Below, one piece after another: positions 1-64,000 of a stretch of 64,000 nucleotides of DNA (position 1 is the stretch's first letter; each line of letters opens with the position of its first letter). The stretch is taken from positions 1 through 64,000 of the forward strand of contig JAQUYC010000001.1 in NCBI GenBank assembly GCA_028692105.1, given 5' to 3'. A program made the position numbers and the translations under genes. A model generated the notes under the pieces. The model made no database searches, was not told the DNA's origin, and saw only the letters and a program-made list of their open reading frames with translations. The DNA is from Eubacteriales bacterium. GTDB lineage: Bacteria > Bacillota > Clostridia > Peptostreptococcales > Anaerovoracaceae.

Positions 1-569
1 GTATTTGATACAACGACTACTGATACAATGATTAAAAACAGGATCACTACCAAGGCACCGATCTGTACGAATCCCGTGATTTTCATCAATTGATCGACTG
101 TATCCTTGTAATACTTGATGTCCTCGATTCCCTTATATGTTTTGACCTGAGTAACCACCGAATCGGCAGCTTCCAGTCTTGATACCTTAATTATAAGTGA
201 ATTCGGCAAAGGATTTTCATCTAAGCTATCAAGCAGATATGCATTGTCGCCCCATTTGATTTTCCATTGGTTCATTGCTTCCTCGTCAGAAAGATAAGTT
301 GCCTCACTGACGCCGTCCATCCTGTTCAAATTCGCAAGCATGACCGAGGCTTCTTCATATGTAGTCTCGTCCAGCAGAAACACTTGAATCGTATCAAACT
401 GCTTTTTTGCTGTTTCTGAAACCATATTGACATTAACTACAAGTATAAAGAACATTCCTAATATTAAAAGCATGGCGGTGATGGAGAACATCGACGCCGC
501 ACTCATAGCCCTGTTGCGAAAAACCTGTTTGAATGCCTGCTTAAAGGCATACTTCCAACTATTTAGCAT
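1..569 (-). CDS. ftsX: Cell division protein FtsX (partial, C-terminus off the window)
   Basis: FtsX is the membrane partner of the FtsE ATPase; the pair controls peptidoglycan hydrolases at the division site or cell wall. The reading frame is not in the ORF track because it runs off the left edge. It starts MLNSWKYAFKQAFKQVFRN, a basic amphipathic N-terminus, followed by a hydrophobic helix (about residues 22-45), an extracellular stretch with the usual FtsX text (SEATYLSDEEAMNQWK) and the start of the second membrane helix. The start ATG lies inside the last codons of ftsE (11-bp overlap), the standard ftsEX arrangement, so the two are translationally coupled. The C-terminal membrane helices are missing only because the window ends. 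Identification rests on sequence style plus the ftsE neighbour. Confidence 0.9.
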   Translation of the reverse strand, partial: MLNSWKYAFKQAFKQVFRNRAMSAASMFSITAMLLILGMFFILVVNVNMVSETAKKQFDTIQVFLLDETTYEEASVMLANLNRMDGVSEATYLSDEEAMNQWKIKWGDNAYLLDSLDENPLPNSLIIKVSRLEAADSVVTQVKTYKGIEDIKYYKDTVDQLMKITGFVQIGALVVILFLIIVSVVVVSN

Positions 570-1299
570 TGTTGTTAAATACTCCCCCTGTATTCAGAAA
601 ACCCAGCAGTCTCTCATCCTCGTATGCCCCATAGCTTCCGCTGGCATCATCACGAACAATGCGCCCCTTATCGATGGCAATAACCCGTTTTCCCATTCTA
701 TCCACAATATCTTTTGCATGCGTAACCATTAGAATGGTTGTCCCTCGAAGATTGATCTGCTCCAATAGCCTCATAATTTCCCACGCAGTATCCGGGTCCA
801 GATTTCCGGTAGGCTCGTCCGCGATCAATAGGTTGGGATTGTTGATGATCGCTCTTGCGATTGCTACCCTTTGCTGTTCTCCGGCAGAAAGCTCATTCGG
901 GTATTTACTTGCTTTTGAACTTATGCCCACAAGGCTCAAGACCTGAGGCACCTGCCTGCGTATGGTTCGCTGGCTTGTATGTATGATTTCCATAGCAAAG
1001 GCAACATTTTCAAAGACGGTCTTTTTAGGCAGCAGCCTGAAGTCCTGAAATACTATGCCTGTGTTCCTTCTGATCTTTGGGATTTGTCTGTTTGCGACAT
1101 GGTTGATTTCCATACCATTCAGTTTGATACTCCCCTTATCCGGGGTTATTTCTTTTAATATAAGCTTCACAAATGTTGACTTTCCCGCACCGCTTGGGCC
1201 GACTAAAAACACAAAATCTCCTTTGTCGATTTTGACAGTAACATCTTGAATGCCTATATTTGTACCATATGACTTTGTTACATTGTTAAAAGCAATCAT
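559..1299 (-). CDS. ftsE: Cell division ATP-binding protein FtsE
   Basis: This is the ABC ATPase that energises FtsX. At 246 aa it is a single nucleotide-binding domain with a Walker A motif GPSGAGKST at residues 34-42, Q-loop VFQDFRLL near 85-92, a slightly altered signature LSAGEQQRV near 138, Walker B LLIADEP near 157-163 and the switch histidine in MVTHAKD. The C-terminus runs about 20 residues beyond the typical family end. It overlaps ftsX by 11 bp and is the first gene of the pair; about 280 bp of non-coding DNA lies upstream. FtsE rather than another ABC protein is supported by the downstream FtsX. Confidence 0.95.
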   Translation of the reverse strand: MIAFNNVTKSYGTNIGIQDVTVKIDKGDFVFLVGPSGAGKSTFVKLILKEITPDKGSIKLNGMEINHVANRQIPKIRRNTGIVFQDFRLLPKKTVFENVAFAMEIIHTSQRTIRRQVPQVLSLVGISSKASKYPNELSAGEQQRVAIARAIINNPNLLIADEPTGNLDPDTAWEIMRLLEQINLRGTTILMVTHAKDIVDRMGKRVIAIDKGRIVRDDASGSYGAYEDERLLGFLNTGGVFNNNAK

Positions 1300-1489
1300 A
1301 TATATATCCGGAGTCCTTTCCGTTCTGTACCAATCATTTATAAAAACCTTTTATTTGTAAATTCTCATCATTCGATAGAGTCTTGCATCTTTATACAAAA
1401 TCACTCATAAATCTACAAATTATTATAATACAAAACAGGAAAATATAGAATACCTTCTTACATTACAAGTTCATTACATTTACTATCTC

Positions 1490-1552
1490 GCCCAATTTGC
1501 AAAGCAAATTGTAGGCAAACTTATGCAAGGAAATCACAAATCTGTGATTTGT
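1490..1552. repeat. Two small palindromes between ftsE and the ParA-fold gene
   Basis: The 279-bp gap 1300-1578 contains no gene that I can support. Near its right end are two adjacent palindromes: AATTTGCAAAGCAAATT (7-bp arms, 3-nt centre) and AAATCACAAATCTGTGATTT (8-bp arms, 4-nt loop). They sit just after the minus-strand gene ending at 1579 and may act in termination or mRNA 3' end protection, although no clear T-run follows. The second resembles the palindrome at 63750-63778. Confidence 0.4.
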
Positions 1553-1578
1553 AGATTTCTACTGCTGCCTCATTAATG

Positions 1579-2358
1579 TTAAAAGTTCAGCATGGAAGCT
1601 ATTTCCGACAGGGGTTTTTGAAGCATACTCTTTGCTTCACTCAAGGAATACGGGATTTTACAATTGTATTCGGCTGTATAGATGAGATCTGCCCTTACAA
1701 GGGGTAAGATGACAGGCTTCCTTATTCTTAAGTAAGAAAGCATCTGGCGACGGTTAACTCCCTCATTAAACTTATTAATTATATAAATTACAGTTCCTGC
1801 ACCTCTGATATTTTGCTCCATATCTTTTATACTGCATAGCAAATGATGTCCTGCAAGCATCTTTGACGGCATTGGATCTATTACAGCAATGATCTGGTCC
1901 ATACTTAGCAGCAGCTGACTAAGCTGACTGTCATAATCCTGATTTCCGGAAAAATCACATAATATGGCATCGCCTCTGGAATGATTTATTAGCCTGAGCT
2001 TTTGTTCAAAGGTAAGCTTAATATTCTGCTCGTCAGGGGATCTCAGCATCCAGTTGATTCCTTCATCCATGTTCTGCAGACCCCGTATGCTTTTATTCTG
2101 GGACACTGAATTATAGAATTGAACATAAGATCGTCCGGCAAAACGCTTGTCCATGCCATAGGAGTCAAATAGAGTACCTTTGCCAAATTCTATGACTGCA
2201 GGTTTGTGTTTTCCGGTATTTGCCAGATATCTTGCCAGACAACCGGCAAGAAAGCTCGTCCCTGCATAATCAGAGATTCCAACAATCCCTATTTTCAGCT
2301 TCTCCTGTACAGAATATTTTTCGGATTCTTCAGCCTCTCTTGATAGAATGCGATTCAT
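1579..2358 (-). CDS. ParA/MinD-fold protein with degenerate P-loop, function unknown
   Basis: A 259-aa soluble protein. After a charged N-terminus of about 20 residues the text IGIVGISDYAGTSFLAGCLA (about 23-42) occupies the place of a deviant Walker A motif in ParA/MinD/CpaE-like NTPases, but the lysine and GKT/GKS are absent, so nucleotide binding is doubtful. Later segments AILCDFSG and IIAVIDPMPSKML fit the Walker B strand and following strand of the same fold, and VIYIINKFN resembles the NKxD-like strand of these proteins. The fold assignment is an inference from these strand patterns; I do not recognise the family. It is separated from the PrcB-like gene by 168 bp and has an AGGTGAGCAA ribosome-binding site. 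Confidence 0.6.
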   Translation of the reverse strand: MNRILSREAEESEKYSVQEKLKIGIVGISDYAGTSFLAGCLARYLANTGKHKPAVIEFGKGTLFDSYGMDKRFAGRSYVQFYNSVSQNKSIRGLQNMDEGINWMLRSPDEQNIKLTFEQKLRLINHSRGDAILCDFSGNQDYDSQLSQLLLSMDQIIAVIDPMPSKMLAGHHLLCSIKDMEQNIRGAGTVIYIINKFNEGVNRRQMLSYLRIRKPVILPLVRADLIYTAEYNCKIPYSLSEAKSMLQKPLSEIASMLNF

Positions 2359-2526
2359 TTGCTCACCTCCGACCCCATATTAGTCATTTATCACGTTACC
2401 ATATTCAAATCATATTGTCAAATACTGGATATGCCTGGAGCGAGTGAAATAATGAAAAAGGGCTATTTCCTGATCCAGTCAAATGGTGCAGGAGATAACC
2501 CGGGAGAAATGATATGTTCTCATATT

Positions 2527-3009
2527 CTATTCTTCGTACTGTACCTTTAATTCAATATTGTCCGGCAGATAGGTGAGTTCAGTTTCTGCCACCTGCAGCG
2601 GATATGTCAGCACCTGCGTAAGTGCTGTACCTGGCTGAGGATCTTTAAATATCGCATATACCATCAGAGTCTTTAATCCATCTTCTTCGGAGACAGTCAT
2701 CTTATCGATGGCAATTTCATAACCTGAAGTAGGTTTCTCACCTCGTGAAGCGATCACATAAATCTTATCATCGACTACACATGCTAACGCTCGTTCCAAA
2801 GCTCGATATTCCGGTATGACCTGATTTGCAATCTGCTGAGGAATTTCCGTCTCACCTAAAACCTTGTAGTTCACCTTATCATCACCTTCAAAAAAATACA
2901 ATCCTGCCACAACTGCGGCAATTGCAATTATGATAATAGCAATTATAATCATTGTTCTTTTACTTGGCTTGCGCATTTTTTTTATTACACCTGTTTTTTT
3001 CACAATCAA
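2527..3009 (-). CDS. PrcB C-terminal-domain protein, membrane-anchored
   Basis: A 160-aa protein with a basic N-terminus and one strong transmembrane helix (about residues 19-41, IIIAIIIIAIAAVVAGLYFF), then an extracytoplasmic domain. The segment VIASRGEKPTSGYEIAIDKM followed by a strand with a KDPQPGTALTQVLTYP loop matches the PrcB_C domain, first named from a subunit of the Treponema dentilysin complex; its role in other bacteria is not known. The first codon is TTG (or GTG two codons later), preceded by GGAGGG; an ATG at codon 12 is a less likely start. The ribosome-binding site is part of an inverted repeat with the region upstream (see separate entry). Confidence 0.75.
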   Translation of the reverse strand: MIVKKTGVIKKMRKPSKRTMIIIAIIIIAIAAVVAGLYFFEGDDKVNYKVLGETEIPQQIANQVIPEYRALERALACVVDDKIYVIASRGEKPTSGYEIAIDKMTVSEEDGLKTLMVYAIFKDPQPGTALTQVLTYPLQVAETELTYLPDNIELKVQYEE

Positions 3010-3060
3010 AACTCCCTCCTGCCATAAATTTTTATTAAAATCTATTCAAAGAGGGAGTTT
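3009..3060 (-). promoter_or_regulatory. Inverted repeat covering the Shine-Dalgarno of the PrcB-like gene
   Basis: AAACTCCCTC (3009-3018) and GAGGGAGTTT (3051-3060) are perfect 10-bp complementary arms separated by 32 nt. On the minus strand the second arm to be transcribed contains the GGAGGGAG ribosome-binding site of the PrcB-like gene. The helix could mask this site in read-through mRNA from the transketolase operon, or serve as a weak terminator (no T-run). Confidence 0.5.
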
Positions 3061-3082
3061 ATTATTCGTAATTTTTAAATGT

Positions 3083-4018
3083 TTATAATCTTTTCAGGTT
3101 TATTACCGTATTTGCTATATCATTTGCTGTCAGTCCATATTTCGTAAGAAGCTCTGCAGGCTTGCCCGATTCCCCAAAAGTATCCTGCAAACCTACAAAT
3201 GCCATTTTAACAGGACAATTCTGCACGACAACCTCGGATACAGCTGAACCAAGTCCGCCAATAACAGAATGTTCTTCCGCGGTTACAATCCCCTTTGTCT
3301 CGGTTGCTGCCTTTATTATGATTTCTTTATCTATAGGCTTGATGGTGTGCATATCTATAACACGGAGACTGATGCCCTCTCCGACCAGGATTTCCGCTGC
3401 CATCATCGCTTCATTCACCATAACACCGGTTGCAATGACAGTATAATCACTGCCGTCTCTCACAACAGCGCCCTTGCCTATTCTAACATTGCTATCTTCC
3501 TCATAGATTCCCGGAACAGCCGATCTTCCCAACCTTACGTATACGGGTCCATCAAGTAATGCCGCTTCCCTTATCAGCTTTTTTGCCGACATTCCATCAG
3601 ATGGACTGATAACGATCATGCCGGGGATAGCCCTCATAAGCGCAATATCTTCTATTGCCTGATGACTTCCTCCATCTTCACCCACAGTGACACCGGCATG
3701 GGTTGCACAGATTTTAACGTTTGCTTTTGTATATCCTATCGAATTCCTGATGATCTCAAAGGCTCTTCCGGCTGCAAACATCGCAAAGGTACTTGCAAAT
3801 GCTATCTTTCCTGAATGTGCCAGCCCTGCCGCAACACCGAAGAGGTTTTGCTCCGAGATACCCATATTGAAGAACCGCCCAGGATACTTTTCTGCAAAAT
3901 GTGTAGTCATTGTTGATTTTGAAAGATCCGCATCCAATACTACTATATCCTTATTGTTTTCACCAAGCTCAAGGAGAACTTCCCCGTAGGCCTGTCTTGT
4001 TGCCATTTTTTCAGACAT
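3083..4018 (-). CDS. Transketolase, C-terminal half
   Basis: This 311-aa chain is the pyrimidine-binding plus C-terminal domain half of a split transketolase, which moves two-carbon ketol units between sugar phosphates. Features include the conserved stretch FAEKYPGRFFNMGISEQNL (with the catalytic glutamate of the TPP pyrimidine site), ATHAGVTVGEDGGSHQ, and a transketolase C-terminal domain ending near TFGESGKPAELL. The N-terminal half is encoded immediately upstream. The best start is the ATG within TAATG overlapping the stop of the N half, 9 nt from AGGAGGTGA; the ORF track start two codons earlier is too close to this site. Split transketolases are common in Clostridia and archaea. Confidence 0.95.
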   Translation of the reverse strand: MSEKMATRQAYGEVLLELGENNKDIVVLDADLSKSTMTTHFAEKYPGRFFNMGISEQNLFGVAAGLAHSGKIAFASTFAMFAAGRAFEIIRNSIGYTKANVKICATHAGVTVGEDGGSHQAIEDIALMRAIPGMIVISPSDGMSAKKLIREAALLDGPVYVRLGRSAVPGIYEEDSNVRIGKGAVVRDGSDYTVIATGVMVNEAMMAAEILVGEGISLRVIDMHTIKPIDKEIIIKAATETKGIVTAEEHSVIGGLGSAVSEVVVQNCPVKMAFVGLQDTFGESGKPAELLTKYGLTANDIANTVINLKRL

Positions 4019-4842
4019 TACCATTCACCTCCTAATTCTGTCACCGCATTCTTCGCCTCGTCATCATTCGGGGCTTTTCCGTGCCAGCCGGCATTATTCT
4101 CCATAAAGCATACCCCTTTTCCCTTAGATGTCTTTGCAATTATTGCTGTAGGCATTCCTTTGATATCATGGGCTGCCTTCAGTGCATTTACGATTTCCTC
4201 CATATTGTGACCGTCTATATTGATCACATGAAAACCAAAGCTTTTGAATTTCTCATCAATTGGTCTGACGGTCATGACTTCGTCATTCTTTCCGTCTATC
4301 TGCAATCCGTTCCAGTCGATTATTGCGGTCAGATTATCAAGCTTATAATGCGCGGCAGCCATCGCTGCTTCCCAGATGATTCCTTCCTGCAGTTCTCCGT
4401 CTCCCAGCAGAGCGTATACCCTTGCCGGAGACTGATTTAGCTTATTTGCCATAGCCATACCGACTGATGCTGAAAACCCCTGCCCTAAAGATCCTGTCGA
4501 CATTTCAACACCCGGCACTTTCTTCATGTCCGGGTGACCTTGCAGCCTTGAACCCAATTGGCGGAATGTTATCAGCTCCTCTTCAGGGAAGAAGCCTCTG
4601 TGAGCTAATGTTGCATATAAGACGGGTGTAGCATGCCCTTTTGAAAGGATAAATTTGTCTCTGCCTTCCATTTTCGGATCATCCGGGTTAATATTCATTT
4701 CGTTAAAATACAATACAGTCAGAATATCCGCCGCGGACAATGATCCTCCCGGGTGTCCGGAACCTGCATGATAGGTTTCCTTTATGATATCAACCCGTAT
4801 ATCACATGCAATTTTTTTTAGTTTTTCATAATCGATAGCCAT
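4018..4842 (-). CDS. Transketolase, N-terminal half
   Basis: A 274-aa thiamine-diphosphate-binding subunit that pairs with the downstream C half. It has the HAGSGHPGGSLSAADI entry motif, FILSKGHATPVLYA, the TPP/metal motif LLGDGELQEGIIWEAA and the IIDWNGLQ asparagine strand. The track start ATGA overlaps the tagA stop, but an ATG two codons later (4842) is better spaced from GGAGGGAA, so this start was chosen. Placement at the end of a wall-polymer operon is unusual for transketolase and suggests the sugar-phosphate product may feed a precursor made for the envelope; this is inference. Confidence 0.95.
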   Translation of the reverse strand: MAIDYEKLKKIACDIRVDIIKETYHAGSGHPGGSLSAADILTVLYFNEMNINPDDPKMEGRDKFILSKGHATPVLYATLAHRGFFPEEELITFRQLGSRLQGHPDMKKVPGVEMSTGSLGQGFSASVGMAMANKLNQSPARVYALLGDGELQEGIIWEAAMAAAHYKLDNLTAIIDWNGLQIDGKNDEVMTVRPIDEKFKSFGFHVINIDGHNMEEIVNALKAAHDIKGMPTAIIAKTSKGKGVCFMENNAGWHGKAPNDDEAKNAVTELGGEW

Positions 4843-4844
4843 AC

Positions 4845-5609
4845 TCATTTCCCTCCTGCTCTGCTTAAAACAACCTTAATCATAAAGAGCGGCAGTGCCG
4901 CCATTCTTTTATATCTGCCGGGTTCCTGGATCAAACGGTAAAGCCATTCCAGACCGTGACTGCGATAGAATTCAGGTGCCCTTTTCAGTGTGCCGGCCCA
5001 GACATCAAGGCTTCCGCCTACTCCGACAGCGCATTTCACTTTCAGTTCATTGCGGTGGCAGGCTATGAATTTCTCCTGCTTTGGAGATCCCAAAGCGACA
5101 CACAGAAAATCGGCGCCCGAATCATTGATTATTTTCACAATGTTTCTATCATCTGCTTCTTTAAAATATCCGTGATGCGTTCCGGCTACTTTCAGATTTT
5201 TAAATGTTTCCTGTATCTTTTCAGCAGCCAGCTCAGCAATACCCTTTTTTTCGTCATTTCCCGGCTTGCTCCCAAGGAAAAAAACCGATTGCCCAGTCTC
5301 TTCAAGATACCCCAATATATGTTCAAGAAAATCTATTCCGGTTACTCGTTCAGAAAGCGGCACGCCCATAATCCTTGACGCATACACCAGCCCGATACCG
5401 TCGGGAATGATCAGGTCTGCTCCTTCTATTATTGCTTTTAATTCCAAATCTTTTGACGCATTGACTATTATTTCAGAATTGGGTGTCACAATCAGACTGC
5501 AATCCGGTGTTTTCATAAGTCCCCTAAAAATTTCCATAGCCTCCCCGGTATTTACCATATCCACGGGGACATTTAAGATTCGTGTTCTTTTACTGTTATT
5601 TCCTGTCAT
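4845..5609 (-). CDS. tagA: WecG/TagA/CpsF family glycosyltransferase
   Basis: A 254-aa GT26 enzyme; TagA-type members transfer N-acetylmannosamine to undecaprenyl-PP-GlcNAc, forming the linkage unit for wall polymers. Family landmarks are VDMVNTGEAMEIF, TPNSEIIVNA, ADLIIPDGIGLVYASR, GVGGSLDVWAGTLKRAPEF and the C-terminal GLEWLYRLIQEPGRYKRM. No signal peptide; it acts at the cytoplasmic membrane face. It overlaps csaB by 4 bp (ATGA) and tktN by a few bases, so all are one transcription unit. The tagA pairing with csaB indicates synthesis of a pyruvylated secondary wall polymer. The exact acceptor sugar cannot be read from the sequence. Confidence 0.92.
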   Translation of the reverse strand: MTGNNSKRTRILNVPVDMVNTGEAMEIFRGLMKTPDCSLIVTPNSEIIVNASKDLELKAIIEGADLIIPDGIGLVYASRIMGVPLSERVTGIDFLEHILGYLEETGQSVFFLGSKPGNDEKKGIAELAAEKIQETFKNLKVAGTHHGYFKEADDRNIVKIINDSGADFLCVALGSPKQEKFIACHRNELKVKCAVGVGGSLDVWAGTLKRAPEFYRSHGLEWLYRLIQEPGRYKRMAALPLFMIKVVLSRAGGK

Positions 5610-6718
5610 TTTCCTTTCTCTTTCTGTTTCATCAGTGCTCTAATCAATGCTTCATTATTATCAAGCTTTTTGATCAATACATCAATGCGGCTGCGTACTT
5701 TTTTCTTTATGGCATATGCTTGTGTAACAGTCTTATCGAATTCCTCGACAAAAAATTCGTTTTTAAAATCATAGACACTGCACATGGCTTTCATATCGAT
5801 GGAATGCATAAAAGAATTTATCTTAGGGTCATAAGATATCGCAATCATCGGCACATCCATGATAGCTGCGTGGATCAGCGAATGAAGACGGACACCTACA
5901 AGAACATCCATATTCCCGATGATGCTGAGCATTTCATTTGTCAGATATTTATGCTTTATACAGCAGACATCTTTTTCGAGCCTTTTTTCAATTTCTTCGA
6001 TTACAGCCATATCCTCAGAATAATGAAACGGTATAAGCACTATCTGCGCATGATATTCCTTAATGAGCCGCCGCATGGAAATGCACAGTTCGTCAACAAA
6101 ATTGCTTTTTGTCTTTTTCTCCCTTATTGCAAAGCCGACGGTAATTCTGTCCGAATCCGGAATAAAACCTTCCCGCATCAGAATTTCTCTACCGATTGCA
6201 GGATCCACTTTTTTTATTCTTAGTACAGGATCAGCCGTTACAATAATATGATCCGCCTTAACACCCATTTCAATCAAAAGCTCTCTGGAAGCCTCATCCC
6301 TTACAACGATGCCATGTGCCTTTTTCAATGTTAAGGCTGTCAGCCTCCTATTGATCTTTGAAAGAATCGGACCTATACCCTGGCTGTAAATAAATACTTT
6401 CTTCCGGAAAAAGAGAGCCATCCACATAATTATCAAATAGTACAGAATGCTTCTTTTACTGGTTACATCCTGCAGGAGACTCCCTCCGCCGCTGATCAGC
6501 AGATCACATTTTCGAACTGCATTTATGATATCCTTGACCGACTTCCTGTTTACCGAATACACTCCGTATTTCTGTGCGGTATTATCCGGCCTTTGGGATA
6601 ACACGGTAATTTCAATATCTTCCAATTTCTCTCGAAGATTGTCCACAACAGCACTGAGTATGGATTCATCTCCGATATTGTTAAATCCGTAATAGCCCGA
6701 AATCAGTATACGCATCAT
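5606..6718 (-). CDS. csaB: Polysaccharide pyruvyl transferase CsaB
   Basis: A 370-aa enzyme that adds a ketal-linked pyruvate to a cell-wall polysaccharide, the modification recognised by SLH-domain surface proteins. Landmarks: N-terminal ISGYYGFNNIGDESIL, the LISGGGSLLQDVT motif, FIYSQGIGPI, and a C-terminal VGVRLHSLIHAAIMDVPMIAISYDPK segment typical of the PS_pyruv_trans family. Its ATG directly follows the DUF5693 stop (TAGATG) and its stop overlaps tagA. No SLH protein is encoded in this window. Length is usual for the family. Confidence 0.93.
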   Translation of the reverse strand: MMRILISGYYGFNNIGDESILSAVVDNLREKLEDIEITVLSQRPDNTAQKYGVYSVNRKSVKDIINAVRKCDLLISGGGSLLQDVTSKRSILYYLIIMWMALFFRKKVFIYSQGIGPILSKINRRLTALTLKKAHGIVVRDEASRELLIEMGVKADHIIVTADPVLRIKKVDPAIGREILMREGFIPDSDRITVGFAIREKKTKSNFVDELCISMRRLIKEYHAQIVLIPFHYSEDMAVIEEIEKRLEKDVCCIKHKYLTNEMLSIIGNMDVLVGVRLHSLIHAAIMDVPMIAISYDPKINSFMHSIDMKAMCSVYDFKNEFFVEEFDKTVTQAYAIKKKVRSRIDVLIKKLDNNEALIRALMKQKEKGK

Positions 6719-8890
6719 CTAACTTATCTGCCTTTCCAGCTTTTTATAAAGCATATGTCCAAGCTCGAAAATGAGTATGCCAATAATTCCGATTGCTATT
6801 CCAAACAGCAGAGAATAACCGGTTCTGGCAAATCCAAGGTAAAGCGGTGTCCTTATATGCATGAATGTATTAACTACAGAGGTCATTCCAATGACAGAAG
6901 CAAGCCCGAATAGTATCGGCCAAAGCTTAAACCTGCGAATTGAAGTATAAACAAGCATCATGACCGCAGGAAACGCAAAGAGAAATTCTTTACTTCTTGG
7001 TCTGGCGATGAGGTTGTCTTCAAGGAGATTTCTGAAAATCATCTCCATGCCGGAAACCTGTATAGAAGAGTCATGTCCTGTCCGTTCGATATAGTAGTAA
7101 CCGATACCCAGCAGAACAATTCCAAGAAGAACCATCCAAATTTTGATGCTTGCATTCATCATATCTCTTAGGTCATTGTATTCCAGATTGCCGGGGTATC
7201 TTTTACTTTCTCCGAAACCGTAATATGCCAGATATACCATTATAAAGAACATTAACGGCAGCAGCTGGGCTAATTTAACCCCTCTGAATATGTCAATTTC
7301 AAGCATATAATTCACCGAAGAAATCGGTGCGGCAGTCATAAGACCCCCAATAAGAGATATCAAAACGCCTATTATAAGTATCAGTATTCCGCTGCCGACA
7401 ATCTTCGGCAGCCGTTCCTGTCGATTTATCGTATCTGTAAGCTCCTTGCTCTGTCTCACTATAAACAATGTTGCAATACTTGGGAAGATTACAGCTGCGG
7501 CAAAGGATGTGATCAGCTCCGCATATCCCGGCATCACTGCAAATGCGCCGGCAGCTCCAAGTGCTCCCAAGGCAAACAGAGCCACCTTTAATCTCCTGCT
7601 GATCGGCAATATACTTCGAATCAGCAACACAGCAGCAGCCACGCAGCCGAGTGCCATGGCAAGCTTCGCCCAGAAGTTCACCTTATACTGATCTATTACG
7701 GTAGCTTTGTTTCCCAATTCTATACCGTGCTTTGCAAGCCTGTTTTCAAGGTTTGCAAACATAGTTTTATACTCATCAAGATCAGTCACATAAACATGCT
7801 GATCCTTGAATTCTTTTATCGGTTTAAAATAAATAAGCCTGACATTGCGTTCAACCACCGCTCTGAACAAAGTGTTTTCAATCTCTTTTGCTCCTTCATA
7901 ACCATAATACTGATATCGGTTCTGTATATAATCCCAGACACTGAAAATTCTGATTGCATTATAACCGGTGCTCTTGACGATATCATTTACCCCAAATTGG
8001 AGAATATTCTGCAGCTGAGTGGTATTCTCGATCAGACCGATAGTCACATTATTATCTGTAATATATTCTTTTGCTGTTTCGATGCCGTCATCATAACCGA
8101 TTACTCCTTCTCCGCCGACGATCATGTATTCCGGCACCTTGTCCAATTTTTCGTAGCCTTTGATTACAGCAGCAGCATATTTTGTGTCATTCCAACCTGT
8201 ATAACTTGCGGTTCTTGGTATGATGTCCATTCCGGCATCTTGGATGGTTTTTATCCTGTAAGGAAGCATTCCGTAATTGACGTACATGAGCTTTGAGCTG
8301 ACAATCTCATCCTTTTCTACAAACCCCTTCTTGTCTGAGCTCATATATTTGTACTTCTCAGAATAAAGTGTCTGTTTCGCTGTTCCATCCAGCACAATAT
8401 ATCCCCCGTCGCCGGTTTCTTTTATAAAATAATTTTCCGGCTGATAGCGTTCTTTCACTCCATCAGAAATAAAATTAAATATATCCTTCGAAGCCGCGTC
8501 GATCAATAAGTCGTATTTATCATAGCCATGAATAGTTAACTCGGTAATAAAATCCTCAGGATAATCAGACTGCCAGTCCGCATCCTTCATGATTAAATCC
8601 ATGACGGCTGCATCAACCGGAAAATCCGTATTCTCTATCAGGCTTACCATACTTTCTTCAGAAAGCCCGACTTTATTAATTCCCATTTTCTTGAATTCCC
8701 TGAGCCACCATAAGATATCATGCTCTGATTGAGCTGCCATGGCTTCTATTTCGTTATAGTCCAATACGATGTCGTATGTATTATTCCTGTTCTCTACAGA
8801 AAATCTGCCCCCGATAATAATAAATGAAACTATTACAGCGACGGCAATAATGAAAAGTAAAATTTTGTTTTCCTTGAATAATAGCTGCAT
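6719..8890 (-). CDS. DUF5693 family membrane protein
   Basis: A 723-aa protein with one N-terminal transmembrane helix (about 10-28), a large extracytoplasmic domain of about 380 residues with a TIM-barrel-like appearance (repeated hydrophobic strands such as NKVGLSEESM and DMDIIPRTASYTGW-like text), and about eight to ten C-terminal membrane helices (from about residue 415). It matches the DUF5693 family, which commonly sits next to csaB in Clostridia; no activity is established. As first gene of the wall operon it may act in export or assembly of the pyruvylated polymer. Start ATG is preceded by GAAGGGTATAGGGG. Confidence 0.8.
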   Translation of the reverse strand: MQLLFKENKILLFIIAVAVIVSFIIIGGRFSVENRNNTYDIVLDYNEIEAMAAQSEHDILWWLREFKKMGINKVGLSEESMVSLIENTDFPVDAAVMDLIMKDADWQSDYPEDFITELTIHGYDKYDLLIDAASKDIFNFISDGVKERYQPENYFIKETGDGGYIVLDGTAKQTLYSEKYKYMSSDKKGFVEKDEIVSSKLMYVNYGMLPYRIKTIQDAGMDIIPRTASYTGWNDTKYAAAVIKGYEKLDKVPEYMIVGGEGVIGYDDGIETAKEYITDNNVTIGLIENTTQLQNILQFGVNDIVKSTGYNAIRIFSVWDYIQNRYQYYGYEGAKEIENTLFRAVVERNVRLIYFKPIKEFKDQHVYVTDLDEYKTMFANLENRLAKHGIELGNKATVIDQYKVNFWAKLAMALGCVAAAVLLIRSILPISRRLKVALFALGALGAAGAFAVMPGYAELITSFAAAVIFPSIATLFIVRQSKELTDTINRQERLPKIVGSGILILIIGVLISLIGGLMTAAPISSVNYMLEIDIFRGVKLAQLLPLMFFIMVYLAYYGFGESKRYPGNLEYNDLRDMMNASIKIWMVLLGIVLLGIGYYYIERTGHDSSIQVSGMEMIFRNLLEDNLIARPRSKEFLFAFPAVMMLVYTSIRRFKLWPILFGLASVIGMTSVVNTFMHIRTPLYLGFARTGYSLLFGIAIGIIGILIFELGHMLYKKLERQIS

Positions 8891-8966
8891 CCCCTATACC
8901 CTTCCTTTGATTGTAAATAGCTATTTACGATTATACCCTTTTTTGTTTCTTTAGTAAATACAGTAT

Positions 8967-8989
8967 AAAAAAAGTGGCTGACGCCACTT
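8967..8989 (-). terminator. Rho-independent terminator after the small exported-protein gene
   Basis: Read on the minus strand this is AAGTGGC-GTCA-GCCACTT followed by a run of seven T. It lies downstream of the gene ending at 9071 and upstream of the DUF5693 operon. Confidence 0.8.
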
Positions 8990-9029
8990 CCGCTTATCGA
9001 ACAGGAAACGATTTTACCTATTCGATAAT

Positions 9030-9060
9030 AAAGCGAAAAGATTTGAAATCTTTTCGCTTT
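9030..9060. repeat. Perfect 31-bp palindrome
   Basis: AAAGCGAAAAGATTT-G-AAATCTTTTCGCTTT has 15-bp perfect arms and a single central base. It lies 10 bp beyond the stop of the minus-strand gene at 9071. It could be a first 3' hairpin ahead of the terminator at 8967 or a recombination-prone cruciform. Confidence 0.6.
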
Positions 9061-9070
9061 TATAATTAAA

Positions 9071-9499
9071 TTATTGTAAAGAATAGGGCCCGCGTATCAT
9101 AACAAAAATATCGGTTAAAGCGTAGATCCCTCTTCCGTCATCCCTCGGGACAAGCAGCAGATGATTCAAACTGACATTCTGTCCGGTGATCAAATCCTGG
9201 CCGGCTGTAAGATCAGATACGCCGTTTGCGCCGTTGTCGATTGCGGATGCCTCACCGCTGCGAAGAATGATTTCTGTTCCCTCCCCGCCAAGCACTGACT
9301 GGCCGGCTTTGACTTCTACCACGGTATATTCGTTTGGAGCGCTGCCATTTCCTCCATACTTTGCTATCTGACTGTCTACATAGCTTTTCGTTACAAGCGG
9401 GTCATTTTCCGAACCGGGTGAGTCAGCTGCAGCTGACACTGCCACAGTCACAGCAAATACTGAGAAAATGATTGCCAGAGCTGCTGCGATTCTTTTCAT
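9071..9499 (-). CDS. Small exported protein, unknown function
   Basis: A 142-aa protein starting MKRIAAALAIIFSVFAVTVA, a clear signal peptide with probable cleavage after SAAA. The ORF-track start nine codons upstream is less likely because GGAGGAACAA precedes the ATG at 9499. The mature part contains the phrase ENDPLVTKSYVDSQIAKYGG, then a compact beta-rich domain (YTVVEVKAGQSVLGGEGTEIILRSGEA...). I have the impression of a conserved Clostridial exported family with a trimerisation-like VTKSYVD phrase, but I cannot name it. It is a single-gene unit with its own terminator. Confidence 0.7.
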   Translation of the reverse strand: MKRIAAALAIIFSVFAVTVAVSAAADSPGSENDPLVTKSYVDSQIAKYGGNGSAPNEYTVVEVKAGQSVLGGEGTEIILRSGEASAIDNGANGVSDLTAGQDLITGQNVSLNHLLLVPRDDGRGIYALTDIFVMIRGPYSLQ

Positions 9500-9578
9500 T
9501 TGTTCCTCCTTGCTTGTTAATTTCACGTTATGCTTTGTTGCTAATTCGTCTTCCGCAAAATTTACAGTGCAAACTTAA

Positions 9579-9929
9579 TCAGAAGTCAATTATCCCTAAG
9601 CTGATTGTCAGTGCCTCATTTACTTCTGTTATAATATCTTCTTCCACTTTTCCGATTTTTTCTTTTAACCTCTTTTTATCGATCGTTCTCAATTGTTCCA
9701 TCAGAACCACCGAATCTTTGTTCAATCCATGACCCGGCGCACCAATTTCAACATGAGTAGGCAACTTTGCCTTATTGATCTGTGAGGTTACCGCTGCTAC
9801 GATTATCGTAGGGCTGTATTTATTTCCAATATCATTCTGAACGACAAGGACCGGCCTAACTCCGCCTTGTTCGGAGCCAATGACGGGACTCAAGTCTGCA
9901 AAATAAATATCGCCTTTTTTAACTATCAA
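9579..9929 (-). CDS. EndoA/MazF-type endoribonuclease toxin
   Basis: An mRNA interferase that cuts single-stranded RNA at short sequence motifs; it is inhibited by the antitoxin encoded just upstream. The chain [23 protein letters not shown], the RPVLVVQND and IVAAVTSQ strands, and KLPTHVEI are near-identical in style to Bacillus EndoA. The track starts at a GTG (9938), but the GGAGAG site abuts that codon. The TTG at 9929 is spaced 8 nt from it and gives 116 aa, the usual EndoA length, so it was chosen. The antitoxin stop (9931) precedes it by 1 bp. Confidence 0.92.
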
Positions 9930-9930
9930 G

Positions 9931-10101
9931 TCATTCACTCTCCACTAAATAGATTTCATAGCCTTCAAGATCTCTTCTATCCTTTTCAAGCCCTTCTTCC
10001 GACAGGCTTACATTGAGCAGTCCCATTTCCTGATAACCGGTTTCCATTTCTTTTATTATTTCTATTGTTAAACCATTTCGGTTTTTTGTAAAATCAAACA
10101 T
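9931..10101 (-). CDS. Short EndoAI-like antitoxin lacking a ribbon-helix-helix domain
   Basis: This ORF of 56 aa is too short for the ORF track. It begins [20 protein letters not shown] with AGGTGAACAA in front of ATG, and ends [12 protein letters not shown]. The section [16 protein letters not shown] aligns with the toxin-binding part of EndoAI-type antitoxins (RGYMEMAKINLNISSE in Bacillus, from memory). The roughly 45-residue N-terminal ribbon-helix-helix DNA-binding domain of those proteins is absent, and the 91 bp upstream to nnrD has no room for it. It overlaps the GTG alternative start of the toxin. The role as antitoxin is inferred from position and this alignment. Confidence 0.75.
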
Positions 10102-10192
10102 TTGTTCACCTCAATATTTTTCATGCAACAAATAGATATACAACGATTCTGTCTTCTATTATAATTGCTGATACGTATTAGTGTCAAATGCC

Positions 10193-11056
10193 TTATTTCT
10201 CCAATGATTCCAGGTCATCTAAGGTTCTCTTGATAGCCAGAGCCATCATGCTTGCTATGTCTGAAGCAATTAAACCATACTCTCCCATAAAGTCTTTCGC
10301 CATGTCGCCTGCCAGTCCATGCAGATATACTCCTGCTATTGCCGCAGCTTCTGATGATAAACCCTGCCCTAAAAGAGCTGCAATGACGCCGCTTAAAACG
10401 TCTCCGCTTCCGGCTGTCGCCATGCCGGGATTTCCTGTCGTATTAATATATGTTTCCCCGTCGGGTGTTGCCACAACACTGCCGGCACCTTTAAGTACAG
10501 TTACAGCTCCTGCAGCGGCTGCCAACTCCCTTGCTGATTGTAGCCTGTCCCGGTTAATTTCAGCGGTTTTTCGGCCCAAAAGTTTAGCAGCCTCACCGGG
10601 ATGCGGAGTTATAATTATATCAGCCTTAGCTTTCTTTATAACATCCAAATCACCCCGAAGAAGGTTTAACCCATCCGCATCCAATAAAACGGGCTTATCC
10701 GTCATCTCTAAAATATTCCTGATTAATATACCGCTCTGTTTCTCAACCCCCAACCCGGGCCCGACGGCAATGGCCGAATATTGCGTCAGATCCTCAAGTA
10801 AACGCTCTCTGGGTATACAGGTTGCTTCCGGCACCCCGATCTGCAGAATGGGGAAAAGCGCCTCCGGTATGGATACTCTGACAAGACCTGCCCCTGTTCT
10901 CAATGCGGCTCTTGCGCATAACACAGCGGCTCCTGCCATTCCCACCGATCCGGCAACGATTAAAATTTTTCCGCAATCACCCTTATGTATATCCTGTTTA
11001 CGCTTCTTAATAAAAGTATTGACAAAAGCTTCCGTAATTAAACCATCTTTTTTCAT
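10193..11056 (-). CDS. nnrD: ADP-dependent NAD(P)H-hydrate dehydratase (YjeF C-terminal type)
   Basis: This enzyme restores damaged NAD(P)HX to NAD(P)H using ADP. The protein contains the ribokinase-like nucleotide-repair motifs GKILIVAGSVGMAGAAVLCARAALR (split over the first domain), AIAVGPGLG, PVLLDADGLNLL, IITPHPGEAAKLLG, TVLKGAGSVVATP and GNPGMATAGSGDVLSGVIAALLGQG. It lacks the N-terminal epimerase domain (NnrE), so the bifunctional Nnr is not encoded here as a fusion. The ATG at 11056 with AAGGGGAAAAAAG is preferred to the TTG start of the track. A 100-bp palindromic element separates it from mgtE. Confidence 0.93.
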   Translation of the reverse strand: MKKDGLITEAFVNTFIKKRKQDIHKGDCGKILIVAGSVGMAGAAVLCARAALRTGAGLVRVSIPEALFPILQIGVPEATCIPRERLLEDLTQYSAIAVGPGLGVEKQSGILIRNILEMTDKPVLLDADGLNLLRGDLDVIKKAKADIIITPHPGEAAKLLGRKTAEINRDRLQSARELAAAAGAVTVLKGAGSVVATPDGETYINTTGNPGMATAGSGDVLSGVIAALLGQGLSSEAAAIAGVYLHGLAGDMAKDFMGEYGLIASDIASMMALAIKRTLDDLESLEK

Positions 11057-11125
11057 TTTCTTTTTTCCCCTTATCAAATGGATATTTTTGCTTTGGCGTC
11101 AGCTATAATATGGGGTTTTTCTATA

Positions 11126-11225
11126 CTCGAATGGGTATTCCAAGGTGAAGTCGTGAAACCTTTTACTGCCTTAAGTGCGAAGCATTTTAAAGGCGGCAGT
11201 CTTCACCTTGGAATACCCATTCGAG
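11126..11225. repeat. 100-bp element with perfect 25-bp inverted repeats
   Basis: CTCGAATGGGTATTCCAAGG... at 11126-11150 and its exact reverse complement at 11201-11225 flank a 50-nt loop. Inside the loop ACTGCC (11165-11170) pairs with GGCAGT (11195-11200), and an alternative CCTTT/AAAGG pair is also possible. The element lies between mgtE (stop at 11232) and nnrD (start 11056), both on the minus strand. It has no ORF and no obvious target-site duplication. It may be a miniature inverted-repeat element or a structured RNA between two genes of one transcript. Confidence 0.85.
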
Positions 11226-11231
11226 GAACTG

Positions 11232-12605
11232 TTAAATTCCTAATATTAGCGTTGCCAACGCAAAATATGCTACAACGGATACCATATCCGTCAGAGATGC
11301 AATCATGGGACTGGCCATCAAGGCAGGGTCGATTCCGACCTTTTTCGCTCCCATTGGGAGCATGCTTCCGATGGTTTTCGCAGCCATGACTATGACCAGC
11401 ATTGCCCCGCAAACGGTCAGAGCCACCATTACGCCTTCTCCGTCCATCCAGTAAATCCGTGCAAAATTCAAAACGCTGAGAACAAGTCCGATTAGGAAGC
11501 TGACCCTGAGCTCCTTCCACAATACTTTCAAAGCATCTCCGGTGTCCACATCTCCCAGTGCCAATCCACGGATAATTAGAGTTGCTGACTGGGAACCCGA
11601 ATTACCGCCGGTGCCCATCAGCATCGGCAAATAGGTGACCAGAACGATAACGTTTGATAAAACATCTTCAAAGCTGGAGATAATTCCTCCGGTAACAACG
11701 TAGGATAACATGAGGATGAACAGCCACGGCAGCCTGTTCTTCACGTGTTTCCACACGCTCATGTCAAGATATTCCTCGGTTGAAACGGCAACGCCGGCCA
11801 TCTTATGAAAGTCTTCTGTAGTTTCTTCGTCGATAACGTCCAATATATCGTCAACAGTAATAATACCAACAAGCCGCTGTTCATTATCTACTACCGGCAT
11901 TGCAAGAAAGCCATATTTTTTAAATAAATCAGACACTTGCTCCTGATCATCAAGCACATTTACATAAACCATGTCCTCATGCATGAGTTCCTCAATTCGT
12001 ACATGATCATCCGATACAACTAATGTCCTGAGAGATACGATGCCCAGTAATTTTCTGCCCTCATCCTTCACATAGCAAGTATAGACCGTTTCTGTATCCA
12101 TGCCTTCTTTTTTAATATAGGCCAGTGCATCTGCAACGGTCATATTCTTCCTTAAACTTATATAATCCGGCGTCATAAGACTTCCGGCACTTGTCTCAGG
12201 ATAGTTCAGGAAGGTATTTATCGTCCTTCGCTCGTCCTTAGTGGTCTTTTCAAGTATTTTATCAACCACATTGGCGGGAAGCTCTTCCAGTACGTCGATC
12301 ATATCGTCGAAGGCCAGTTCATCCATAATATACTGGATTTCTCTGTCAGTAATACCTGCAATAATATCTATTTGATCATCGATCGGAAGGTACGCAAAAA
12401 CCTCTACAGAAACATCTTTGGGAAGGGTTCGAAACGAAATTATTGCTTTTTCTATGCCAAGTTCCTCGATAATCTCTTCCAGAATTTCCGCGATTTCAAC
12501 TGTATTATTCTTTAACATTTCATCTCTTGCTCTGCTGTATTTTTTTAATTTTAGTAGTTCAATAATGGTCTTGATGATTCCATCCATTGTGAATTCGTTT
12601 TCCAT
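11232..12605 (-). CDS. mgtE: Magnesium transporter MgtE
   Basis: A 457-aa Mg2+ channel of the MgtE family. The N-terminal superhelical domain (about 25-130) carries the repeated DDxxDVLEELP helices, followed by two CBS domains (about 135-255, GIVSLRTLVVSDDHV and VGIITVDDILDVIDEE) and five membrane helices from about residue 285. The pore-region motif in the first helices and GTGGNSGSQSATLIIRGLALG are clear. Acidic residues in the N and CBS domains act as Mg2+ sensors in this family. No M-box riboswitch was recognised upstream; instead a leader ORF and competing helices are present. SD is AAGGAGGTAAGTCCC-ATG. Confidence 0.96.
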   Translation of the reverse strand: MENEFTMDGIIKTIIELLKLKKYSRARDEMLKNNTVEIAEILEEIIEELGIEKAIISFRTLPKDVSVEVFAYLPIDDQIDIIAGITDREIQYIMDELAFDDMIDVLEELPANVVDKILEKTTKDERRTINTFLNYPETSAGSLMTPDYISLRKNMTVADALAYIKKEGMDTETVYTCYVKDEGRKLLGIVSLRTLVVSDDHVRIEELMHEDMVYVNVLDDQEQVSDLFKKYGFLAMPVVDNEQRLVGIITVDDILDVIDEETTEDFHKMAGVAVSTEEYLDMSVWKHVKNRLPWLFILMLSYVVTGGIISSFEDVLSNVIVLVTYLPMLMGTGGNSGSQSATLIIRGLALGDVDTGDALKVLWKELRVSFLIGLVLSVLNFARIYWMDGEGVMVALTVCGAMLVIVMAAKTIGSMLPMGAKKVGIDPALMASPMIASLTDMVSVVAYFALATLILGI

Positions 12606-12667
12606 GGGACTTACCTCCTTGCTGCATTAAATATAAACTGTGCCACTGCAGGAAAATGCCAAGTCCC
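12606..12667 (-). promoter_or_regulatory. Helix masking the mgtE start, with a competing partner
   Basis: In the minus-strand mRNA GGGACUU (12667-12661) is exactly complementary to AAGUCCC (12612-12606), the seven bases directly before the mgtE AUG and just after its AGGAGGU ribosome site. The overlapping GACUUGGC (12665-12658) can instead pair with GCCGAGUC (12777-12770) in the leader ORF (8 bp with one G-U). The two helices exclude each other, the layout of a translational attenuator. No folding program was run. Confidence 0.55.
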
Positions 12668-12698
12668 GGCTCAAACTGAATAAAGAAGTATGACCGCC

Positions 12699-12788
12699 TT
12701 AACGGCGTCGTGAAGATACAGTGAAAGCAAAGACTTTACCATTTTCAAATAACATATTCATCCGCTCGTGACTCGGCCCTAAATCCAT
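12699..12788 (-). CDS. Candidate 29-codon leader peptide upstream of mgtE
   Basis: ATG at 12788 follows AAAAGGAGTGAGAGTA, a strong ribosome site, and opens a 29-aa ORF beginning MDLGPSHERMNMLFENGKVF and ending FAFTVSSRRR. The last three sense codons are CGA CGC CGT, arginine codons that AT-rich Firmicutes seldom use, right before TAA; a small hairpin (GCCGTTAAGGC) spans the stop. It ends 93 bp before the mgtE ATG. The sequence is too short for homology from memory. Its good ribosome site, the position and the competing helices suggest a regulatory leader whose translation affects mgtE. Confidence 0.55.
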   Translation of the reverse strand: MDLGPSHERMNMLFENGKVFAFTVSSRRR

Positions 12789-12852
12789 TACTCTCACTCC
12801 TTTTAGATTTTTTTATGGCAGACACACCTTAATTGGGGTCTGACCCTGTCTC

Positions 12853-12898
12853 GTATATTAAACAGGGCAGGGAATATCCCTTGCCCTGTTTAATATAC
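12853..12898. terminator. 17-bp perfect inverted repeat after ilvD
   Basis: GTATATTAAACAGGGCA (12853-12869) and TGCCCTGTTTAATATAC (12882-12898) form perfect arms around a 12-nt loop, 37 bp beyond the ilvD stop. It probably ends the ilvD message, though the minus strand lacks a good T-run. On the left it adjoins AATTGGGGTCTGACCCTGT, a phrase with its own small dyad. No other gene than the mgtE leader ORF was found in 12606-12934. Confidence 0.6.
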
Positions 12899-12934
12899 CC
12901 TATTTTTATACTATATTGCAAGTATTTTTGTACT

Positions 12935-14596
12935 TCAATCCTCAAGAACAGCTCCCGTATTTGCTGATGTGACCAGTTTAGCATAACGTGCAAGGTATCC
13001 AGACTTGACCTTTGGCTCCGGTTTAATATAATCTGATCTTCTTGCTGCGATCTCCTCGTCAGAAAGTGAAACAGAGAGCTTTCTACCCGGAATATCTATA
13101 TTAATTATATCGCCGTTTTTCAGCAGCCCAATCAGCCCGCCGCTCATTGCCTCCGGAGATACATGTCCGATTGAAGCTCCTCTTGAAGCACCCGAAAATC
13201 TGCCGTCAGTGATGAGAGCAACGTCTTTATCCAGACCCATCCCCGCAATAGACGAAGTTGGTGAGAGCATTTCCCTCATTCCCGGTCCGCCCTTCGGTCC
13301 TTCATATCGAATGACTATTACATCACCCTTCTTTATCTGTTTTGCCCAGATTGCTTCAGATGCCTCCTCTTCGGAATTAAATACGACAGCCGGTCCGGAA
13401 TGCACGAGCATTTCTTCTGCAACTGCAGATTCCTTGACAACAGCTCCGTCTTCTGCCAGATTGCCTCTCAGTATAGCAAGTCCTCCGCGATTTCTATACG
13501 GTTTGTCGATCGGCATAATAACGCTATAGTCTTTTACCGTCGTGTTTGAAATATTATCACCGACTCTCAGACCGGTTACGGTCATGCAATCCTTGTTAAC
13601 AAGACCTTTTTTAGATAGTTCGTTCATCAATGCCGGAACTCCCCCTGCTCTGTGGAGATCCTCTATATGGTGATGCCCGCTTGGGCTGAGTTTTGCGATG
13701 TACGGTGTCTTTTCACTGATCTTATCGAATATCCTCAGGTCCAGTTTGATACCCGCCTCATGCGCAATTGCCGGTAAATGAAGGACCGTATTTGTCGATC
13801 CGGCCATAGCCATATCCACCGTTATTGCATTCCCGAACGCATTCTCAGTAAGAATATCCCGCGGCCTGATATTCCTCTTTACCATTTCCATTACTTTTAC
13901 GCCGGCCATCTTTGCAAGACGGATTCTTTCGCCGCTATCGGCTAAAGCCGTGCCGTTGTATGGAAGTCCCAATCCCAGCACTTCTGTAAGACAGTTCATG
14001 CTGTTTGCGGTGAAAAGACCGGAACAGGAACCGCAGCCGGGGCAGGCATTCAAGGCGACCTCTTCCAGTTCATCCTCTGTACAGGTGCCGTTTTTGAATG
14101 CTCCGATTTTTTCCATCACGCTATTAAAATCAAGCACCGTTCCTTCTGAGTAACCGGCTCTCATAGCTCCTCCGCTGACAACTACAGCTGGTATATTTAA
14201 ACGGGCAGCAGCCATAAGCATGCCGGGAACTATTTTATCACAATTCGGGACCAGCACAAGACCGTCAAAAGCATGACCTTTTGCCATCGCTTCGATGGAA
14301 TCTGCTACAAGCTCTCTGCTGGCAAGAGGATATTTCATTCCGTCATGTCCCATTGCAATGCCGTCACATATACCGATAGAAGGAAATTCCACCGGTGTTC
14401 CCCCTGCTAAAGAGACACCCTTTTTTGCGGCTTCTGCAATACGGTCGAGCAGCATATGACCGGGAACTATCTCATTTTGAGAGTTTACTATTCCGATAAG
14501 CGGGCGATCTATCTCTTCTCGAATATAGCCCATACCGTATAAAAGTGTTCGTACTGACGCACCGGAAGGGCCATTCTTAATCTTATCACTGTTCAT
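12935..14596 (-). CDS. ilvD: Dihydroxy-acid dehydratase
   Basis: This Fe-S enzyme converts 2,3-dihydroxy-isovalerate (or -methylvalerate) to the 2-keto acid in valine and isoleucine synthesis. It is 553 aa, the usual length. The cluster cysteines are in [17 protein letters not shown] and [40 protein letters not shown] and the C-terminal [12 protein letters not shown] plus [23 protein letters not shown] are conserved. No other branched-chain gene is adjacent, so it stands alone here, with its own promoter and terminator hairpin. Confidence 0.97.
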
Positions 14597-14682
14597 CTAA
14601 AAACCTCCATTAATTACCTTTATTGTGATTATTTCAATTCATGATCGTAATTTGCTGAATGACTTATTTTGCGGATGCGGAT

Positions 14683-14711
14683 ATTATATCTTAATCTTTC
14701 ACTTAGGTCAA
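14683..14711 (-). promoter_or_regulatory. ilvD: Sigma-70/A type promoter for ilvD
   Basis: On the minus strand TTGACC, a 17-bp spacer and TATAAT lie about 90 bp upstream of the ilvD start. The remainder of the gap 14597-14803 shows no T-box signature that I can recognise. Confidence 0.7.
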
Positions 14712-14803
14712 AATTTTCAGCAATTTTTTCGAATATGCCGCAAATTTTCGCATAAGGTTTGCATCTCACTACTCACGACATCCAAATGATTTTGCACCGT
14801 GTT

Positions 14804-15865
14804 CTATTTCTCATAAATATGATTGAATATATTTTCAGCAAAACCCTTTGCTCTCATCTCAATCTCATTAAGTTTCAAGATGCTTCCTGAACTATTTGCT
14901 GTTTCCATTATTGCAAAACGGCTTGGCAGGATGAAGGTCTTATTCATATTAAGCCCGCTGATCAGCTGCTGAGCCACAATATCTCCTCCGCTGTAACCGG
15001 AAACGATAATGCCGAATAAATATTTATCATAGAACTTCGTCATTTTAAGCAATGCGGTGAGGCGATTGATCATGGCGGCAAGGTTGGCGCTGATTGCATC
15101 ATTATAGTTCGGACAGATCATTATTAGTGCATCGCAGTTGATTAATGCAGGATATACCTGATCTACGATGACTCCTCCGTAAATGCAGCCTGCTGAGTCA
15201 CCAAAATGCAGACAGGTTGTATATGGACACCCGATGCAATCCATTACGGTTCCGTTTCTTAAGGAAATTTCAGTAAGCTCACAATTATTCAGATGTCCTT
15301 TGACAAGATTCCAGAGTTCCAATGTATTTGACTTCTTAAAATGGCTGGCATGCAAAGCTAAAATCTTGGGATTTTTCTTTTTTGGCGGGTTAAAATTCAT
15401 TATTTGTTCGACCAAAGCTCTCCCCGAGTGAATATATGCCCCGAAGGTGTCTACATCCAATATTTTTGCCACAGTATTATAATTGTCCAGAGATTTTGTC
15501 CCCTCCACCAAGGGCTTTCCGGGGAAAGTGCATCCTGAAAGGTTGGCACTGAAGGCCAGCTCTCTCCCGACGGATTTTGTAAAAAGCTCACTGTTTCCGT
15601 CAATGATGATCCCTCCGACACTTCCTTCAAAACAATTCGGGTTCAGTCTGATCCTTTTTAGGATCCCATAAAGTTCTATATTGATTCCGGATTCACCCAA
15701 AGAAATCGCAAAGAGTATTCTTTTATTCCGAAAGTGAAAAAACTCATCAGCTGTAGTAACCGTTTCATAGGAATATCCCTCGAGGCTACTTTCCAATATT
15801 TTGTTGAGCCGTTTCGTTTTGATCTGTTCTCTGCAGTGCGGTCTTATAACTATAATGTCAAACAT
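14804..15865 (-). CDS. Flavodoxin-fold / iron-sulfur flavoprotein-like oxidoreductase
   Basis: A 353-aa two-part protein. Residues from about 160 on form an NADPH-dependent FMN reductase-like domain: PKILALHASHFKKSNTLEL (phosphate-binding loop), a cysteine motif CIGCPYTTC followed by a further C eight residues on (C-x2-C-x4-C-x8-C, resembling the 4Fe-4S site of Isf flavoproteins), ALIMICPNYNDAISANLAAMINR and GIIVSGYSGGDIVAQQL. The first 155 residues contain a second alpha/beta domain of unknown type (VGGIIIDGNSELFTKSVGRE). It is the last gene of a three-gene set with the dehydrogenase-like and giant proteins (46 and 40 bp gaps). Electron donor and acceptor are unknown. Confidence 0.75.
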   Translation of the reverse strand: MFDIIVIRPHCREQIKTKRLNKILESSLEGYSYETVTTADEFFHFRNKRILFAISLGESGINIELYGILKRIRLNPNCFEGSVGGIIIDGNSELFTKSVGRELAFSANLSGCTFPGKPLVEGTKSLDNYNTVAKILDVDTFGAYIHSGRALVEQIMNFNPPKKKNPKILALHASHFKKSNTLELWNLVKGHLNNCELTEISLRNGTVMDCIGCPYTTCLHFGDSAGCIYGGVIVDQVYPALINCDALIMICPNYNDAISANLAAMINRLTALLKMTKFYDKYLFGIIVSGYSGGDIVAQQLISGLNMNKTFILPSRFAIMETANSSGSILKLNEIEMRAKGFAENIFNHIYEK

Positions 15866-15910
15866 GTTTTACCCCCCGTTTTTGGTCCCCAATTCAACTC
15901 CCCCAATTTA

Positions 15911-16924
15911 TCAGACAATCCGTTCCAGTTCCTTATATGCGTATTCAATTCTACGGAATAAGGCCTCCGGCAGAGAAATAGATTCAAGCTCCACACCTGA
16001 TGCTGTCATTCTGTTTCTGGCACCTAAAAACACTCCTCCAAGATAGGTCGAACTGTAATGCCATTCCCCTCTCAATGTCAGCAGCAGTGATATTACACCG
16101 GAAGAAAGTGCAGGAGCTATATATGGTTTATAACCTATTTCCCTTGTTCTTATATTTGCCTTAACCGTCAGATCTGTAAGTTCTTTTGACAGTTTATCAT
16201 CGTAATGCTCAATGCTGTTGGCGATCACTAAATCATTGCCATGCGGTCCAAACGCCCGGCCTTCGGTAAGAAATGACCGAAACCTGTCATCTCTTTTTGC
16301 ATAATAAGCAGCTCGGCTGTTCATGACACCAAGACCGTAGCCTTGAATCTGGACTGGCTTTAATCCATTTCCGTCGATTATACCCGCCTCATTCCTGTTA
16401 CTCTCTAAATAAGCGGCTCTACATAAGGGATCTACAGGATCAGATACCACGGCAAAAAGACCGCCGAACCGCAGTGTCCTTGCTAATACAGCATATTCCT
16501 TTATGATCTCCCTATTCGCTTCGTATTGAATCATTCTCACATCTTTAACATCTGACCCTACGGAAGGTACTGATTTTGATGCACAAAAAATAAATAGATC
16601 ACAGTTAAAAATTTCATCTTTTTCCAGGATTACGACCTCCGGAAGCCGATCATAATCCCAAGGATACGCCGTCTGATTCATTTCATATTCATAGCGCTGT
16701 TCTGCATATCCGTTGCTGAATATACCTATGCGGGATATTACATCTCCTCCCATAAGCTTTAAACCGATTAAAAGAGTTCCTCCTACATCCCCCAGCCCTA
16801 TTATATTGACCTTTTTCTTTCCATTCAGTGAGAATGGGGAGTTCGTATTGCACGTCACGGTCTTCTCTTGTTTATCATCTATAAGATCATCCAGAAAATA
16901 TATCTTCTTATTCTCTTTTTCCAT
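15911..16924 (-). CDS. Lactate/malate dehydrogenase-like protein, divergent
   Basis: A 337-aa protein with an extra 36-residue N-terminus before the Rossmann motif VNIIGLGDVGGTLLIGLKLMG. Further LDH/MDH landmarks are present in order: a VPSVGSDVKDVRMIQYEANREIIKEYA-type segment replacing the GxPRKPGM..R..L loop, VVSDPVDPLC (the NPVD strand), GVMNSRAAYYAKR, and FGPHGNDLVIANS holding the catalytic histidine. The substrate-specificity loop is too divergent to name the substrate. The GLGDVGG dinucleotide motif and intact histidine suggest a working NAD-dependent 2-hydroxyacid dehydrogenase. Start ATG is preceded by AAGGGAAA. It lies between the flavoprotein and the giant protein in one operon. Confidence 0.75.
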   Translation of the reverse strand: MEKENKKIYFLDDLIDDKQEKTVTCNTNSPFSLNGKKKVNIIGLGDVGGTLLIGLKLMGGDVISRIGIFSNGYAEQRYEYEMNQTAYPWDYDRLPEVVILEKDEIFNCDLFIFCASKSVPSVGSDVKDVRMIQYEANREIIKEYAVLARTLRFGGLFAVVSDPVDPLCRAAYLESNRNEAGIIDGNGLKPVQIQGYGLGVMNSRAAYYAKRDDRFRSFLTEGRAFGPHGNDLVIANSIEHYDDKLSKELTDLTVKANIRTREIGYKPYIAPALSSGVISLLLTLRGEWHYSSTYLGGVFLGARNRMTASGVELESISLPEALFRRIEYAYKELERIV

Positions 16925-16964
16925 CTGAAAATGTTTCCCTTCATTCCTGATTGCTTAATATTAC

Positions 16965-19900
16965 TTATATTATTATGTTTTCAAGACGTTTTAGTATTTC
17001 AATGTCGCCTGCAATATATTCGGAAGGTGCCATATTGATATCATAACTCATATCGCCTCCTTTATCCGGATACCTGTTTGACAGAATTGCTTCAGCTTGC
17101 CTGTTTAAAGTCAGTTTTCTTTCATATACGATTTGATATTCTTCTTCAATGGTTCTAAGAATGTTCTTTGCATTTACCAGACAGGTCATAGAAAAATCAT
17201 ATAATGCTGCCTTAGGTGTATCCATTAAAAAGTTTGGCGCAACATAAGGAAGAATAAGATTTATGGATGGAAGAAATCCTGCGCCTTGGCGCACGTCCCT
17301 CAAAACGCTGTCTCCCCCGATAAAGGGATACATGTTGGATTCTACGAACCATGATCGCAAATTTGGAATAAAATAAACGCTTTCAACCTCTCGGCCTTGT
17401 AGTGTCATCAAATCCTTTCCCCTGCCGGAAAGTAATCCAACGATAATTTTGCTCACCTGTAAGTTCTCCTGCCTGAACAGGGGGTCAAGCTTCTTAAGCC
17501 GGTATCCTTTATGAAGCAGGTCATCTACAAGAAACACAGGCCTTTGGAAGGATTTTATTGTCCTGATCTGATAGACCAACGGAGAGTAATTGGGAAATTC
17601 AGTAATCTGAAACAGTGTAATTGAAGGTTCAAACCGTTTATCGGTATGAAGTGACTTGGTGACAGTATTCGGAACAACCATACCGCTCAGAATTTTTCCG
17701 AATGGAACACACATATATTCTCCTAATTGTCTGACTGCAAGGGGTTCTTTGGGGACATTGTTGCTTTTGGTTATCAAATCTACGATTCTATGATGCATAA
17801 CTTTTGAATCAAATGATAAAATCAGATTTCCCGGGTAAAGCTTTGTTAAAGAGTACTGCATTCTCCTGTGCGCTTCTTCTATTGCATTCAGAACTCTCAC
17901 TCTCCCGTTGAATGGTTCCTTCACGATCGTGCCTATATCCTTATGCAAAGTAACGGGGTATTTCATATCAACGGCATATATATGATCTTCGGCTCCATTC
18001 ACTTTAAGCATCTGAAAGCCCTGTCTCTTTAATAAAGAAGAAAGCCTTGCATCTATTTCTCCGATATGGCGGTGATAGATGGCAAAGGTAAAACCGTTCT
18101 CCAGGCAATATGCAAGAGCTTCTGTCAATACGAGCTGATCTGTATTATTTATTGATGCAGTATTTGAATAGGCTATGCCGCCCAAAACAACTATCTTGCC
18201 TGACGTTATCCCCCGTATATGCGAAGCAAGATTGATGCTGCCGAATTCTTCAAACAGTTCCGACATATTAACTTCATGGAAAGTAGCAATCGCAACCGGG
18301 ATGTCATTACTGCCGCCGTCTCTTATCAATATGGCATTTACGCTATTTCTTGCAAGATAAGATTTTATGTTCTCCCTAATATTTTGCTCCTGCAGCAGCA
18401 ATGTTTTGGTCAGTTCATCGATCAGCTGCCCGTTAAATTTCTTAATGATTTCAAACCTTATCTGACGTGTACTGAATACGTGTTTATATTGCGGCTCTCT
18501 TAAATAAAGGCCGTTATCATAGATATAGCGTTCAGCTAATGGTTCAATCAGGTTTGAGATGTCACGGTTATAATCTATGTTGTCTCTGATCTGTGTTGAG
18601 CTTATTTCTTTAAGATATGGCGGAAGCTTAAGTTCGATCAGCTTTCCGGTCAGAATCGAAGTATTATGACTTTCTATATTACTTTTTTGATTTTCTGCAT
18701 CCATGGTTCGTTTGAATATAATATGATGAAACCCATGGATGGAATGCTCCTGCGGAGGAGCTTTATAACTCGAAGCATTCTTAATAACATCGCTTCCCAC
18801 GACTATATAAATTTCCCTGCCCGGAAACAGTTCTTTCAGTTTTCTCAGATCTTCCGGGTTTGAAAGGTTGATCGGGATGTCATCAGGGAAAAGATAAACA
18901 TCCTTTTCATCCGCTTCCGACATACTGATTATTTTCCTGCGAATTAGCTTAGGCTGTGTTTTTTTCGACCAGGAAAACTCATCGATAGCTAAATACACCT
19001 CATAACCCAGGTCTCTGATTTCCTTAACGATACCCTTATGACCCAGTGAAAACGGATCAAATGTTCCGGGAAAAAAGGCAATTTTATCAATTATCGGGAT
19101 GCAGATCTTTTTATTCAGGAAAAGGTAATCGGATAAAAATCTATAAATATGATTGAGAGAAGCTGCAGCGTTGAAGAAAGACAGAGCAGTTTCCTTTTGG
19201 TCTGTAATCAGAATAAGCATCTTTTTATACATTTCTTTAAAAAAAGAATATTTATCTTCCAATGTTAATTTTGAGGAGCCAAAGAGAAATTGACCTATCA
19301 CTAAAAAGGCTTCCTGACTGATCATATAGTTATAATTTGATAAACCCTTAAGGATTAAGCCTATGATTTCATCTCTACGCTTGATATAAACGTCTTCACT
19401 TTCATGAAACCGGTCTTTGTATTGAGAATAATTCTGCAGCATAATACCAAGCGTATTAAGCGTAACTGACCCTATACGCTCATTCGTGCTGTTCAGAAGC
19501 CTTCTGAAATCGTTCATCAATTCGTCCAGTTCATTGGGGTGCAGATGCAATGCCAATACCCCCAAATAGTCAGGAAGATATTTTGAAAACTCGTATTGCC
19601 CTATTTCCAAGCCTTTACTAAGTTCCACAGCTATTTCATTCCTCTCCGGAGGAGTCAGCTTGGGAATAATGGAAAGCAGCGCTTGACCTGCTGTGTGCCG
19701 TACTATTACTCGATCACTTACCTTGATCAAATTTGAAAAGTGTGCCGCAACTTGAAGCAGCTGTTTATTTTCCCCCAAGAGTATCTGATTCAGTAAAAGC
19801 TCTATATTTACAACCTTTATTACCCATGGTGTTGCAGCTTTTAAGTTTTCCAGGAATATTTCTGATATGGCATTTGCATCCTGATAAATTGTATACGCTA

Positions 19901-21827
19901 AATTTCTTTCATCTTTCACAGGAAGCTTAAGATCCCTGAATATTTCATTTTTTAAATATCTTATGCTCAACACATCATCTTGACTGGAATATTTCAAACA
20001 TGAGTTGAATAAGGCTAAAGCTTCCTTTTTGTGATTATCACTTTCGGAAAGATACTTTATGAAACGATGCACGGCAATTTGAATTTCCAGCGAGTCTCTG
20101 GAAGCCGTTCTGGTCGTAAAATCCATGAGTACATGAATATCTTCATCGGTGCACAGTGGCAAAGGCAAGTCAAGTGTTGAGTCCAACAGGATAAATGCAG
20201 TTGAATCAATCACTTCGGTATTTTCATAAAACCGAAGAAATGATTTCAAATAATTTTCACGGTCCTCTTTTTTGCATCTTTTTAGTGTGGCTCTCAGAAC
20301 AAACTTCAGAGTATAACCCAGCCATCTCTTATGCTGGTCTGTTATCTTATGATCCGGGAAAATGATAGCTTCAAGATATTTCTCCCACAGTCTGATACTT
20401 GTTATTTCATCCTGCTCTCTTATAGCACCTTCCGGCAGCTCCTTTCGATATTCCTCATCATAATGTACTATGATGTTTCCTATCAATTGTGCACTCTGCC
20501 TTCGAATATCTCCTTCTCTATGCATCAGAAGTTCATATAGAAAGTTCAATGTCATCATCTTCTGCTTTTGTGTCATGTAAGTAAAATATTCTGCAAAGAT
20601 GTTCATATAAGCTCTGATATTTTTCCAGTTGCTTTCACTTCTTGCCGCCTCCAAAACATCACCAAAAGCAGTTTCACTGTTAAACTTGTTCATGACGTCA
20701 ATATTGTGCCGTATCGCAAGGTTTTTAAGACTTCTGACTGCTTCATCCGAAGTATATAATGCCGGATCTTTGCTTTCCCGATTCCTAAGATCCCGTGTGG
20801 TCAAATCCGTATTGACTCCGAGGTCTATCATAAAATCTTCAAAGTCCTTCAGTTTATTATAAACCTTAATGTACCTGTCTCGTTTTGCATTATCCACATT
20901 GTCAAGCTTGTTGAGTATAACATCAAAAGAATCCTTAAGATCATAATATTTAACGATTTCTCGGCCTTGTCGGTCATTTATGCTTTTAACCCTGAAATCT
21001 GAGTATATTAAAACAAGAGATTCTGCTGACAGGTTTTCAAGTTCCAAATCCCATGTTGAATGATTCGAGGCTATATGTCCAATAGTCGGCATACCATTTT
21101 TTTTAAAATATTTATCTGTGTAATAATAATGCAGATAAGGGATTCGCTCGGCTTCTTCCGGCTTACAGCCATACTTCCCTATATCGTGCCCTATCGCAGC
21201 GCCGGAAACAAGCGCAAGGTCAATAGGAACACCTGCTTGAAACAGCTGTCTTCCTATATGCAATGAAATATAATGGACACCGCTCACATGAGACAAGGTC
21301 TTGTATCTCGTGATTTCCTGGCCTATTCTCATAAATTCATAGATATAACTTTCTCGGAAAAGTCGGATAAGATGTCTGTATTCTTCAGCTGATTCAAAAT
21401 TATTTGTCTCTTGTTCCGAAAGCATCTCAATATGAATGCCGGGGTCAAACGTCTTGTGTTCTGATTCATAGTGCAAAAATGTTCTCAGAACCTCCAGATA
21501 AAATAGTCCGCCCCTCTCACTTGCGGATGTAGTTATGTCGGTGATATTTTCCGGGAATATACGGTTAAGAACGTAATCATAGGTATATGACAGCCAGCCA
21601 TTTTCAGGTTTTTCGGAGATAGAATTCATTATTGACTCGCAAACTTTCAATACGTCTATACAGCTAACCGTGTCTTGCTCAATGATGAGGCTGATTCTTT
21701 CTATCCAATCATCTTTTTTAATAAGAAGAAGCATCTTCCTTTTAGACAGCCTGATTGTTCTTAAAAAATCCTTTTCTGTCAGATTGCTTACAAGTTCTCT
21801 ATACGCCTGCTCAATTCTCTTCGGCAT
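16965..21827 (-). CDS. Giant multidomain protein: HD, helical repeats, nucleotidyltransferase, PRTase-like
   Basis: At 1,620 aa (start MPKRIEQAY, chosen for GGAGGTATAATAAC upstream) this is the largest protein in the window. Domains in order: a helical N-terminus; an HD-type phosphohydrolase region about 180-280 (GVHYISLHIG, AIGHDIGKYG, then IASNHS and YSDFR as ligand candidates); about 600 residues of alpha-helical HEAT-like repeats (350-900); a CoaD/NadD-type nucleotidyltransferase about 915-1090 with FFPGTFDPFSLGHKGI, VVGSDVIKNASSY and ISSTQIRDNI; a possible acetyltransferase-like section 1130-1270; and a phosphoribosyltransferase-like section about 1330-1530 with PVFLVDDLLHKGYRL. Such fusions suggest nucleotide or cofactor (NAD/CoA) processing, but no reaction can be assigned. 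It begins the three-gene operon. Confidence 0.8.
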   Translation of the reverse strand: MPKRIEQAYRELVSNLTEKDFLRTIRLSKRKMLLLIKKDDWIERISLIIEQDTVSCIDVLKVCESIMNSISEKPENGWLSYTYDYVLNRIFPENITDITTSASERGGLFYLEVLRTFLHYESEHKTFDPGIHIEMLSEQETNNFESAEEYRHLIRLFRESYIYEFMRIGQEITRYKTLSHVSGVHYISLHIGRQLFQAGVPIDLALVSGAAIGHDIGKYGCKPEEAERIPYLHYYYTDKYFKKNGMPTIGHIASNHSTWDLELENLSAESLVLIYSDFRVKSINDRQGREIVKYYDLKDSFDVILNKLDNVDNAKRDRYIKVYNKLKDFEDFMIDLGVNTDLTTRDLRNRESKDPALYTSDEAVRSLKNLAIRHNIDVMNKFNSETAFGDVLEAARSESNWKNIRAYMNIFAEYFTYMTQKQKMMTLNFLYELLMHREGDIRRQSAQLIGNIIVHYDEEYRKELPEGAIREQDEITSIRLWEKYLEAIIFPDHKITDQHKRWLGYTLKFVLRATLKRCKKEDRENYLKSFLRFYENTEVIDSTAFILLDSTLDLPLPLCTDEDIHVLMDFTTRTASRDSLEIQIAVHRFIKYLSESDNHKKEALALFNSCLKYSSQDDVLSIRYLKNEIFRDLKLPVKDERNLAYTIYQDANAISEIFLENLKAATPWVIKVVNIELLLNQILLGENKQLLQVAAHFSNLIKVSDRVIVRHTAGQALLSIIPKLTPPERNEIAVELSKGLEIGQYEFSKYLPDYLGVLALHLHPNELDELMNDFRRLLNSTNERIGSVTLNTLGIMLQNYSQYKDRFHESEDVYIKRRDEIIGLILKGLSNYNYMISQEAFLVIGQFLFGSSKLTLEDKYSFFKEMYKKMLILITDQKETALSFFNAAASLNHIYRFLSDYLFLNKKICIPIIDKIAFFPGTFDPFSLGHKGIVKEIRDLGYEVYLAIDEFSWSKKTQPKLIRRKIISMSEADEKDVYLFPDDIPINLSNPEDLRKLKELFPGREIYIVVGSDVIKNASSYKAPPQEHSIHGFHHIIFKRTMDAENQKSNIESHNTSILTGKLIELKLPPYLKEISSTQIRDNIDYNRDISNLIEPLAERYIYDNGLYLREPQYKHVFSTRQIRFEIIKKFNGQLIDELTKTLLLQEQNIRENIKSYLARNSVNAILIRDGGSNDIPVAIATFHEVNMSELFEEFGSINLASHIRGITSGKIVVLGGIAYSNTASINNTDQLVLTEALAYCLENGFTFAIYHRHIGEIDARLSSLLKRQGFQMLKVNGAEDHIYAVDMKYPVTLHKDIGTIVKEPFNGRVRVLNAIEEAHRRMQYSLTKLYPGNLILSFDSKVMHHRIVDLITKSNNVPKEPLAVRQLGEYMCVPFGKILSGMVVPNTVTKSLHTDKRFEPSITLFQITEFPNYSPLVYQIRTIKSFQRPVFLVDDLLHKGYRLKKLDPLFRQENLQVSKIIVGLLSGRGKDLMTLQGREVESVYFIPNLRSWFVESNMYPFIGGDSVLRDVRQGAGFLPSINLILPYVAPNFLMDTPKAALYDFSMTCLVNAKNILRTIEEEYQIVYERKLTLNRQAEAILSNRYPDKGGDMSYDINMAPSEYIAGDIEILKRLENIII

Positions 21828-21898
21828 GTTATTATACCTCCAAAGTGTCATACGAAAAGTGTTGCTATGGCTTTGTTTATATTAAGTGTATTACCCTT

Positions 21899-21977
21899 AT
21901 TATGCTATGTTGAAAAATGATTTACAATAAAATTTATAATTTCATTTTTTAACATAGACTATGAAGTTTAGCATAAT
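21899..21977. repeat. Nested inverted repeat between the giant gene and gdhA
   Basis: TATGTTGAAAAATGA (21906-21920) pairs with TCATTTTTTAACATA (21942-21956, one G-T), and the flanking ATTATGCTA pairs with TAGCATAAT (21969-21977). It sits in the 271-bp divergent gap, upstream of the gdhA promoter and within the probable leader of the giant gene. Confidence 0.5.
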
Positions 21978-22027
21978 GAATTTTTTCATAAAAGTACAAA
22001 ATTAAACTGTAATAAAGTGCCATAACC

Positions 22028-22056
22028 TTGACTTAAAAACTCCAATGTGCTAATGT
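22028..22056 (+). promoter_or_regulatory. gdhA: Promoter for gdhA
   Basis: TTGACT, 17-bp spacer and TAATGT lie 67 bp before the gdhA ATG. An AAGGAGAAAAAAG ribosome site precedes the ATG. The high expression expected for a fermentation enzyme fits the good -35 element. Confidence 0.6.
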
Positions 22057-22122
22057 TTAAGTGACAAAATATAGACCAGTTCTTTATTTTCAAAAAATTT
22101 AATACGAAAAAGGAGAAAAAAG

Positions 22123-23466
22123 ATGTCAAGTATCGTACAGCAATACATCGATATTGCAAAAAAAAGAAACCCTGGCGAATCAGAATTTCACCAGACCGTA
22201 GAAGAGGTTCTACATTCTATCGAACCGGTTCTGGAAAAACATCCTGAATATATCAAAGCAGGCCTTATCGAAAGATTAATTGAGCCGGAAAGAGCAATTA
22301 TCTTCAGAGTTACTTGGGTTGATGATGCCGGTAAAGTACAGGTTAACAGAGGTTACAGGTATCAATTTAACAGTGCGATTGGGCCTTATAAAGGTGGTAC
22401 ACGATTTGCACCAAATGTAAATCCCAGTATTATTAAGTTCTTAGGATTTGAGCAGATTTTCAAAAATGCTTTAACCGGACTTCCTATTGGTGGAGGAAAA
22501 GGCGGAGCGGATTTTGATCCAAATGGTAAATCTGACGGCGAAATCATGAGATTCTGTCAAGCTTACATGACTGAATTATATAGACATATCGGCCCGCAAA
22601 CAGATAGCCCTGCTGGCGACCTTGGTGTTGGAGCAAGAGAAATTGGTTATCTATTTGGTCAATATAAGAGAATCGCTAATATGTATAACGAATCAGTTAC
22701 AGGAAAAGCGGTTGTTTATGGCGGACTGAACGGAAGAACAGAAGCTACAGGTTACGGTATCGTATACTTTGCAAATTGCATGTTAGAGGCAAATAACGAA
22801 AAAATGGCTGGCAAGAAAGTCGTTGTTTCAGGTTTTGGAAATGTAACATGGGGTACTGTAACAAAGCTGGATGAGCTTGGAGCTAAGGTTATTGCATTCT
22901 CAGGTCCTGACGGATATATCTTAGACGAAGCCGGTGTTACAGGTGAAAAGATTGCTGCTCTTCTTGAACTAAGAAATAGCGGTAAAAACATCTGCGCACC
23001 TTATGCAGAAAAATACCCTGAAGCTAAATTCTTCGCAGGAAAGAAGCCTTGGGAAGTTAAGGCTGATTTATATATCCCTTGCGCAATGCAGAACGACATT
23101 CACTTAGAAGATGCCAAAAAAATCGTAGCGAATGGTGCTAAATTCCTTTGCGAAGGTGCTAACATGCCTTGCACAAACGAAGCCATTGATTATTTAATGA
23201 GCAATGGAATAATTTTCGGGCCTTGTAAAGCTGCTAATGCTGGCGGTGTTGCTTGTTCATGTATTGAAATGGGTCAGAATGCAGGACACACTGTATTTTC
23301 ACTTGATCAGGTGTATGCACAGTTAAAAAACATTATGGTTAGTATACATGATAGTTCTGCTGCTGCTGCTGCAGAATATGGTCTTGGATACAATCTGCTT
23401 GCCGGTGCTAACATTGCCGGATTTAAGAAGATTGCAGAAGCTATGATGGCTCAAGGTATTGTATAA
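22123..23466 (+). CDS. gdhA: Glutamate dehydrogenase (NADP-type)
   Basis: Interconverts glutamate and 2-oxoglutarate plus ammonia. Length 447 aa fits the hexameric class I enzymes (about 450 aa). Conserved parts are RVTWVDDAGKVQVNRGYR, NSAIGPYKGGTRF, KNALTGLPIGGGKGG with the catalytic lysine, TDSPAGDLGVGAREIGYL and the nucleotide-binding VVVSGFGNVTWGTV. Codon use is more biased (GGT, GCT, AAA) than in neighbours, a sign of strong expression. It is transcribed alone, divergent from the giant-protein operon. Together with the aconitase and isocitrate dehydrogenase genes at 34-37 kb it could form glutamate, or it may initiate glutamate fermentation. Cofactor type is inferred from family resemblance. 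Confidence 0.96.
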   Translation: MSSIVQQYIDIAKKRNPGESEFHQTVEEVLHSIEPVLEKHPEYIKAGLIERLIEPERAIIFRVTWVDDAGKVQVNRGYRYQFNSAIGPYKGGTRFAPNVNPSIIKFLGFEQIFKNALTGLPIGGGKGGADFDPNGKSDGEIMRFCQAYMTELYRHIGPQTDSPAGDLGVGAREIGYLFGQYKRIANMYNESVTGKAVVYGGLNGRTEATGYGIVYFANCMLEANNEKMAGKKVVVSGFGNVTWGTVTKLDELGAKVIAFSGPDGYILDEAGVTGEKIAALLELRNSGKNICAPYAEKYPEAKFFAGKKPWEVKADLYIPCAMQNDIHLEDAKKIVANGAKFLCEGANMPCTNEAIDYLMSNGIIFGPCKAANAGGVACSCIEMGQNAGHTVFSLDQVYAQLKNIMVSIHDSSAAAAAEYGLGYNLLAGANIAGFKKIAEAMMAQGIV

Positions 23467-23553
23467 TTTAGCAAATAAAATTTGGTAGATAATTAATCAT
23501 AAAGTTTAGAGGCTTCTCTCAGTAGAATGAGACTGTTTCAAAGTTTGTGTAAA

Positions 23554-23593
23554 CCTCCTGGTTGATGTAAGATAAAATACATCAGCCAGGAGG
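23554..23593 (+). promoter_or_regulatory. Hairpin sequestering the ribosome site of the transposase remnant
   Basis: CCTCCTGG-TT-GATGTA pairs with TACATC-AG-CCAGGAGG, enclosing AGATAAAA-type loop bases. The AGGAGG ribosome site, 8 nt before the ATG at 23602, lies in the 3' arm. Insertion elements are known to use such helices to block translation from read-through transcripts. Confidence 0.6.
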
Positions 23594-23601
23594 TTTTTAA
23601 A

Positions 23602-23715
23602 ATGGCAAGAAGAAATGAAAGTCCAGAGGACATCTCGATGTATGCCAAGGGAATGACTACCGGCGATATCGAAAGTCATATCCAAGATCTCTATGGAAAC
23701 TACGACCTGTCTTAA
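23602..23715 (+). pseudogene. Truncated IS256-type transposase fragment
   Basis: The 37-codon ORF reads MARRNESPEDISMYAKGM and then TTGDIESHIQDLYG. In IS256/Mutator transposases the phrase MYAKGMTTGDIESHI lies well inside the protein, so the N-terminus here is joined to it by an internal deletion, and the catalytic DDE part is gone. It cannot be a working transposase. Confidence 0.75.
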
Positions 23716-23743
23716 TTATTATTTTATTTGCCTTGTTTTGTCG

Positions 23744-23788
23744 GGCCACAGTCAATCATCTTTCGGTCTTTTGCTGTGGCCTTGTGTA
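23744..23788. repeat. Dispersed repeat, copy 1 (3' end of nth)
   Basis: CAATCATCTTTCGGTCTTTT followed by CTGTGGCCTTGTGTA is shared, with small differences, with 45126-45170. Here GGCCACAG and CTGTGGCC form 8-bp arms around it. It contains the last codons and stop of nth on the minus strand. Confidence 0.5.
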
Positions 23789-24409
23789 TAAGCAAATCTC
23801 ACTCAGCCTACAATCCGAACATTGCGGCCTTCTGGCATAACACACCCTTCTGCCATGCCAAATCAATGCATGATGCATCTTTGTCCATTTATTCTCGGGC
23901 AAAACATTCATAAGGGATAACTCTGTCTTGAGTACATCTGGCTCATCCACAAGTCCTATACGGTTTGCTACCCTAAACACATGCGTATCCACTGCAATCC
24001 TCTGCTCCCCGAAACCGTTGGCAAGTACGACGTTAGCCGTTTTTCTCCCTACTCCCGGCAGTTTAATCAGTTTATCATAATCACCTGGAACCTCACCGCC
24101 ATATTCTTCATTTATTATACGTGCAAGCTTTATGATATTCCTTGACTTAGTCTTATATAAGCCAATACTCTTTATGATATTCTGAAGCTCTTCCTCCTCC
24201 ATTCCCGAAATTGATTTTGCATCCGGATATTGTGCAAATAGTACCTCTGTTGCTTGATTGACGCTTTTGTCCGTTGCCTGAGCGGATAATACTACTGCTG
24301 CAAGCAATTGAAATACCGAGCCGTATCTAAGCTCGCTCCCCGCCTCAGGATACATTTCTTCAAGAAGCCCCACCACTTCAGATACTTTTTTCTTTTTTAA
24401 TATAGCCAT
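23756..24409 (-). CDS. nth: Endonuclease III
   Basis: A DNA glycosylase/AP lyase for oxidised pyrimidines. The 217-aa protein has the helix-hairpin-helix LIKLPGVGRKTANVVLANGFG with catalytic lysine region near residue 118, the VDTHVFRVANRIGL segment with catalytic aspartate, and a C-terminal 4Fe-4S ligand set C-x6-C-x2-C-x5-C (CYARRPQCSDCRLSEIC). Its last codons lie in a dispersed repeat that recurs after the GH26 gene, so the tail TRPQQKTER may be repeat-derived. It is not part of an operon with gdhA (convergent). Confidence 0.96.
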   Translation of the reverse strand: MAILKKKKVSEVVGLLEEMYPEAGSELRYGSVFQLLAAVVLSAQATDKSVNQATEVLFAQYPDAKSISGMEEEELQNIIKSIGLYKTKSRNIIKLARIINEEYGGEVPGDYDKLIKLPGVGRKTANVVLANGFGEQRIAVDTHVFRVANRIGLVDEPDVLKTELSLMNVLPENKWTKMHHALIWHGRRVCYARRPQCSDCRLSEICLYTRPQQKTER

Positions 24410-24545
24410 TTTCTCCCTCGTTTATATATTACGAAAGATCTGTTCTTTCTTAATCATTCATTAAAGTCTTCATTCAACACTTAATATTATAGACAGATTA
24501 ATATATAAAAGAAATGAATTTTTTGACCCTCTGATCGTTATTTTC

Positions 24546-24605
24546 TTGACATGTTTTCTCTCTTCCTGTAGTATGTATTTGGGTTCTGACCCACGGGTCG
24601 GAACC
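24546..24605 (+). promoter_or_regulatory. Promoter and candidate TetR operator of the RND operon
   Basis: TTGACA (24546-24551), 17-bp spacer and TAGTAT (24569-24574) form a promoter. Eight bases on, GGTTCTGACCC-AC-GGGTCGGAACC (24582-24605) is a 24-bp dyad with 11-bp arms and one mismatch. Size and place fit an operator bound by the TetR protein encoded third in the operon; this is inference. Confidence 0.6.
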
Positions 24606-24642
24606 GGGGTATTTACATAGATTTTTAACAAAGGGGAATCAA

Positions 24643-25722
24643 ATGAGCAAAATATCTGACAGCGTAAAAACACTCAGTAAAAAGAAAAAAATTATACTTG
24701 TATTAGTGGTATTATTAATAATTTTCAGTGCTTCTCGTATTATTTCTACGAAGCTTGAGGATACTACGGTGTCCACAAGCGACGTTGTCAATATAAAAGT
24801 CACTGATGCTGCTATTACTGCTTTAGAGAACACGTCGCCACTGACAGGCCGGCTTGAACCTATTGAAGAGGTCTCGCTTGTCCCCAAAGCAATAGGTGAA
24901 GTCACCGTGGTCAATGTAGAGTTAGGGCAAAAGGTTACGCAAGGGACTGTACTTTTCGAGTTAGACAAAACGCAAATGGCAGCTTCTTTCAATCAGGCGA
25001 AAGTTAGCTACCAGGATGCTCAGACAAATTTAAAGCGAATGGAGACACTTTATCATGAAGGAGCTGTTTCCCTTCAGCAGTACGAGCAAGCTAAAACGGC
25101 ATATACAATAGCGAAAGAAAGCTACACGGCAGCAGGTGACGGATTAAGCAATTATATAGTATCCTCACCCATAAACGGCTATGTGACCTCGGTGAATATT
25201 GATGTAGGGACCGTCGCATCGCAGGCTTTTCCTGCTGTTACCGTGGCTAATATAGATAAGCTTGAAATTAATACGAGTATTTCTGAAAACATGATCAATA
25301 AGCTTGCGGTAGGAGATAAGGTAGAAGTGCTTGTTTCTGCTGTATCAGATTCACCTCTTTCCGGAACTATTACCGCATTATCACCTGCACCCCCTGCCGG
25401 AACACTTACATATCCGATGAAGGTCTCTCTTGATAATGACACTCTATCGGTAAAGCCGGGAATGTTTGCCGAAGTAATCGTAACTTCTGACAAAACGGAA
25501 GGAGTTGTTGCTCTTCCATCCTCATCCATTCTCATCAAATCAGGGAAAACTGTTGCCGCTGTCATTGAAGACAATGAAAAATTGGTATTCCGAGATGTAG
25601 TTATCGGAGTTGATAACGGAGAGTTAGTTGAAATAAAGAGCGGAGTCGAAGCCGGCGAAACCGTTGTAATAGAGGGTCAGCACTATTTGGACGAAGACTC
25701 AAAGTTTAACATAATAGAATAG
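24643..25722 (+). CDS. RND efflux periplasmic-adaptor (HlyD/AcrA) family protein
   Basis: A 359-aa membrane-fusion protein with an N-terminal membrane helix (about 16-34, IILVLVVLLIIFSASRI), a lipoyl-like half (VSLVPKAIGEVTVVNVELGQKV), a coiled-coil hairpin about 110-165 (shorter than in AcrA), the second lipoyl half IVSSPINGYVTSVNIDVGTV, and beta-barrel and membrane-proximal domains to the C-terminus. It links the inner-membrane pump to the outside; no outer-membrane channel is encoded. First gene of the operon, 10 bp before the pump gene. Confidence 0.92.
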   Translation: MSKISDSVKTLSKKKKIILVLVVLLIIFSASRIISTKLEDTTVSTSDVVNIKVTDAAITALENTSPLTGRLEPIEEVSLVPKAIGEVTVVNVELGQKVTQGTVLFELDKTQMAASFNQAKVSYQDAQTNLKRMETLYHEGAVSLQQYEQAKTAYTIAKESYTAAGDGLSNYIVSSPINGYVTSVNIDVGTVASQAFPAVTVANIDKLEINTSISENMINKLAVGDKVEVLVSAVSDSPLSGTITALSPAPPAGTLTYPMKVSLDNDTLSVKPGMFAEVIVTSDKTEGVVALPSSSILIKSGKTVAAVIEDNEKLVFRDVVIGVDNGELVEIKSGVEAGETVVIEGQHYLDEDSKFNIIE

Positions 25723-25732
25723 GAGTGATGGC

Positions 25733-28700
25733 ATGAGTTTTTCAAAAACCGCTATAATGCGTCCAGTCTCTACAATAATGCTTATGCTCATCATCGTTGT
25801 GCTTGGAATCGTTTCATTTACCCGGCTTCCTATCGATCTGCTTCCTAAAATGGAGCTTCCTTATGCAATGGTCATGGTACAATATCCAAATGCCGGTCCT
25901 GCAGAAATTGAAAATTTAGTCACAAGACCTTTGGAACAGCAAATTGCAACAGTCGAGAATATAAAAGGGCTGTATTCATATTCAATGGAAGGAACTGCAC
26001 TTGTTCTGGGAGAATTTGAGAATGGCACTGATATGGACTTTGCCACTCTTAATATGCGGGAGAAAATTGCTTTGATTTCTGATTATCTTCCGGAAAATGC
26101 GGCAGAACCTATGATCCTTACAATGGACCCTACTATGATGCCTATATCGCAGCTTTATGTTTCCAGTGATATGCCTTTGGCGGAATTAAATGAAATCGTA
26201 GAAGATGAAATCATACCATCTATCGAACGCAGTGCCGGTGTTGCCGCTGCTTCCAGTTTCGGGGGCACAGAAAAAGAAATTAGTATAAAGTTTGATCAGG
26301 AAAGACTTGCCGGATACGGTCTTACCTTAAATGATATCGGTCGAATGCTGGCCGCCGAAAACATAAGCCTTCCCAGCGGAGATTTAAAGCAGGGCTCTAA
26401 AGAGATTATTGTTCGTACCATCGGAGAATTTGAAAGTCTTGACGATATAAAACATGTTCCCTTTGTTCTGCCTACCAGAGAAGTAGTATATCTGCAAGAT
26501 CTGGGAACTATTGAAGAGGGATTAAAGGAGAAAACTTCAATCGGCCGTCTTAACACAGTGCCCGCCATCGGTATAAGTATAACCAAACAATCAACTGCAA
26601 ATTCAGTTCTTGTTTCAAGGGCTATAGATGAATCTCTTGAAAAATTAAGAACGGATTATCCTGAACTGGACTTTACATATTCTTATAAGTCATCTGACTA
26701 TATTCAGCGCTCTGTAACCAATGTGGCAGAGACTGCTTTGTTAGGCTCTATCTTTGCCGTGCTTGTTTGCTTCCTGTTCTTGAGTAATATTGCATCAACG
26801 ATGATAATTGCTATATCAATACCCACTTCTATTATTGCAACCTTCATTGTATTGTATTTTACCGGACTGACACTAAACGTCCTGACCTTGGGCGGCCTTG
26901 CCGTTGCTATAGGTATGCTCGTTGATGACTCGATAGTTGTTATGGAGAATATCTACAGGCGGCGTGATGAGGGAATTGATGCTATACAAGCCTCTATTGT
27001 TGGAACCAAGGAAGTCACTATGCCTGTAATAGCCGCTACTCTTACAAAGGTGGCTGTATTCCTGCCGATTATATTTGTAGAAGGCATCGCAGCAACTATT
27101 ACCAGAGAATTTTCATTAACAATATCATTTGCATTGCTCTGTTCCCTGATGGTTGCCCTTTCGGTAGTACCTATGCTTTGCTCCAGACTTTTGAATATAA
27201 AAGATATGCGAACCCATATCCGTGTAAGAAACTTTGACTATAAGCTCAAATTTCTTCCGGTTTTTAATCGAGGATTAAAATATCTGACACATGTATATTT
27301 AAACTTCTTGAAGTATTCGCTTCACCATAGAAAAAAAATCATCATATGGTCTCTCGTAATTTTATTGTCCTCATCTGTATTGGTCGCCTTTGTAGGCGGT
27401 GAACTTTTCCCGCATACCGATGAAGGAAGCCTTACCATAACTGCAGAAATGCCTTATGGCACCTCTCTTGAAGAAGCCGACAAAATAATCAGCGGTATAG
27501 AGAATTATGTAGTCACGAGTATACCTGAAATGGCAGTATGCTCAGTAGAGATCGGGAGCAGTAACTTATTCAGTATAAATGCTGCGAATGAAGCTTCTGT
27601 AACAGTAAATCTTGTAGATAAAAGCGAACGAGACAGAAGCACTACCGAAGTCACCAATCAAATTATTACGGAGTTACAGAATGTAGTCGGAGCAAAAATA
27701 ACTGTTACAGAATTCTCATCAATGAGTATGTCTATGGGAGCAAGCCCCATTTCGCTTATTGTAAAGGGAGATGATCTTGATACTCTTAAAGAAGTATCTT
27801 CCGATCTGGCAGAAATTATTAGGGGAGTAAGCGGCACCTTCAATGTTACCACAGATATGAAAGAAGGAAACCCCGAGCTGCGTGTCATACTGCAGCGAAA
27901 TAATGCTGCACAATACGGCATAACTTCCTATCAGCTTGCACAGTCGCTCGAATCTGCTTTAGCCGGGACTACTGCTACCACATTGAAAACTGATGGAGAA
28001 GAAACAAATATCGTGCTTTCTCTCAGTTCAGATTATAAGACATCAATTGAAAATTTGAAGCAGATATTAATTGCCGCACCTACCGGACAAATGGTCACAG
28101 TCGGCGAAATCGCAGGTTTTACTTTTGATAATTCTCCTTCCCAGATTACCAGACAAGATCAGGTGAGAACAGTAACAATTTCCTCTGATGTTTCAGGTAG
28201 AGATCTTCAATCAGTATCAAGTGATATAGAAAAGGCAGTATCAAGCTATATGTTACCTGCAGGTTATTCTATCGATATCGGCGGTGAACAGGAAGAAATG
28301 GTAGATTCATTTACAAGTCTGTTCTATGCCCTGATGCTATCGTTCCTGCTAATCTATATGATATTGGCTTCACAATTTGAATCTCTCATACAGCCGCTTA
28401 TTATCATGCTTGCTATCCCGTTCGCACTGACCGGTGCGTTCTTGGCCTTGTTCATTACAAATACGCCTCTATCACTTGTTGCCTTCCTTGGGATCATAAT
28501 GTTAGGCGGTATTGTAGTAAACAATTCCATACTGCTGATTGACTTTATCAATCAGAACAAGAAGGTATATCCTACGCGAGAAGAGGCTATCATCAGTGCA
28601 GGAAGATACAGGATACGTCCGATACTTATGACCATGATGACCACAAGCCTTGGCCTTTTCCCCTTATCTTTAGGGATAGGCTCCGGAGCAGAATTGCAGG

Positions 28701-28870
28701 CACCAATGGGAATAACTGTAATAGGCGGATTGATATTCTCCACCGTCATTACGCTGATTATAGTACCCGTTTTCTATACTCTTTTTGATGATCAGAGTAT
28801 TAAATGGCGTGAACGCAGGGCAAAAAAAAGGTTTGAGAAGCAGCAGCTTATTGAGGAGGGACAGATATGA
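25733..28870 (+). CDS. RND family multidrug/solute efflux pump (AcrB/HAE1-like)
   Basis: A 1,045-aa proton-driven transporter with twelve membrane helices and two large extracytoplasmic loops. It begins MSFSKTAIMRPVSTIMLMLI, typical of the family; VAIGMLVDDSIVVMENIYRR in helix 4 carries the proton-relay aspartates; FPHTDEGSLTITAEMPYG opens the second loop; helices 8-12 follow from about residue 860, including IMLGGIVVNNSILLIDFINQ. Such pumps are best known in Gram-negative bacteria but also occur in Clostridia. Substrates cannot be predicted. Its stop overlaps the tetR start by 4 bp. Confidence 0.94.
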   Translation: MSFSKTAIMRPVSTIMLMLIIVVLGIVSFTRLPIDLLPKMELPYAMVMVQYPNAGPAEIENLVTRPLEQQIATVENIKGLYSYSMEGTALVLGEFENGTDMDFATLNMREKIALISDYLPENAAEPMILTMDPTMMPISQLYVSSDMPLAELNEIVEDEIIPSIERSAGVAAASSFGGTEKEISIKFDQERLAGYGLTLNDIGRMLAAENISLPSGDLKQGSKEIIVRTIGEFESLDDIKHVPFVLPTREVVYLQDLGTIEEGLKEKTSIGRLNTVPAIGISITKQSTANSVLVSRAIDESLEKLRTDYPELDFTYSYKSSDYIQRSVTNVAETALLGSIFAVLVCFLFLSNIASTMIIAISIPTSIIATFIVLYFTGLTLNVLTLGGLAVAIGMLVDDSIVVMENIYRRRDEGIDAIQASIVGTKEVTMPVIAATLTKVAVFLPIIFVEGIAATITREFSLTISFALLCSLMVALSVVPMLCSRLLNIKDMRTHIRVRNFDYKLKFLPVFNRGLKYLTHVYLNFLKYSLHHRKKIIIWSLVILLSSSVLVAFVGGELFPHTDEGSLTITAEMPYGTSLEEADKIISGIENYVVTSIPEMAVCSVEIGSSNLFSINAANEASVTVNLVDKSERDRSTTEVTNQIITELQNVVGAKITVTEFSSMSMSMGASPISLIVKGDDLDTLKEVSSDLAEIIRGVSGTFNVTTDMKEGNPELRVILQRNNAAQYGITSYQLAQSLESALAGTTATTLKTDGEETNIVLSLSSDYKTSIENLKQILIAAPTGQMVTVGEIAGFTFDNSPSQITRQDQVRTVTISSDVSGRDLQSVSSDIEKAVSSYMLPAGYSIDIGGEQEEMVDSFTSLFYALMLSFLLIYMILASQFESLIQPLIIMLAIPFALTGAFLALFITNTPLSLVAFLGIIMLGGIVVNNSILLIDFINQNKKVYPTREEAIISAGRYRIRPILMTMMTTSLGLFPLSLGIGSGAELQAPMGITVIGGLIFSTVITLIIVPVFYTLFDDQSIKWRERRAKKRFEKQQLIEEGQI

Positions 28871-29478
28871 CAGAAATTAAATCCAAACATGATCTTATAC
28901 TTGATGCCGCTTATAATCTTTTCATCAATAAAGGTTATTGGGACACCAAAATCATTGATATATCAGAGGCGGCAGGAATCGGAAAAGGAACCGTTTATGA
29001 ATACTTTGAAAGCAAGGATGCTATCTTTCTGGAATTATTTAGAACAAAGGTGGAATCCGGGTATGACAATATTACGGATCTGTTAAGCAAAAACATTTCT
29101 TCTGAAATGAAACTGAAGGAATTTATTGACATAGAGCTAAAAAATACATCAAAATATACATTTAACAAGCAGTTTTTACTTGATTTGATGGTAAAGTCCG
29201 ATGCATTCAAAAATCTGGAACTAATAGAATCAATACATAAACTTGTGGCAAAGAAATTTTCTGTTCTGTTTCATGTTATTGAAGAAGGAATGAATAAAGG
29301 AGAATTCGCTAAAAGAAATACCTCACTGACCGCTGCTTCAATTCTGGGTGCTATCAATTTGTATATAAGTTTTGATTTGCTTCCAATCGATCTTGAAGAT
29401 ATCATACCTTCTGGTAAAACGAAATCCTGGCGCGAAGACGAATTTTTAGACTTACTATTAAACGGATTAAAAGCATAA
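28867..29478 (+). CDS. TetR family transcriptional regulator of the RND operon
   Basis: A 203-aa repressor type protein. The N-terminal TetR helix-turn-helix spans about residues 9-55 (ILDAAYNLFINKGYWDTKI, ISEAAGIGKGTVYEYF with the recognition helix). The C-terminal ligand-binding half is helical and unclassified. It is translated in overlap (ATGA) with the pump gene, so it is co-transcribed; the dyad next to the operon promoter is its probable site, giving autorepression relieved by a pump substrate. Confidence 0.93.
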   Translation: MTEIKSKHDLILDAAYNLFINKGYWDTKIIDISEAAGIGKGTVYEYFESKDAIFLELFRTKVESGYDNITDLLSKNISSEMKLKEFIDIELKNTSKYTFNKQFLLDLMVKSDAFKNLELIESIHKLVAKKFSVLFHVIEEGMNKGEFAKRNTSLTAASILGAINLYISFDLLPIDLEDIIPSGKTKSWREDEFLDLLLNGLKA

Positions 29479-29544
29479 TTTATAAAAATATCGTTACATC
29501 TATAAAAATCTAATGTATAATTGCAGATGAGTATCTTGATTAAA

Positions 29545-29571
29545 CCCCCGCCATCTCATGGTGGGGCTTTT
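29545..29571 (+). terminator. Terminator after the RND-tetR operon
   Basis: CCCCGCCATCTCATGGTGGGG followed by CTTTTAG is a GC-rich hairpin (CCCCrCC with GGyGGGG around a CATGA-type loop). It lies between tetR and the helicase gene. Confidence 0.7.
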
Positions 29572-29604
29572 AGTAAATAACATGAGTAAAAAGATAGGAG
29601 AATA

Positions 29605-31242
29605 ATGGAAGCAATAGTTTTTAATGAGTTAAATCTGTCAAATGAGGTCCGTAAAGCATTGAACGAAATGGGTTTTGAAGAAACAACTCCGATTCAGTCA
29701 AAAGCGATACCTCCAATTTTTGAGGGGAAAGATATTATCGGTCAGGCGCAGACGGGAACCGGAAAAACCTGCGCTTTTGGTATTCCTGCGATCGAAATGC
29801 TTGACCCCGATATAAACGCAATACAGGTACTTGTCCTCTGCCCTACCAGGGAATTAGCCATACAGGTCTCGGAAGAGCTGAAAAACGTCAGTAAGTTCAA
29901 AAGAGGAATCAAAGTTCTTCCCATTTACGGCGGTCAGTCTATAGATCGGCAGATTATGGCACTGAAAGGGAAGCCTCAGATCATCGTGGGAACTCCGGGG
30001 AGAGTAATGGACCATATGAGAAGACATACCCTGAAACTTGCGAATCTCAAAATGATCATTCTGGATGAGGCTGACGAGATGTTAAATATGGGTTTTCGTG
30101 AGGATATAGATACCATTTTGAAAGAAATCCCGCAGAACAGGCAAACATTGCTTTTCTCTGCTACTATGCCAAAGGAAATAATGGATCTAACAAAACTCTA
30201 TCAGAAGGACCCTGTTCTGATTAAAACAGTTCACAAGGAACTGACTATCCCAAGCATTGAACAGTATTATCTTGAGGTCAGGGAAAGTTCGAAAACAGAG
30301 CTTCTCTGTCGTCTGATCGATGCTAAAAACATAAAACTTGGTTTGGTATTTTGTAATACCAAAAGACGTGTGGATGAACTGACAAGTGCCCTCCAAACGC
30401 GGAACTACTCCGCCGAAGCACTGCATGGAGATATGAAACAATCGGAACGAGATCGCGTCATGACCAAATTCCGAAAGGGTCAGATTGAAATCCTGGTTGC
30501 AACCGATGTTGCTGCCAGAGGCATCGATGTCAATAATATAGAGGCTGTTTTCAACTACGATATTCCTAATGATGAGGAATATTATGTCCATCGTATCGGA
30601 AGAACCGGGCGTGCAGGGAAAACCGGCGTATCATATTCTTTCATTTTTGGGCGTGACATCTATAAACTCAAGGATATCCAGCGATATACGAAATCCGAGA
30701 TTCTTCCCATGAATCCTCCTACCATTTCTGATGTAGAAGAGGTGAAACTGGATGCTGCGATACAGGAAGTTCTTAAACTGCTTGAAACATCAAAAGGCTA
30801 TACAAAATACCTATCTGTTATCGAAAAGATTCTGACTGAATCTGATGATACAACAACCCTTGATGTCGCTGCAGCCTTATTTCAGCTCGCATTTGATGAT
30901 CTGGACAATAAGAATTATGAATATTCCGATCTGGATGAGGATTATACTCGTTATAAAAAAGAAGGCATGGTACGATTGTTTATGAGCATCGGTTCTATGG
31001 ACAATATCCAGCCAAAGAATATCGTTCAAAGCATCGCATCTAAATCATCTTTATCCGGAAAGCTCATTGGGGAAATTGATATTCATAAAAACTTTACCTT
31101 TGTGGAAGTTCCGGCAGAGTTTGCCGATGATGTCATGGATTCCATGAGAAGCTTTACCCATCATGGCAGAAAAGTTCAGATTGAAAGAGCTGCCAAACGG
31201 CAGGGTAAAAAGAAAAGCAGTCAAGCAAGCCGCAGACGTTAA
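29605..31242 (+). CDS. DEAD-box RNA helicase with DbpA-type RNA-binding domain
   Basis: A 545-aa ATP-dependent RNA helicase. Motifs in order: Q motif ETTPIQSKAIP, I AQTGTGKT, Ia PTRELAIQ, GG, Ib TPGRV, II DEAD, III SAT, IV LVFCNTKRR, V TDVAARGIDV and VI HRIGRTGRAG. From about residue 455 the chain has a DbpA-like RRM (VRLFMSIGSMDNIQPKNIV ... FVEVPAEFADDVMDS), then a short basic tail (KRQGKKKSSQASRRR). It resembles CshA/DeaD proteins acting in ribosome assembly and mRNA decay at low temperature. A strong hairpin precedes it and it is a single-gene unit. Confidence 0.95.
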   Translation: MEAIVFNELNLSNEVRKALNEMGFEETTPIQSKAIPPIFEGKDIIGQAQTGTGKTCAFGIPAIEMLDPDINAIQVLVLCPTRELAIQVSEELKNVSKFKRGIKVLPIYGGQSIDRQIMALKGKPQIIVGTPGRVMDHMRRHTLKLANLKMIILDEADEMLNMGFREDIDTILKEIPQNRQTLLFSATMPKEIMDLTKLYQKDPVLIKTVHKELTIPSIEQYYLEVRESSKTELLCRLIDAKNIKLGLVFCNTKRRVDELTSALQTRNYSAEALHGDMKQSERDRVMTKFRKGQIEILVATDVAARGIDVNNIEAVFNYDIPNDEEYYVHRIGRTGRAGKTGVSYSFIFGRDIYKLKDIQRYTKSEILPMNPPTISDVEEVKLDAAIQEVLKLLETSKGYTKYLSVIEKILTESDDTTTLDVAAALFQLAFDDLDNKNYEYSDLDEDYTRYKKEGMVRLFMSIGSMDNIQPKNIVQSIASKSSLSGKLIGEIDIHKNFTFVEVPAEFADDVMDSMRSFTHHGRKVQIERAAKRQGKKKSSQASRRR

Positions 31243-31257
31243 CATACCATATATTGA

Positions 31258-31342
31258 CAATGCAGATGCTTTTGCACCGGAAAATCATTGATGCCTTTAC
31301 AGCTGGTGAATGAAGTGAACCGGTACAATCGCATCTGCAATG
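31258..31342. terminator. Imperfect 23-bp inverted repeat between convergent genes
   Basis: CAATGCAGATGC..GCACCGG (31258-31280) and CCGG..GCATCTGCAATG (31320-31342) match at 19 of 23 positions across a 39-nt loop. It lies between the helicase (plus) and the TM1266-type gene (minus). A bidirectional 3' structure is likely; there is no T-run. Confidence 0.45.
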
Positions 31343-31350
31343 ATAACGTA

Positions 31351-31605
31351 CTAATTCAGATCGATAAGCTTTGCTGTGACTCCTTCAAGGTTGTTCAGAT
31401 CCTTAACCAATTGTTCGACCTCTTCTTGTTCTCCAAAAGGCTGCAGGATTAAAATACCGTCATTTGCACATGCATTTTCGCTGGTATCATGCATCCCCAA
31501 ACGAGTTTTTATCTTACAGCCATTCTTTGTCAGCGTATCCTGTAGTTGCACTGCATTTCCTGTCCTGTTATCCATCCGGATACCAATCAAGTAATAATAT
31601 GACAT
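31351..31605 (-). CDS. TM1266-type (ACT-like) regulator
   Basis: An 84-aa alpha/beta protein with the pattern YYLIGIRMDNRTGNAVQLQD, IKTRLGMHD and DGILILQPFGEQEEVEQLV seen in the TM1266 / iron-only hydrogenase system putative regulator family, an ACT/NikR-like fold. Members sit near hydrogenase maturation genes elsewhere, but none is nearby here. Its job is unknown and the name is only a family label. It is a single gene with AGGAGGTTAAACC before ATG. Confidence 0.8.
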   Translation of the reverse strand: MSYYYLIGIRMDNRTGNAVQLQDTLTKNGCKIKTRLGMHDTSENACANDGILILQPFGEQEEVEQLVKDLNNLEGVTAKLIDLN

Positions 31606-31735
31606 GGTTTAACCTCCTTTGATTTTCACTCAATAATAATACAAGGTGTAAATTGTTAATACTATCCTTGGTTGTAGTATACAATATCTGTCATATTCTC
31701 GGCAATAAGCATTTAATATTTTTTACACATATACT

Positions 31736-31758
31736 AAAGGGCTGCTCGACAGCAGCCC
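31736..31758 (-). terminator. nrdJ: Terminator after nrdJ
   Basis: On the minus strand GGGCTGCT-GTCG-AGCAGCCC followed by TTTAGTAT, 8 bp beyond the nrdJ stop. Confidence 0.8.
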
Positions 31759-31766
31759 CTGAATTA

Positions 31767-34118
31767 TTACCTGATCGGACAAACTCCGCTTTCACAGCCT
31801 TCATCGCCAATATCGTACTCCACTTCTTCCTTTTCATACTTTGATATCAGTGATGGTACAAAGGGATTCATAACTTCAACCCTTCTTTTGTATTCCTCTT
31901 CCGATATTTCCTCGAAAGGAAGCAATTCATAAAAATTATCCTCAAAGGACAGGAAGGAAAGTGCAACTGTATCTTCCCAATTGTCCCAAACCCATTGCTC
32001 GACTTCTCCCCATTCATTATCCCTTACATGTATTGTTATGGAACAGTTGTGCTCTACGTAGTGTGTCATGAACATCTTATAAATTTCGAGCTGTTCAATT
32101 GCACTGACATCAGCCTTGAATCTTTTACCCGGAGCCCTTTCCGGGAATTCCACCACTTTAGTTACACAGGTATCCGGATCCTGTCCAACCTCCGGGAAAA
32201 CAGGATATCCAAGCTCTTCACATACTTTTGTAAGCGGATCGTCGCTGCTGATCCTGACTCTTCTAATGTAATAAGGCGCATGGGAGAAATGAACCCCGCT
32301 CGATACTACCGGAAGAAGGCTTAGAGTACCCTCCGGCTTTATCGTAGTTATAAGGAGCGGCTCCTTCTGTCCCAGCTCTTTGGCATAATCTACAGCAGCT
32401 CTCCTTGCAGTTTCCTTCAATTCTCCAAGCAGCTTTTGCTGCTCTTCTTTGTCCATATCCAGTGCATTTACCAGGTCCTGCCAGCCGGTCAAAGAGCAGC
32501 CTAAAAGCTTATCTCTTTGCTGTACAGCGTTCCACTCAGGAATTTCCAGCTCGGTGCATGTCATCCGGTATCCGGCTCTCGCACTGAGCTTCTGTGCTTC
32601 CATCAATCCTTCATGGTCAAGAGCACCGTCCTTAACAAACCCCATAACATTGACAGTAGTAAGATTGCACAGGCCTTTTGAATCCAATAGGATTTCAGCG
32701 CATGGGTTTACCCCCTGGAAGTTTGGACGCCGTTTCGCTCCGGCAGCTTCGTTAACCCAACCCGGTTCGCCTGAGTATCTCATCTGCTGCAGGTGCCAAT
32801 GAAGCTCCTCCCTCGTAGGTTTTCTTGTATAATAGATCGAATTATTGCTCATCTGTCGGTGTGCGATCTCCGTATCCAGCACCCATTTCTCATCGGTTTT
32901 CTTATAAAGCTCACTCTTTGCCTGTATACACTCTTTGTCATCCTGATCTATCAGTACGATTTCTGCTGTTCTGCGAACGCCTCCTACCACAACGTTTTCA
33001 CCGATAATATTCGCTATATCAAGACAATCAATCGATTTCAGCTTCACTTTCGATGATGTAGATCTATGCTTTGACTTTTCGATGATACGGTATATTTTAA
33101 CAAACATGTTCTTCATGCTGGAATGGCCGCTGGCTGTTCCGCCGAAGGTTTTCAGCTTCTCTCCTTTGGATCGTACATTGTCATAGTTCAATATGACGGT
33201 CTTTATCTTTCTGTACTCTGTACTGTACAATACCTTGAGAAAATAATCCATCGACTGAACCCAGCCCTCTTTGCTGTCACCTATCGTTATCTTTATAGTG
33301 TCATTATGTGTGAATTCCAAGGAAGTGCTGTCCTGGCGCAGAGTGCGAAGCATCGGTGTATATGACTCATGGATGACTTCGACATCCGTTCTGACGGGCG
33401 GGAGCTTTTCAATATCAGATTTAAGCACCCTGACTCCGACACCCGAACCAACCATAAGAAGATAGAATATATCACGGAAAGCAGCGAAGCTGTCAACAAC
33501 TTGAAACGAGCAGTTATAATTGGACATCGGATAAAACTTAGAAACATCCGTACTCCCTACCCAGAAAGTTCTTCCTGATAAAAATTGCTTCAGATCAAAG
33601 ATATTTCGATAGAGTTTTTCCGCCTCTTCCTTTGAAGTTGGTACTAAACTGCAGTTATATTCTACAGAGCGGCGTACAGTTTCCCACCAGTATTCCCGGC
33701 GCATTTCTTCAGGGATCCATCTTGAATATGTACGGTAGTATACAAAACTCCCGAGTTGGTTCATAGGAGACGGTGCGTGCTTATATTTGCTTACATAATC
33801 ATCAGAAATTATTCTCCCGTCTCTGCGTTTTCTTGCATCCCTGGTCTTATCTCTTTCATAACGGTATATTATAAACTTTTTAGCTGCATCCTTCCTGTTG
33901 CTTGCCATCAGATAGTCTTCCACCAGGTCCTGCAGGTCTTCAACATTAATAGTTCTTTCTGATCTTTCCACCTGTTTTTCAATTGCGGAAGCAATATCAC
34001 CGGACAATTTATAATCTATACCCGGCGTTGTTTCAAGCATTGCTTTCTCTATCGCAGTTTTTATTTTTTCACTATTGAAGGTGACTTGGGTGCCATCTCT
34101 TTTAATAACAGTTTTCAT
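31767..34118 (-). CDS. nrdJ: Adenosylcobalamin-dependent ribonucleoside-triphosphate reductase (class II)
   Basis: Makes deoxynucleotides from ribonucleoside triphosphates using a B12-derived radical. The 783-aa monomeric-type protein has an N-terminal ATP-cone (VIKRDGTQVTFNSEKIKTAIEKA, residues 3-95), the RTPR catalytic core with MSNYNCSF (first redox cysteine), VNPCAEILL (radical cysteine) and GLCNLTTVNV (second redox cysteine), and the C-terminal shuttle pair in GCESGVCPIR (C-x4-C), as in the Lactobacillus RTPR. Presence of corrinoid adenosyltransferase at 46.8 kb fits the cofactor need. No cobalamin riboswitch was seen upstream; promoter TTGAAA-N17-TATAAT lies 45 bp ahead of the start. 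Confidence 0.95.
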   Translation of the reverse strand: MKTVIKRDGTQVTFNSEKIKTAIEKAMLETTPGIDYKLSGDIASAIEKQVERSERTINVEDLQDLVEDYLMASNRKDAAKKFIIYRYERDKTRDARKRRDGRIISDDYVSKYKHAPSPMNQLGSFVYYRTYSRWIPEEMRREYWWETVRRSVEYNCSLVPTSKEEAEKLYRNIFDLKQFLSGRTFWVGSTDVSKFYPMSNYNCSFQVVDSFAAFRDIFYLLMVGSGVGVRVLKSDIEKLPPVRTDVEVIHESYTPMLRTLRQDSTSLEFTHNDTIKITIGDSKEGWVQSMDYFLKVLYSTEYRKIKTVILNYDNVRSKGEKLKTFGGTASGHSSMKNMFVKIYRIIEKSKHRSTSSKVKLKSIDCLDIANIIGENVVVGGVRRTAEIVLIDQDDKECIQAKSELYKKTDEKWVLDTEIAHRQMSNNSIYYTRKPTREELHWHLQQMRYSGEPGWVNEAAGAKRRPNFQGVNPCAEILLDSKGLCNLTTVNVMGFVKDGALDHEGLMEAQKLSARAGYRMTCTELEIPEWNAVQQRDKLLGCSLTGWQDLVNALDMDKEEQQKLLGELKETARRAAVDYAKELGQKEPLLITTIKPEGTLSLLPVVSSGVHFSHAPYYIRRVRISSDDPLTKVCEELGYPVFPEVGQDPDTCVTKVVEFPERAPGKRFKADVSAIEQLEIYKMFMTHYVEHNCSITIHVRDNEWGEVEQWVWDNWEDTVALSFLSFEDNFYELLPFEEISEEEYKRRVEVMNPFVPSLISKYEKEEVEYDIGDEGCESGVCPIR

Positions 34119-34162
34119 TTGTGTGCCTCCTACATATTGTTGTTTTCGTATTGATGGGCAAC

Positions 34163-34191
34163 ATTATATAGTATATTTTCCTTTATTTCAA
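34163..34191 (-). promoter_or_regulatory. nrdJ: Promoter for nrdJ
   Basis: Minus-strand TTGAAA, 17-bp spacer, TATAAT; the mRNA would start within the 50 bp before the AGGAGGCACACAA-ATG. Confidence 0.65.
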
Positions 34192-34238
34192 CTATAATTC
34201 TATATTCAATTTGATAACTTTTCCAATTCACCATTTAC

Positions 34239-34285
34239 TTGACTCATCTTGCTTCTGATTATATAATTTGTATACAGTTATACAA
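34239..34285 (+). promoter_or_regulatory. Promoter and candidate GntR operator of the aconitase operon
   Basis: TTGACT (34239-34244), a 17-bp spacer and a perfect TATAAT (34262-34267) are followed without gap by TTGTATA-CAGT-TATACAA (34268-34285), a perfect 7-bp-arm dyad. Its base pattern (TTGTATAC... ) is like operators of FadR-type GntR proteins, and a gene for such a protein is the third gene of the operon. The site would overlap the transcription start, so binding would repress. Confidence 0.7.
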
Positions 34286-34348
34286 TTTCAAAAGAGAGAA
34301 AACTAAGACAATGGAAATTTACAAACTAAGAAAAAGGAGAGTTTAGAT

Positions 34349-36268
34349 ATGGGAAAAACATTGACCTGTAAAATTTTGGAATCTCATCTCTTGGATGGCG
34401 TCATTGCTCCGGGAAATGAAATTACCATAAAAATCGATCAGACGCTGACACAGGACTCTACGGGAACTATGGTGTATCTGCAGCTGGAAGCGATGGATGT
34501 GGACAAGATCAAAACAGAGCTTTCGGTCGCTTACATTGACCACAATACCCTTCAGACAGGTTTTGAGAATGCAGACGACCACGAATTTATCAAGAGCGTT
34601 GCCAGGCGCCATGGAGTTTTATTCTCCAAACCCGGAAACGGGATCTGCCATCAGCTTCATCTTGAAAATTACGGAATTCCGGGCAAAACCCTTTTAGGTT
34701 CTGATAGTCATACCCCTACAGGAGGCGGGCTTGGAATGATTGCTATCGGTGCCGGTGGTCTTGATGTTGCAGTAGCAATGGCAAAAGGCACCTACAGTCT
34801 GACCGTTCCGAAAGTTTTGAAGGTCGAGTTAAAAGGGCGGCTCAAACCCTGGGTTTCAGCAAAAGATGTGATTCTATACGTTCTGAAACAGCTCACAGTT
34901 AAGGGCGGAGTTGGCAGAATCATTGAATATACCGGCGAAGGAGTTAATACCTTATCGGTAACCGACCGTGCCACAATAACTAATATGGGTGCGGAATTAG
35001 GTGCTACTACATCTGTTTTTCCCAGTGATGAAAATACAAGGATATATCTTGCTTCACAAGGGAGAGAAAAGGATTTTCTTCCCTTATCAGCTGACAGTGA
35101 TGCTGTCTATGATGAGGTGCTTGACGTTGATTTGTCGAGCCTTACTCCTCTTGCAGCAATGCCCCACAGCCCTGACAATGTTGATACGGTGCAAAATATT
35201 GGACCGATAAAGGTCGATCAGGTTGCCATCAGAAGCTGCACCAATTCCTCCTATACCGATCTGATGAAAGTCGCGGAAATCTTACGCGGGAAAAAGGTTC
35301 GTCCGGATGTAAGCCTGGTAATTTCGCCCGGCTCCAGCAGGATACTGAGTAAATTGGCTCAAAACGGAGCTCTTGCTTCAATGATAAATTCAGGTGCCAG
35401 AATTATTGAAAACGCCTGCGGTCCTTGCATTGGCATGGGTCAATCACCAAAATCAGGAGCTGTATCACTGCGTACATTCAACAGAAACTTTAAAGGCCGA
35501 AGCGGTACTCTTGATGCAAACGTCTATCTTGTCAGCCCTGAGACCGCCGCTGTATCTGCGATCCGCGGTATTCTGACAGATGGTACGTCTTCAGGGTTCT
35601 CCTTACCTGAAATACAATCTGAAAACTTTAATGTGAACGATAATTTCATTATTTATCCGGAGGATGCCAATAAAAAAAATACTGCTATTGAAATGGGACC
35701 GAATATCAAACCGTTTCCACGTAACACAAGGCTTTCTGATACTTTGACAGGGACAGTCGTATTGCAAGCAGGAAACAATATCACAACTGATGATATCATG
35801 CCTTCCGATTCAAGGCTTCTGCCCTATCGCTCAAACATTCCATACCTGGCCGATTATTGCTTTGAAAAAATTGACCCTAACTTTGCTGCCCGCTGCAAAG
35901 AAGCGAAGGAAGGCGTGATAGTCGGCGGCGAAAACTATGGACAGGGTTCCAGCCGAGAGCATGCGGCTTTGGCTCCTCTCTATCTTGGTATTAAGTTTGT
36001 CCTTGCAAAATCCTTCGCCAGAATTCATAGAGCCAATTTGATTAACAGTGGAATACTGCCAATAGCATTCGAAGATCCTGCAGATTATGATGAGTTTAAA
36101 CTTGGCCAAAAACTTGTAATTGACAACGTCAGAGAACAGCTTGCAAACCCTGTGATCGTTATAAAAAATGCTGATACCGGCAAGGAATACAGGGCGATAA
36201 CCAACTTCTCAGAACTGGAAACAGAAATGATATTGGCAGGCGGAAAGATTAATCAAATAAAACAATAG
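34349..36268 (+). CDS. acn: Aconitate hydratase
   Basis: Isomerises citrate and isocitrate. This 639-aa bacterial/mitochondrial-type chain has LLGSDSHTPTGGGLGMIAIGAGG, Fe-S cluster cysteines in IRSCTNSSYTD and ENACGPCIGMGQ, and the swivel domain with NNITTDDIMPSD, GENYGQGSSREHAALAPLYLG and KSFARIHRANLINSGILPI. It is about 120-250 residues shorter than AcnA/AcnB and matches the compact aconitase common in Clostridia. First gene of acn - IDH - gntR; 61 bp separate it from the next. Confidence 0.93.
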   Translation: MGKTLTCKILESHLLDGVIAPGNEITIKIDQTLTQDSTGTMVYLQLEAMDVDKIKTELSVAYIDHNTLQTGFENADDHEFIKSVARRHGVLFSKPGNGICHQLHLENYGIPGKTLLGSDSHTPTGGGLGMIAIGAGGLDVAVAMAKGTYSLTVPKVLKVELKGRLKPWVSAKDVILYVLKQLTVKGGVGRIIEYTGEGVNTLSVTDRATITNMGAELGATTSVFPSDENTRIYLASQGREKDFLPLSADSDAVYDEVLDVDLSSLTPLAAMPHSPDNVDTVQNIGPIKVDQVAIRSCTNSSYTDLMKVAEILRGKKVRPDVSLVISPGSSRILSKLAQNGALASMINSGARIIENACGPCIGMGQSPKSGAVSLRTFNRNFKGRSGTLDANVYLVSPETAAVSAIRGILTDGTSSGFSLPEIQSENFNVNDNFIIYPEDANKKNTAIEMGPNIKPFPRNTRLSDTLTGTVVLQAGNNITTDDIMPSDSRLLPYRSNIPYLADYCFEKIDPNFAARCKEAKEGVIVGGENYGQGSSREHAALAPLYLGIKFVLAKSFARIHRANLINSGILPIAFEDPADYDEFKLGQKLVIDNVREQLANPVIVIKNADTGKEYRAITNFSELETEMILAGGKINQIKQ

Positions 36269-36329
36269 ATTGAAATAACGCAAATCGGTTCATACTCTAT
36301 TGTTCCCGTATAAGGAAGGAAGGTAAATT

Positions 36330-37472
36330 ATGGATTATTTAAAGGCATTTGAAGCCATCGTTTTGCAGCAGTTAGCAAGGGTGGAGAAAATGAAGTCAGA
36401 TACAGACTTTATAAACTATCAGGCACTTGACAAAATCATCATCGGCGTGATTGGCGGCGACGGAATCGGCCCTGCAATCACCGCACATGCGCACAGGGTC
36501 TTGGCACAATTACTGGCAGACGAAGTGAAGTCCGGCAAGGTTCAATTTAAGACAATTGACGGTTGTACAATCGAAAACAGAGCTGCTGCAGGGAAAGCTA
36601 TTCCGGATGATGTTCTGGCCGAAATAAAAAAATGTAATGTTTTATTGAAAGGTCCCACCACTACTCCCCGTAAAGGAGACAAATGGGCTAATGTAGAAAG
36701 TGCCAACGTAGCGATGAGGAAAGAGCTTGATCTGTTCGCTAACGTCAGACCTGTAAAGGTTCCTGAACTTAACATTGACTGGGCCTTCTTTAGAGAAAAT
36801 ACCGAATGCCTTTATGCGCTTGGCAGCCAAGGTGTAAATATAAACGATGAGCTGGCATTTGATTTCCGCGTGATAACAAGTCCCGGAACTGAGCGAATCG
36901 CAAAGCTTGCATTTGAATATGCAAAAGCCAATAACAAAAAGCGAGTCACTATAGTTACAAAAGCCAATGTAGTGAAGGCGACCGATGGAAAATTCCTTGA
37001 CATATGCAAGCAGGTCGGTGAAGAATACCCCGGAATCGAAGTTGATGACTGGTATATTGATATTATGACTGCGAAGCTTATCGACGAAAAGAGAAGAAGC
37101 CAATTCGAAGTCTTCATACTTCCAAACCTCTATGGTGATATCTTGACAGATGAAGCTGCAGAATTACAGGGTGGAGTGGGTACTGCAGGCAGTGCGAATA
37201 TCGGGAAACGATATGCTATGTTTGAGGCAATACACGGTTCTGCTCCCCGTATGGTTGAAGAAGGACGTGACATCTATGCAGATCCGTCCAGCGTAATCCG
37301 TGCCGGTGCAATGCTGCTGTCCCATATCGGATATCAGGAGAAGGCAGATCAGTTGTATTCCGCCTTGGAAAAATGCACGGTAACAGAGAAAAAGTTGAGT
37401 ATAACCGGGAGACCTGATGGGTCAACGGGAGCACAAATCGCCGATTATATCTTGGCAGAAACCGGTAAGTGA
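36330..37472 (+). CDS. Isocitrate/isopropylmalate-type dehydrogenase, probably isocitrate dehydrogenase
   Basis: A 380-aa beta-decarboxylating dehydrogenase: IIGVIGGDGIGPAITAHA near residue 35, PTTTPRKGDKWANVESANVAMRK (substrate loop), FFRENTECLYALG, VTIVTKANVVKATDGKF (active-site lysine), FEVFILPNLYGDILTDEAAELQGG (metal-binding aspartates) and IHGSAPRMVEEGRDIYADP. The aconitase gene upstream favours isocitrate rather than isopropylmalate. NAD versus NADP use cannot be settled here. About 30 extra N-terminal residues precede the catalytic domain. SD is GGAAGGAAGG. Confidence 0.85.
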   Translation: MDYLKAFEAIVLQQLARVEKMKSDTDFINYQALDKIIIGVIGGDGIGPAITAHAHRVLAQLLADEVKSGKVQFKTIDGCTIENRAAAGKAIPDDVLAEIKKCNVLLKGPTTTPRKGDKWANVESANVAMRKELDLFANVRPVKVPELNIDWAFFRENTECLYALGSQGVNINDELAFDFRVITSPGTERIAKLAFEYAKANNKKRVTIVTKANVVKATDGKFLDICKQVGEEYPGIEVDDWYIDIMTAKLIDEKRRSQFEVFILPNLYGDILTDEAAELQGGVGTAGSANIGKRYAMFEAIHGSAPRMVEEGRDIYADPSSVIRAGAMLLSHIGYQEKADQLYSALEKCTVTEKKLSITGRPDGSTGAQIADYILAETGK

Positions 37473-37481
37473 GGACACACT

Positions 37482-38102
37482 ATGGCACTCTGCACTGACC
37501 TTTACACCAATTTAAGGAAAGACATCCTACAGGGCAAGCTGCAACAGGGGGAGAAACTGACTGAGCAGCATATATGTAATGAATACAGTGTAAGCCGCAC
37601 TCCTGTGAGGGAGGCGTTCCGGCAGCTTGAACTGGAAGGATTTATCGAAACCATCCCGAATAGAGGCGCTTTTGTAGTAGGCTTTTCTGATCAGGATATT
37701 CGGGATATGTATGAGCTTCGAAAAGCTTATGAGGTCATTGCTGTAAATTGGGCGATTGAGAGAATTATGGCCGAGGAGTTCAATAAACTGGAAGAAGCCT
37801 TTGAGTTCATGGAATTCTATACACAGAAAAATGATGCGGAAAAAATGCAGAATATAAATATCCGTTTCCATGAACTGATTTACAAGGCATCACATAACCG
37901 CATGCTATACAACGTCCTCACTTCCTATCAGTTCTATATAAAGCAAAGTAAAGGTAAACGCCATTATACTGACGACTATCTTGAGAAGGTTTTAGAAGAA
38001 CACAGGGCTATTTTCGAATCTTTTAAGAACAAGGATATAGAAGCCGGAATCCTTGCGATATCCAAACATCTGGATAATGCAAAGCAAAGAGCAAATCGTT
38101 AA
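37482..38102 (+). CDS. GntR family (FadR/FCD type) regulator
   Basis: A 206-aa DNA-binding protein. The winged helix-turn-helix covers about residues 8-75 (LRKDILQGKLQQGEKLTEQH, VSRTPVREAFRQLELEGFIE, PNRGAFV); an all-helical FCD ligand domain follows (MYELRKAYEVIAVNWAIERI, FHELIYKASHNRMLYNVL, EEHRAIFESFKNKD). It starts 10 bp after the dehydrogenase stop, so the operon encodes its own likely regulator; the TTGTATA dyad at the promoter is the candidate target, and citrate or a related acid a plausible effector by inference. Confidence 0.9.
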   Translation: MALCTDLYTNLRKDILQGKLQQGEKLTEQHICNEYSVSRTPVREAFRQLELEGFIETIPNRGAFVVGFSDQDIRDMYELRKAYEVIAVNWAIERIMAEEFNKLEEAFEFMEFYTQKNDAEKMQNINIRFHELIYKASHNRMLYNVLTSYQFYIKQSKGKRHYTDDYLEKVLEEHRAIFESFKNKDIEAGILAISKHLDNAKQRANR

Positions 38103-38181
38103 CTTTACTCCGGATAACAGGTGGACTGATGCCTTATCAATTTGTTTTATAAACAGGTGAGCAAACATTTGATTTTCATAG

Positions 38182-41100
38182 TCAAAATATTCTTACTGCC
38201 TTACCGATATAAAACAGATATAGATAGGCTTCTTCCACCTTTATATTTCGAATCATTTCCAAGGCTTCCTTATAAAGACCGAGCTGCGGTCTGTAACCGT
38301 CAATGATTTTTTTCACTTCCTCTTCATTCTCTTTGTCAGGTATGTAATCAGATTTGTAATCCAGAAGAACATACTTTCCATCCTCTTCAAAATAGCAGTC
38401 TATCGTTCCCTGAATGATTATCTTTTCACCGGAAATCTCCTTCATCATGTTGAATGAAACTTCCTTATATATATTTCGGGCTTTGCCGGCTCGTTTTCCG
38501 ATTTCTGAATTCAGGAAGCCGATAATTTTCTCATATGATACGGCCTTAGCCTCTTCTGATGCTAATATCTCACGATTTATAAGATCTTTGACGAATGCTC
38601 CGACAACTTCTTTTTTTGCCTCCATGTTCTGAAAATCCATCTGCTCCATCACCTTATGCAAAATAATTCCTTTTTCTGCTCCGGTAAAATTATCTCTATC
38701 TTTTGTGAATTTCGGAGCTTCCAATACGGTGATTTCTTTTTGGGGTGCCTCTGTCATCTTAAGAGAACGGTTCTGATCATTAATCAGCTTACTTAATTCT
38801 GATACCGTAAATTTAGATTTCAGCTGCAGGGCTTCCTTGTGCGCATATTCGTGTCCCAGCCGTCTATTTATCTCCTGCTTCATATTAGAATGATCGACAA
38901 AATCCAGTTCTTCGTTAATCAGCCTGTAAATCAGCGCTTTACGCTGATCTGTTTTCTCTTGCCGAAAGCCGATATCTCTCCTGCTGAATTGCTTCACAAT
39001 GACCTTTGTATGTTCCAATGCAGGTATCAAGAAATCCATGTAAGACTTTGCTCCGGTAAAGTCTTCTCCTTTCACCGAATAAGCGTTTATTGTTTTCTCT
39101 ATATCCTTCATTGTTCCAAGCAGCATCAGCTTGTCCTTTGCCCTTGTAAAGGCTACGTAGAGAATACGAAGCTCTTCTGCCATTCCTTCTCTTCTTTTTT
39201 TCTGATCGATGGCAGTCTGAATCAAAGTCTTTCTGTAGCAGGAGTTTTCCTTATCAACAAACCTCATGCCCAAGCCGATCTCCTTATGCAGGCTTATCCG
39301 GTATGTATTGCTTTCTCTATTGAATCGTTTACCGAGTCCGCCGATTATAACCATCGGAAACTCGAGTCCTTTACTCTTGTGAATAGTCATTATCCTTACT
39401 ACATCGTCATTTTCTCCGATAAGTTTGACCTGACCCATGGGAATCTGACGCTTTTTAATTGCTTCAATATAATTGATGAAACTAAAAATGCCTTTCATCT
39501 GGCTGTTCTGAAACTGTACAGCCTTATCTGCCAGTGCTCTCAGATTCGCCTGTCTTTGACTTCCTCCGGGGATTGACCCAACGAACTCATAGTATCCTGT
39601 TTCACGAATCAGCATCCACAGAAAATCTTCAAGCGGCATCACTGAAGCTTCCTTTTTCCATTTGTTGATGCGACTCAATGCTGCTTCACACTTTTCCTTC
39701 AAAACAGCATCGGGTCCTTTTTCCGCATACCGTTGAAATGATTGATTATATGCTCCTTCTTTATCGTGAATACGGATTACAATCAGTTCCTCAATTGTAA
39801 AGCTGAAAACCGGCGACCGTAATATACTGAGTAAAGGAATATCCTGTTTCCGATTATCGATAACCCGAAGCAGATTCAGGAAGATTTCGATCTCAAGCGT
39901 ATCAAAATAACCGTCACCGGCGTCTACAAAGGAAGGAATTCCTTCTTTCATAAGAACTTCGTAGTAAATATCCGCATAGTTTTTTGCACTTCTGAGAAGA
40001 ACTACAATATCCTTATTGGTGATCGCTTTCTCCTGACTGCTTTTACTGTCGTAAATCATGCACCCTCTGAATTCGCTGATAATCTGCACAGCTGCATGAG
40101 CTTCCAGTTCTGCCCGTTTCATCTCCTTTATTTCATCATCAATAGATAAATCGTCAATCTGTTTTTCATCTACGATATGAAATTCGACCGGATAATCAAG
40201 TTCGCCTTCGTACGGTGCTCCCTGATAGAGCGCTGCATCAGCGCCATATTCCAGCCCTGCCATATCCTTATGCATTATTTGACTGAAAATATCATTAACA
40301 GCGGCTATAATTCGTCCTTTGCTTCTGAAATTCTTATTCAAATCAAGCTTGATATCATAATCATTATTGCTTTTCTTATATTCTTCATATTTACTTATGA
40401 AGATTTCCGGCTCAGCCAGCCGGAATTTGTATATGCTTTGTTTTACATCACCCACCATAAAAAGATTATTTTCTCTTTTAATCTTACTTATCAGCGTTTC
40501 CTGCACAATATTGCTGTCCTGGTATTCATCGATAAAAATGTAGTCGAATTTGTTACGATACTCGCAGGCAGCTGCTTCATTGGAAAGTACGGCGAGGGCG
40601 TAGTGTTCGATATCGTTGAAATCGATCAATCCCCTGTTCTGCTTCTTTTCTTTATAGAGCCTGTCAAATTCCTCCACTATATAACACAGGTAAAGGGCAT
40701 CTTTATGAGTCCTGTTCAAGTCAGAGACATAAGATTCCAAAGGTCTTGCAAAGTACTGAGACACAAGCTTTTTTATAATAGATTTTCCCTGTTCACGAAG
40801 AGAAGCTATGGTTTCTTTTATCTCTTCATAGCTCTCTTTATCGTCCCTAGAAGCTGTATACCTCTGAAATTCCACCCCGGATATCATTGTTCCAAATTCG
40901 TCAAAAGGCAGAGTTTCAAATCCACTGCACAGTTTTTTTACTGTTTCTGCTTCAATCCTGCATTTTGGAATCAGACTTGATATGCCGTGGTTTTCCAGAA
41001 ACTCCTCTGCTTTATTAAAGCAATTTTCGGCAAGAGACAGGCTGCGTGCAATCTCGCCCTTTATTTCCCGAAAGGCAGCGCTTTTCTCAAAATCCTCCTT

Positions 41101-41715
41101 CGTACATGACAGCTCTTCAGCATTCTTTCTCAGCCATTTAAAGGAATCGGGTATGCTCTGTACAAAACGGTGTGCTTCAAAGATCATTTCCTTCACGGCT
41201 TCATCATTTTTTGTAAGTGCATATTTATTCAAAAATTCAAGAAAATCCTGACTTCGGGATTCGAACATGTTGCTGAACAGCTGTTCCATCGCCTCGGCTT
41301 GCAGGATCGTCTTCTGTGCTTCATCACATATTTTAAAATCGGGTTCAATATCAATCAGATAAAAATACCTTCTGATCACCTCCATTGAGAAAGCATGAAA
41401 TGTACTGATATTAGTCCTGTGAATCATGTTGAGCTGTTCTCTCAGAAAGGATACGTTCCGGGATGATTGGCTTTCCTCCCTTTGTCCTTCTAATGAATTT
41501 GATATTGCAGCAACGATCTTTTCCCGCATTTCTGATGCGGCAGCGTTGCTGAATGTTACGATCAGCATGCGGTCAAGGGGGATATGATCCCGGATGATCA
41601 GCTGTTTTATCCTTTCAACAAGGACAGCTGTTTTTCCTGATCCGGCGGCGGCAGAAACAAGTATATTCTTTTCTCTGATTTCTATAGCTTCTTTTTGTTC
41701 TTTCGTCCATTTCAT
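38182..41715 (-). CDS. addA: ATP-dependent helicase/nuclease subunit A (AddA)
   Basis: The UvrD-like helicase-nuclease of AddAB, which resects double-strand breaks to recombinogenic ends. Motifs: Walker A AAAGSGKTAVLVERI near residue 25-40, LIVTFSNAAASEM, FIDEYQDSN, MVGDVKQSIYKFR, LNKNFRS, MTIHKSKGLEFP, LYVAFTRAKDKL; C-terminal nuclease motif QGTIDCYFEEDGKYVLLDYKSD. Length 1,177 aa is normal. The start chosen is MKWTKEQ (ATG at 41715); the track's GTG six codons earlier has no ribosome site. AddB, normally just upstream, is absent; a SpoVB-like gene lies there instead. Confidence 0.95.
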   Translation of the reverse strand: MKWTKEQKEAIEIREKNILVSAAAGSGKTAVLVERIKQLIIRDHIPLDRMLIVTFSNAAASEMREKIVAAISNSLEGQREESQSSRNVSFLREQLNMIHRTNISTFHAFSMEVIRRYFYLIDIEPDFKICDEAQKTILQAEAMEQLFSNMFESRSQDFLEFLNKYALTKNDEAVKEMIFEAHRFVQSIPDSFKWLRKNAEELSCTKEDFEKSAAFREIKGEIARSLSLAENCFNKAEEFLENHGISSLIPKCRIEAETVKKLCSGFETLPFDEFGTMISGVEFQRYTASRDDKESYEEIKETIASLREQGKSIIKKLVSQYFARPLESYVSDLNRTHKDALYLCYIVEEFDRLYKEKKQNRGLIDFNDIEHYALAVLSNEAAACEYRNKFDYIFIDEYQDSNIVQETLISKIKRENNLFMVGDVKQSIYKFRLAEPEIFISKYEEYKKSNNDYDIKLDLNKNFRSKGRIIAAVNDIFSQIMHKDMAGLEYGADAALYQGAPYEGELDYPVEFHIVDEKQIDDLSIDDEIKEMKRAELEAHAAVQIISEFRGCMIYDSKSSQEKAITNKDIVVLLRSAKNYADIYYEVLMKEGIPSFVDAGDGYFDTLEIEIFLNLLRVIDNRKQDIPLLSILRSPVFSFTIEELIVIRIHDKEGAYNQSFQRYAEKGPDAVLKEKCEAALSRINKWKKEASVMPLEDFLWMLIRETGYYEFVGSIPGGSQRQANLRALADKAVQFQNSQMKGIFSFINYIEAIKKRQIPMGQVKLIGENDDVVRIMTIHKSKGLEFPMVIIGGLGKRFNRESNTYRISLHKEIGLGMRFVDKENSCYRKTLIQTAIDQKKRREGMAEELRILYVAFTRAKDKLMLLGTMKDIEKTINAYSVKGEDFTGAKSYMDFLIPALEHTKVIVKQFSRRDIGFRQEKTDQRKALIYRLINEELDFVDHSNMKQEINRRLGHEYAHKEALQLKSKFTVSELSKLINDQNRSLKMTEAPQKEITVLEAPKFTKDRDNFTGAEKGIILHKVMEQMDFQNMEAKKEVVGAFVKDLINREILASEEAKAVSYEKIIGFLNSEIGKRAGKARNIYKEVSFNMMKEISGEKIIIQGTIDCYFEEDGKYVLLDYKSDYIPDKENEEEVKKIIDGYRPQLGLYKEALEMIRNIKVEEAYLYLFYIGKAVRIF

Positions 41716-41746
41716 TTCGTCACCGTTTAACACAGATTTTTGTAGT

Positions 41747-43348
41747 TTAAATCAGTTTGAGTTTCTTCAACAGCACTGAAAGCTTTTCGCCCTTCGGCAG
41801 AAGTTTGATCTCGTGCGCCCCAATAGCACTTGTTTTTAAAAGCATTATACCGTAAACTGCAGCCCCGGCACTGATTGCCAATACGCTTGATAAACTGTTT
41901 CCTAATACATTTCTGCAGGGATAATATACCACAAGTACGGCAGCAGTCATTATTACCCCGGAAATAAGCGGTTTTAAGAAGGATAACGTTATATCGAATT
42001 TTGTGCCTGTATACTTCTTAACAGCCAGGAAATTGTAGAGCCCGATTACACCATATGCAACAGAGCTCCCAATAGCTGCGCCTTGTACGTTCAGTTCGGG
42101 AATCGCGGTAAGCACATATGTCAGAACTACTTTCACCAGAATTCCCGCACCTAGGGCGGCTACCGTCACATACGGTCTTCCCAAGCCCTGCAGAATACCT
42201 GCCATGGTTTGAGCAATAGTAAGGAATACAACACCGGCTGCCAGAATGAACAGGCTTGATGCGGCACTTGACGCACTCGCTGCCTGCATCGGATACAGCA
42301 GCAGCATTATCGGTTCTGAAAGTGCCATAAGCCCAAATGTACAGGGAACTCCAATGAGCATTGACGTGCGCAGCCCGAGTCTGATATTCATATCTAAAAA
42401 ATCATTGTCCTTTGTGCTGTTAGCGGCTGCAATAGCCGGAACCATGCTCAAGGCAACGCTTAATGCAAGGGCCATAGGGATATTGATAACCGGTCCTGCC
42501 ATTCCGGTAAGCTGTCCATAAAGTGAATTTGCATTTTCCTGGCTGAAACCCACATCCTGAAGCCTTCGCATTACAATAGTGACATCCACGATATTCATTA
42601 TGGGCAAAATCGAAACGCCGATTGTAATCGGGATTGAAATCGCAGCAAGAGTTCCGATGATTTTTCCGGCACTTTCTTTTTCAGGTGAGCTGTTATTGTT
42701 GATTTCCCGATGCAGCCTGACTCGTTTTTTGTAGTAAATCACTGCCAATATAGCAACACCTGCTATGGGACCGATACTTGTCCCGATAGTAGCACCGGCT
42801 GCCGCGTATTCGACTCCCATTGGAAGCAGTACGATTGCAAGGGTCAGCCCGACTGCGACTCTTACAGCTTGCTCGACCAATTGTGATACTGCTGTAGGCT
42901 CCATTTGCTGCAATCCCTGAAAATACCCTCTGAAAACAGCCATGATCGGCACAAAAAGAAGTGCAGGTGCAATGGTAATCATGGCATAATAAGCGCCGGG
43001 ATTTTTTAAGGTAGTTACTATGTATTCCGCTCCAAAGAAAAATATGCAGAATGCAACGATACCCAATGCAAACATCAGGATAAAAGATAATCTGAAAACA
43101 CGGAATGCTTCCGAATGTCTGCCTAAAGCAACCCGTTCAGACGTCATCTTTGAAATGGCGGCGGGAGCTCCGTTAGTAGAAAACACCAGAAGAAATACAT
43201 AGATAGGATATGCTGTCTGATAATACCCCATACCCTCATCGCCTATAATATTACCAAGGGGGATCCGGAAAATCGCTCCCATAACTTGGACCAATAATCC
43301 TGCCACCCCTAAAACCGCAGCTCCCCTTACAAATGTTTTTTTGCTCAT
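41747..43348 (-). CDS. Polysaccharide/lipid flippase of the SpoVB/MurJ-like family
   Basis: A 533-aa multi-drug/oligosaccharidyl-lipid/polysaccharide flippase with about 14 membrane helices. Typical text: KTFVRGAAVLGVAGLLVQVMG, IPLGNIIGDEGMGYYQTAYPIY, RGYFQGLQQMEPTAVSQLVEQ, and IPMALALSVALSMVPAIAAA. It is closest in look to SpoVB and its relatives YabM/YkvU, which move lipid-linked sugars across the membrane, so a role in peptidoglycan or spore-cortex assembly is possible. The start MSKKTFV was chosen for GGGAGGGATT right before ATG; the track's start is 7 codons upstream. It is 31 bp ahead of addA. Confidence 0.88.
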   Translation of the reverse strand: MSKKTFVRGAAVLGVAGLLVQVMGAIFRIPLGNIIGDEGMGYYQTAYPIYVFLLVFSTNGAPAAISKMTSERVALGRHSEAFRVFRLSFILMFALGIVAFCIFFFGAEYIVTTLKNPGAYYAMITIAPALLFVPIMAVFRGYFQGLQQMEPTAVSQLVEQAVRVAVGLTLAIVLLPMGVEYAAAGATIGTSIGPIAGVAILAVIYYKKRVRLHREINNNSSPEKESAGKIIGTLAAISIPITIGVSILPIMNIVDVTIVMRRLQDVGFSQENANSLYGQLTGMAGPVINIPMALALSVALSMVPAIAAANSTKDNDFLDMNIRLGLRTSMLIGVPCTFGLMALSEPIMLLLYPMQAASASSAASSLFILAAGVVFLTIAQTMAGILQGLGRPYVTVAALGAGILVKVVLTYVLTAIPELNVQGAAIGSSVAYGVIGLYNFLAVKKYTGTKFDITLSFLKPLISGVIMTAAVLVVYYPCRNVLGNSLSSVLAISAGAAVYGIMLLKTSAIGAHEIKLLPKGEKLSVLLKKLKLI

Positions 43349-43502
43349 AATCCCTCCCGAACCTGCCATTTTTACATTCCTTTCTATTATACCAAATTTT
43401 TAATCAGTTCTATATATTTAATTTCTTGAATTTGATATAATTAAGCGTATTGCATATGGATCTGTTTATAAACGGACAGAATGTTAAGGAGTGTTTTGAA
43501 TA

Positions 43503-45047
43503 ATGAAATTAAGTACAAGGCCAAATCTATTAATGATCCTTGATGGCTATGGTTCAAGTTCCTGCTATCATGGAAATGCTATATATCAAGCAAATAAAAA
43601 AAATATCGACCGGCTGTTCGAAAAATATCCAAACACCATTATTGAAGCGAGCGGACTATCTGTTGGACTTCCGGAAGGACAGATGGGAAATTCTGAAGTC
43701 GGTCATCTTAATATAGGTGCAGGCCGTATCGTCTTTCAGGAGCTGACGAGAATCACAAAGGATATAGAAGATGGTCTTTTCTTTCATAATACTGCTTTGG
43801 AAAAGGCTGTCGATCATGCCTTGGCAAACAACTCAGCATTGCATTTGCTGGGGCTTCTTTCGGATGGAGGGGTACACAGCCATATTAATCACCTCTTTGC
43901 ATTGATTGATCTTGCGAAGCAGAAAGGCCTAAAAAAGCTCTATATCCACGCGCTGCTTGACGGAAGAGATGTGCAGCCCAGATGCGCAGCAACGTATATT
44001 GAAGTACTTGAAGCTTACTTAAAAAAGGCAGGAATAGGTAAGATCGCATTGATTTCAGGCAGATATTACGGTATGGACCGGGATAAACGCTGGGACAGGG
44101 TCCTTCAATTCTATAATGCAATAACACTTGGCGAAGGAGAAAAGGCAGAAAGTGCAGCTGCAGCTCTTGCAAATTCCTATAAGAGAGGCGACAATGACGA
44201 ATTTGTGATACCGACTCTGATATGCAAAGATAATAGCGGACCATTCACCGTTCAAGATAATGATGCAATAATAATGTTCAATTTCAGACCTGATAGGGCG
44301 AGAGAAATTACCCGATGCTTTGTAGATGAGAATTTTAACGGTTTCAACAGAACCAAGGTGATAAATAATTTATGTTACGTATGTATGACGCAGTACGATG
44401 CGGAAATGCCGAATGTTCATGTGGCTTATCCGCCTCAATCTTTGAAGAATACACTTGGCGAATATCTGTCAGAGCTGGGGCTTCGGCAGCTCAGAATAGC
44501 TGAAACAGAAAAATATGCACATGTCACTTTCTTCTTCAACGGAGGCATCGAAACACCGAACAACGGTGAAGACCGTGTTCTTATCCCCTCCCCTAAAGTG
44601 GCAACCTACGATCTTATGCCTGAAATGAGTGCATATCAAATCACAGATAAGGTTGTAGAGCTGATCAGTGAAAACAAATATGATGTAATCATATTGAATT
44701 ATGCTAATCCAGATATGGTTGGCCATACAGGCAATATCGATGCCTCAATAAACGCAATTGAAACACTGGACAAGTGCGTTCCCCGCGTCGTAGATGCAGT
44801 ATTGGATCAAGGGGGACAGGTGATTATAACCTCTGATCACGGAAATGCCGACTGTATGCTCGACAAATCCGGTCGTATGATTACAGCACATTCCTTAAAT
44901 CCCGTTCCTTTCCTTGTAATGGCTAATGAGCCGGTGGAACTTAGGAACGATGGGATATTGGCCGATATTACACCGACCCTTCTGGATCTTATGGGAGTCG
45001 AAAAGCCTGCAGAAATGACCGGCCGCAGCCTGCTTATCCGCAAATAA
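43503..45047 (+). CDS. gpmI: 2,3-bisphosphoglycerate-independent phosphoglycerate mutase
   Basis: Glycolytic interconversion of 3- and 2-phosphoglycerate with Mn2+. The 514-aa protein shows LMILDGYG (metal site), QMGNSEVGHLNIGAGRIV with the catalytic serine near residue 62, HALLDGRDVQP, GRYYGMDRDKRWDR, FNFRPDRAREI, GIETPNNGEDR, NYANPDMVGHTGN and ITSDHGNADCM. It is a lone gene, divergent from the flippase. The amino end is slightly shorter than Bacillus GpmI. A TTAAGGAG site precedes its ATG. Confidence 0.97.
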   Translation: MKLSTRPNLLMILDGYGSSSCYHGNAIYQANKKNIDRLFEKYPNTIIEASGLSVGLPEGQMGNSEVGHLNIGAGRIVFQELTRITKDIEDGLFFHNTALEKAVDHALANNSALHLLGLLSDGGVHSHINHLFALIDLAKQKGLKKLYIHALLDGRDVQPRCAATYIEVLEAYLKKAGIGKIALISGRYYGMDRDKRWDRVLQFYNAITLGEGEKAESAAAALANSYKRGDNDEFVIPTLICKDNSGPFTVQDNDAIIMFNFRPDRAREITRCFVDENFNGFNRTKVINNLCYVCMTQYDAEMPNVHVAYPPQSLKNTLGEYLSELGLRQLRIAETEKYAHVTFFFNGGIETPNNGEDRVLIPSPKVATYDLMPEMSAYQITDKVVELISENKYDVIILNYANPDMVGHTGNIDASINAIETLDKCVPRVVDAVLDQGGQVIITSDHGNADCMLDKSGRMITAHSLNPVPFLVMANEPVELRNDGILADITPTLLDLMGVEKPAEMTGRSLLIRK

Positions 45048-45125
45048 ACACCTCTTAAACATACATCTGTTACAAACATGGCACCTGCCGGATGTATTTT
45101 CTACGGAACACGGTCGCTTTACATA

Positions 45126-45170
45126 GCCAATCATCTCTCGGTCTTTGGCCTTCGGTCTGTGGCCTTATGC
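45126..45170. repeat. Dispersed repeat, copy 2 (3' of GH26 gene)
   Basis: CCAATCATCTCTCGGTCTTT followed by GGCCTTCGGTCTGTGGCCTTATG shows the same block as 23751-23788 plus an internal duplication of CGGTCT(t/g)TGGCCTT. It lies between gpmI and the stop of the GH26 gene (45165). Confidence 0.5.
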
Positions 45171-46811
45171 GTACACATCCCAGAATCGCGGCTTTTTATT
45201 AAGCATCTCCTTGAATGTCTGTATGATCTCTAAAGTTTCATCAATAAAATATGGTCTTGCAACATTTCCGTCAGCATCCCAGTCACAGCCGTCCCACCAG
45301 ACAGCCGCCTTGATTTCGGGATAGCTGTCGATATGCTCAAACATATTTTTGATCCACTGATTCTTGTCTCCTCCAACACTGCTGGAAGCAAATTCGGTGA
45401 TCATCATCGGATGTCTGTACCGGTTCGTGTATTCTGCATACAGAGTGTCATAAAGATCAGCAAATTCGATCCATTTTTCATCGGGATAATAAGTCCCTGT
45501 ATTGTAGGCTGTCAAGCCAACGATGTCTACATATTCGTCACCGGGGTAATACATCAGCTCATGATTCCATTGGAAATCAGGGAAAGACTTTCCGTTCGGG
45601 TTCCAGATCCATATTACATTGTCTGCTCCGGCATCTTCAAATATTTTGTAAATATATCGATAGAACGCCTTAAAAATTTCTGTATCCTTTGAGGTGTTGT
45701 ATCCTGAGTACGGACACCAGTCTCCGTTCATCTCATTTCCTAAGCGAAACAGTACAGGATGCTTAAAATCGCTGATCGTTTTTGCATAGTTTTTCAAAAA
45801 TTCATCGTAATCCCCATCCAGAACAGAGTAAACCATGTTGCTTTCTCCGTTACCTGCCGGAATCGTTTGAAGAGTCAGTTCCAGTGTCTTGTTATGTTTA
45901 TAGGTATTTTGCAGCCGGTATTCCAGGTCCGGATGTTTGTATGTATTATTAATATTCGTATAGTTGAGCAGGATCGGGAAAGTATAATCCATCTCCTTTT
46001 CCAGATAATTCATCTGATTAAAATCATCCGGAGCCTTAGGTTGGAACAGCCCCCATTTCAGAGTACTGTCAGGCCCAAAAAAGTCATTGTAAAAGTCTAA
46101 AGTTTCTTTGTTCCATCCTCGTTCTTCAGCAGGGATCGGATTCGCCTGCCTCATATATGCATCTTTTGTCGGCGTAAAGATATTAAAATTATTGATCAGA
46201 TAATCATATCCTCCGTTCATATTTAAGGGGTCCGTTGATTTTACGAATATAGTATAAACCTCCCTTGTTCCGGACAATATTTCTATTGATGCATAATAGT
46301 TTTTATCGTTTTCAATTCCGCTAAGCTTTTGTCTTGACCATTGCAGGATGTGAACTGATTTTCCGCTGACCGCAGTACGCGTTTCGAATTCTTTAGTATG
46401 ATCCACCGTATTCGATATGAATTTGTTTGAGTAGTTTATATAAGCCTCCTGGCTTATGTTATCAGGCAAAACATCCTTATATATTTCAATGCGTTTCTGA
46501 TCGTTTTCAAGAACTGCCAAAATTCCCGAATAAGACATGTCAATCTGCATGCCTTGATCTACAAAGAGAGAATAACCATGTACATAGTTTGAAAAAACGC
46601 TGTAATCCCCTTCGTTGTCCATTCGATATAAGTCTTTGACAGCAGCAGCTTCCATCTCCAACGCCTCTGCTCCGGTCTTCTGATCCATTTCCGACTCTTG
46701 AATTGCGGCTTTCTGCTCCGATTCCAATGCATATGAGATGTTCGTTATTCCGGGCAGCAATCCCAGACATAATCCAAGGCATATAATTTCTGCTATGATT
46801 TTTTTCCTCAC
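45165..46811 (-). CDS. Exported glycoside hydrolase family 26-like protein
   Basis: A 548-aa secreted protein. An N-terminal signal peptide (MRKKIIAEIICLGLCLGLLP, cleavage near ISYA) is followed by a roughly 190-residue domain of unknown type and a GH26 TIM barrel from about residue 215. The proposed acid/base glutamate is in RLGNEMNGDWCPYSG near 358 and the nucleophile in MMITEFASSS near 472; VIWIWNPNG and VDIVGLTAYNTGTYY are further family strands. GH26 members are mainly beta-mannanases or lichenases; the substrate is not predictable. Start is GTG with AAAGGGAC upstream. It could act on its own or another cell's wall polymer. Confidence 0.83.
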   Translation of the reverse strand: MRKKIIAEIICLGLCLGLLPGITNISYALESEQKAAIQESEMDQKTGAEALEMEAAAVKDLYRMDNEGDYSVFSNYVHGYSLFVDQGMQIDMSYSGILAVLENDQKRIEIYKDVLPDNISQEAYINYSNKFISNTVDHTKEFETRTAVSGKSVHILQWSRQKLSGIENDKNYYASIEILSGTREVYTIFVKSTDPLNMNGGYDYLINNFNIFTPTKDAYMRQANPIPAEERGWNKETLDFYNDFFGPDSTLKWGLFQPKAPDDFNQMNYLEKEMDYTFPILLNYTNINNTYKHPDLEYRLQNTYKHNKTLELTLQTIPAGNGESNMVYSVLDGDYDEFLKNYAKTISDFKHPVLFRLGNEMNGDWCPYSGYNTSKDTEIFKAFYRYIYKIFEDAGADNVIWIWNPNGKSFPDFQWNHELMYYPGDEYVDIVGLTAYNTGTYYPDEKWIEFADLYDTLYAEYTNRYRHPMMITEFASSSVGGDKNQWIKNMFEHIDSYPEIKAAVWWDGCDWDADGNVARPYFIDETLEIIQTFKEMLNKKPRFWDVYA

Positions 46812-46826
46812 GGTATCAGTCCCTTT

Positions 46827-47345
46827 CTAGTTTTCAATTCCTGTTCGTGCATTAACTCCTGAATTATAATAGTGCTTGACTTCCTTCATCTCAGTAACAA
46901 GTTCAGCCCTGTCGAGTATTTCCTGAGGTGCATAACGGCCTGTCAAAATCACTTCTGTTTTCTCCGGTTTTAAATCAAGTACAGTCAGCACTTCTGACAC
47001 CGAAATCAGATTAAAAAATAAAGCTGTATTGATCTCATCCATGACCACCAGATCATATTCTCCGGAAGCAAGTATCATACGTATTCTCTCCAAGCCATGT
47101 ACTGCATCTGATACGTTCTTCTCAGTCGGAGCTCCCTTGATAAAACTGGAGTCTCCAAATTGCTCTAATGTAAATCCTGGGAGAAGCTGTGGGGCTTTTT
47201 TTTCGCTGTATTCCTGCCCCTTCATAAACTGTCCGAAAAACACCTTATTGCCTGCACACACAGCTCTTAGTGATATTCCAAGTGCGGCTGTGGTTTTTCC
47301 CTTCCCGTTGCCGGTGTAGACTTGAATGCATCCTTTCTCAAGCAT
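46827..47345 (-). CDS. cobO: Cob(I)yrinic acid a,c-diamide adenosyltransferase
   Basis: Adds the adenosyl group to corrinoids. The 172-aa protein starts with IQVYTGNGKGKTTAALGISL (Walker A near residues 12-20), and has GQFMKGQEYSE, DLVVMDEINTAL and VILTGRYAPQEILDRAELVTEM characteristic of CobA/CobO/BtuR. It supplies the cofactor for NrdJ at 31.8 kb and possibly for other corrinoid proteins. It lies 15 bp upstream of the GH26 gene and downstream of two FAD genes in the same orientation. Confidence 0.95.
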   Translation of the reverse strand: MLEKGCIQVYTGNGKGKTTAALGISLRAVCAGNKVFFGQFMKGQEYSEKKAPQLLPGFTLEQFGDSSFIKGAPTEKNVSDAVHGLERIRMILASGEYDLVVMDEINTALFFNLISVSEVLTVLDLKPEKTEVILTGRYAPQEILDRAELVTEMKEVKHYYNSGVNARTGIEN

Positions 47346-47373
47346 CTGTTCTCTCCTCCTTGATGTAATGCTC

Positions 47374-49041
47374 CTATACAGCCGATGAGCGGAGTCCTTT
47401 CTTCTTTTTCACGATCTCTTCAGCAACTCTGATGCCATCCACTGCAGCTGATACAATACCACCGGCATAACCCGCCCCTTCGCCAGAAGGGTATATTCCT
47501 TTTATTTGGCTCATCAAGTCACCGTCTCTAAGAATCCTGACCGGCGAGGAGCTTCTTGTCTCCACTCCAGTCATAACCGAATCCCCCCAATCGAAACCTT
47601 GCAGTTTTCTTCCGAAAACCGGTATGGCTTCCCTCATCGCTTCAACAGCAAAATCCGGGAGGCATGCGGTAAGGTCTGTCCAGGTTATTCCCGGTTTATA
47701 AGTAGGTTCCGGCAAAGCATGTTCCCATTTATGATCACCGGGATCATCAAAAGCTGATGAACCTTGCAGAAAATCTTTCAACCTTTGTGCAGGTGCATTA
47801 TAATTTCTTCCCCCGGCCTGAAATGCAAGCCTCTCATATCGTTCCTGAAATGCAATTCCTGCCAGCGTCGAAGTGTCGGGGAAATCTTCTGTTCTCACAT
47901 CGACCAACAAGGCACTGTTTGAAAACAAGGAACCTCTGTTATGCAAACTCATACCGTTTGTTACTACAGTTCCTGCCTGTGAAGCTGCTCCGATAACGTA
48001 GCCTCCCGGGCACATGCAGAAAGTATATACCCCTCTTCCGTTTTTACAATGGTATGACAGTTTGTAATCTGCTGCGCCGAAATTATAATTCCTCCAATTT
48101 TTACCATACTGGGCTTCATTAACAAGACTCTGAGGATGTTCAATTCTTACCCCGACAGAAAACGGCTTTTGCACCATCGGAATACCTGTTTTGTCCAAAA
48201 GGCGAAACGTATCTCTTGCACTGTGTCCGATAGCCAATATCAGATCATCTGTTTCAATAATCCTGTCGTTATTAACTAAAATACCCCTGATTTGATTTCT
48301 ATCGTTTCCTTCCGATATATCAAGGCTGGTCAGCCTGCTTGAGAACAGGATTTCCCCACCGTTGTTTATAATCTTCTTTCTTATGTTCAAAACGATTCTT
48401 CTCAATACATCAGTTCCGATATGCGGTTTTTGTTTATATAGTATCTCCGGTGCGGCACCAGCTTCAACAAATTCCTCCAGTACCTTTCTCACGCGCGGAT
48501 CTCTGATCTGTGATGTAAGCTTACCGTCGGAAAACAGGCCTGCACCGCCTTCACCGAACTGCACATTCGATTCCGGATCAAGCAGCCCATCCTGCCAGAA
48601 GCGGTTAACATCCCGTATCCTCTCTTCAATGGGCTTTCCCCTTTCGATAATTATCGGCTCGTAGCCCAGTTCTGACAGTATCAGAGCAGCAAACATACCG
48701 CAAGGGCCAAACCCCGCAATCACCGGACGGTGTATCATAATCTCTTGTCCCTTTGTGATGGGAGCATAGCTCATCTCGGGTGTTCTCTCAAGCCTGATGT
48801 TTCTGTTTGTTTTCAAAAGTTGATTTTCGAGCTCCTCTGTTTTCTTATTTTGTAAATAAGGGATAAAATCCACAGAATAAACCATCTTTATATCCGACTT
48901 GTTTCTGGCATCGACAGACTCTTTAATCAACTGGTAGGATTCAATTTTCAATCCTCCTACTCCAAGTTTTTTTATTATGCGATCAGGAATAACATCCAAT
49001 TCCTCCCCGATATCGAGTTTTATCTCATGTATTCTCAACAT
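47374..49041 (-). CDS. FAD-dependent dehydrogenase, COG2509-like
   Basis: A 555-aa flavoprotein. After an unusual N-terminal domain of about 95 residues (LRIHEIKLDIGEELDVIPDR, VYSVDFIPYLQNKK), the dinucleotide motif PVIAGFGPCGMFAALILSELG begins the FAD domain; VQFGEGGAGLFSDGKLTSQI, LILAIGHSARDTFRLL, and the GIYPSGEGAGYAGGIVSAAVDG C-terminal FAD site follow. This is the conserved uncharacterised FAD-dependent dehydrogenase family; substrate unknown. Its ATG overlaps the stop of the next upstream flavoprotein by 1 bp (TAATG), so the two are co-translated. Confidence 0.88.
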   Translation of the reverse strand: MLRIHEIKLDIGEELDVIPDRIIKKLGVGGLKIESYQLIKESVDARNKSDIKMVYSVDFIPYLQNKKTEELENQLLKTNRNIRLERTPEMSYAPITKGQEIMIHRPVIAGFGPCGMFAALILSELGYEPIIIERGKPIEERIRDVNRFWQDGLLDPESNVQFGEGGAGLFSDGKLTSQIRDPRVRKVLEEFVEAGAAPEILYKQKPHIGTDVLRRIVLNIRKKIINNGGEILFSSRLTSLDISEGNDRNQIRGILVNNDRIIETDDLILAIGHSARDTFRLLDKTGIPMVQKPFSVGVRIEHPQSLVNEAQYGKNWRNYNFGAADYKLSYHCKNGRGVYTFCMCPGGYVIGAASQAGTVVTNGMSLHNRGSLFSNSALLVDVRTEDFPDTSTLAGIAFQERYERLAFQAGGRNYNAPAQRLKDFLQGSSAFDDPGDHKWEHALPEPTYKPGITWTDLTACLPDFAVEAMREAIPVFGRKLQGFDWGDSVMTGVETRSSSPVRILRDGDLMSQIKGIYPSGEGAGYAGGIVSAAVDGIRVAEEIVKKKKGLRSSAV

Positions 49042-50228
49042 TACAGTTCTCCAATCGCAGCGGCAGCATACTTTCCTGCCTTAATACCGGATGACCATGC
49101 CCATTGCAGATTGTACCCGCCGCATTTTTCGTCCACATCAATAAGTTCTCCTGCAAAGTAGAGCCCCCGTACAAGCTTGGATTCCATTGTGACGGAGTCG
49201 ATTTCCGCAAGGTCGATTCCGCCGGAAGTTACCTGTGCTTCTTTCCAGCCCCTTGTTCCAGTGATAGAAATATTCCACTCCTTCAAGAAGTTCACTGTTT
49301 TCAATATTTCCTCCTGGTTTAGTGTTTCTGCCCTTATTTCTCCATCCAAGCCATTTCCATCCAATATTACGGGTATCATTTTTCTGTTCAGTAACCCGTT
49401 TAGCAATTCTCTAATATTCCTGTCCCCCAACGTTTTCATCCTTTTGATCAGAAGTTCTTTTAAGGCTTCCTTGTCATAATCAGGGAAAAGGTCTATTCGA
49501 ATTATGTCTCCTTTTTCATAATGTCTGCTCAAATTAAAGATGCAGATTCCTGACAAGCCATCCTCTGTAAATTGTATTTCACCGGTCTCCCGGTCTACGA
49601 CCTTATTCATGCGTATTAGCTCAGTACTGCCTTTTGCTCTTATCCCTTTTAACAGATGAAAATAGGAGCTTTCTGAAACAAGCCTTACAAGTGACGGCAT
49701 AGGTCTGATTATGGTATGCCCAAGTGCTTTAGCCCATCGGTAGCCATCTCCTGTCGACCCGTACTGAGGACCTGCTTTTCCTCCTGATGCAATGATCAGC
49801 GAATCAGTCTTTACTGCATCATAGCCTTTTATCAGGATCTTAAAGCCGGTATCTTTTCTCTCAATAGATTCCACTTCTCTGCCGCAAAGTATCTCTGCAT
49901 CAAAATGCCTGAGAGCATCTGACAGAATTCCCTGAACTGATGCTGCCTGCTCTGAATATGGGTAAACTCTGCCTTCGTCTTCTACTCTCGTAAGCAGACC
50001 AAGATCAGCAAAAAAACATATCGTCTCAATGGCATCTTCACAGTTTAAATTCGTGAGATTGCAGCGTCCGTTTCCTGTTGCCAGTAATTTACGGCCTAAA
50101 ATATCATTCTTCTCGATGATTCTTACAGTTTTTGCTCCCTGCTTTGCTGCAGAAATAGCGGCTATCATTCCTGATGGTCCTCCGCCTATAACCGTTATAC
50201 TTTTTTTTGAGCTTTGGCTGCTGATCAT
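49041..50228 (-). CDS. HI0933/YhiN family flavoprotein
   Basis: A 395-aa NAD(P)/FAD-dependent oxidoreductase. Signature features: ITVIGGGPSGMIAAISAAKQGA, EKNDILGRKLLATGNGRCNLTN (typical of HI0933-like proteins), LIIASGGKAGPQYGSTGDGYRWA, SGICIFNLSR, TSGGIDLAEID and the C-terminal GLYFAGELIDVDEKCGGYNLQWAWSSG. No substrate has been settled for this family. Start chosen at MISSQSS because GTGAGGAGAATT directly precedes the ATG (50228); the GTG four codons earlier lacks a site. It leads the operon with the COG2509 gene. Confidence 0.88.
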   Translation of the reverse strand: MISSQSSKKSITVIGGGPSGMIAAISAAKQGAKTVRIIEKNDILGRKLLATGNGRCNLTNLNCEDAIETICFFADLGLLTRVEDEGRVYPYSEQAASVQGILSDALRHFDAEILCGREVESIERKDTGFKILIKGYDAVKTDSLIIASGGKAGPQYGSTGDGYRWAKALGHTIIRPMPSLVRLVSESSYFHLLKGIRAKGSTELIRMNKVVDRETGEIQFTEDGLSGICIFNLSRHYEKGDIIRIDLFPDYDKEALKELLIKRMKTLGDRNIRELLNGLLNRKMIPVILDGNGLDGEIRAETLNQEEILKTVNFLKEWNISITGTRGWKEAQVTSGGIDLAEIDSVTMESKLVRGLYFAGELIDVDEKCGGYNLQWAWSSGIKAGKYAAAAIGEL

Positions 50229-50369
50229 AATTCTCCTCACATAGCAATGTTTCTCTACTATAATACCATTTAATATATTGGATTGTCCATCAATTGCATT
50301 TTCAGCTGTAATATGATAAACTTTTAACCGTTCGTATAACGGTAAAACAATCTGCCGGGGAGTATAGTA

Positions 50370-51215
50370 TTGGTTCGACTTTTAAAAAATCTATTCCGCA
50401 TTATATTGCTGATTTTCATCATTGGATTAGCACTGATTTGCTATGCCAGATATATTGAACCCCATATGCTCCAGGAAAAGTATTTAAACGTAGAATCCCC
50501 CGTGGTTTCTGATCATGCGGAAAACCTTAAGATCGCGATTTTTGGCGATACGCATTTTGATACATATTATGAGCCCGATGATTTTACAAAAGTACTTGAC
50601 GCCCTTGAAAAAATGAAACCGGATATCGTTTTTTTTGCAGGCGATCTGATAGATAATTACGATAATTATATGGGAGATGTGGATGAGATCTCCGGAAAAC
50701 TTGCAGAAATTGAAGCACCATATGGAAAATATGCGATTTTCGGAAACCATGATTATGGCGGCGGGGCGGAAAACGAATATCAAGCCATCATGGAAGCCGG
50801 AGGCTTTACCGTCCTGAAAAATGAGTACTTTGCCATTAGCGAGCTTGGAATTGCAGTGATTGGTATTGACGACATACTGATAGGATACGGGGATTCCTCC
50901 ATAGCAAGCTGGGGGAGACCGGATTATTATAATATTATTCTTTCCCATGCCCCTGATGTTATTGACGAAGTGCTGGATTACAATGTTGATCTGATGATAT
51001 CAGGTCACACTCACGGCAGACAGATCAATCTGAAGTTTTTTGATGAATATATCCTGCCTCCTTATGGGAAAAAGTATATCCACGGCATGTATGAATTCTC
51101 CAATAACCGGAATTCAAAGCTGTATGTCAACCCTGGGATAGGAACGACGAAGCTGCCTGTTCGCTTTCTTTCGCCTCCAGAACTTACCTGCATTACACTA
51201 ATAAACCTGCCATAA
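50370..51215 (+). CDS. Membrane-anchored metallophosphoesterase
   Basis: A 281-aa calcineurin-like phosphoesterase with an N-terminal membrane helix (residues 9-26) and the metal-ligand motifs FGDTHFDT, FAGDLIDNYD, GNHDYGGG, ILSHAPDV and SGHTHGRQ in order. It is the YaeI/YkuE type that faces outside the cell; substrate unknown (some relatives cleave lipid or nucleotide phosphates). Start is TTG with GGGGAG 8 nt upstream. It precedes the Ehr-type operon by 73 bp. Confidence 0.88.
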   Translation: MVRLLKNLFRIILLIFIIGLALICYARYIEPHMLQEKYLNVESPVVSDHAENLKIAIFGDTHFDTYYEPDDFTKVLDALEKMKPDIVFFAGDLIDNYDNYMGDVDEISGKLAEIEAPYGKYAIFGNHDYGGGAENEYQAIMEAGGFTVLKNEYFAISELGIAVIGIDDILIGYGDSSIASWGRPDYYNIILSHAPDVIDEVLDYNVDLMISGHTHGRQINLKFFDEYILPPYGKKYIHGMYEFSNNRNSKLYVNPGIGTTKLPVRFLSPPELTCITLINLP

Positions 51216-51221
51216 ATTTTA

Positions 51222-51251
51222 TTGACAAACACATCTTTTGGATGATAAGCT
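51222..51251 (+). promoter_or_regulatory. Possible promoter for the Ehr-type operon
   Basis: TTGACA with an 18-bp spacer and a weak TAAGCT -10 lies just beyond the phosphoesterase stop, 38 bp before the first Ehr gene. The -10 is poor so this is tentative. Confidence 0.35.
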
Positions 51252-51288
51252 GATTTGTATTATTCGTTATACCTCGGAGGTTTTTTCA

Positions 51289-53334
51289 ATGAGTTGGCTG
51301 ACACCGGACTATCTTATGAATTGGTCTATTATTGCATATTTAGCGGCTGCCATTGCAGCTGTAATTTTTTATGGGCGCCCACACCTTTGTACATTGCTCG
51401 CACAGTCTGGCTGTATCATCGCTTCTGTGCTCGGTGCGGCGTCTGCTTTCAGCATGCTTCTCACCGGCCGCGAAAAACTGATCATCTCACAACTTGAAAC
51501 ATCCATACCCTTCATTTCTATTGATTTAACACTGGATGCACTTTCCGCTTTTTTTATCCTCATTTTATCGATTTTAGTGTGCTGTGTTTCGATCTATTCA
51601 TTCGGCTATATTAAGCATTATCACGGAAAAAGAAATGTAAGCGCTTTTCATATATTGTACATAGGTTTTATCTTGTCTATGTTTTTTGTATTTAGTGCAG
51701 GAAATGCTGTGTTTTTCTTTATTTCATGGGAAATCATGACAGTTATTTCGTATTTTCTTGTCGTGTTTGAATCAGAGCAGGATGGTAACGAGAAGGCAGG
51801 ATTAATATATATTGTAATGACTCATATAGGTGCCGCATTTTTGATGATCGCATTTATGATCATGTTTGTCTTTACAAGATCATTTGATATATTCGGCAGC
51901 TCTGATGCAATACCTGACTTCGCAAAAAATCTTATGTTTATATTCTTCCTGATTGGATTCGGAGTGAAAGCAGGAGTTGTCCCTGTTCATATATGGCTGC
52001 CCTATGCGCATCCTGCAGCACCGAGCAATGTATCTGCGCTAATGTCCGGTATTATGATAAAAACAGCAATATACGGTCTGATTCGTTTTGTTCTATGTTA
52101 TTTAAATATACAGGATACCTGGTGGGGTATACTGATATTATGCATTGGAATTCTTTCAGCTGTTTTAGGGGTTGCATACGCTTTAATGGAGCATGATATC
52201 AAGAGGCTGCTTGCATTTCACAGTGTGGAGAACATAGGTATTATACTTATAGGACTTGGGATATCTTTTGTGGCATTCGCTCAAAACAATGGATTTCTTG
52301 GCAGCCTTGCTCTTGCAGCTTCCCTTTTGCATACTTTTAACCATACTTTGTTTAAGGGCGGACTATTCTTAGGCGCAGGTTCGATACAATATGCGGCACA
52401 TACCAGAGATATAGAAAAACTTGGCGGTCTGATTAAAAAAATGCCGGTAACAGCCGTATTGGTTCTCTGTTTTTCTCTTGCGATATCAGCAATCGTCCCA
52501 TTTAACGGCTTTGTCAGTGAATGGCTGACATATCAGTCTCTTTTCACGGTCATAGTACCCGGACAGACAGGTATAAATATTATTTCGATTCTCTCTATAG
52601 CGGCTCTTGCAATGTCTGGTGCATTGGCTGCCGCATGCTTTGTTAAGCTTTTCGGCATATCGTTTTTAGGTAAAGCGCGAAGTGAATACGCATTGAGTGC
52701 AAATGAGGTGCCTGCTTCAATGAATGTGGGAATGGGAATCCTTGCAGCGTTTTGCCTTACTATTGGTATTTTCCCCATGTTTTTCCTTAAATTGATTGAT
52801 AAGGTAGTTTTCAATATTTCCGGAATAATCGTAACCGGCGAACTTCAAGGTGGTTTTCTTATGGCCTGGTATCCGGTCAGTGTTTCCGGCAATTCGATAA
52901 CCCCTTCAGCTATATTTATTGCTTCAGCAATTATATTAATATGCGCTGCTGCTGTTATAAGACTAATTGGCGGAAAAGCATCCAATAGAAAATATGGGAC
53001 CTGGGACTGTGGATTTGGTGAGCTCACACCTAGAATGCAATATACAGCAACGGGATTTACAAAACCGTTAAGAATTGTTTTAAGGATACTTTACAGACCG
53101 GGCAGAGCTCTAAAAACAGAAGAGGGAGACTCTTCATACTTTCCTGTTTCACAAAAATACAGTGTGTGGACTGAACCGGTTTTCGAAAAGTATGTGTATG
53201 GTCCTGTCCTCACCAATGTAAAGAAGTTTTCACTCAGGGTCAAATTATCAGTTCAGACAGGCAGTACCCATGCTTACCTTGTTTACATTTTTATAACTGT
53301 CTTAGCACTGATGCTGTATAACAGACTTACATAG
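51289..53334 (+). CDS. Ehr/Hyf-type complex, antiporter-like subunit HyfB
   Basis: The 681-aa membrane protein (start ATG at 51289, spaced 8 nt from CGGAGG, not the track start) is a NuoL/MrpA-like proton or sodium channel subunit as in HyfB: about 15 helices, with a lysine/histidine channel track in HIWLPYAHPAAPSNVSALMSG, GVVPVHIWLPYAHPAAP and AFHSVENIGIILIGLG, and a C-terminal cytosolic hook near residues 575-640 (TWDCGFGELTPRMQYTATGF). First gene of the six-gene operon; 12 bp from the next gene. Ion translocation is a family inference. Confidence 0.9.
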   Translation: MSWLTPDYLMNWSIIAYLAAAIAAVIFYGRPHLCTLLAQSGCIIASVLGAASAFSMLLTGREKLIISQLETSIPFISIDLTLDALSAFFILILSILVCCVSIYSFGYIKHYHGKRNVSAFHILYIGFILSMFFVFSAGNAVFFFISWEIMTVISYFLVVFESEQDGNEKAGLIYIVMTHIGAAFLMIAFMIMFVFTRSFDIFGSSDAIPDFAKNLMFIFFLIGFGVKAGVVPVHIWLPYAHPAAPSNVSALMSGIMIKTAIYGLIRFVLCYLNIQDTWWGILILCIGILSAVLGVAYALMEHDIKRLLAFHSVENIGIILIGLGISFVAFAQNNGFLGSLALAASLLHTFNHTLFKGGLFLGAGSIQYAAHTRDIEKLGGLIKKMPVTAVLVLCFSLAISAIVPFNGFVSEWLTYQSLFTVIVPGQTGINIISILSIAALAMSGALAAACFVKLFGISFLGKARSEYALSANEVPASMNVGMGILAAFCLTIGIFPMFFLKLIDKVVFNISGIIVTGELQGGFLMAWYPVSVSGNSITPSAIFIASAIILICAAAVIRLIGGKASNRKYGTWDCGFGELTPRMQYTATGFTKPLRIVLRILYRPGRALKTEEGDSSYFPVSQKYSVWTEPVFEKYVYGPVLTNVKKFSLRVKLSVQTGSTHAYLVYIFITVLALMLYNRLT

Positions 53335-53346
53335 GAGGCAGCGCAA

Positions 53347-54294
53347 ATGATTAACATCACATATTTAATCGTTCAGATCATAGTTGTAATTGCGATTGCC
53401 CCTCTTGTGAACGGCATCATTAAAAAGATCAAGGCGCTGTCTCAAAAGAGAAAGGGAGCACCGATATTACAATTGTATTATGATCTTTATAAACTGTTAA
53501 AAAAAGATACAGTTGTTTCCGATACGACATCATGGATCTTTAAAGCTGCACCTTACATAGTTTTTACCTCATCACTTGTCGCTGCTATGCTTGTTCCGGT
53601 CACAACAATGCTTGATCCGATATGGCTTGCGGGTGATTTGATCTTGATGGTATATCTGCTTGCTTTAGGAAGGTTTTTTATGATGCTGGCAGGACTTGAT
53701 GCTGCCAGTACATTCGGCGGCATGGGCGCAAGCCGGGAAGCCATGATATCTTCACTTATAGAGCCATCAATACTCGTTTCTCTTATCACAGTGGGACTGA
53801 CAGCAGGATCAACTTCCTCATATCAGATAATGGAGTATATGAAATATGTTGACACACCTTTGATCCGCCCGGTCTATTTTATGGCCTTTATAGCCCTGTT
53901 TATCGTCACAATCGCAGAAACAGCAAGAATTCCTGTGGATGATCCGTCAACACATCTCGAATTGACCATGGTACATGAGGCTATGCTCCTTGAGTATTCG
54001 GGAAGGGGCCTTGCATTGATGGAACTTGGAGCTTCTATCAAACAGCTGACATTTATAACTTTACTGGCAAATATTTTTATTCCGCACGACCAGCTTATTT
54101 TGATATCAGGTGTTGGCGCGGTGGTATTATCCGTTTTGATTTATGTGATAAAAATTGTATTTATATCCATATTGATTGCCGTTGCAGAGGTAAGCACTGT
54201 CAAGCTCAGGCTTTTCAGCATACCTAACATTGCCGCTCTTGCATTCATTTTATCTTTTATTGGATTTATGCAATACTTTGTACTGGGGAGGTAA
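53347..54294 (+). CDS. Ehr/Hyf-type complex, NuoH-like subunit HyfC
   Basis: A 315-aa membrane subunit related to NuoH/HyfC/EchB, joining the hydrophilic arm to the membrane arm. It has eight helices with the charged loop ALSQKRKGAPILQLYYDLYKLLKK after helix 1, the conserved glutamate-rich stretch TIAETARIPVDDPSTHLELTMVHEAMLLEYSG, and ITGAGS-like helices. Conservation of the acidic cluster suggests coupling of electron transfer to ion movement remains possible. GGAGGCAGCGC precedes its ATG. Confidence 0.92.
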   Translation: MINITYLIVQIIVVIAIAPLVNGIIKKIKALSQKRKGAPILQLYYDLYKLLKKDTVVSDTTSWIFKAAPYIVFTSSLVAAMLVPVTTMLDPIWLAGDLILMVYLLALGRFFMMLAGLDAASTFGGMGASREAMISSLIEPSILVSLITVGLTAGSTSSYQIMEYMKYVDTPLIRPVYFMAFIALFIVTIAETARIPVDDPSTHLELTMVHEAMLLEYSGRGLALMELGASIKQLTFITLLANIFIPHDQLILISGVGAVVLSVLIYVIKIVFISILIAVAEVSTVKLRLFSIPNIAALAFILSFIGFMQYFVLGR

Positions 54295-54297
54295 ATT

Positions 54298-54954
54298 GTG
54301 GAAAATTATTATGATCTTCTATCAGTGTTGATTTTATTATCTTCATTTGTACTTGTTGCAAATAAAAAAACTAACGCATATATTAAAACCTTCCGGATTC
54401 AGTCGGCTTTTATCGCTTTAACTGCAGGAATTATGGGCTGGAGCAGCGCTGTTAATGAAGGAAAGTACGATATCTTGATTGTCTGCGCAATAATTGTTGC
54501 TCTCAAAGTCATTTATATACCGCACCTTCTTAATAAGACATACGGGAACATAGAATATCGGATTGAAAAAGATTTTTTCCTGAACATACCGATCCTTATC
54601 ATTATCTGCTGTGGGCTTGTCGTGTTCTCTTACTTTTCTGTTTCCAATATAGGCACACTGACCGGTTTTCATATAAACCATCAAGTGGTTAATTCCTTTT
54701 CGGTTGTTTTGATCGGTTTTTTCTTCATGATTAGCAGGAAAAAGGCTATTGGTCAGATAATCGGTTATCTTGTAATCGAAAACGGTATATTTGTCACGGC
54801 TATGTTTTCGACTCACGGAATGCCCTTCATCGTTGATATCGGAATTTTTATAGATATGATCACCGCGGTTATGATCATGGGTATCATGGTGACCAGAATA
54901 AATGTAAAATTTGAATCCATTAATATAGATAAGCTCAGCAAATTGAAAGGATAG
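54298..54954 (+). CDS. Ehr/Hyf-type complex, HyfE-like subunit
   Basis: A 218-aa membrane protein with six helices, a NuoK/MrpC-like part at the C-terminus (SRKKAIGQIIGYLVIENGIFV with the typical glutamate, then FIDMITAVMIMGIMVTRI). It starts at GTG, 3 nt after the hyfC stop, with GGGGAGGTAAATT overlapping the end of hyfC. It provides additional membrane-arm helices as in Hyf hydrogenases. Confidence 0.88.
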   Translation: MENYYDLLSVLILLSSFVLVANKKTNAYIKTFRIQSAFIALTAGIMGWSSAVNEGKYDILIVCAIIVALKVIYIPHLLNKTYGNIEYRIEKDFFLNIPILIIICCGLVVFSYFSVSNIGTLTGFHINHQVVNSFSVVLIGFFFMISRKKAIGQIIGYLVIENGIFVTAMFSTHGMPFIVDIGIFIDMITAVMIMGIMVTRINVKFESINIDKLSKLKG

Positions 54955-54958
54955 AACA

Positions 54959-56434
54959 ATGGGACTGGTTTTGTGGATAGCGCCTGTCATTGCGGTAATA
55001 CTGTCAAGAATCGTCAATAATACTAAGCAGCTGCACATAATAAGCGTATGTGCCTCATTTATAATGCTCTTAGCAGCTGGTTTTGTCACTAATAGTGTGG
55101 TCTCATACGGTACACTTACATATAAGTTTTTTGTATCAGCATTTTATATTGATGCTGTCAGTATTATCGTTTTGGATATAACTATTACCATAGGATTTTT
55201 AGTCAGTATCTATTCTATAGGATACCTTGATGAAGAATTAAAGCACAAGAAGACAACGAGTAAAAAAATAAAATTCTATTATAGCATGATGTATGTATTT
55301 ATATTTTCTATGGTGCTCGCACTCACGGTAAACAACATCGGGATCATGTGGGTGGCTATTGAGGCTACAACACTGGCCACGGCCTTTCTTGTCGGATTCA
55401 ATAATGATGAGCACGCGCTGGAGGCTGCATGGAAATATGTTATAATATGCTCTGTCGGTATCGCCATGGCACTTGTGGGTATTATTTTTCTGCATCTTGC
55501 TTCCATTGATGTTGTGAGCAATGAAAATGCGCTTCAATGGGATCTGTTGTATAACAATGCGAAAGATCTGAACAGCTCAGTACTGCGGCTATCATTCATT
55601 TTCATATTGATTGGATTCGGCACAAAAGCCGGGCTCGCCCCGATGCATACGTGGCTGCCGGATGCCCACAGTCAGGCGCCATCTCCTATAAGCGCTCTAT
55701 TATCAGGGGTTTTATTAAACGGTGCAATGTATGCCGCATTACGCATCTTGGCAATAGTAAACAGGAATCTTGATGATAGCGGTTTTACCGGAAAACTTAT
55801 GATTGCTTTTGGTCTTCTGTCAATTTCCGCTGCTGCCGTATTTATAATTACACAAAAGGATTACAAACGGCTCCTGGCTTATTCCAGCATAGAACATATG
55901 GGGATTATTGCAGTAGCTTTTGGCTTGTTTACACCACTATCAGTATTTGCAGGCTTTTTTCACATGATTAATCATTCCTTTACAAAGTCAATGCTTTTCC
56001 TGGCTTCAGGAAATATCCTTCAAAAGTACAATACAAGAAAAATCTCAAAGATAAGAGGTTTATTAAAAATACTTCCCGTTTCAGGAACTGCTTTTTTGAT
56101 CGGATTATTAGCTGTTTCAGGTACTCCGCCGTTCAGCATATTTGCCAGTGAGGTCAATGTTTTTTTATCGATTTTTTCAGCTGAGCACTACATTCTGGGG
56201 GCTGTCTTTGTCCTTCTGCTTGCATTTATATTTGCGGGTATAGCATTTACACTTTTTAGGGTATTTTACGGTGAACCTCAGGAAAGTCAATATATTAGGC
56301 GGGGAGAAACAAATAAACCGGGGACTGCCGTGCTGATCGTGCTTATGTTAATCATAGCGGGAACCGGCTTATATATGCCGGGATTGTTGAAAGATCTCAT
56401 AACATCCGCACAGATGATTATTATCGGGGGTTAA
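54959..56434 (+). CDS. Ehr/Hyf-type complex, antiporter-like subunit HyfF
   Basis: The second NuoM/MrpD-like channel subunit, 491 aa and about 14 helices, with IGFGTKAGLAPMHTWLPDAHSQAPSPISALLSG (lysine and aspartate/histidine of the channel), LLAYSSIEHMGIIAVAFGL and FHMINHSFTKSMLFL. With HyfB this gives two antiporter-like modules. Start ATG follows AAAGGATAGAACA. It is 4 bp from the large-subunit gene. Confidence 0.92.
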   Translation: MGLVLWIAPVIAVILSRIVNNTKQLHIISVCASFIMLLAAGFVTNSVVSYGTLTYKFFVSAFYIDAVSIIVLDITITIGFLVSIYSIGYLDEELKHKKTTSKKIKFYYSMMYVFIFSMVLALTVNNIGIMWVAIEATTLATAFLVGFNNDEHALEAAWKYVIICSVGIAMALVGIIFLHLASIDVVSNENALQWDLLYNNAKDLNSSVLRLSFIFILIGFGTKAGLAPMHTWLPDAHSQAPSPISALLSGVLLNGAMYAALRILAIVNRNLDDSGFTGKLMIAFGLLSISAAAVFIITQKDYKRLLAYSSIEHMGIIAVAFGLFTPLSVFAGFFHMINHSFTKSMLFLASGNILQKYNTRKISKIRGLLKILPVSGTAFLIGLLAVSGTPPFSIFASEVNVFLSIFSAEHYILGAVFVLLLAFIFAGIAFTLFRVFYGEPQESQYIRRGETNKPGTAVLIVLMLIIAGTGLYMPGLLKDLITSAQMIIIGG

Positions 56435-56438
56435 GATT

Positions 56439-58019
56439 ATGTCATTACGTGATTTGAATGCAAAGATTGAGGCCGGATTTTTAAAATTTATAAAGAACAG
56501 CAAGATCCTGAACGGCAACGAATTATATATAGAGATCAATCAAGATAATATTCCGGAGCTCGGCGTATATCTAAACATTGATTTGGGTTGTTCACTTGTT
56601 TCTTTGTTCGCAACAGATGAAAGAGAATTTAATCATTATAGACTGTATTATTCATTTGCCGAAAGACAATCCGGCAGTCTTATAATACTGACTTCTGTTG
56701 TTGATCAAAACAGCAGCACTTTTATGTCTATAAGCACAACTGTACATGCCGCAGCGCGTTATGAGCAGGAGATTCATGATTTATTCGGATTGATCCCCAT
56801 AGGTCATCCTAATCTGAAAAGGCTTGTTTTACACGGCAACTGGCCTGAAGACAATTTTCCGCTGAGAAAGGATTTTCCCCTTTCTCATAAACCGCAGACT
56901 GTAGATTGCATATCTGAATTTACAAAAATAAAAGGGGAAGGTGTTTTTGAGATTCCTGTCGGACCTGTTCATGCCGGAATAATAGAGCCGGGTCATTTCC
57001 GGTTCAGTGTAGCCGGAGAACCTATTTTTAATCTTGAAGCACAGCTTTATTTTGTACATAAAGGCATAGAAAAATTATGTGAAGGAAACAATCCTGAAAA
57101 GTGCTACTATATCTCCGAACGTATTTCCGGAGATGAAACCATAGCAAATTCGCTTGCTTATTGTCAGGCTATAGAGAAAATAGCCGGAATTAATATACCT
57201 GAGAAAGCCGAATATATTAGGGTTCTGTTTGCCGAACTTGAACGTATGACAAGTCACTTTGGAGACCTTGCCGGCATCTGTATTGATGTTGCTTATGGTT
57301 TTGCGGGCTCTCAATTCAACATGCTTCGCGCTTGGTCTTACGGAATGGCAACTCAGCTCTGCGGAATGCGCTTCCTGCGCAGTGTCAACAGATTAGGCGG
57401 TGTAAGAAAAGATTTTATTTCAGGGAAGGAGAAAAGCCTTCTTGAGCAGCTGAACAAAATCCAGAAGGAATTGGAAGATACGGTCGATATCATTATTAAT
57501 AGCAGTATGTTCAACGATCGGATAGAAAATACAGGAATATTGGATACAAAAATTGCTTTTGATTTAAACGCCGTAGGACCGGCAGCACGTGCTTCGGGCA
57601 TAGCAAATGATATGAGGAAACAATTTCCTTATGCTGCATATCCTAAACTAAAGTTCAAGGTTCCCGTTTATACGGACGGGGACGTCAACAGCCGTATGAA
57701 GGTCAAAATCAAGGAAGTATTTGAGTCGATAAACCTTATGCGTCAAGTGATTGAAAATATGCCAGCCGGTAAAGATTTTGAACGGCTGGGACCGTTGCAT
57801 CCGCATAAGGAGGCATTCGGCATCACAGAATCTCCAAGAGGTGAAAATGTACATTGGGTCATGACAGATAATAATGGCAATATTTTTCGCTATAAGATAC
57901 GCACTCCTTCCTTTTGTAACTGGCCTGCCCTCTGCTATGCAGTTGCCGGTAATATCGTGCCGGATTTTCCGTTGATAAACAAAAGCTTTAACCTGTCCTA
58001 TGCAGGGAATGATTTGTAA
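56439..58019 (+). CDS. Ehr-type large subunit (NuoC-NuoD/HyfG fusion) without NiFe ligands
   Basis: A 526-aa protein with a NuoC-like domain about 20-150 (YEQEIHDLFGLIPIGHPNLK, EDNFPLRKDF) fused to a NuoD/hydrogenase-large-subunit domain. In NiFe hydrogenases a RxCGxC motif and a C-terminal DPCxxC bind the metal. Here the first site reads SERISGDETIANSLAY (cysteines replaced by Ser and Glu), and the chain ends DFPLINKSFNLSYAGNDL with no DPCxxC. Two cysteines near CNWPALC are not in the ligand positions. It is therefore not a hydrogenase, but belongs to the energy-converting hydrogenase-related group. Four bases separate it from HyfF. Confidence 0.88.
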   Translation: MSLRDLNAKIEAGFLKFIKNSKILNGNELYIEINQDNIPELGVYLNIDLGCSLVSLFATDEREFNHYRLYYSFAERQSGSLIILTSVVDQNSSTFMSISTTVHAAARYEQEIHDLFGLIPIGHPNLKRLVLHGNWPEDNFPLRKDFPLSHKPQTVDCISEFTKIKGEGVFEIPVGPVHAGIIEPGHFRFSVAGEPIFNLEAQLYFVHKGIEKLCEGNNPEKCYYISERISGDETIANSLAYCQAIEKIAGINIPEKAEYIRVLFAELERMTSHFGDLAGICIDVAYGFAGSQFNMLRAWSYGMATQLCGMRFLRSVNRLGGVRKDFISGKEKSLLEQLNKIQKELEDTVDIIINSSMFNDRIENTGILDTKIAFDLNAVGPAARASGIANDMRKQFPYAAYPKLKFKVPVYTDGDVNSRMKVKIKEVFESINLMRQVIENMPAGKDFERLGPLHPHKEAFGITESPRGENVHWVMTDNNGNIFRYKIRTPSFCNWPALCYAVAGNIVPDFPLINKSFNLSYAGNDL

Positions 58020-58098
58020 TGAAATAAAAATATTACCGTTAAAATGCATCGATATAAGGTTTTTACGTATGCGTAATAGCGAAAAGATAGAGGTAACA

Positions 58099-58851
58099 AT
58101 GTTTAAAATGCTAAAAAAGATAATAAAATATCCAAGGTTGACGCAAGATTATCCGAACAAGCCGCTTAAGTCGGGAATGTTTATAGGCAAGCCTGAGATT
58201 GATCAGACTAAGTGCACGCTTTGCGAAGAATGTATCAGTCGCTGCCCTTCAGAAGCGATCATAATGGATTCATCAGATCATACCATTGATATCAATTATG
58301 GCAGCTGCATCTTCTGTACCTTATGTGAAGAAGTCTGTCCTGAGGGGGCTATTGCAATGACTGATAAGATTGAACTTGCAGAAAAAGAAATAAGGAGTTC
58401 GGATCAGTCAAATGAATTGATAGAAAGTCAGCTGCAAGCAAAAATTAAAAAGGTTCTCGGCAGAAGTCTTGCTATCAGAGAAGTTGATTCGGGATCATGT
58501 AATGGTTGTGATTATGAAATCAATGCCCTTAATAATTCTATTAACGATATTGAAAGATTAGGTATCCACTTTGTAGCTTCACCGAGACATGCAGACATGT
58601 TGCTGGTGACGGGATGTGCTGTCAGAAATATGGAGTCAGCGCTTATAAAAACCTATGAGGCTGTACCGGATCCAAAATTGGTAGTAGCGGTAGGAGCCTG
58701 TGCCTGCAGCGGAGGGATTTTTAAGGACAGTTACGCAACATCAAATGGAATCGGCACTGTTATTCCCGTAGATGTTTGCATACCCGGATGCCCGCCGCAG
58801 CCTCAAGCGATACTGTATGGAATATTAAAGGCAATCGACAGGATTAGATAA
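58099..58851 (+). CDS. Ehr-type iron-sulfur subunit: 2x[4Fe-4S] ferredoxin plus NuoB-like small subunit
   Basis: A 250-aa fused subunit (ATG at 58099 with AGAGGTAAC; the track start lies in the upstream gene). The first half is a polyferredoxin with CTLCEECISRCPSEAI and CIFCTLCEEVCPEGAI, giving two 4Fe-4S clusters as in HyfH/NuoI. The second half is a small subunit with SGSCNGCDYEINALN, VTGCAVRN, GACACSGGIF and CIPGCPPQPQAILYG, retaining the proximal cluster ligands. Thus an electron path to the large subunit is intact although the NiFe site is lost. Its 3' end overlaps that of the convergent gene by 8 bp. Confidence 0.9.
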   Translation: MFKMLKKIIKYPRLTQDYPNKPLKSGMFIGKPEIDQTKCTLCEECISRCPSEAIIMDSSDHTIDINYGSCIFCTLCEEVCPEGAIAMTDKIELAEKEIRSSDQSNELIESQLQAKIKKVLGRSLAIREVDSGSCNGCDYEINALNNSINDIERLGIHFVASPRHADMLLVTGCAVRNMESALIKTYEAVPDPKLVVAVGACACSGGIFKDSYATSNGIGTVIPVDVCIPGCPPQPQAILYGILKAIDRIR

Positions 58852-59566
58852 ACCCTCTTCCTTTCAATATTACATTGCAGTAGTAACAGTTTTTATATTC
58901 CGCTTTGCAGTTCCTGCAGTCAGAATACGGTAATACCGTTCTGTCGTCTACGACAACAAAGAATCCTGCGCCGGATTTTATAGGACGCATAATGCTATCA
59001 TCGGTCACTTTTACTCCGATTCTGGCCCCGTCCAGCAATTCAAAGAACCTGCCGGTCTGATTGATATCCATGCCATAAAACCCCGGTCCGAAGTAATCAA
59101 GAACAGTAAAGCCATCATTTGCATTGCATGCCGGACTTTCTAAAAAATCCTTTTCTACATGTTGTTTTAAAACAGTAAGCCCTGCATCCACGTATGAAGT
59201 TCCCCAAATATCTGCATAAAATTGGTCTAAGACCGGCGCATCTTCGTGTTGTTGAAGGTTGCCTGCTGTTATAATAAAGGCATAAACCGCTCTTACATGG
59301 CTCGGATTCAGACGTCGGAACACATTGCATTCAAAGCTTATGCCCTCTAATAGCACAGTGTTGTTTTTTATTACCGCATCGTGGAATGAGGATATAATAG
59401 CCTGAAGTGTTGTGCTATCCCGCATTTTTCCCTTTGTATCCAGACCCTGCTTGAGCAAACGTCTGTCTTTATCCCCTGCTCCATTTAAGCATGAAATTTT
59501 TATAAAGTACTCCGTTGCTAAAGCATCGACTTCTGACCCGGTTATTTTCACGATTTCATTATTCAT
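58844..59566 (-). CDS. MetH-activation-domain-like protein with C-terminal Cys4 motif
   Basis: A 240-aa protein (ATG at 59566 with AGGAAGAAATAAATTG; the TTG start of the track is weaker). The section LDYFGPGFYGMDINQTGRFFELLDGARIGVKVTDD-type text (GFYGMD...F, LLDGARIG) corresponds to the PGxGDWP..Q and IGV region of vitamin-B12-dependent methionine synthase activation domains, which bind SAM. The tail DCRNCKAEYKNCYYCN has C-x2-C-x6-C-x2-C, able to bind an Fe-S cluster or zinc. It lies 35 bp downstream of the RACo-like gene. A part in reactivating an oxidised corrinoid protein is inferred; the corrinoid partner is not in this window. Confidence 0.65.
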   Translation of the reverse strand: MNNEIVKITGSEVDALATEYFIKISCLNGAGDKDRRLLKQGLDTKGKMRDSTTLQAIISSFHDAVIKNNTVLLEGISFECNVFRRLNPSHVRAVYAFIITAGNLQQHEDAPVLDQFYADIWGTSYVDAGLTVLKQHVEKDFLESPACNANDGFTVLDYFGPGFYGMDINQTGRFFELLDGARIGVKVTDDSIMRPIKSGAGFFVVVDDRTVLPYSDCRNCKAEYKNCYYCNVILKGRGFI

Positions 59567-59600
59567 CAATTTATTTCTTCCTGTATCCTCTGATTTTGAA

Positions 59601-60914
59601 TCAATCTTGAGGAAAATACATGCCGGTCAGAAATTGCTTTTCAAAATCAGGTTGTAAAGCAAGTTCAATGTGTTCCACTTCACCTGCCAGCAGAATGGCA
59701 TCTCTTTTCGCTTCTTCGGACAGAAGCATCATGCCGGCTCCTGTCCCCGCAGCATTGCCTATGTGTTGGATTCTCTCTTCATTTACATCGGGTAGCAGAC
59801 CAATTCGCAAAGCGCTTTTTACATCAATATAGCTGCCGAAGGCACCGGCAAGCAGGATCTCATCTATCTTTGAAACCTCTTGGCCGAGACATTCCAGCAA
59901 TACTAAGATACCGGCATATATTGCGCCCTTAGCCAGCTGAACTTCCCTGATATCCTTTTGATTTATAACGATATCCTCTCCTTCATCTCTCCATGACAGA
60001 ATGAATTCATTACCGCGTACCCCGGTTCTCAAGCGATTTATTAAATCATTATGAATTCCTTTTTGCAAAGCTTCTTCTTTTGAAATCAAATTCCCCTTGG
60101 AATTGAGAATCCCGGCATTCAGCATCATTGCGACTGCATCGATAAGACCGGAACCGCAGATCCCCTTAGGCGCTTTGCCTCCGATTACTTCGATACCTAA
60201 TTTCCCTCCATCGATTTTAACTCTTTCTATAGCACCATCCGATGCCCGCATTCCCCGGTAAATACGGGCTCCTTCGAACGCAGGGCCTGCGGCAGTTGAA
60301 CAGGCAAGAATCCTCCCTTTGCCGTTCAGTACGATCTCACCATTAGTGCCGATATCTATTACTAAGTTTATACCCTGTTTCTTTTTTATCCCTGAAGCAA
60401 TCATTACTCCCACTATGTCTGAGCCTACATGCCCGGCAATATTCGGAAGCACAAATATTTCGGCACTGTCATTCATATGCAGCTCCATTTCCTCGGCGGT
60501 TTTTATAATTGGTCCTTTGAATGCCGGTTGAAAAGGAAAACTTGCCAGCATGGAAGGATCCATCCCTAAAAAGAGATGGCTCATCGTTGTATTACCCACT
60601 ACGGCGGCTTTGCGAATCCAATCTCTCTCAACCTTCATGTTTTGCGAGAATGTATCCAGCATCTTATTGCAGCATCTGATTATAAGCCGCTGCATTTCCC
60701 GGAGATTCTCCGGGTTTCTGTCCGCACAATTAATTCTGGATATGACGTCTGCACCAAACCTGCTCTGCGGATTTGTGTCAGCAAGCATATCCACCATTTG
60801 ATTTTCAGAAAGGTTCCAGAGATATCCGACAACAGTTGTAGTTCCGATATCAAAAGCAACCCCATACCGTTTTTCTTCCGAATTTTTCACTTCTTCCAAA
60901 ACATAATTCATCAT
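59601..60914 (-). CDS. RACo-type ASKHA ATPase (corrinoid activation factor-like) without ferredoxin domain
   Basis: A 437-aa protein of the DUF4445/RACo family, whose members use ATP to drive reduction of inactive Co(II) corrinoid proteins. The ASKHA fold is seen at once: YGVAFDIGTTTVVGYLWNL (phosphate 1), VIDIGTNGEIVLNGKG (phosphate 2), STAAGPAFEGARIYRGM, ICGSGLIDAVAMMLNAG and LLAGAFGSYIDVKSALRIGLLPD. The roughly 120-residue N-terminal [2Fe-2S] domain that supplies electrons in RACo is missing; the ASKHA starts at residue 16. GGAAGATAAAA precedes its ATG. The four-cysteine partner downstream may substitute. Confidence 0.8.
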   Translation of the reverse strand: MMNYVLEEVKNSEEKRYGVAFDIGTTTVVGYLWNLSENQMVDMLADTNPQSRFGADVISRINCADRNPENLREMQRLIIRCCNKMLDTFSQNMKVERDWIRKAAVVGNTTMSHLFLGMDPSMLASFPFQPAFKGPIIKTAEEMELHMNDSAEIFVLPNIAGHVGSDIVGVMIASGIKKKQGINLVIDIGTNGEIVLNGKGRILACSTAAGPAFEGARIYRGMRASDGAIERVKIDGGKLGIEVIGGKAPKGICGSGLIDAVAMMLNAGILNSKGNLISKEEALQKGIHNDLINRLRTGVRGNEFILSWRDEGEDIVINQKDIREVQLAKGAIYAGILVLLECLGQEVSKIDEILLAGAFGSYIDVKSALRIGLLPDVNEERIQHIGNAAGTGAGMMLLSEEAKRDAILLAGEVEHIELALQPDFEKQFLTGMYFPQD

Positions 60915-60944
60915 TTTTATCTTCCATAACTTAAACTCAAAGTA

Positions 60945-61487
60945 TTATTCTACAACCTTTGAGGCATATCGTTTATTGTGAAATGAAAGATTCAGGCCCA
61001 CAAGCAAGACATTGAGGCCCTGCATCACGAACAGTATTCCCACCAGTACGACTGAGGAAAACGTAAACAGGATAGTATTGAAAAATGAATAAATACCAAC
61101 CGCAATGCTCAGAATGCCAAAAGTTAAAATCATCTGCCAGTTTGCCATGTCTGATTTTCTGAGAGAGTGCGTTTCCACTACGCGAAGAATCCCTGAAAAA
61201 ATGACCCATAATCCAAAAAATACAGGAATTGAAGCATCTGCCAGCAGTTGATTGGACACTACAAGAAAACCCAGAATAAAACTCATTATACCCTCAACAA
61301 AAAGTAGATCTGATATTTCTTTCTTTCTGCTTATCAATAGATATGACAGAATTCCGCTCAATCCGGAAAAAACCATTGCCGTTCCCAATATGAACGCCAT
61401 GGCAAGAAAGGTAACTCCCGGATTTGCAAAACAAAAAACTCCTGTGAGGATCAGTATGACTCCTGTCGCTAATTTAAGTATTCTCAC
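60945..61487 (-). CDS. HdeD/DUF308 family membrane protein
   Basis: A 180-aa protein of six membrane helices with the internal repeat of DUF308/HdeD (VILILTGVFCFANPGVTFLAMAF and VVVSNQLLADASIPVFFGLW). In E. coli HdeD aids survival at high cell density and low pH; here it is a family label only. Start is GTG with AGGAGGCATACA. It is 30 bp upstream of the RACo-like gene and may be in the same transcript. Confidence 0.87.
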   Translation of the reverse strand: MRILKLATGVILILTGVFCFANPGVTFLAMAFILGTAMVFSGLSGILSYLLISRKKEISDLLFVEGIMSFILGFLVVSNQLLADASIPVFFGLWVIFSGILRVVETHSLRKSDMANWQMILTFGILSIAVGIYSFFNTILFTFSSVVLVGILFVMQGLNVLLVGLNLSFHNKRYASKVVE

Positions 61488-61570
61488 TGTATGCCTCCTG
61501 ATATTTAAATATTTTTTATATTCTACTTAGCAATTTGATTTAGATTAATTAATTATATTATTATCCTTAT

Positions 61571-61628
61571 ACATCGTCAACTGCACTTCAGATTCTCATA
61601 TCATCAGCTGCACTTTAAACTCTGATAT
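61571..61628. repeat. Imperfect tandem repeat of about 29 bp in an AT-rich gap
   Basis: ACATCGTCAACTGCACTTCA... and ATCATCAGCTGCACTTTAAA... are two adjacent, similar 29-bp units. The gap 61488-61734 (247 bp) otherwise holds only AT-rich sequence and the probable promoter of the universal-stress gene. Confidence 0.35.
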
Positions 61629-61734
61629 TTTAATCGGGGATAAAACTCTGTGCATCCTTAATACCTCTGATTCTATTTTATACTGGAAAAGGAATGTGCG
61701 CCAGTGTATAATAAAACAAAGGGGGCTGATAATT

Positions 61735-62112
61735 ATGAAAAACGTTATGGTTTGCGTAACTCAGCAAAAAACCTGTGAACGTTTGATAAAGTGCGGGAAT
61801 AATCTCCTCGGGGATAACAGCGGTGAACTCTTCATTATTCATATCGCACATTATAATTTTAACTTTTTAGGGAACACCAAGGAAGGCGACGCCTTGGAGT
61901 ACTTATATGAAAAGGCCTTGGAATATGGGGCCAATCTTACGGTAGTTCGTTCCAACGATGTGTTGGAAACACTGACAGGTCTGGCCATGAAAAACAAGAT
62001 TACCCACATAGTGGTAGGTGAATCAGGAGAAACAGATATTACCCGCAATCTGGTCAACCGGCTTGAGAAGAAGCTTGCAAACCAGGTGGAATTAGTTGTA
62101 ATTCCTGCTTGA
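61735..62112 (+). CDS. Universal-stress-protein-like protein
   Basis: A 125-aa soluble alpha/beta protein (start MKNVMVCVTQQK with GGGGGCTGATAATT; the track start 13 codons earlier has none). The order VMVCVTQQKTCERLIKCG, ELFIIHIAHYNF, YLYEKALEYGANLTVVRSND, HIVVGESG, and VELVVIPA follows the USP (HUP-type) fold of KdpD-USP/UspA relatives; the ATP-binding G-x2-G-x9-G loop is partly present in VVGESGETDITRN. Target is unknown. It is convergent with the decarboxylase genes. Confidence 0.8.
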   Translation: MKNVMVCVTQQKTCERLIKCGNNLLGDNSGELFIIHIAHYNFNFLGNTKEGDALEYLYEKALEYGANLTVVRSNDVLETLTGLAMKNKITHIVVGESGETDITRNLVNRLEKKLANQVELVVIPA

Positions 62113-62150
62113 GTGATATCCCGAATGAAAATATTGCTGCAAAAATGCTT

Positions 62151-62182
62151 AAAGGCTGACCAATAACGCTTGGTCAGCCTTT
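62151..62182. terminator. Bidirectional terminator
   Basis: AAAGGCTGACCAA-TAACGC-TTGGTCAGCCTTT has perfect 13-bp arms with T- and A-rich flanks on both sides, between two convergent genes. Confidence 0.85.
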
Positions 62183-62205
62183 TAATAAATCTAAAATCAA
62201 TATAG

Positions 62206-63411
62206 CTACAACAATGGAATTACCGATACATAAACACCTGTAAGTATTGCTGTTGTGATAACACCGCAGATATTAGCTCCCATCGCAAATTGCAGGATTA
62301 TTGCACGTTTATTGACCAGAGCGGCTTCATGCTGAGCTATTTTTGCAGTGGTCGGTACACATGAAACCCCGGCAATACCAATGACAGGATTAAACTTTTT
62401 GCCGTTGATTAGATAAACAACATAACCCCCAATTATTCCGCCGATTCCGGAGAGTCCAAGAGCGATTACTCCAAGTATAAGAAGAATCAAAACCTTTGGA
62501 TTCAAAAGTGTGCTGGCTTCACATAATACACCGAGCATCAGGCCGAGGAAGAATGTTGCCGTATATAGGAAAACATCATCAAGTAGTCTGACATACTTTG
62601 TCATACCGGATTCTTTTATCGCATTGCCAAGGAAGAAGCTTAACAATAACGGAGCAGCCACCGGTAAAAGCAGGCTTAAAAAGGTACAGGCAATGATATC
62701 AAAAGCAATTTTCTCCCCGGAGGTAATATCACTCTTTTTTGAAACCTTAACTGTCAGCTCTCTAAGATGCCTTGGAACCATTGCTCTGATAAGGAAGGGA
62801 TAAGCACCGTAAGTCAGGCTCAAATACAAGTATGCGATAACTGTAATTGGAACAAAAATCTCCGGTGCCAGCATCAGGGCTGTAAAAAGAACCATCGGTC
62901 CGTCGGCCCCGCCGACGATAGATATGGCAGCTGCCTCACTGTAATTCAACCCCATTGCGACTGCTATGGGAAATGTAGCCACCGAGCCTAATTCGGCAAA
63001 TAACGCAATGAGCATGCTGGTAAAAGGAAATCGCAGGACATTTCCGACATCTGCCAGAACTCCTATACCCATAAAAACCAAACATGCAATCAGGTTATTA
63101 CCAAATGCAAACGTGTAAATCGGCTGAAAAACATCTATTTGCAAAGCATACATAATTGATTCTGTATCAGAAGCAAGAGTATCTGTAAAAAGTGTGCCGG
63201 TTTCAGTCGGCGAGAAAAATAAAACACCTGCATTTACAGCAGCCATACCAAAACCCATAGGGATCATGATCAACGGCTCCAAAGTACCTCTTTTACCCAA
63301 CCAAACAAAGATAATGCCAATGATAATCAACACAACTCTGGCAATGGCAATTTTGGGTTCCTGATAAGCAAGCGTACCAATGCCTTGAAATAATGTAAAT
63401 AAGAATTCCAT
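62206..63411 (-). CDS. Sodium-translocating decarboxylase, beta subunit (GcdB/OadB/MmdB)
   Basis: The integral membrane subunit that couples decarboxylation of a biotin-carried carboxyl to Na+ export. The 401-aa protein has about ten helices and the family text LTVKVSKKSD-like cytosolic segment, NLIACLVFMGIGVLADVGN (Na+ site aspartate), AAISIVGGADGPMVLFTALML, and GIAGVSCVPTTAKIAQHEA near the C-terminus. The gene set BCCP - two tiny membrane proteins - beta is typical of glutaconyl-CoA, methylmalonyl-CoA or oxaloacetate decarboxylases; which one depends on the alpha subunit, outside this window. Glutaconyl-CoA is attractive given glutamate metabolism but not proven. Confidence 0.93.
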   Translation of the reverse strand: MEFLFTLFQGIGTLAYQEPKIAIARVVLIIIGIIFVWLGKRGTLEPLIMIPMGFGMAAVNAGVLFFSPTETGTLFTDTLASDTESIMYALQIDVFQPIYTFAFGNNLIACLVFMGIGVLADVGNVLRFPFTSMLIALFAELGSVATFPIAVAMGLNYSEAAAISIVGGADGPMVLFTALMLAPEIFVPITVIAYLYLSLTYGAYPFLIRAMVPRHLRELTVKVSKKSDITSGEKIAFDIIACTFLSLLLPVAAPLLLSFFLGNAIKESGMTKYVRLLDDVFLYTATFFLGLMLGVLCEASTLLNPKVLILLILGVIALGLSGIGGIIGGYVVYLINGKKFNPVIGIAGVSCVPTTAKIAQHEAALVNKRAIILQFAMGANICGVITTAILTGVYVSVIPLL

Positions 63412-63422
63412 CTATTTGTGCC

Positions 63423-63581
63423 TCACTTTCCTTCACTCGCCTTATTTTTTGAATCCATAGCCACCTTTTTAGGCGAAGCGAGGCGTATTATACCCATCAT
63501 TATTTTAATAAGAAACGCAACAAGTACTGAAATGATAATTGCCAACAAATAGATTTCCCCTGCAATAATAATTTCATTCAT
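63423..63581 (-). CDS. Small membrane subunit of the sodium-pump decarboxylase (gamma/delta-like)
   Basis: A 52-aa protein starting MNEIIIAGEIYLLAIIISVL (start chosen for AAAGGAAATATTT). It has one membrane helix (residues 5-36) and a charged lysine-rich C-terminus (SPKKVAMDSKNKASEGK). OadG/MmdD-type gamma or delta subunits have this plan but are usually longer, with a Pro/Ala linker. It is 11 bp from the beta-subunit gene. Confidence 0.7.
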   Translation of the reverse strand: MNEIIIAGEIYLLAIIISVLVAFLIKIMMGIIRLASPKKVAMDSKNKASEGK

Positions 63582-63614
63582 AAATATTTCCTTTCCAACA
63601 AACATATAAATCGG

Positions 63615-63713
63615 TTACTTCAGTTCCTTTCTTATATTAACTACAAAGACAATTGCAATTACAATGAATATTACTGCCATTGCCGCTACGGATACCGGTG
63701 TCAATTCAATCAT
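63615..63713 (-). CDS. 32-residue membrane peptide of the sodium-pump decarboxylase
   Basis: Too short for the ORF track. The ATG at 63713 follows GTGAGGAGTAAGAATA; the chain MIELTPVSVAAMAVIFIVIAI and VFVVNIRKELK is one transmembrane helix with a basic end. It resembles the small epsilon or N-terminal gamma pieces known in such decarboxylases (e.g. MmdE of Veillonella). Placement between the carrier and the 52-aa gene, with a good ribosome site, supports a real gene. Confidence 0.65.
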   Translation of the reverse strand: MIELTPVSVAAMAVIFIVIAIVFVVNIRKELK

Positions 63714-63749
63714 TATTCTTACTCCTCACAATATAATTAACGCAAGAAA

Positions 63750-63778
63750 GAAAATCACAAATTTAATTTGTGATTTTC
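63750..63778. repeat. Perfect 29-bp palindrome between carrier and membrane-subunit genes
   Basis: GAAAATCACAAATT-T-AATTTGTGATTTTC, perfect 14-bp arms with one central base, in the 94-bp gap. A hairpin here could cause partial termination or processing and set the ratio of soluble to membrane subunits. Confidence 0.6.
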
Positions 63779-63807
63779 ATCTTCGATTGCAAATCATAGC
63801 CGGTTTT

Positions 63808-64000
63808 CTATTCGAGTACCGCCAGTACCTGATCTTCTTCAACCTGATCTCCAACCTTGACCTTAATCTCTTTTACTGTTCCGTTCTCTCCGTATACGGC
63901 AGTCTCCATCTTCATCGCCTCGATGATTATGACTTCATCATCTTCTGTAACAGCGTCTCCAACATTGATGTTGATTCCAAAAATCTTTCCGGATATCGGG
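63808..64000 (-). CDS. Biotin carboxyl carrier protein/domain (partial, N-terminus off the window)
   Basis: Only the last 63 residues are in the window, running off the right edge. The frame contains IIIEAMKMETAVYGENGTVK, the biotinylation lysine in EAMKM, preceded by GKIFGININ-VGDAVTEDD and followed by VKVGDQVEEDQVLAVLE. It carries the carboxyl group from the alpha subunit to the membrane beta subunit of the sodium-pump decarboxylase. It may be a separate protein or the tail of a fused alpha subunit; the window cannot tell. Confidence 0.88.
   Translation of the reverse strand, partial: PISGKIFGININVGDAVTEDDEVIIIEAMKMETAVYGENGTVKEIKVKVGDQVEEDQVLAVLE

Follow-up and report, generated by a model that had tools for sequence, protein, structure and literature searches.

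In characterised corrinoid activators the ATPase itself bears one [2Fe-2S] or two [4Fe-4S] clusters (PMC6739815). The activases RACo, AcsV, AE (OdmC) and RamQ (DUF4445, PF14574) share the whole ASKHA part with an ATPase encoded in the window, the 64,000-nucleotide stretch of DNA analysed here, which matched the AcsV model at E 1.2e-111 and differs from these proteins in lacking both the N-terminal [2Fe-2S] domain and the linker. RamA of methylamine methanogenesis (TIGR04270), which has a C-terminal ferredoxin domain, was also homologous (3.5e-45), while the window ATPase is without a C-terminal ferredoxin and is accompanied by a separate protein, referred to here as Act. The methylamine setting is shared as well, as the ancestral window locus appears to have been likewise of the methylamine/pyrrolysine type.

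TM0269 (1j6r) and the reactivation domain fused to MetH (PF02965) have the same fold as Act and share its PG[YF] loop region. Act differs from both in that the Arg of RxSPGYGD is missing, a C-x2-C-x6-C-x2-C tail (Cys4) is present, the gene adjoins RACo rather than metH, and the Pfam score falls below the cut-off. In Phaeobacter, Desulfovibrio and Ruegeria, MetH reactivation involves RamA-like and DUF1638 proteins, which in Ruegeria rise on N-osmolytes such as glycine betaine (PMC5764234, PMC12478193), and DUF4445/RamA-like proteins of Desulfovibrio and Phaeobacter are co-fit with a MetH without PF02965 (PMC5764234). In this system the MetH without PF02965 thus has a genetic connection to an ATPase from the family of the window protein, and in Phaeobacter a second protein is also required. 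The Phaeobacter ATPase retains its ferredoxin domain and that of D. vulgaris has two DUF4445 domains, while the window ATPase has neither described feature, and the partner is DUF1638 rather than the MetH-fold Cys4 protein of the window.

On the minus strand the ATPase gene comes first and the Act gene next (Table 1), and the coordinates, strands and 8-bp overlap with the Ehr-type operon given in an earlier note on this DNA were all confirmed. The NuoI-NuoB-type gene across the overlap is a neighbour and was regarded as outside the reactivase system.

Table 1. Coordinates of the ATPase and Act genes, their motifs and the neighbouring genes in the window.
Feature	Position	Strand	Basis or remark
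RACo/RamA-type (DUF4445) ASKHA ATPase, 437 aa	59601..60914	-	Pfam/NCBIfam and solved-structure match
Act, stand-alone MetH-reactivation-fold protein with Cys4 tail	58844..59569	-	AF2 model, PDB fold match, alignment A1
Act start codon	TTG 59569 or ATG 59566		
DIGTTT motif of ATPase	60834..60851	-	Read in translation
FGPGFYGM loop of Act	59069..59092	-	Counterpart of AdoMet loop R-x-S-P-G-Y-G-D
C-x2-C-x6-C-x2-C of Act (C217, C220, C227, C230), candidate metal site	58877..58918	-	
Convergent 3'-end overlap of Act and Ehr-type small subunit, 8 bp	58844..58851	.	
Final gene of Ehr/Hyf-like operon, NuoI-NuoB-type fusion	58000..58851	+	Pfam Oxidored_q6, Fer4
DUF308 membrane protein, directly upstream of ATPase	60945..61487	-	Same place in G004, G007

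The ATPase contained complete Raco_middle (5.6e-53) and RACo_C_ter (2.6e-82) Pfam domains and matched the solved RACo structures 3zyy/4c1n at 1.5e-88 over residues 12-436. Its DIGTTT motif is presumably the first phosphate-binding motif, the role it has in the family. No other RACo was found in the genome (97.7% complete). A Pfam search of the protein gave no match to Fer2, Fer4 or RACo_linker, while both Fer2 and RACo_linker were detected by the same kind of search in the relatives L041 and L043, and the N-terminus held no Cys motif. The frame stays open for only ~10 codons ahead of the ATG, where it adjoins the DUF308 gene, and a hidden N-terminal domain is thus impossible. The absence of the N-terminal [2Fe-2S] domain proposed in the earlier note was thus borne out. 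Among relatives the RACo N-terminus consisted of Fer2 in L041, L043 and L046 and of a short Cys4 in L035 and L045, and as read from these sequences the centre appears to have degraded from Fer2 through the short Cys4 to nothing, which leaves the Cys4 of Act as the sole Cys cluster of the pair here. Since the ATPase has lost its Fe-S domain, any centre that the pair has must be on Act.

Act scored below the cut-off of the Pfam family Met_synt_B12 (PF02965; E=0.1, 12.5 bits against a cut-off of 25), and comparing its sequence profile with solved structures returned nothing relevant, so that a fold comparison was needed. The predicted structure (AF2, pLDDT 87.7) matched TM0269 with Z 18.4 and 2.6 A over 189 aligned residues and the MetH domains with Z about 16. 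The four cysteines C217, C220, C227 and C230 were invariant in 18/18 homologues (alignment A1), and a slightly relaxed Cys4 motif was present in 73/75 Act loci scanned, the remaining 2 ending at contig ends. These results uphold the earlier description of the second gene as a MetH-activation-like core with a C-x2-C-x6-C-x2-C tail. Human Arg1172 contacts AdoMet (PMC12272874), and this position was aligned with the TM0269 and E. coli sequences; in Act the AdoMet-loop arginine is missing and its position, mapped by alignment, is occupied by Tyr158. Arginine was found there in 2/82 Cys4 Acts versus 34/40 other stand-alone Acts. A related Cys-rich tail was also present in the canonical stand-alone Acts.

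The earlier note had further proposed that the redox centre was moved to the second protein. The Cys4 tail was equally invariant beside RACo with Fer2, with a short N-terminal Cys4 or with neither, and Act-Cys4 and Fer2 occurred within one polypeptide in L188, L191 and L201. The Cys4 is therefore not limited to loci where RACo is without its own centre, and the idea of a relocated ferredoxin was rejected. Of the split-reactivase reading, a corrinoid reactivase pair with loss of the ATPase Fe-S domain stood while the relocation of the centre did not.

Eight natural Act-RACo fusions were identified, and RACo was also present in 25/28 genomes with a RACo-type Act (Fisher p 4e-7, with kinship between genomes uncorrected), a strong result for the co-occurrence check suggested earlier. 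Act and RACo are therefore functionally tied. In the fusion of G018 the Cys4 lies directly before the ATPase, in the place of Fer2 in other members, and an AF2 model of fusion L027 (pLDDT 86.8, pTM 0.69) showed two well-folded halves whose mutual packing was not settled by the model. The coupling was not strictly obligate, as G055 (98% complete), G037 (94%) and G015 (81%) had Cys4 Act and MetH with no RACo detected, and in these genomes Act might act without ATP. RACo and MetH with no Act detected were found in G040, G053, G063, G074 and G085.

In the sister species G001, G002 and G008 the corresponding locus, also next to the Ehr operon, carries mttB, mtbB, a corrinoid gene, Pyl genes and tRNA-Pyl. 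The methylamine/Pyl cluster genes were absent from the window and from the orthologous regions in G004 and G007, and no tRNA-Pyl remnant was found in the window. The window species and two sister species retained only the reactivase pair. On this gene order, the pair appears to be the leftover of a deleted pyrrolysine/methylamine cluster still held at the locus by sister species.

The genome encodes an 830-aa MetH with S-methyl_trans, Pterin_bind, B12-binding_2 and B12-binding domains and no Met_synt_B12 (PF02965), and its gene lies beside metF on another contig (C48). No corrinoid protein or MetH-type gene was found on the contig of the pair, in agreement with the earlier note, which had seen no corrinoid protein or methyltransferase nearby and had also suggested a search for a corrinoid protein elsewhere in the genome without a cognate activator. 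The genome was covered by family searches and by reading a few stretches, and the domain-less MetH was the one methyl-carrying corrinoid protein that these turned up; PF03599, searched for CoFeSP or another methyl carrier, matched MetH only. Act was the only reactivation-fold protein found in the genome. A canonical activator hidden beside metH was excluded, since none was present within 13 kb and the genome gave no second PF02965 match up to E=0.1. A methionine or B12 riboswitch link was also dropped, as Rfam matched no such riboswitch in the window, around metH or at the loci of G004 and G007, and only PYLIS elements were found, in relatives. Because MetH is the sole methyl-carrying corrinoid protein and Act the sole reactivation-domain protein found, the stand-alone MetH is probably the client of the pair. 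RACo, Cys4 Act and domain-less MetH occurred together in 10 more genomes (G099, G101, G102, G104, G105, G107, G108, G109, G110 and G121), and the matches listed for these contained no further full corrinoid methyl carrier. Against MetH as client, the pair and metH are on separate contigs and metH was beside 0/75 Act loci, and the assembly is a draft in 51 contigs, which may lack another corrinoid protein.

We consider the pair a likely ATP-dependent corrinoid reactivase with MetH as its main client, inherited from the methylamine cluster and kept after the deletion. Act would dock on the MetH cobalamin domain when the cofactor has lapsed into the inactive Co(II) state, RACo would bind Act and/or the MetH cobalamin domain, and ATP use would make reduction to Co(I) possible. 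The electron would enter via the Cys4 of Act, or come straight from a ferredoxin or flavodoxin outside the pair, since the ATPase is without a metal centre of its own. It is conceivable, if rather doubtful, that the pair is a two-protein, AdoMet-independent MetH reactivase in which Act swapped its AdoMet site for a redox-active Cys4 Fe-S site and the cluster-free ATPase gives the ATP push only, an arrangement that would have arisen as the methylamine/pyrrolysine system was dismantled. Slightly short of an even chance is given to the Cys4 binding zinc in a structural or docking role, with an external ferredoxin or flavodoxin reducing the corrinoid directly, as the external donor does in E. coli MetH, and RACo supplying only an ATP-driven conformational change. 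Two CxxC pairs six residues apart are common to zinc and Fe-S sites alike and are as typical of one as of the other, the segment between them (residues 221-226) was the least confident in the Act model (pLDDT <50), and the Cys4 is no less conserved beside a RACo that bears a [2Fe-2S] domain, so that replacing this cluster cannot be the only reason for it. However, the window clade lost both earlier RACo N-terminal centres yet kept all four Act Cys, the G018 fusion places the Cys4 in the usual position of Fer2, and characterised corrinoid activases carry Fe-S (PMC6739815). Zinc binding would leave MetH as the client and alter the electron route only, and so overlaps with the reactivase explanation favoured here.

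The fold shared with TM0269 and the three relatives with Cys4 Act and MetH but no RACo are consistent with Act alone reactivating MetH by AdoMet-dependent reductive methylation like TM0269, with RACo having another role or none, but the rarity of the AdoMet-contacting arginine in Cys4 Acts compared with other stand-alone Acts, together with the fusions and co-occurrence with RACo, makes this unlikely. The earlier note had suggested that the reactivase might serve the neighbouring Ehr-type complex or be driven by it; such a link, with the membrane complex supplying low-potential electrons, now appears very improbable. The two are convergent, overlapping neighbours and Cys4 Act was found in 10/11 relatives with a close Ehr large-subunit orthologue, but these genomes are closely related and a close Ehr was missing from most Act + RACo genomes. 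Moreover, the adjacency was limited to 4/75 Act loci, all genus-mates, the methylamine cluster occupies the same place in G001, G002 and G008, and an AI-2E transporter gene separates Act from the Ehr operon in G004 and G007. It is hardly credible that the pair is a decaying, functionless remnant of the lost methylamine cluster: in this clade the locus has lost the cluster genes, tRNA-Pyl and the N-terminal Cys motif of RACo, yet both frames were intact in all three species, dN/dS of about 0.14-0.18 where synonymous change was not saturated indicated purifying selection on the pair, all four Act Cys and the ATPase DIGTTT were kept in the window clade, and no activase other than the pair was found for the single MetH.

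It is only partly known how B12 function is maintained in anaerobes whose MetH is without the reactivation domain. The comparison yields a rule in which Act either keeps the AdoMet arginine and is usually found beside metH, or has dropped the arginine, carries the Cys4 and travels or fuses with the ATPase. As read from the sequences, this split of the Act class suggests that ATP replaced AdoMet as the energy source. The reactivase of the window would have outlived the pathway it arrived with, and the locus offers a test case for whether a corrinoid ATPase can function when it has no Fe-S cluster of its own.

The ATPase of the pair, a RACo/RamA-type (DUF4445) protein, was best matched among NCBIfam models by AcsV (1.2e-111). 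The solved RACo structures 3zyy and 4c1n align to it from residue 12 on, and the open frame upstream of its start adds at most about 10 codons. The frame cannot be extended further, so the N-terminal [2Fe-2S] (Fer2) and linker domains usual in the family are truly missing, as the earlier note had claimed for the former; the same kind of Pfam search detected Fer2 and RACo_linker in the homologues L041 and L043. The second protein, Act, gave only a weak Pfam match to Met_synt_B12 (E 0.1). Its AlphaFold2 model (pLDDT 87.7) matched TM0269, the stand-alone Thermotoga reactivation protein of B12-dependent methionine synthase (MetH), at Z 18.4 and the MetH reactivation domains of E. coli, Thermus and human at Z 15-17, after which the next fold dropped to Z 4.8. 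This bears out the MetH-activation-like core that had been read from the sequence; the Cys4 tail (C217-x2-C220-x6-C227-x2-C230) is present as described. The tail was unchanged in 18 of 18 aligned proteins and was present in slightly relaxed form in 73 of the 75 Act loci of a genome-collection scan, the remaining two being cut by contig ends. No earlier description of a Cys4 Act family was found in the open-access literature. Acts of about 320 aa, the length of the Butyribacter intestini protein, also occur at L217, L221, L223, L225, L226 and L229.

Coordinates of features in the window and at loci of relatives
Feature	Location	Strand	Description
Act	58844-59569	-	241 aa; 31 bases after the RACo gene
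RACo	59601-60914	-	437-aa ASKHA ATPase; complete Raco_middle and RACo_C_ter, no further Pfam domain
B12-dependent (class II) ribonucleotide reductase	31767-34118	-	PF21995 insertion domain
1628-aa protein	16965-21851	-	one cytidylyltransferase-like domain (residues 926-1090); no Pfam match at E 1e-4 in the rest
Carboxybiotin decarboxylase beta subunit	62206-63411	-	closest to Na+-transporting malonate decarboxylase model TIGR03136; 492 bits, below the cut-off of 597
tRNA-Pyl, genus-mate	L035:9725-9796		directly after act
tRNA-Pyl, genus-mate	L039:9909-9980		directly after act
tRNA-Pyl, genus-mate	L040:10033-10104		directly after act
Act, Butyribacter intestini	L227:9581-10534		additional N-terminal 'Cysteine-rich small domain' (PF04071, 1.4e-21)

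Fusions and co-occurrence indicate that Act and RACo work together. Eight natural Act-RACo fusions were identified (L182, L188, L191, L192, L201 and L218 in the scan, L027 in G018 and L232 in G331), with architectures including Act-Fer2-ASKHA, Act-short Cys4-ASKHA and Act-ASKHA. Among 99 relatives, by automatic gene finding in draft genomes, 25 carried both a RACo-type Act and RACo, 3 such an Act only, 24 RACo only and 47 neither, so the co-occurrence proposed as a check was found (Fisher p = 4e-7, uncorrected for phylogeny). The Act-only genomes (G015, G037, G055) each encode a MetH without a reactivation domain. In G040, G053, G063, G074 and G085, MetH and RACo were present and an activation-fold protein was not detected; RACo alone perhaps reactivates MetH there, as inferred for Desulfovibrio.

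The locus has a methylamine ancestry. In the RACo tree, the named organism closest to this 1.84-Mb draft genome is Sinanaerobacter chloroacetimidivorans (Anaerovoracaceae). In the genus-mates G001, G002 and G008, RACo and act occupy the corresponding locus as members of a pyrrolysine-dependent methylamine cluster, again convergent to the Ehr/Hyf-like operon and with tRNA-Pyl just after act. The best-annotated cluster, that of G002, has in-frame stops in both MttB and MtbB and further encodes a corrinoid protein, a URO-D-family methyltransferase, PylSc, a PylB-like radical SAM protein, CobW, PylC and PylD. PYLIS elements were found at the interruptions of both mttB and mtbB in G002, and at that of mttB in G008. 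Together with the tRNA-Pyl genes they mark a pyrrolysine system in a Sinanaerobacter-like lineage, one that has disappeared from this locus in the window species and two sisters. All that remains in the window species, G004 and G007 is DUF308-RACo-act, followed in G004 and G007 by an AI-2E transporter gene, and no tRNA genes were found in the 64-kb window. The remaining pair is not decaying, judged by a dN/dS of about 0.14 for RACo between the window species and G004; between G004 and G007 both genes gave 0.16-0.18. Other comparisons were close to or at saturation.

The earlier note had proposed that the pair serves or is driven by the Ehr complex. The last 8 bases of act do overlap the convergent Ehr-type small-subunit gene, and 10 of the 11 relatives with a close Ehr large-subunit orthologue (the genus and four family members, among 99) also have a Cys4 Act. 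However, most genomes with Act/RACo lack a close Ehr, adjacency is seen in this genus only and the genes in between vary by species, which argues against the link. The deletion that took out the methylamine cluster offers the best explanation of the overlap.

A moved redox centre had also been suggested. Among 90 distinct RACo sequences, sorted automatically by HMM and motif, 65 have Fer2, 18 have a short N-terminal C-x(3-5)-C-x2-C-x2-C instead and the remainder neither, some owing to fusion, truncation or a divergent domain. In the tree, full support was obtained for a clade of the window species, G004 and G007, whose sequences lack the short motif; it is nested in a genus clade that has the motif and is sister to Fer2-bearing sequences. 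The simplest reading is a change from Fer2 to short Cys4 to none, with the last loss on the same branch as that of the methylamine cluster. The Cys4 of Act does not follow these changes. Being present also beside Fer2-bearing RACo, and in one polypeptide with Fer2 in L188, L191 and L201, it is not a relocated ferredoxin. What stands of the suggestion is that in the window clade the Act Cys4 is the sole Cys cluster left in the pair. In the L027 fusion this Cys4 lies immediately before the ATPase, the place of Fer2 in other members. RACo of the MetH-only genomes G099, G102, G104 and G108 (L289, L293, L294, L296) seemingly lacks a recognisable Fer2 or short Cys motif, and the ATPase may therefore have lost its own centre more than once, independently.

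The client of RACo-Act is most likely MetH. A B12-binding search of the genome returned two proteins, a B12 radical-SAM protein and MetH; PF03599 and PF02965 searches found no CoFeSP and no activator besides Act. MetH (830 aa) adjoins metF and ends at its B12-binding domain. Many other families of the order have a canonical stand-alone activator directly next to metH; this genome has none there. Ten further genomes, reached via Act loci and carrying no completeness values, have the same set of RACo, Cys4 Act and domain-less MetH, and a full corrinoid methyl carrier other than MetH is not listed for any of them. Genetics in Desulfovibrio and Phaeobacter link DUF4445 proteins to MetH without PF02965 (PMC5764234). 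The window also encodes a ribonucleotide reductase that extends the organism's B12 need beyond MetH. This enzyme is no methyl carrier, and it should not require an activase of this kind.

The R-[FY]-S-P-G-Y-G-D loop of canonical stand-alone Acts carries an invariant arginine, which aligns with that of TM0269 (RISPGYGD) and of E. coli (RPAPGY); its human counterpart, Arg1172, is a predicted AdoMet contact (PMC12272874). In contrast, the loop of Cys4 Acts reads x-F-G-P-G-[FY]-[YF]-G-M, with the arginine in 2 of 82 against 34 of 40 other Acts. Corrinoid activators characterised so far bear their own Fe-S cluster (PMC6739815), whereas the window ATPase is cluster-free and thus the unusual element here. 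In the proposed mechanism, Act would dock on the Co(II) cobalamin domain, RACo would then bind and hydrolyse ATP, and an electron would come through the Act Cys4 in the case of an Fe-S site, or straight from a ferredoxin or flavodoxin in that of a zinc site. The missing arginine suggests, short of proof, that Cys4 Acts have exchanged AdoMet-driven remethylation for ATP-driven reduction.
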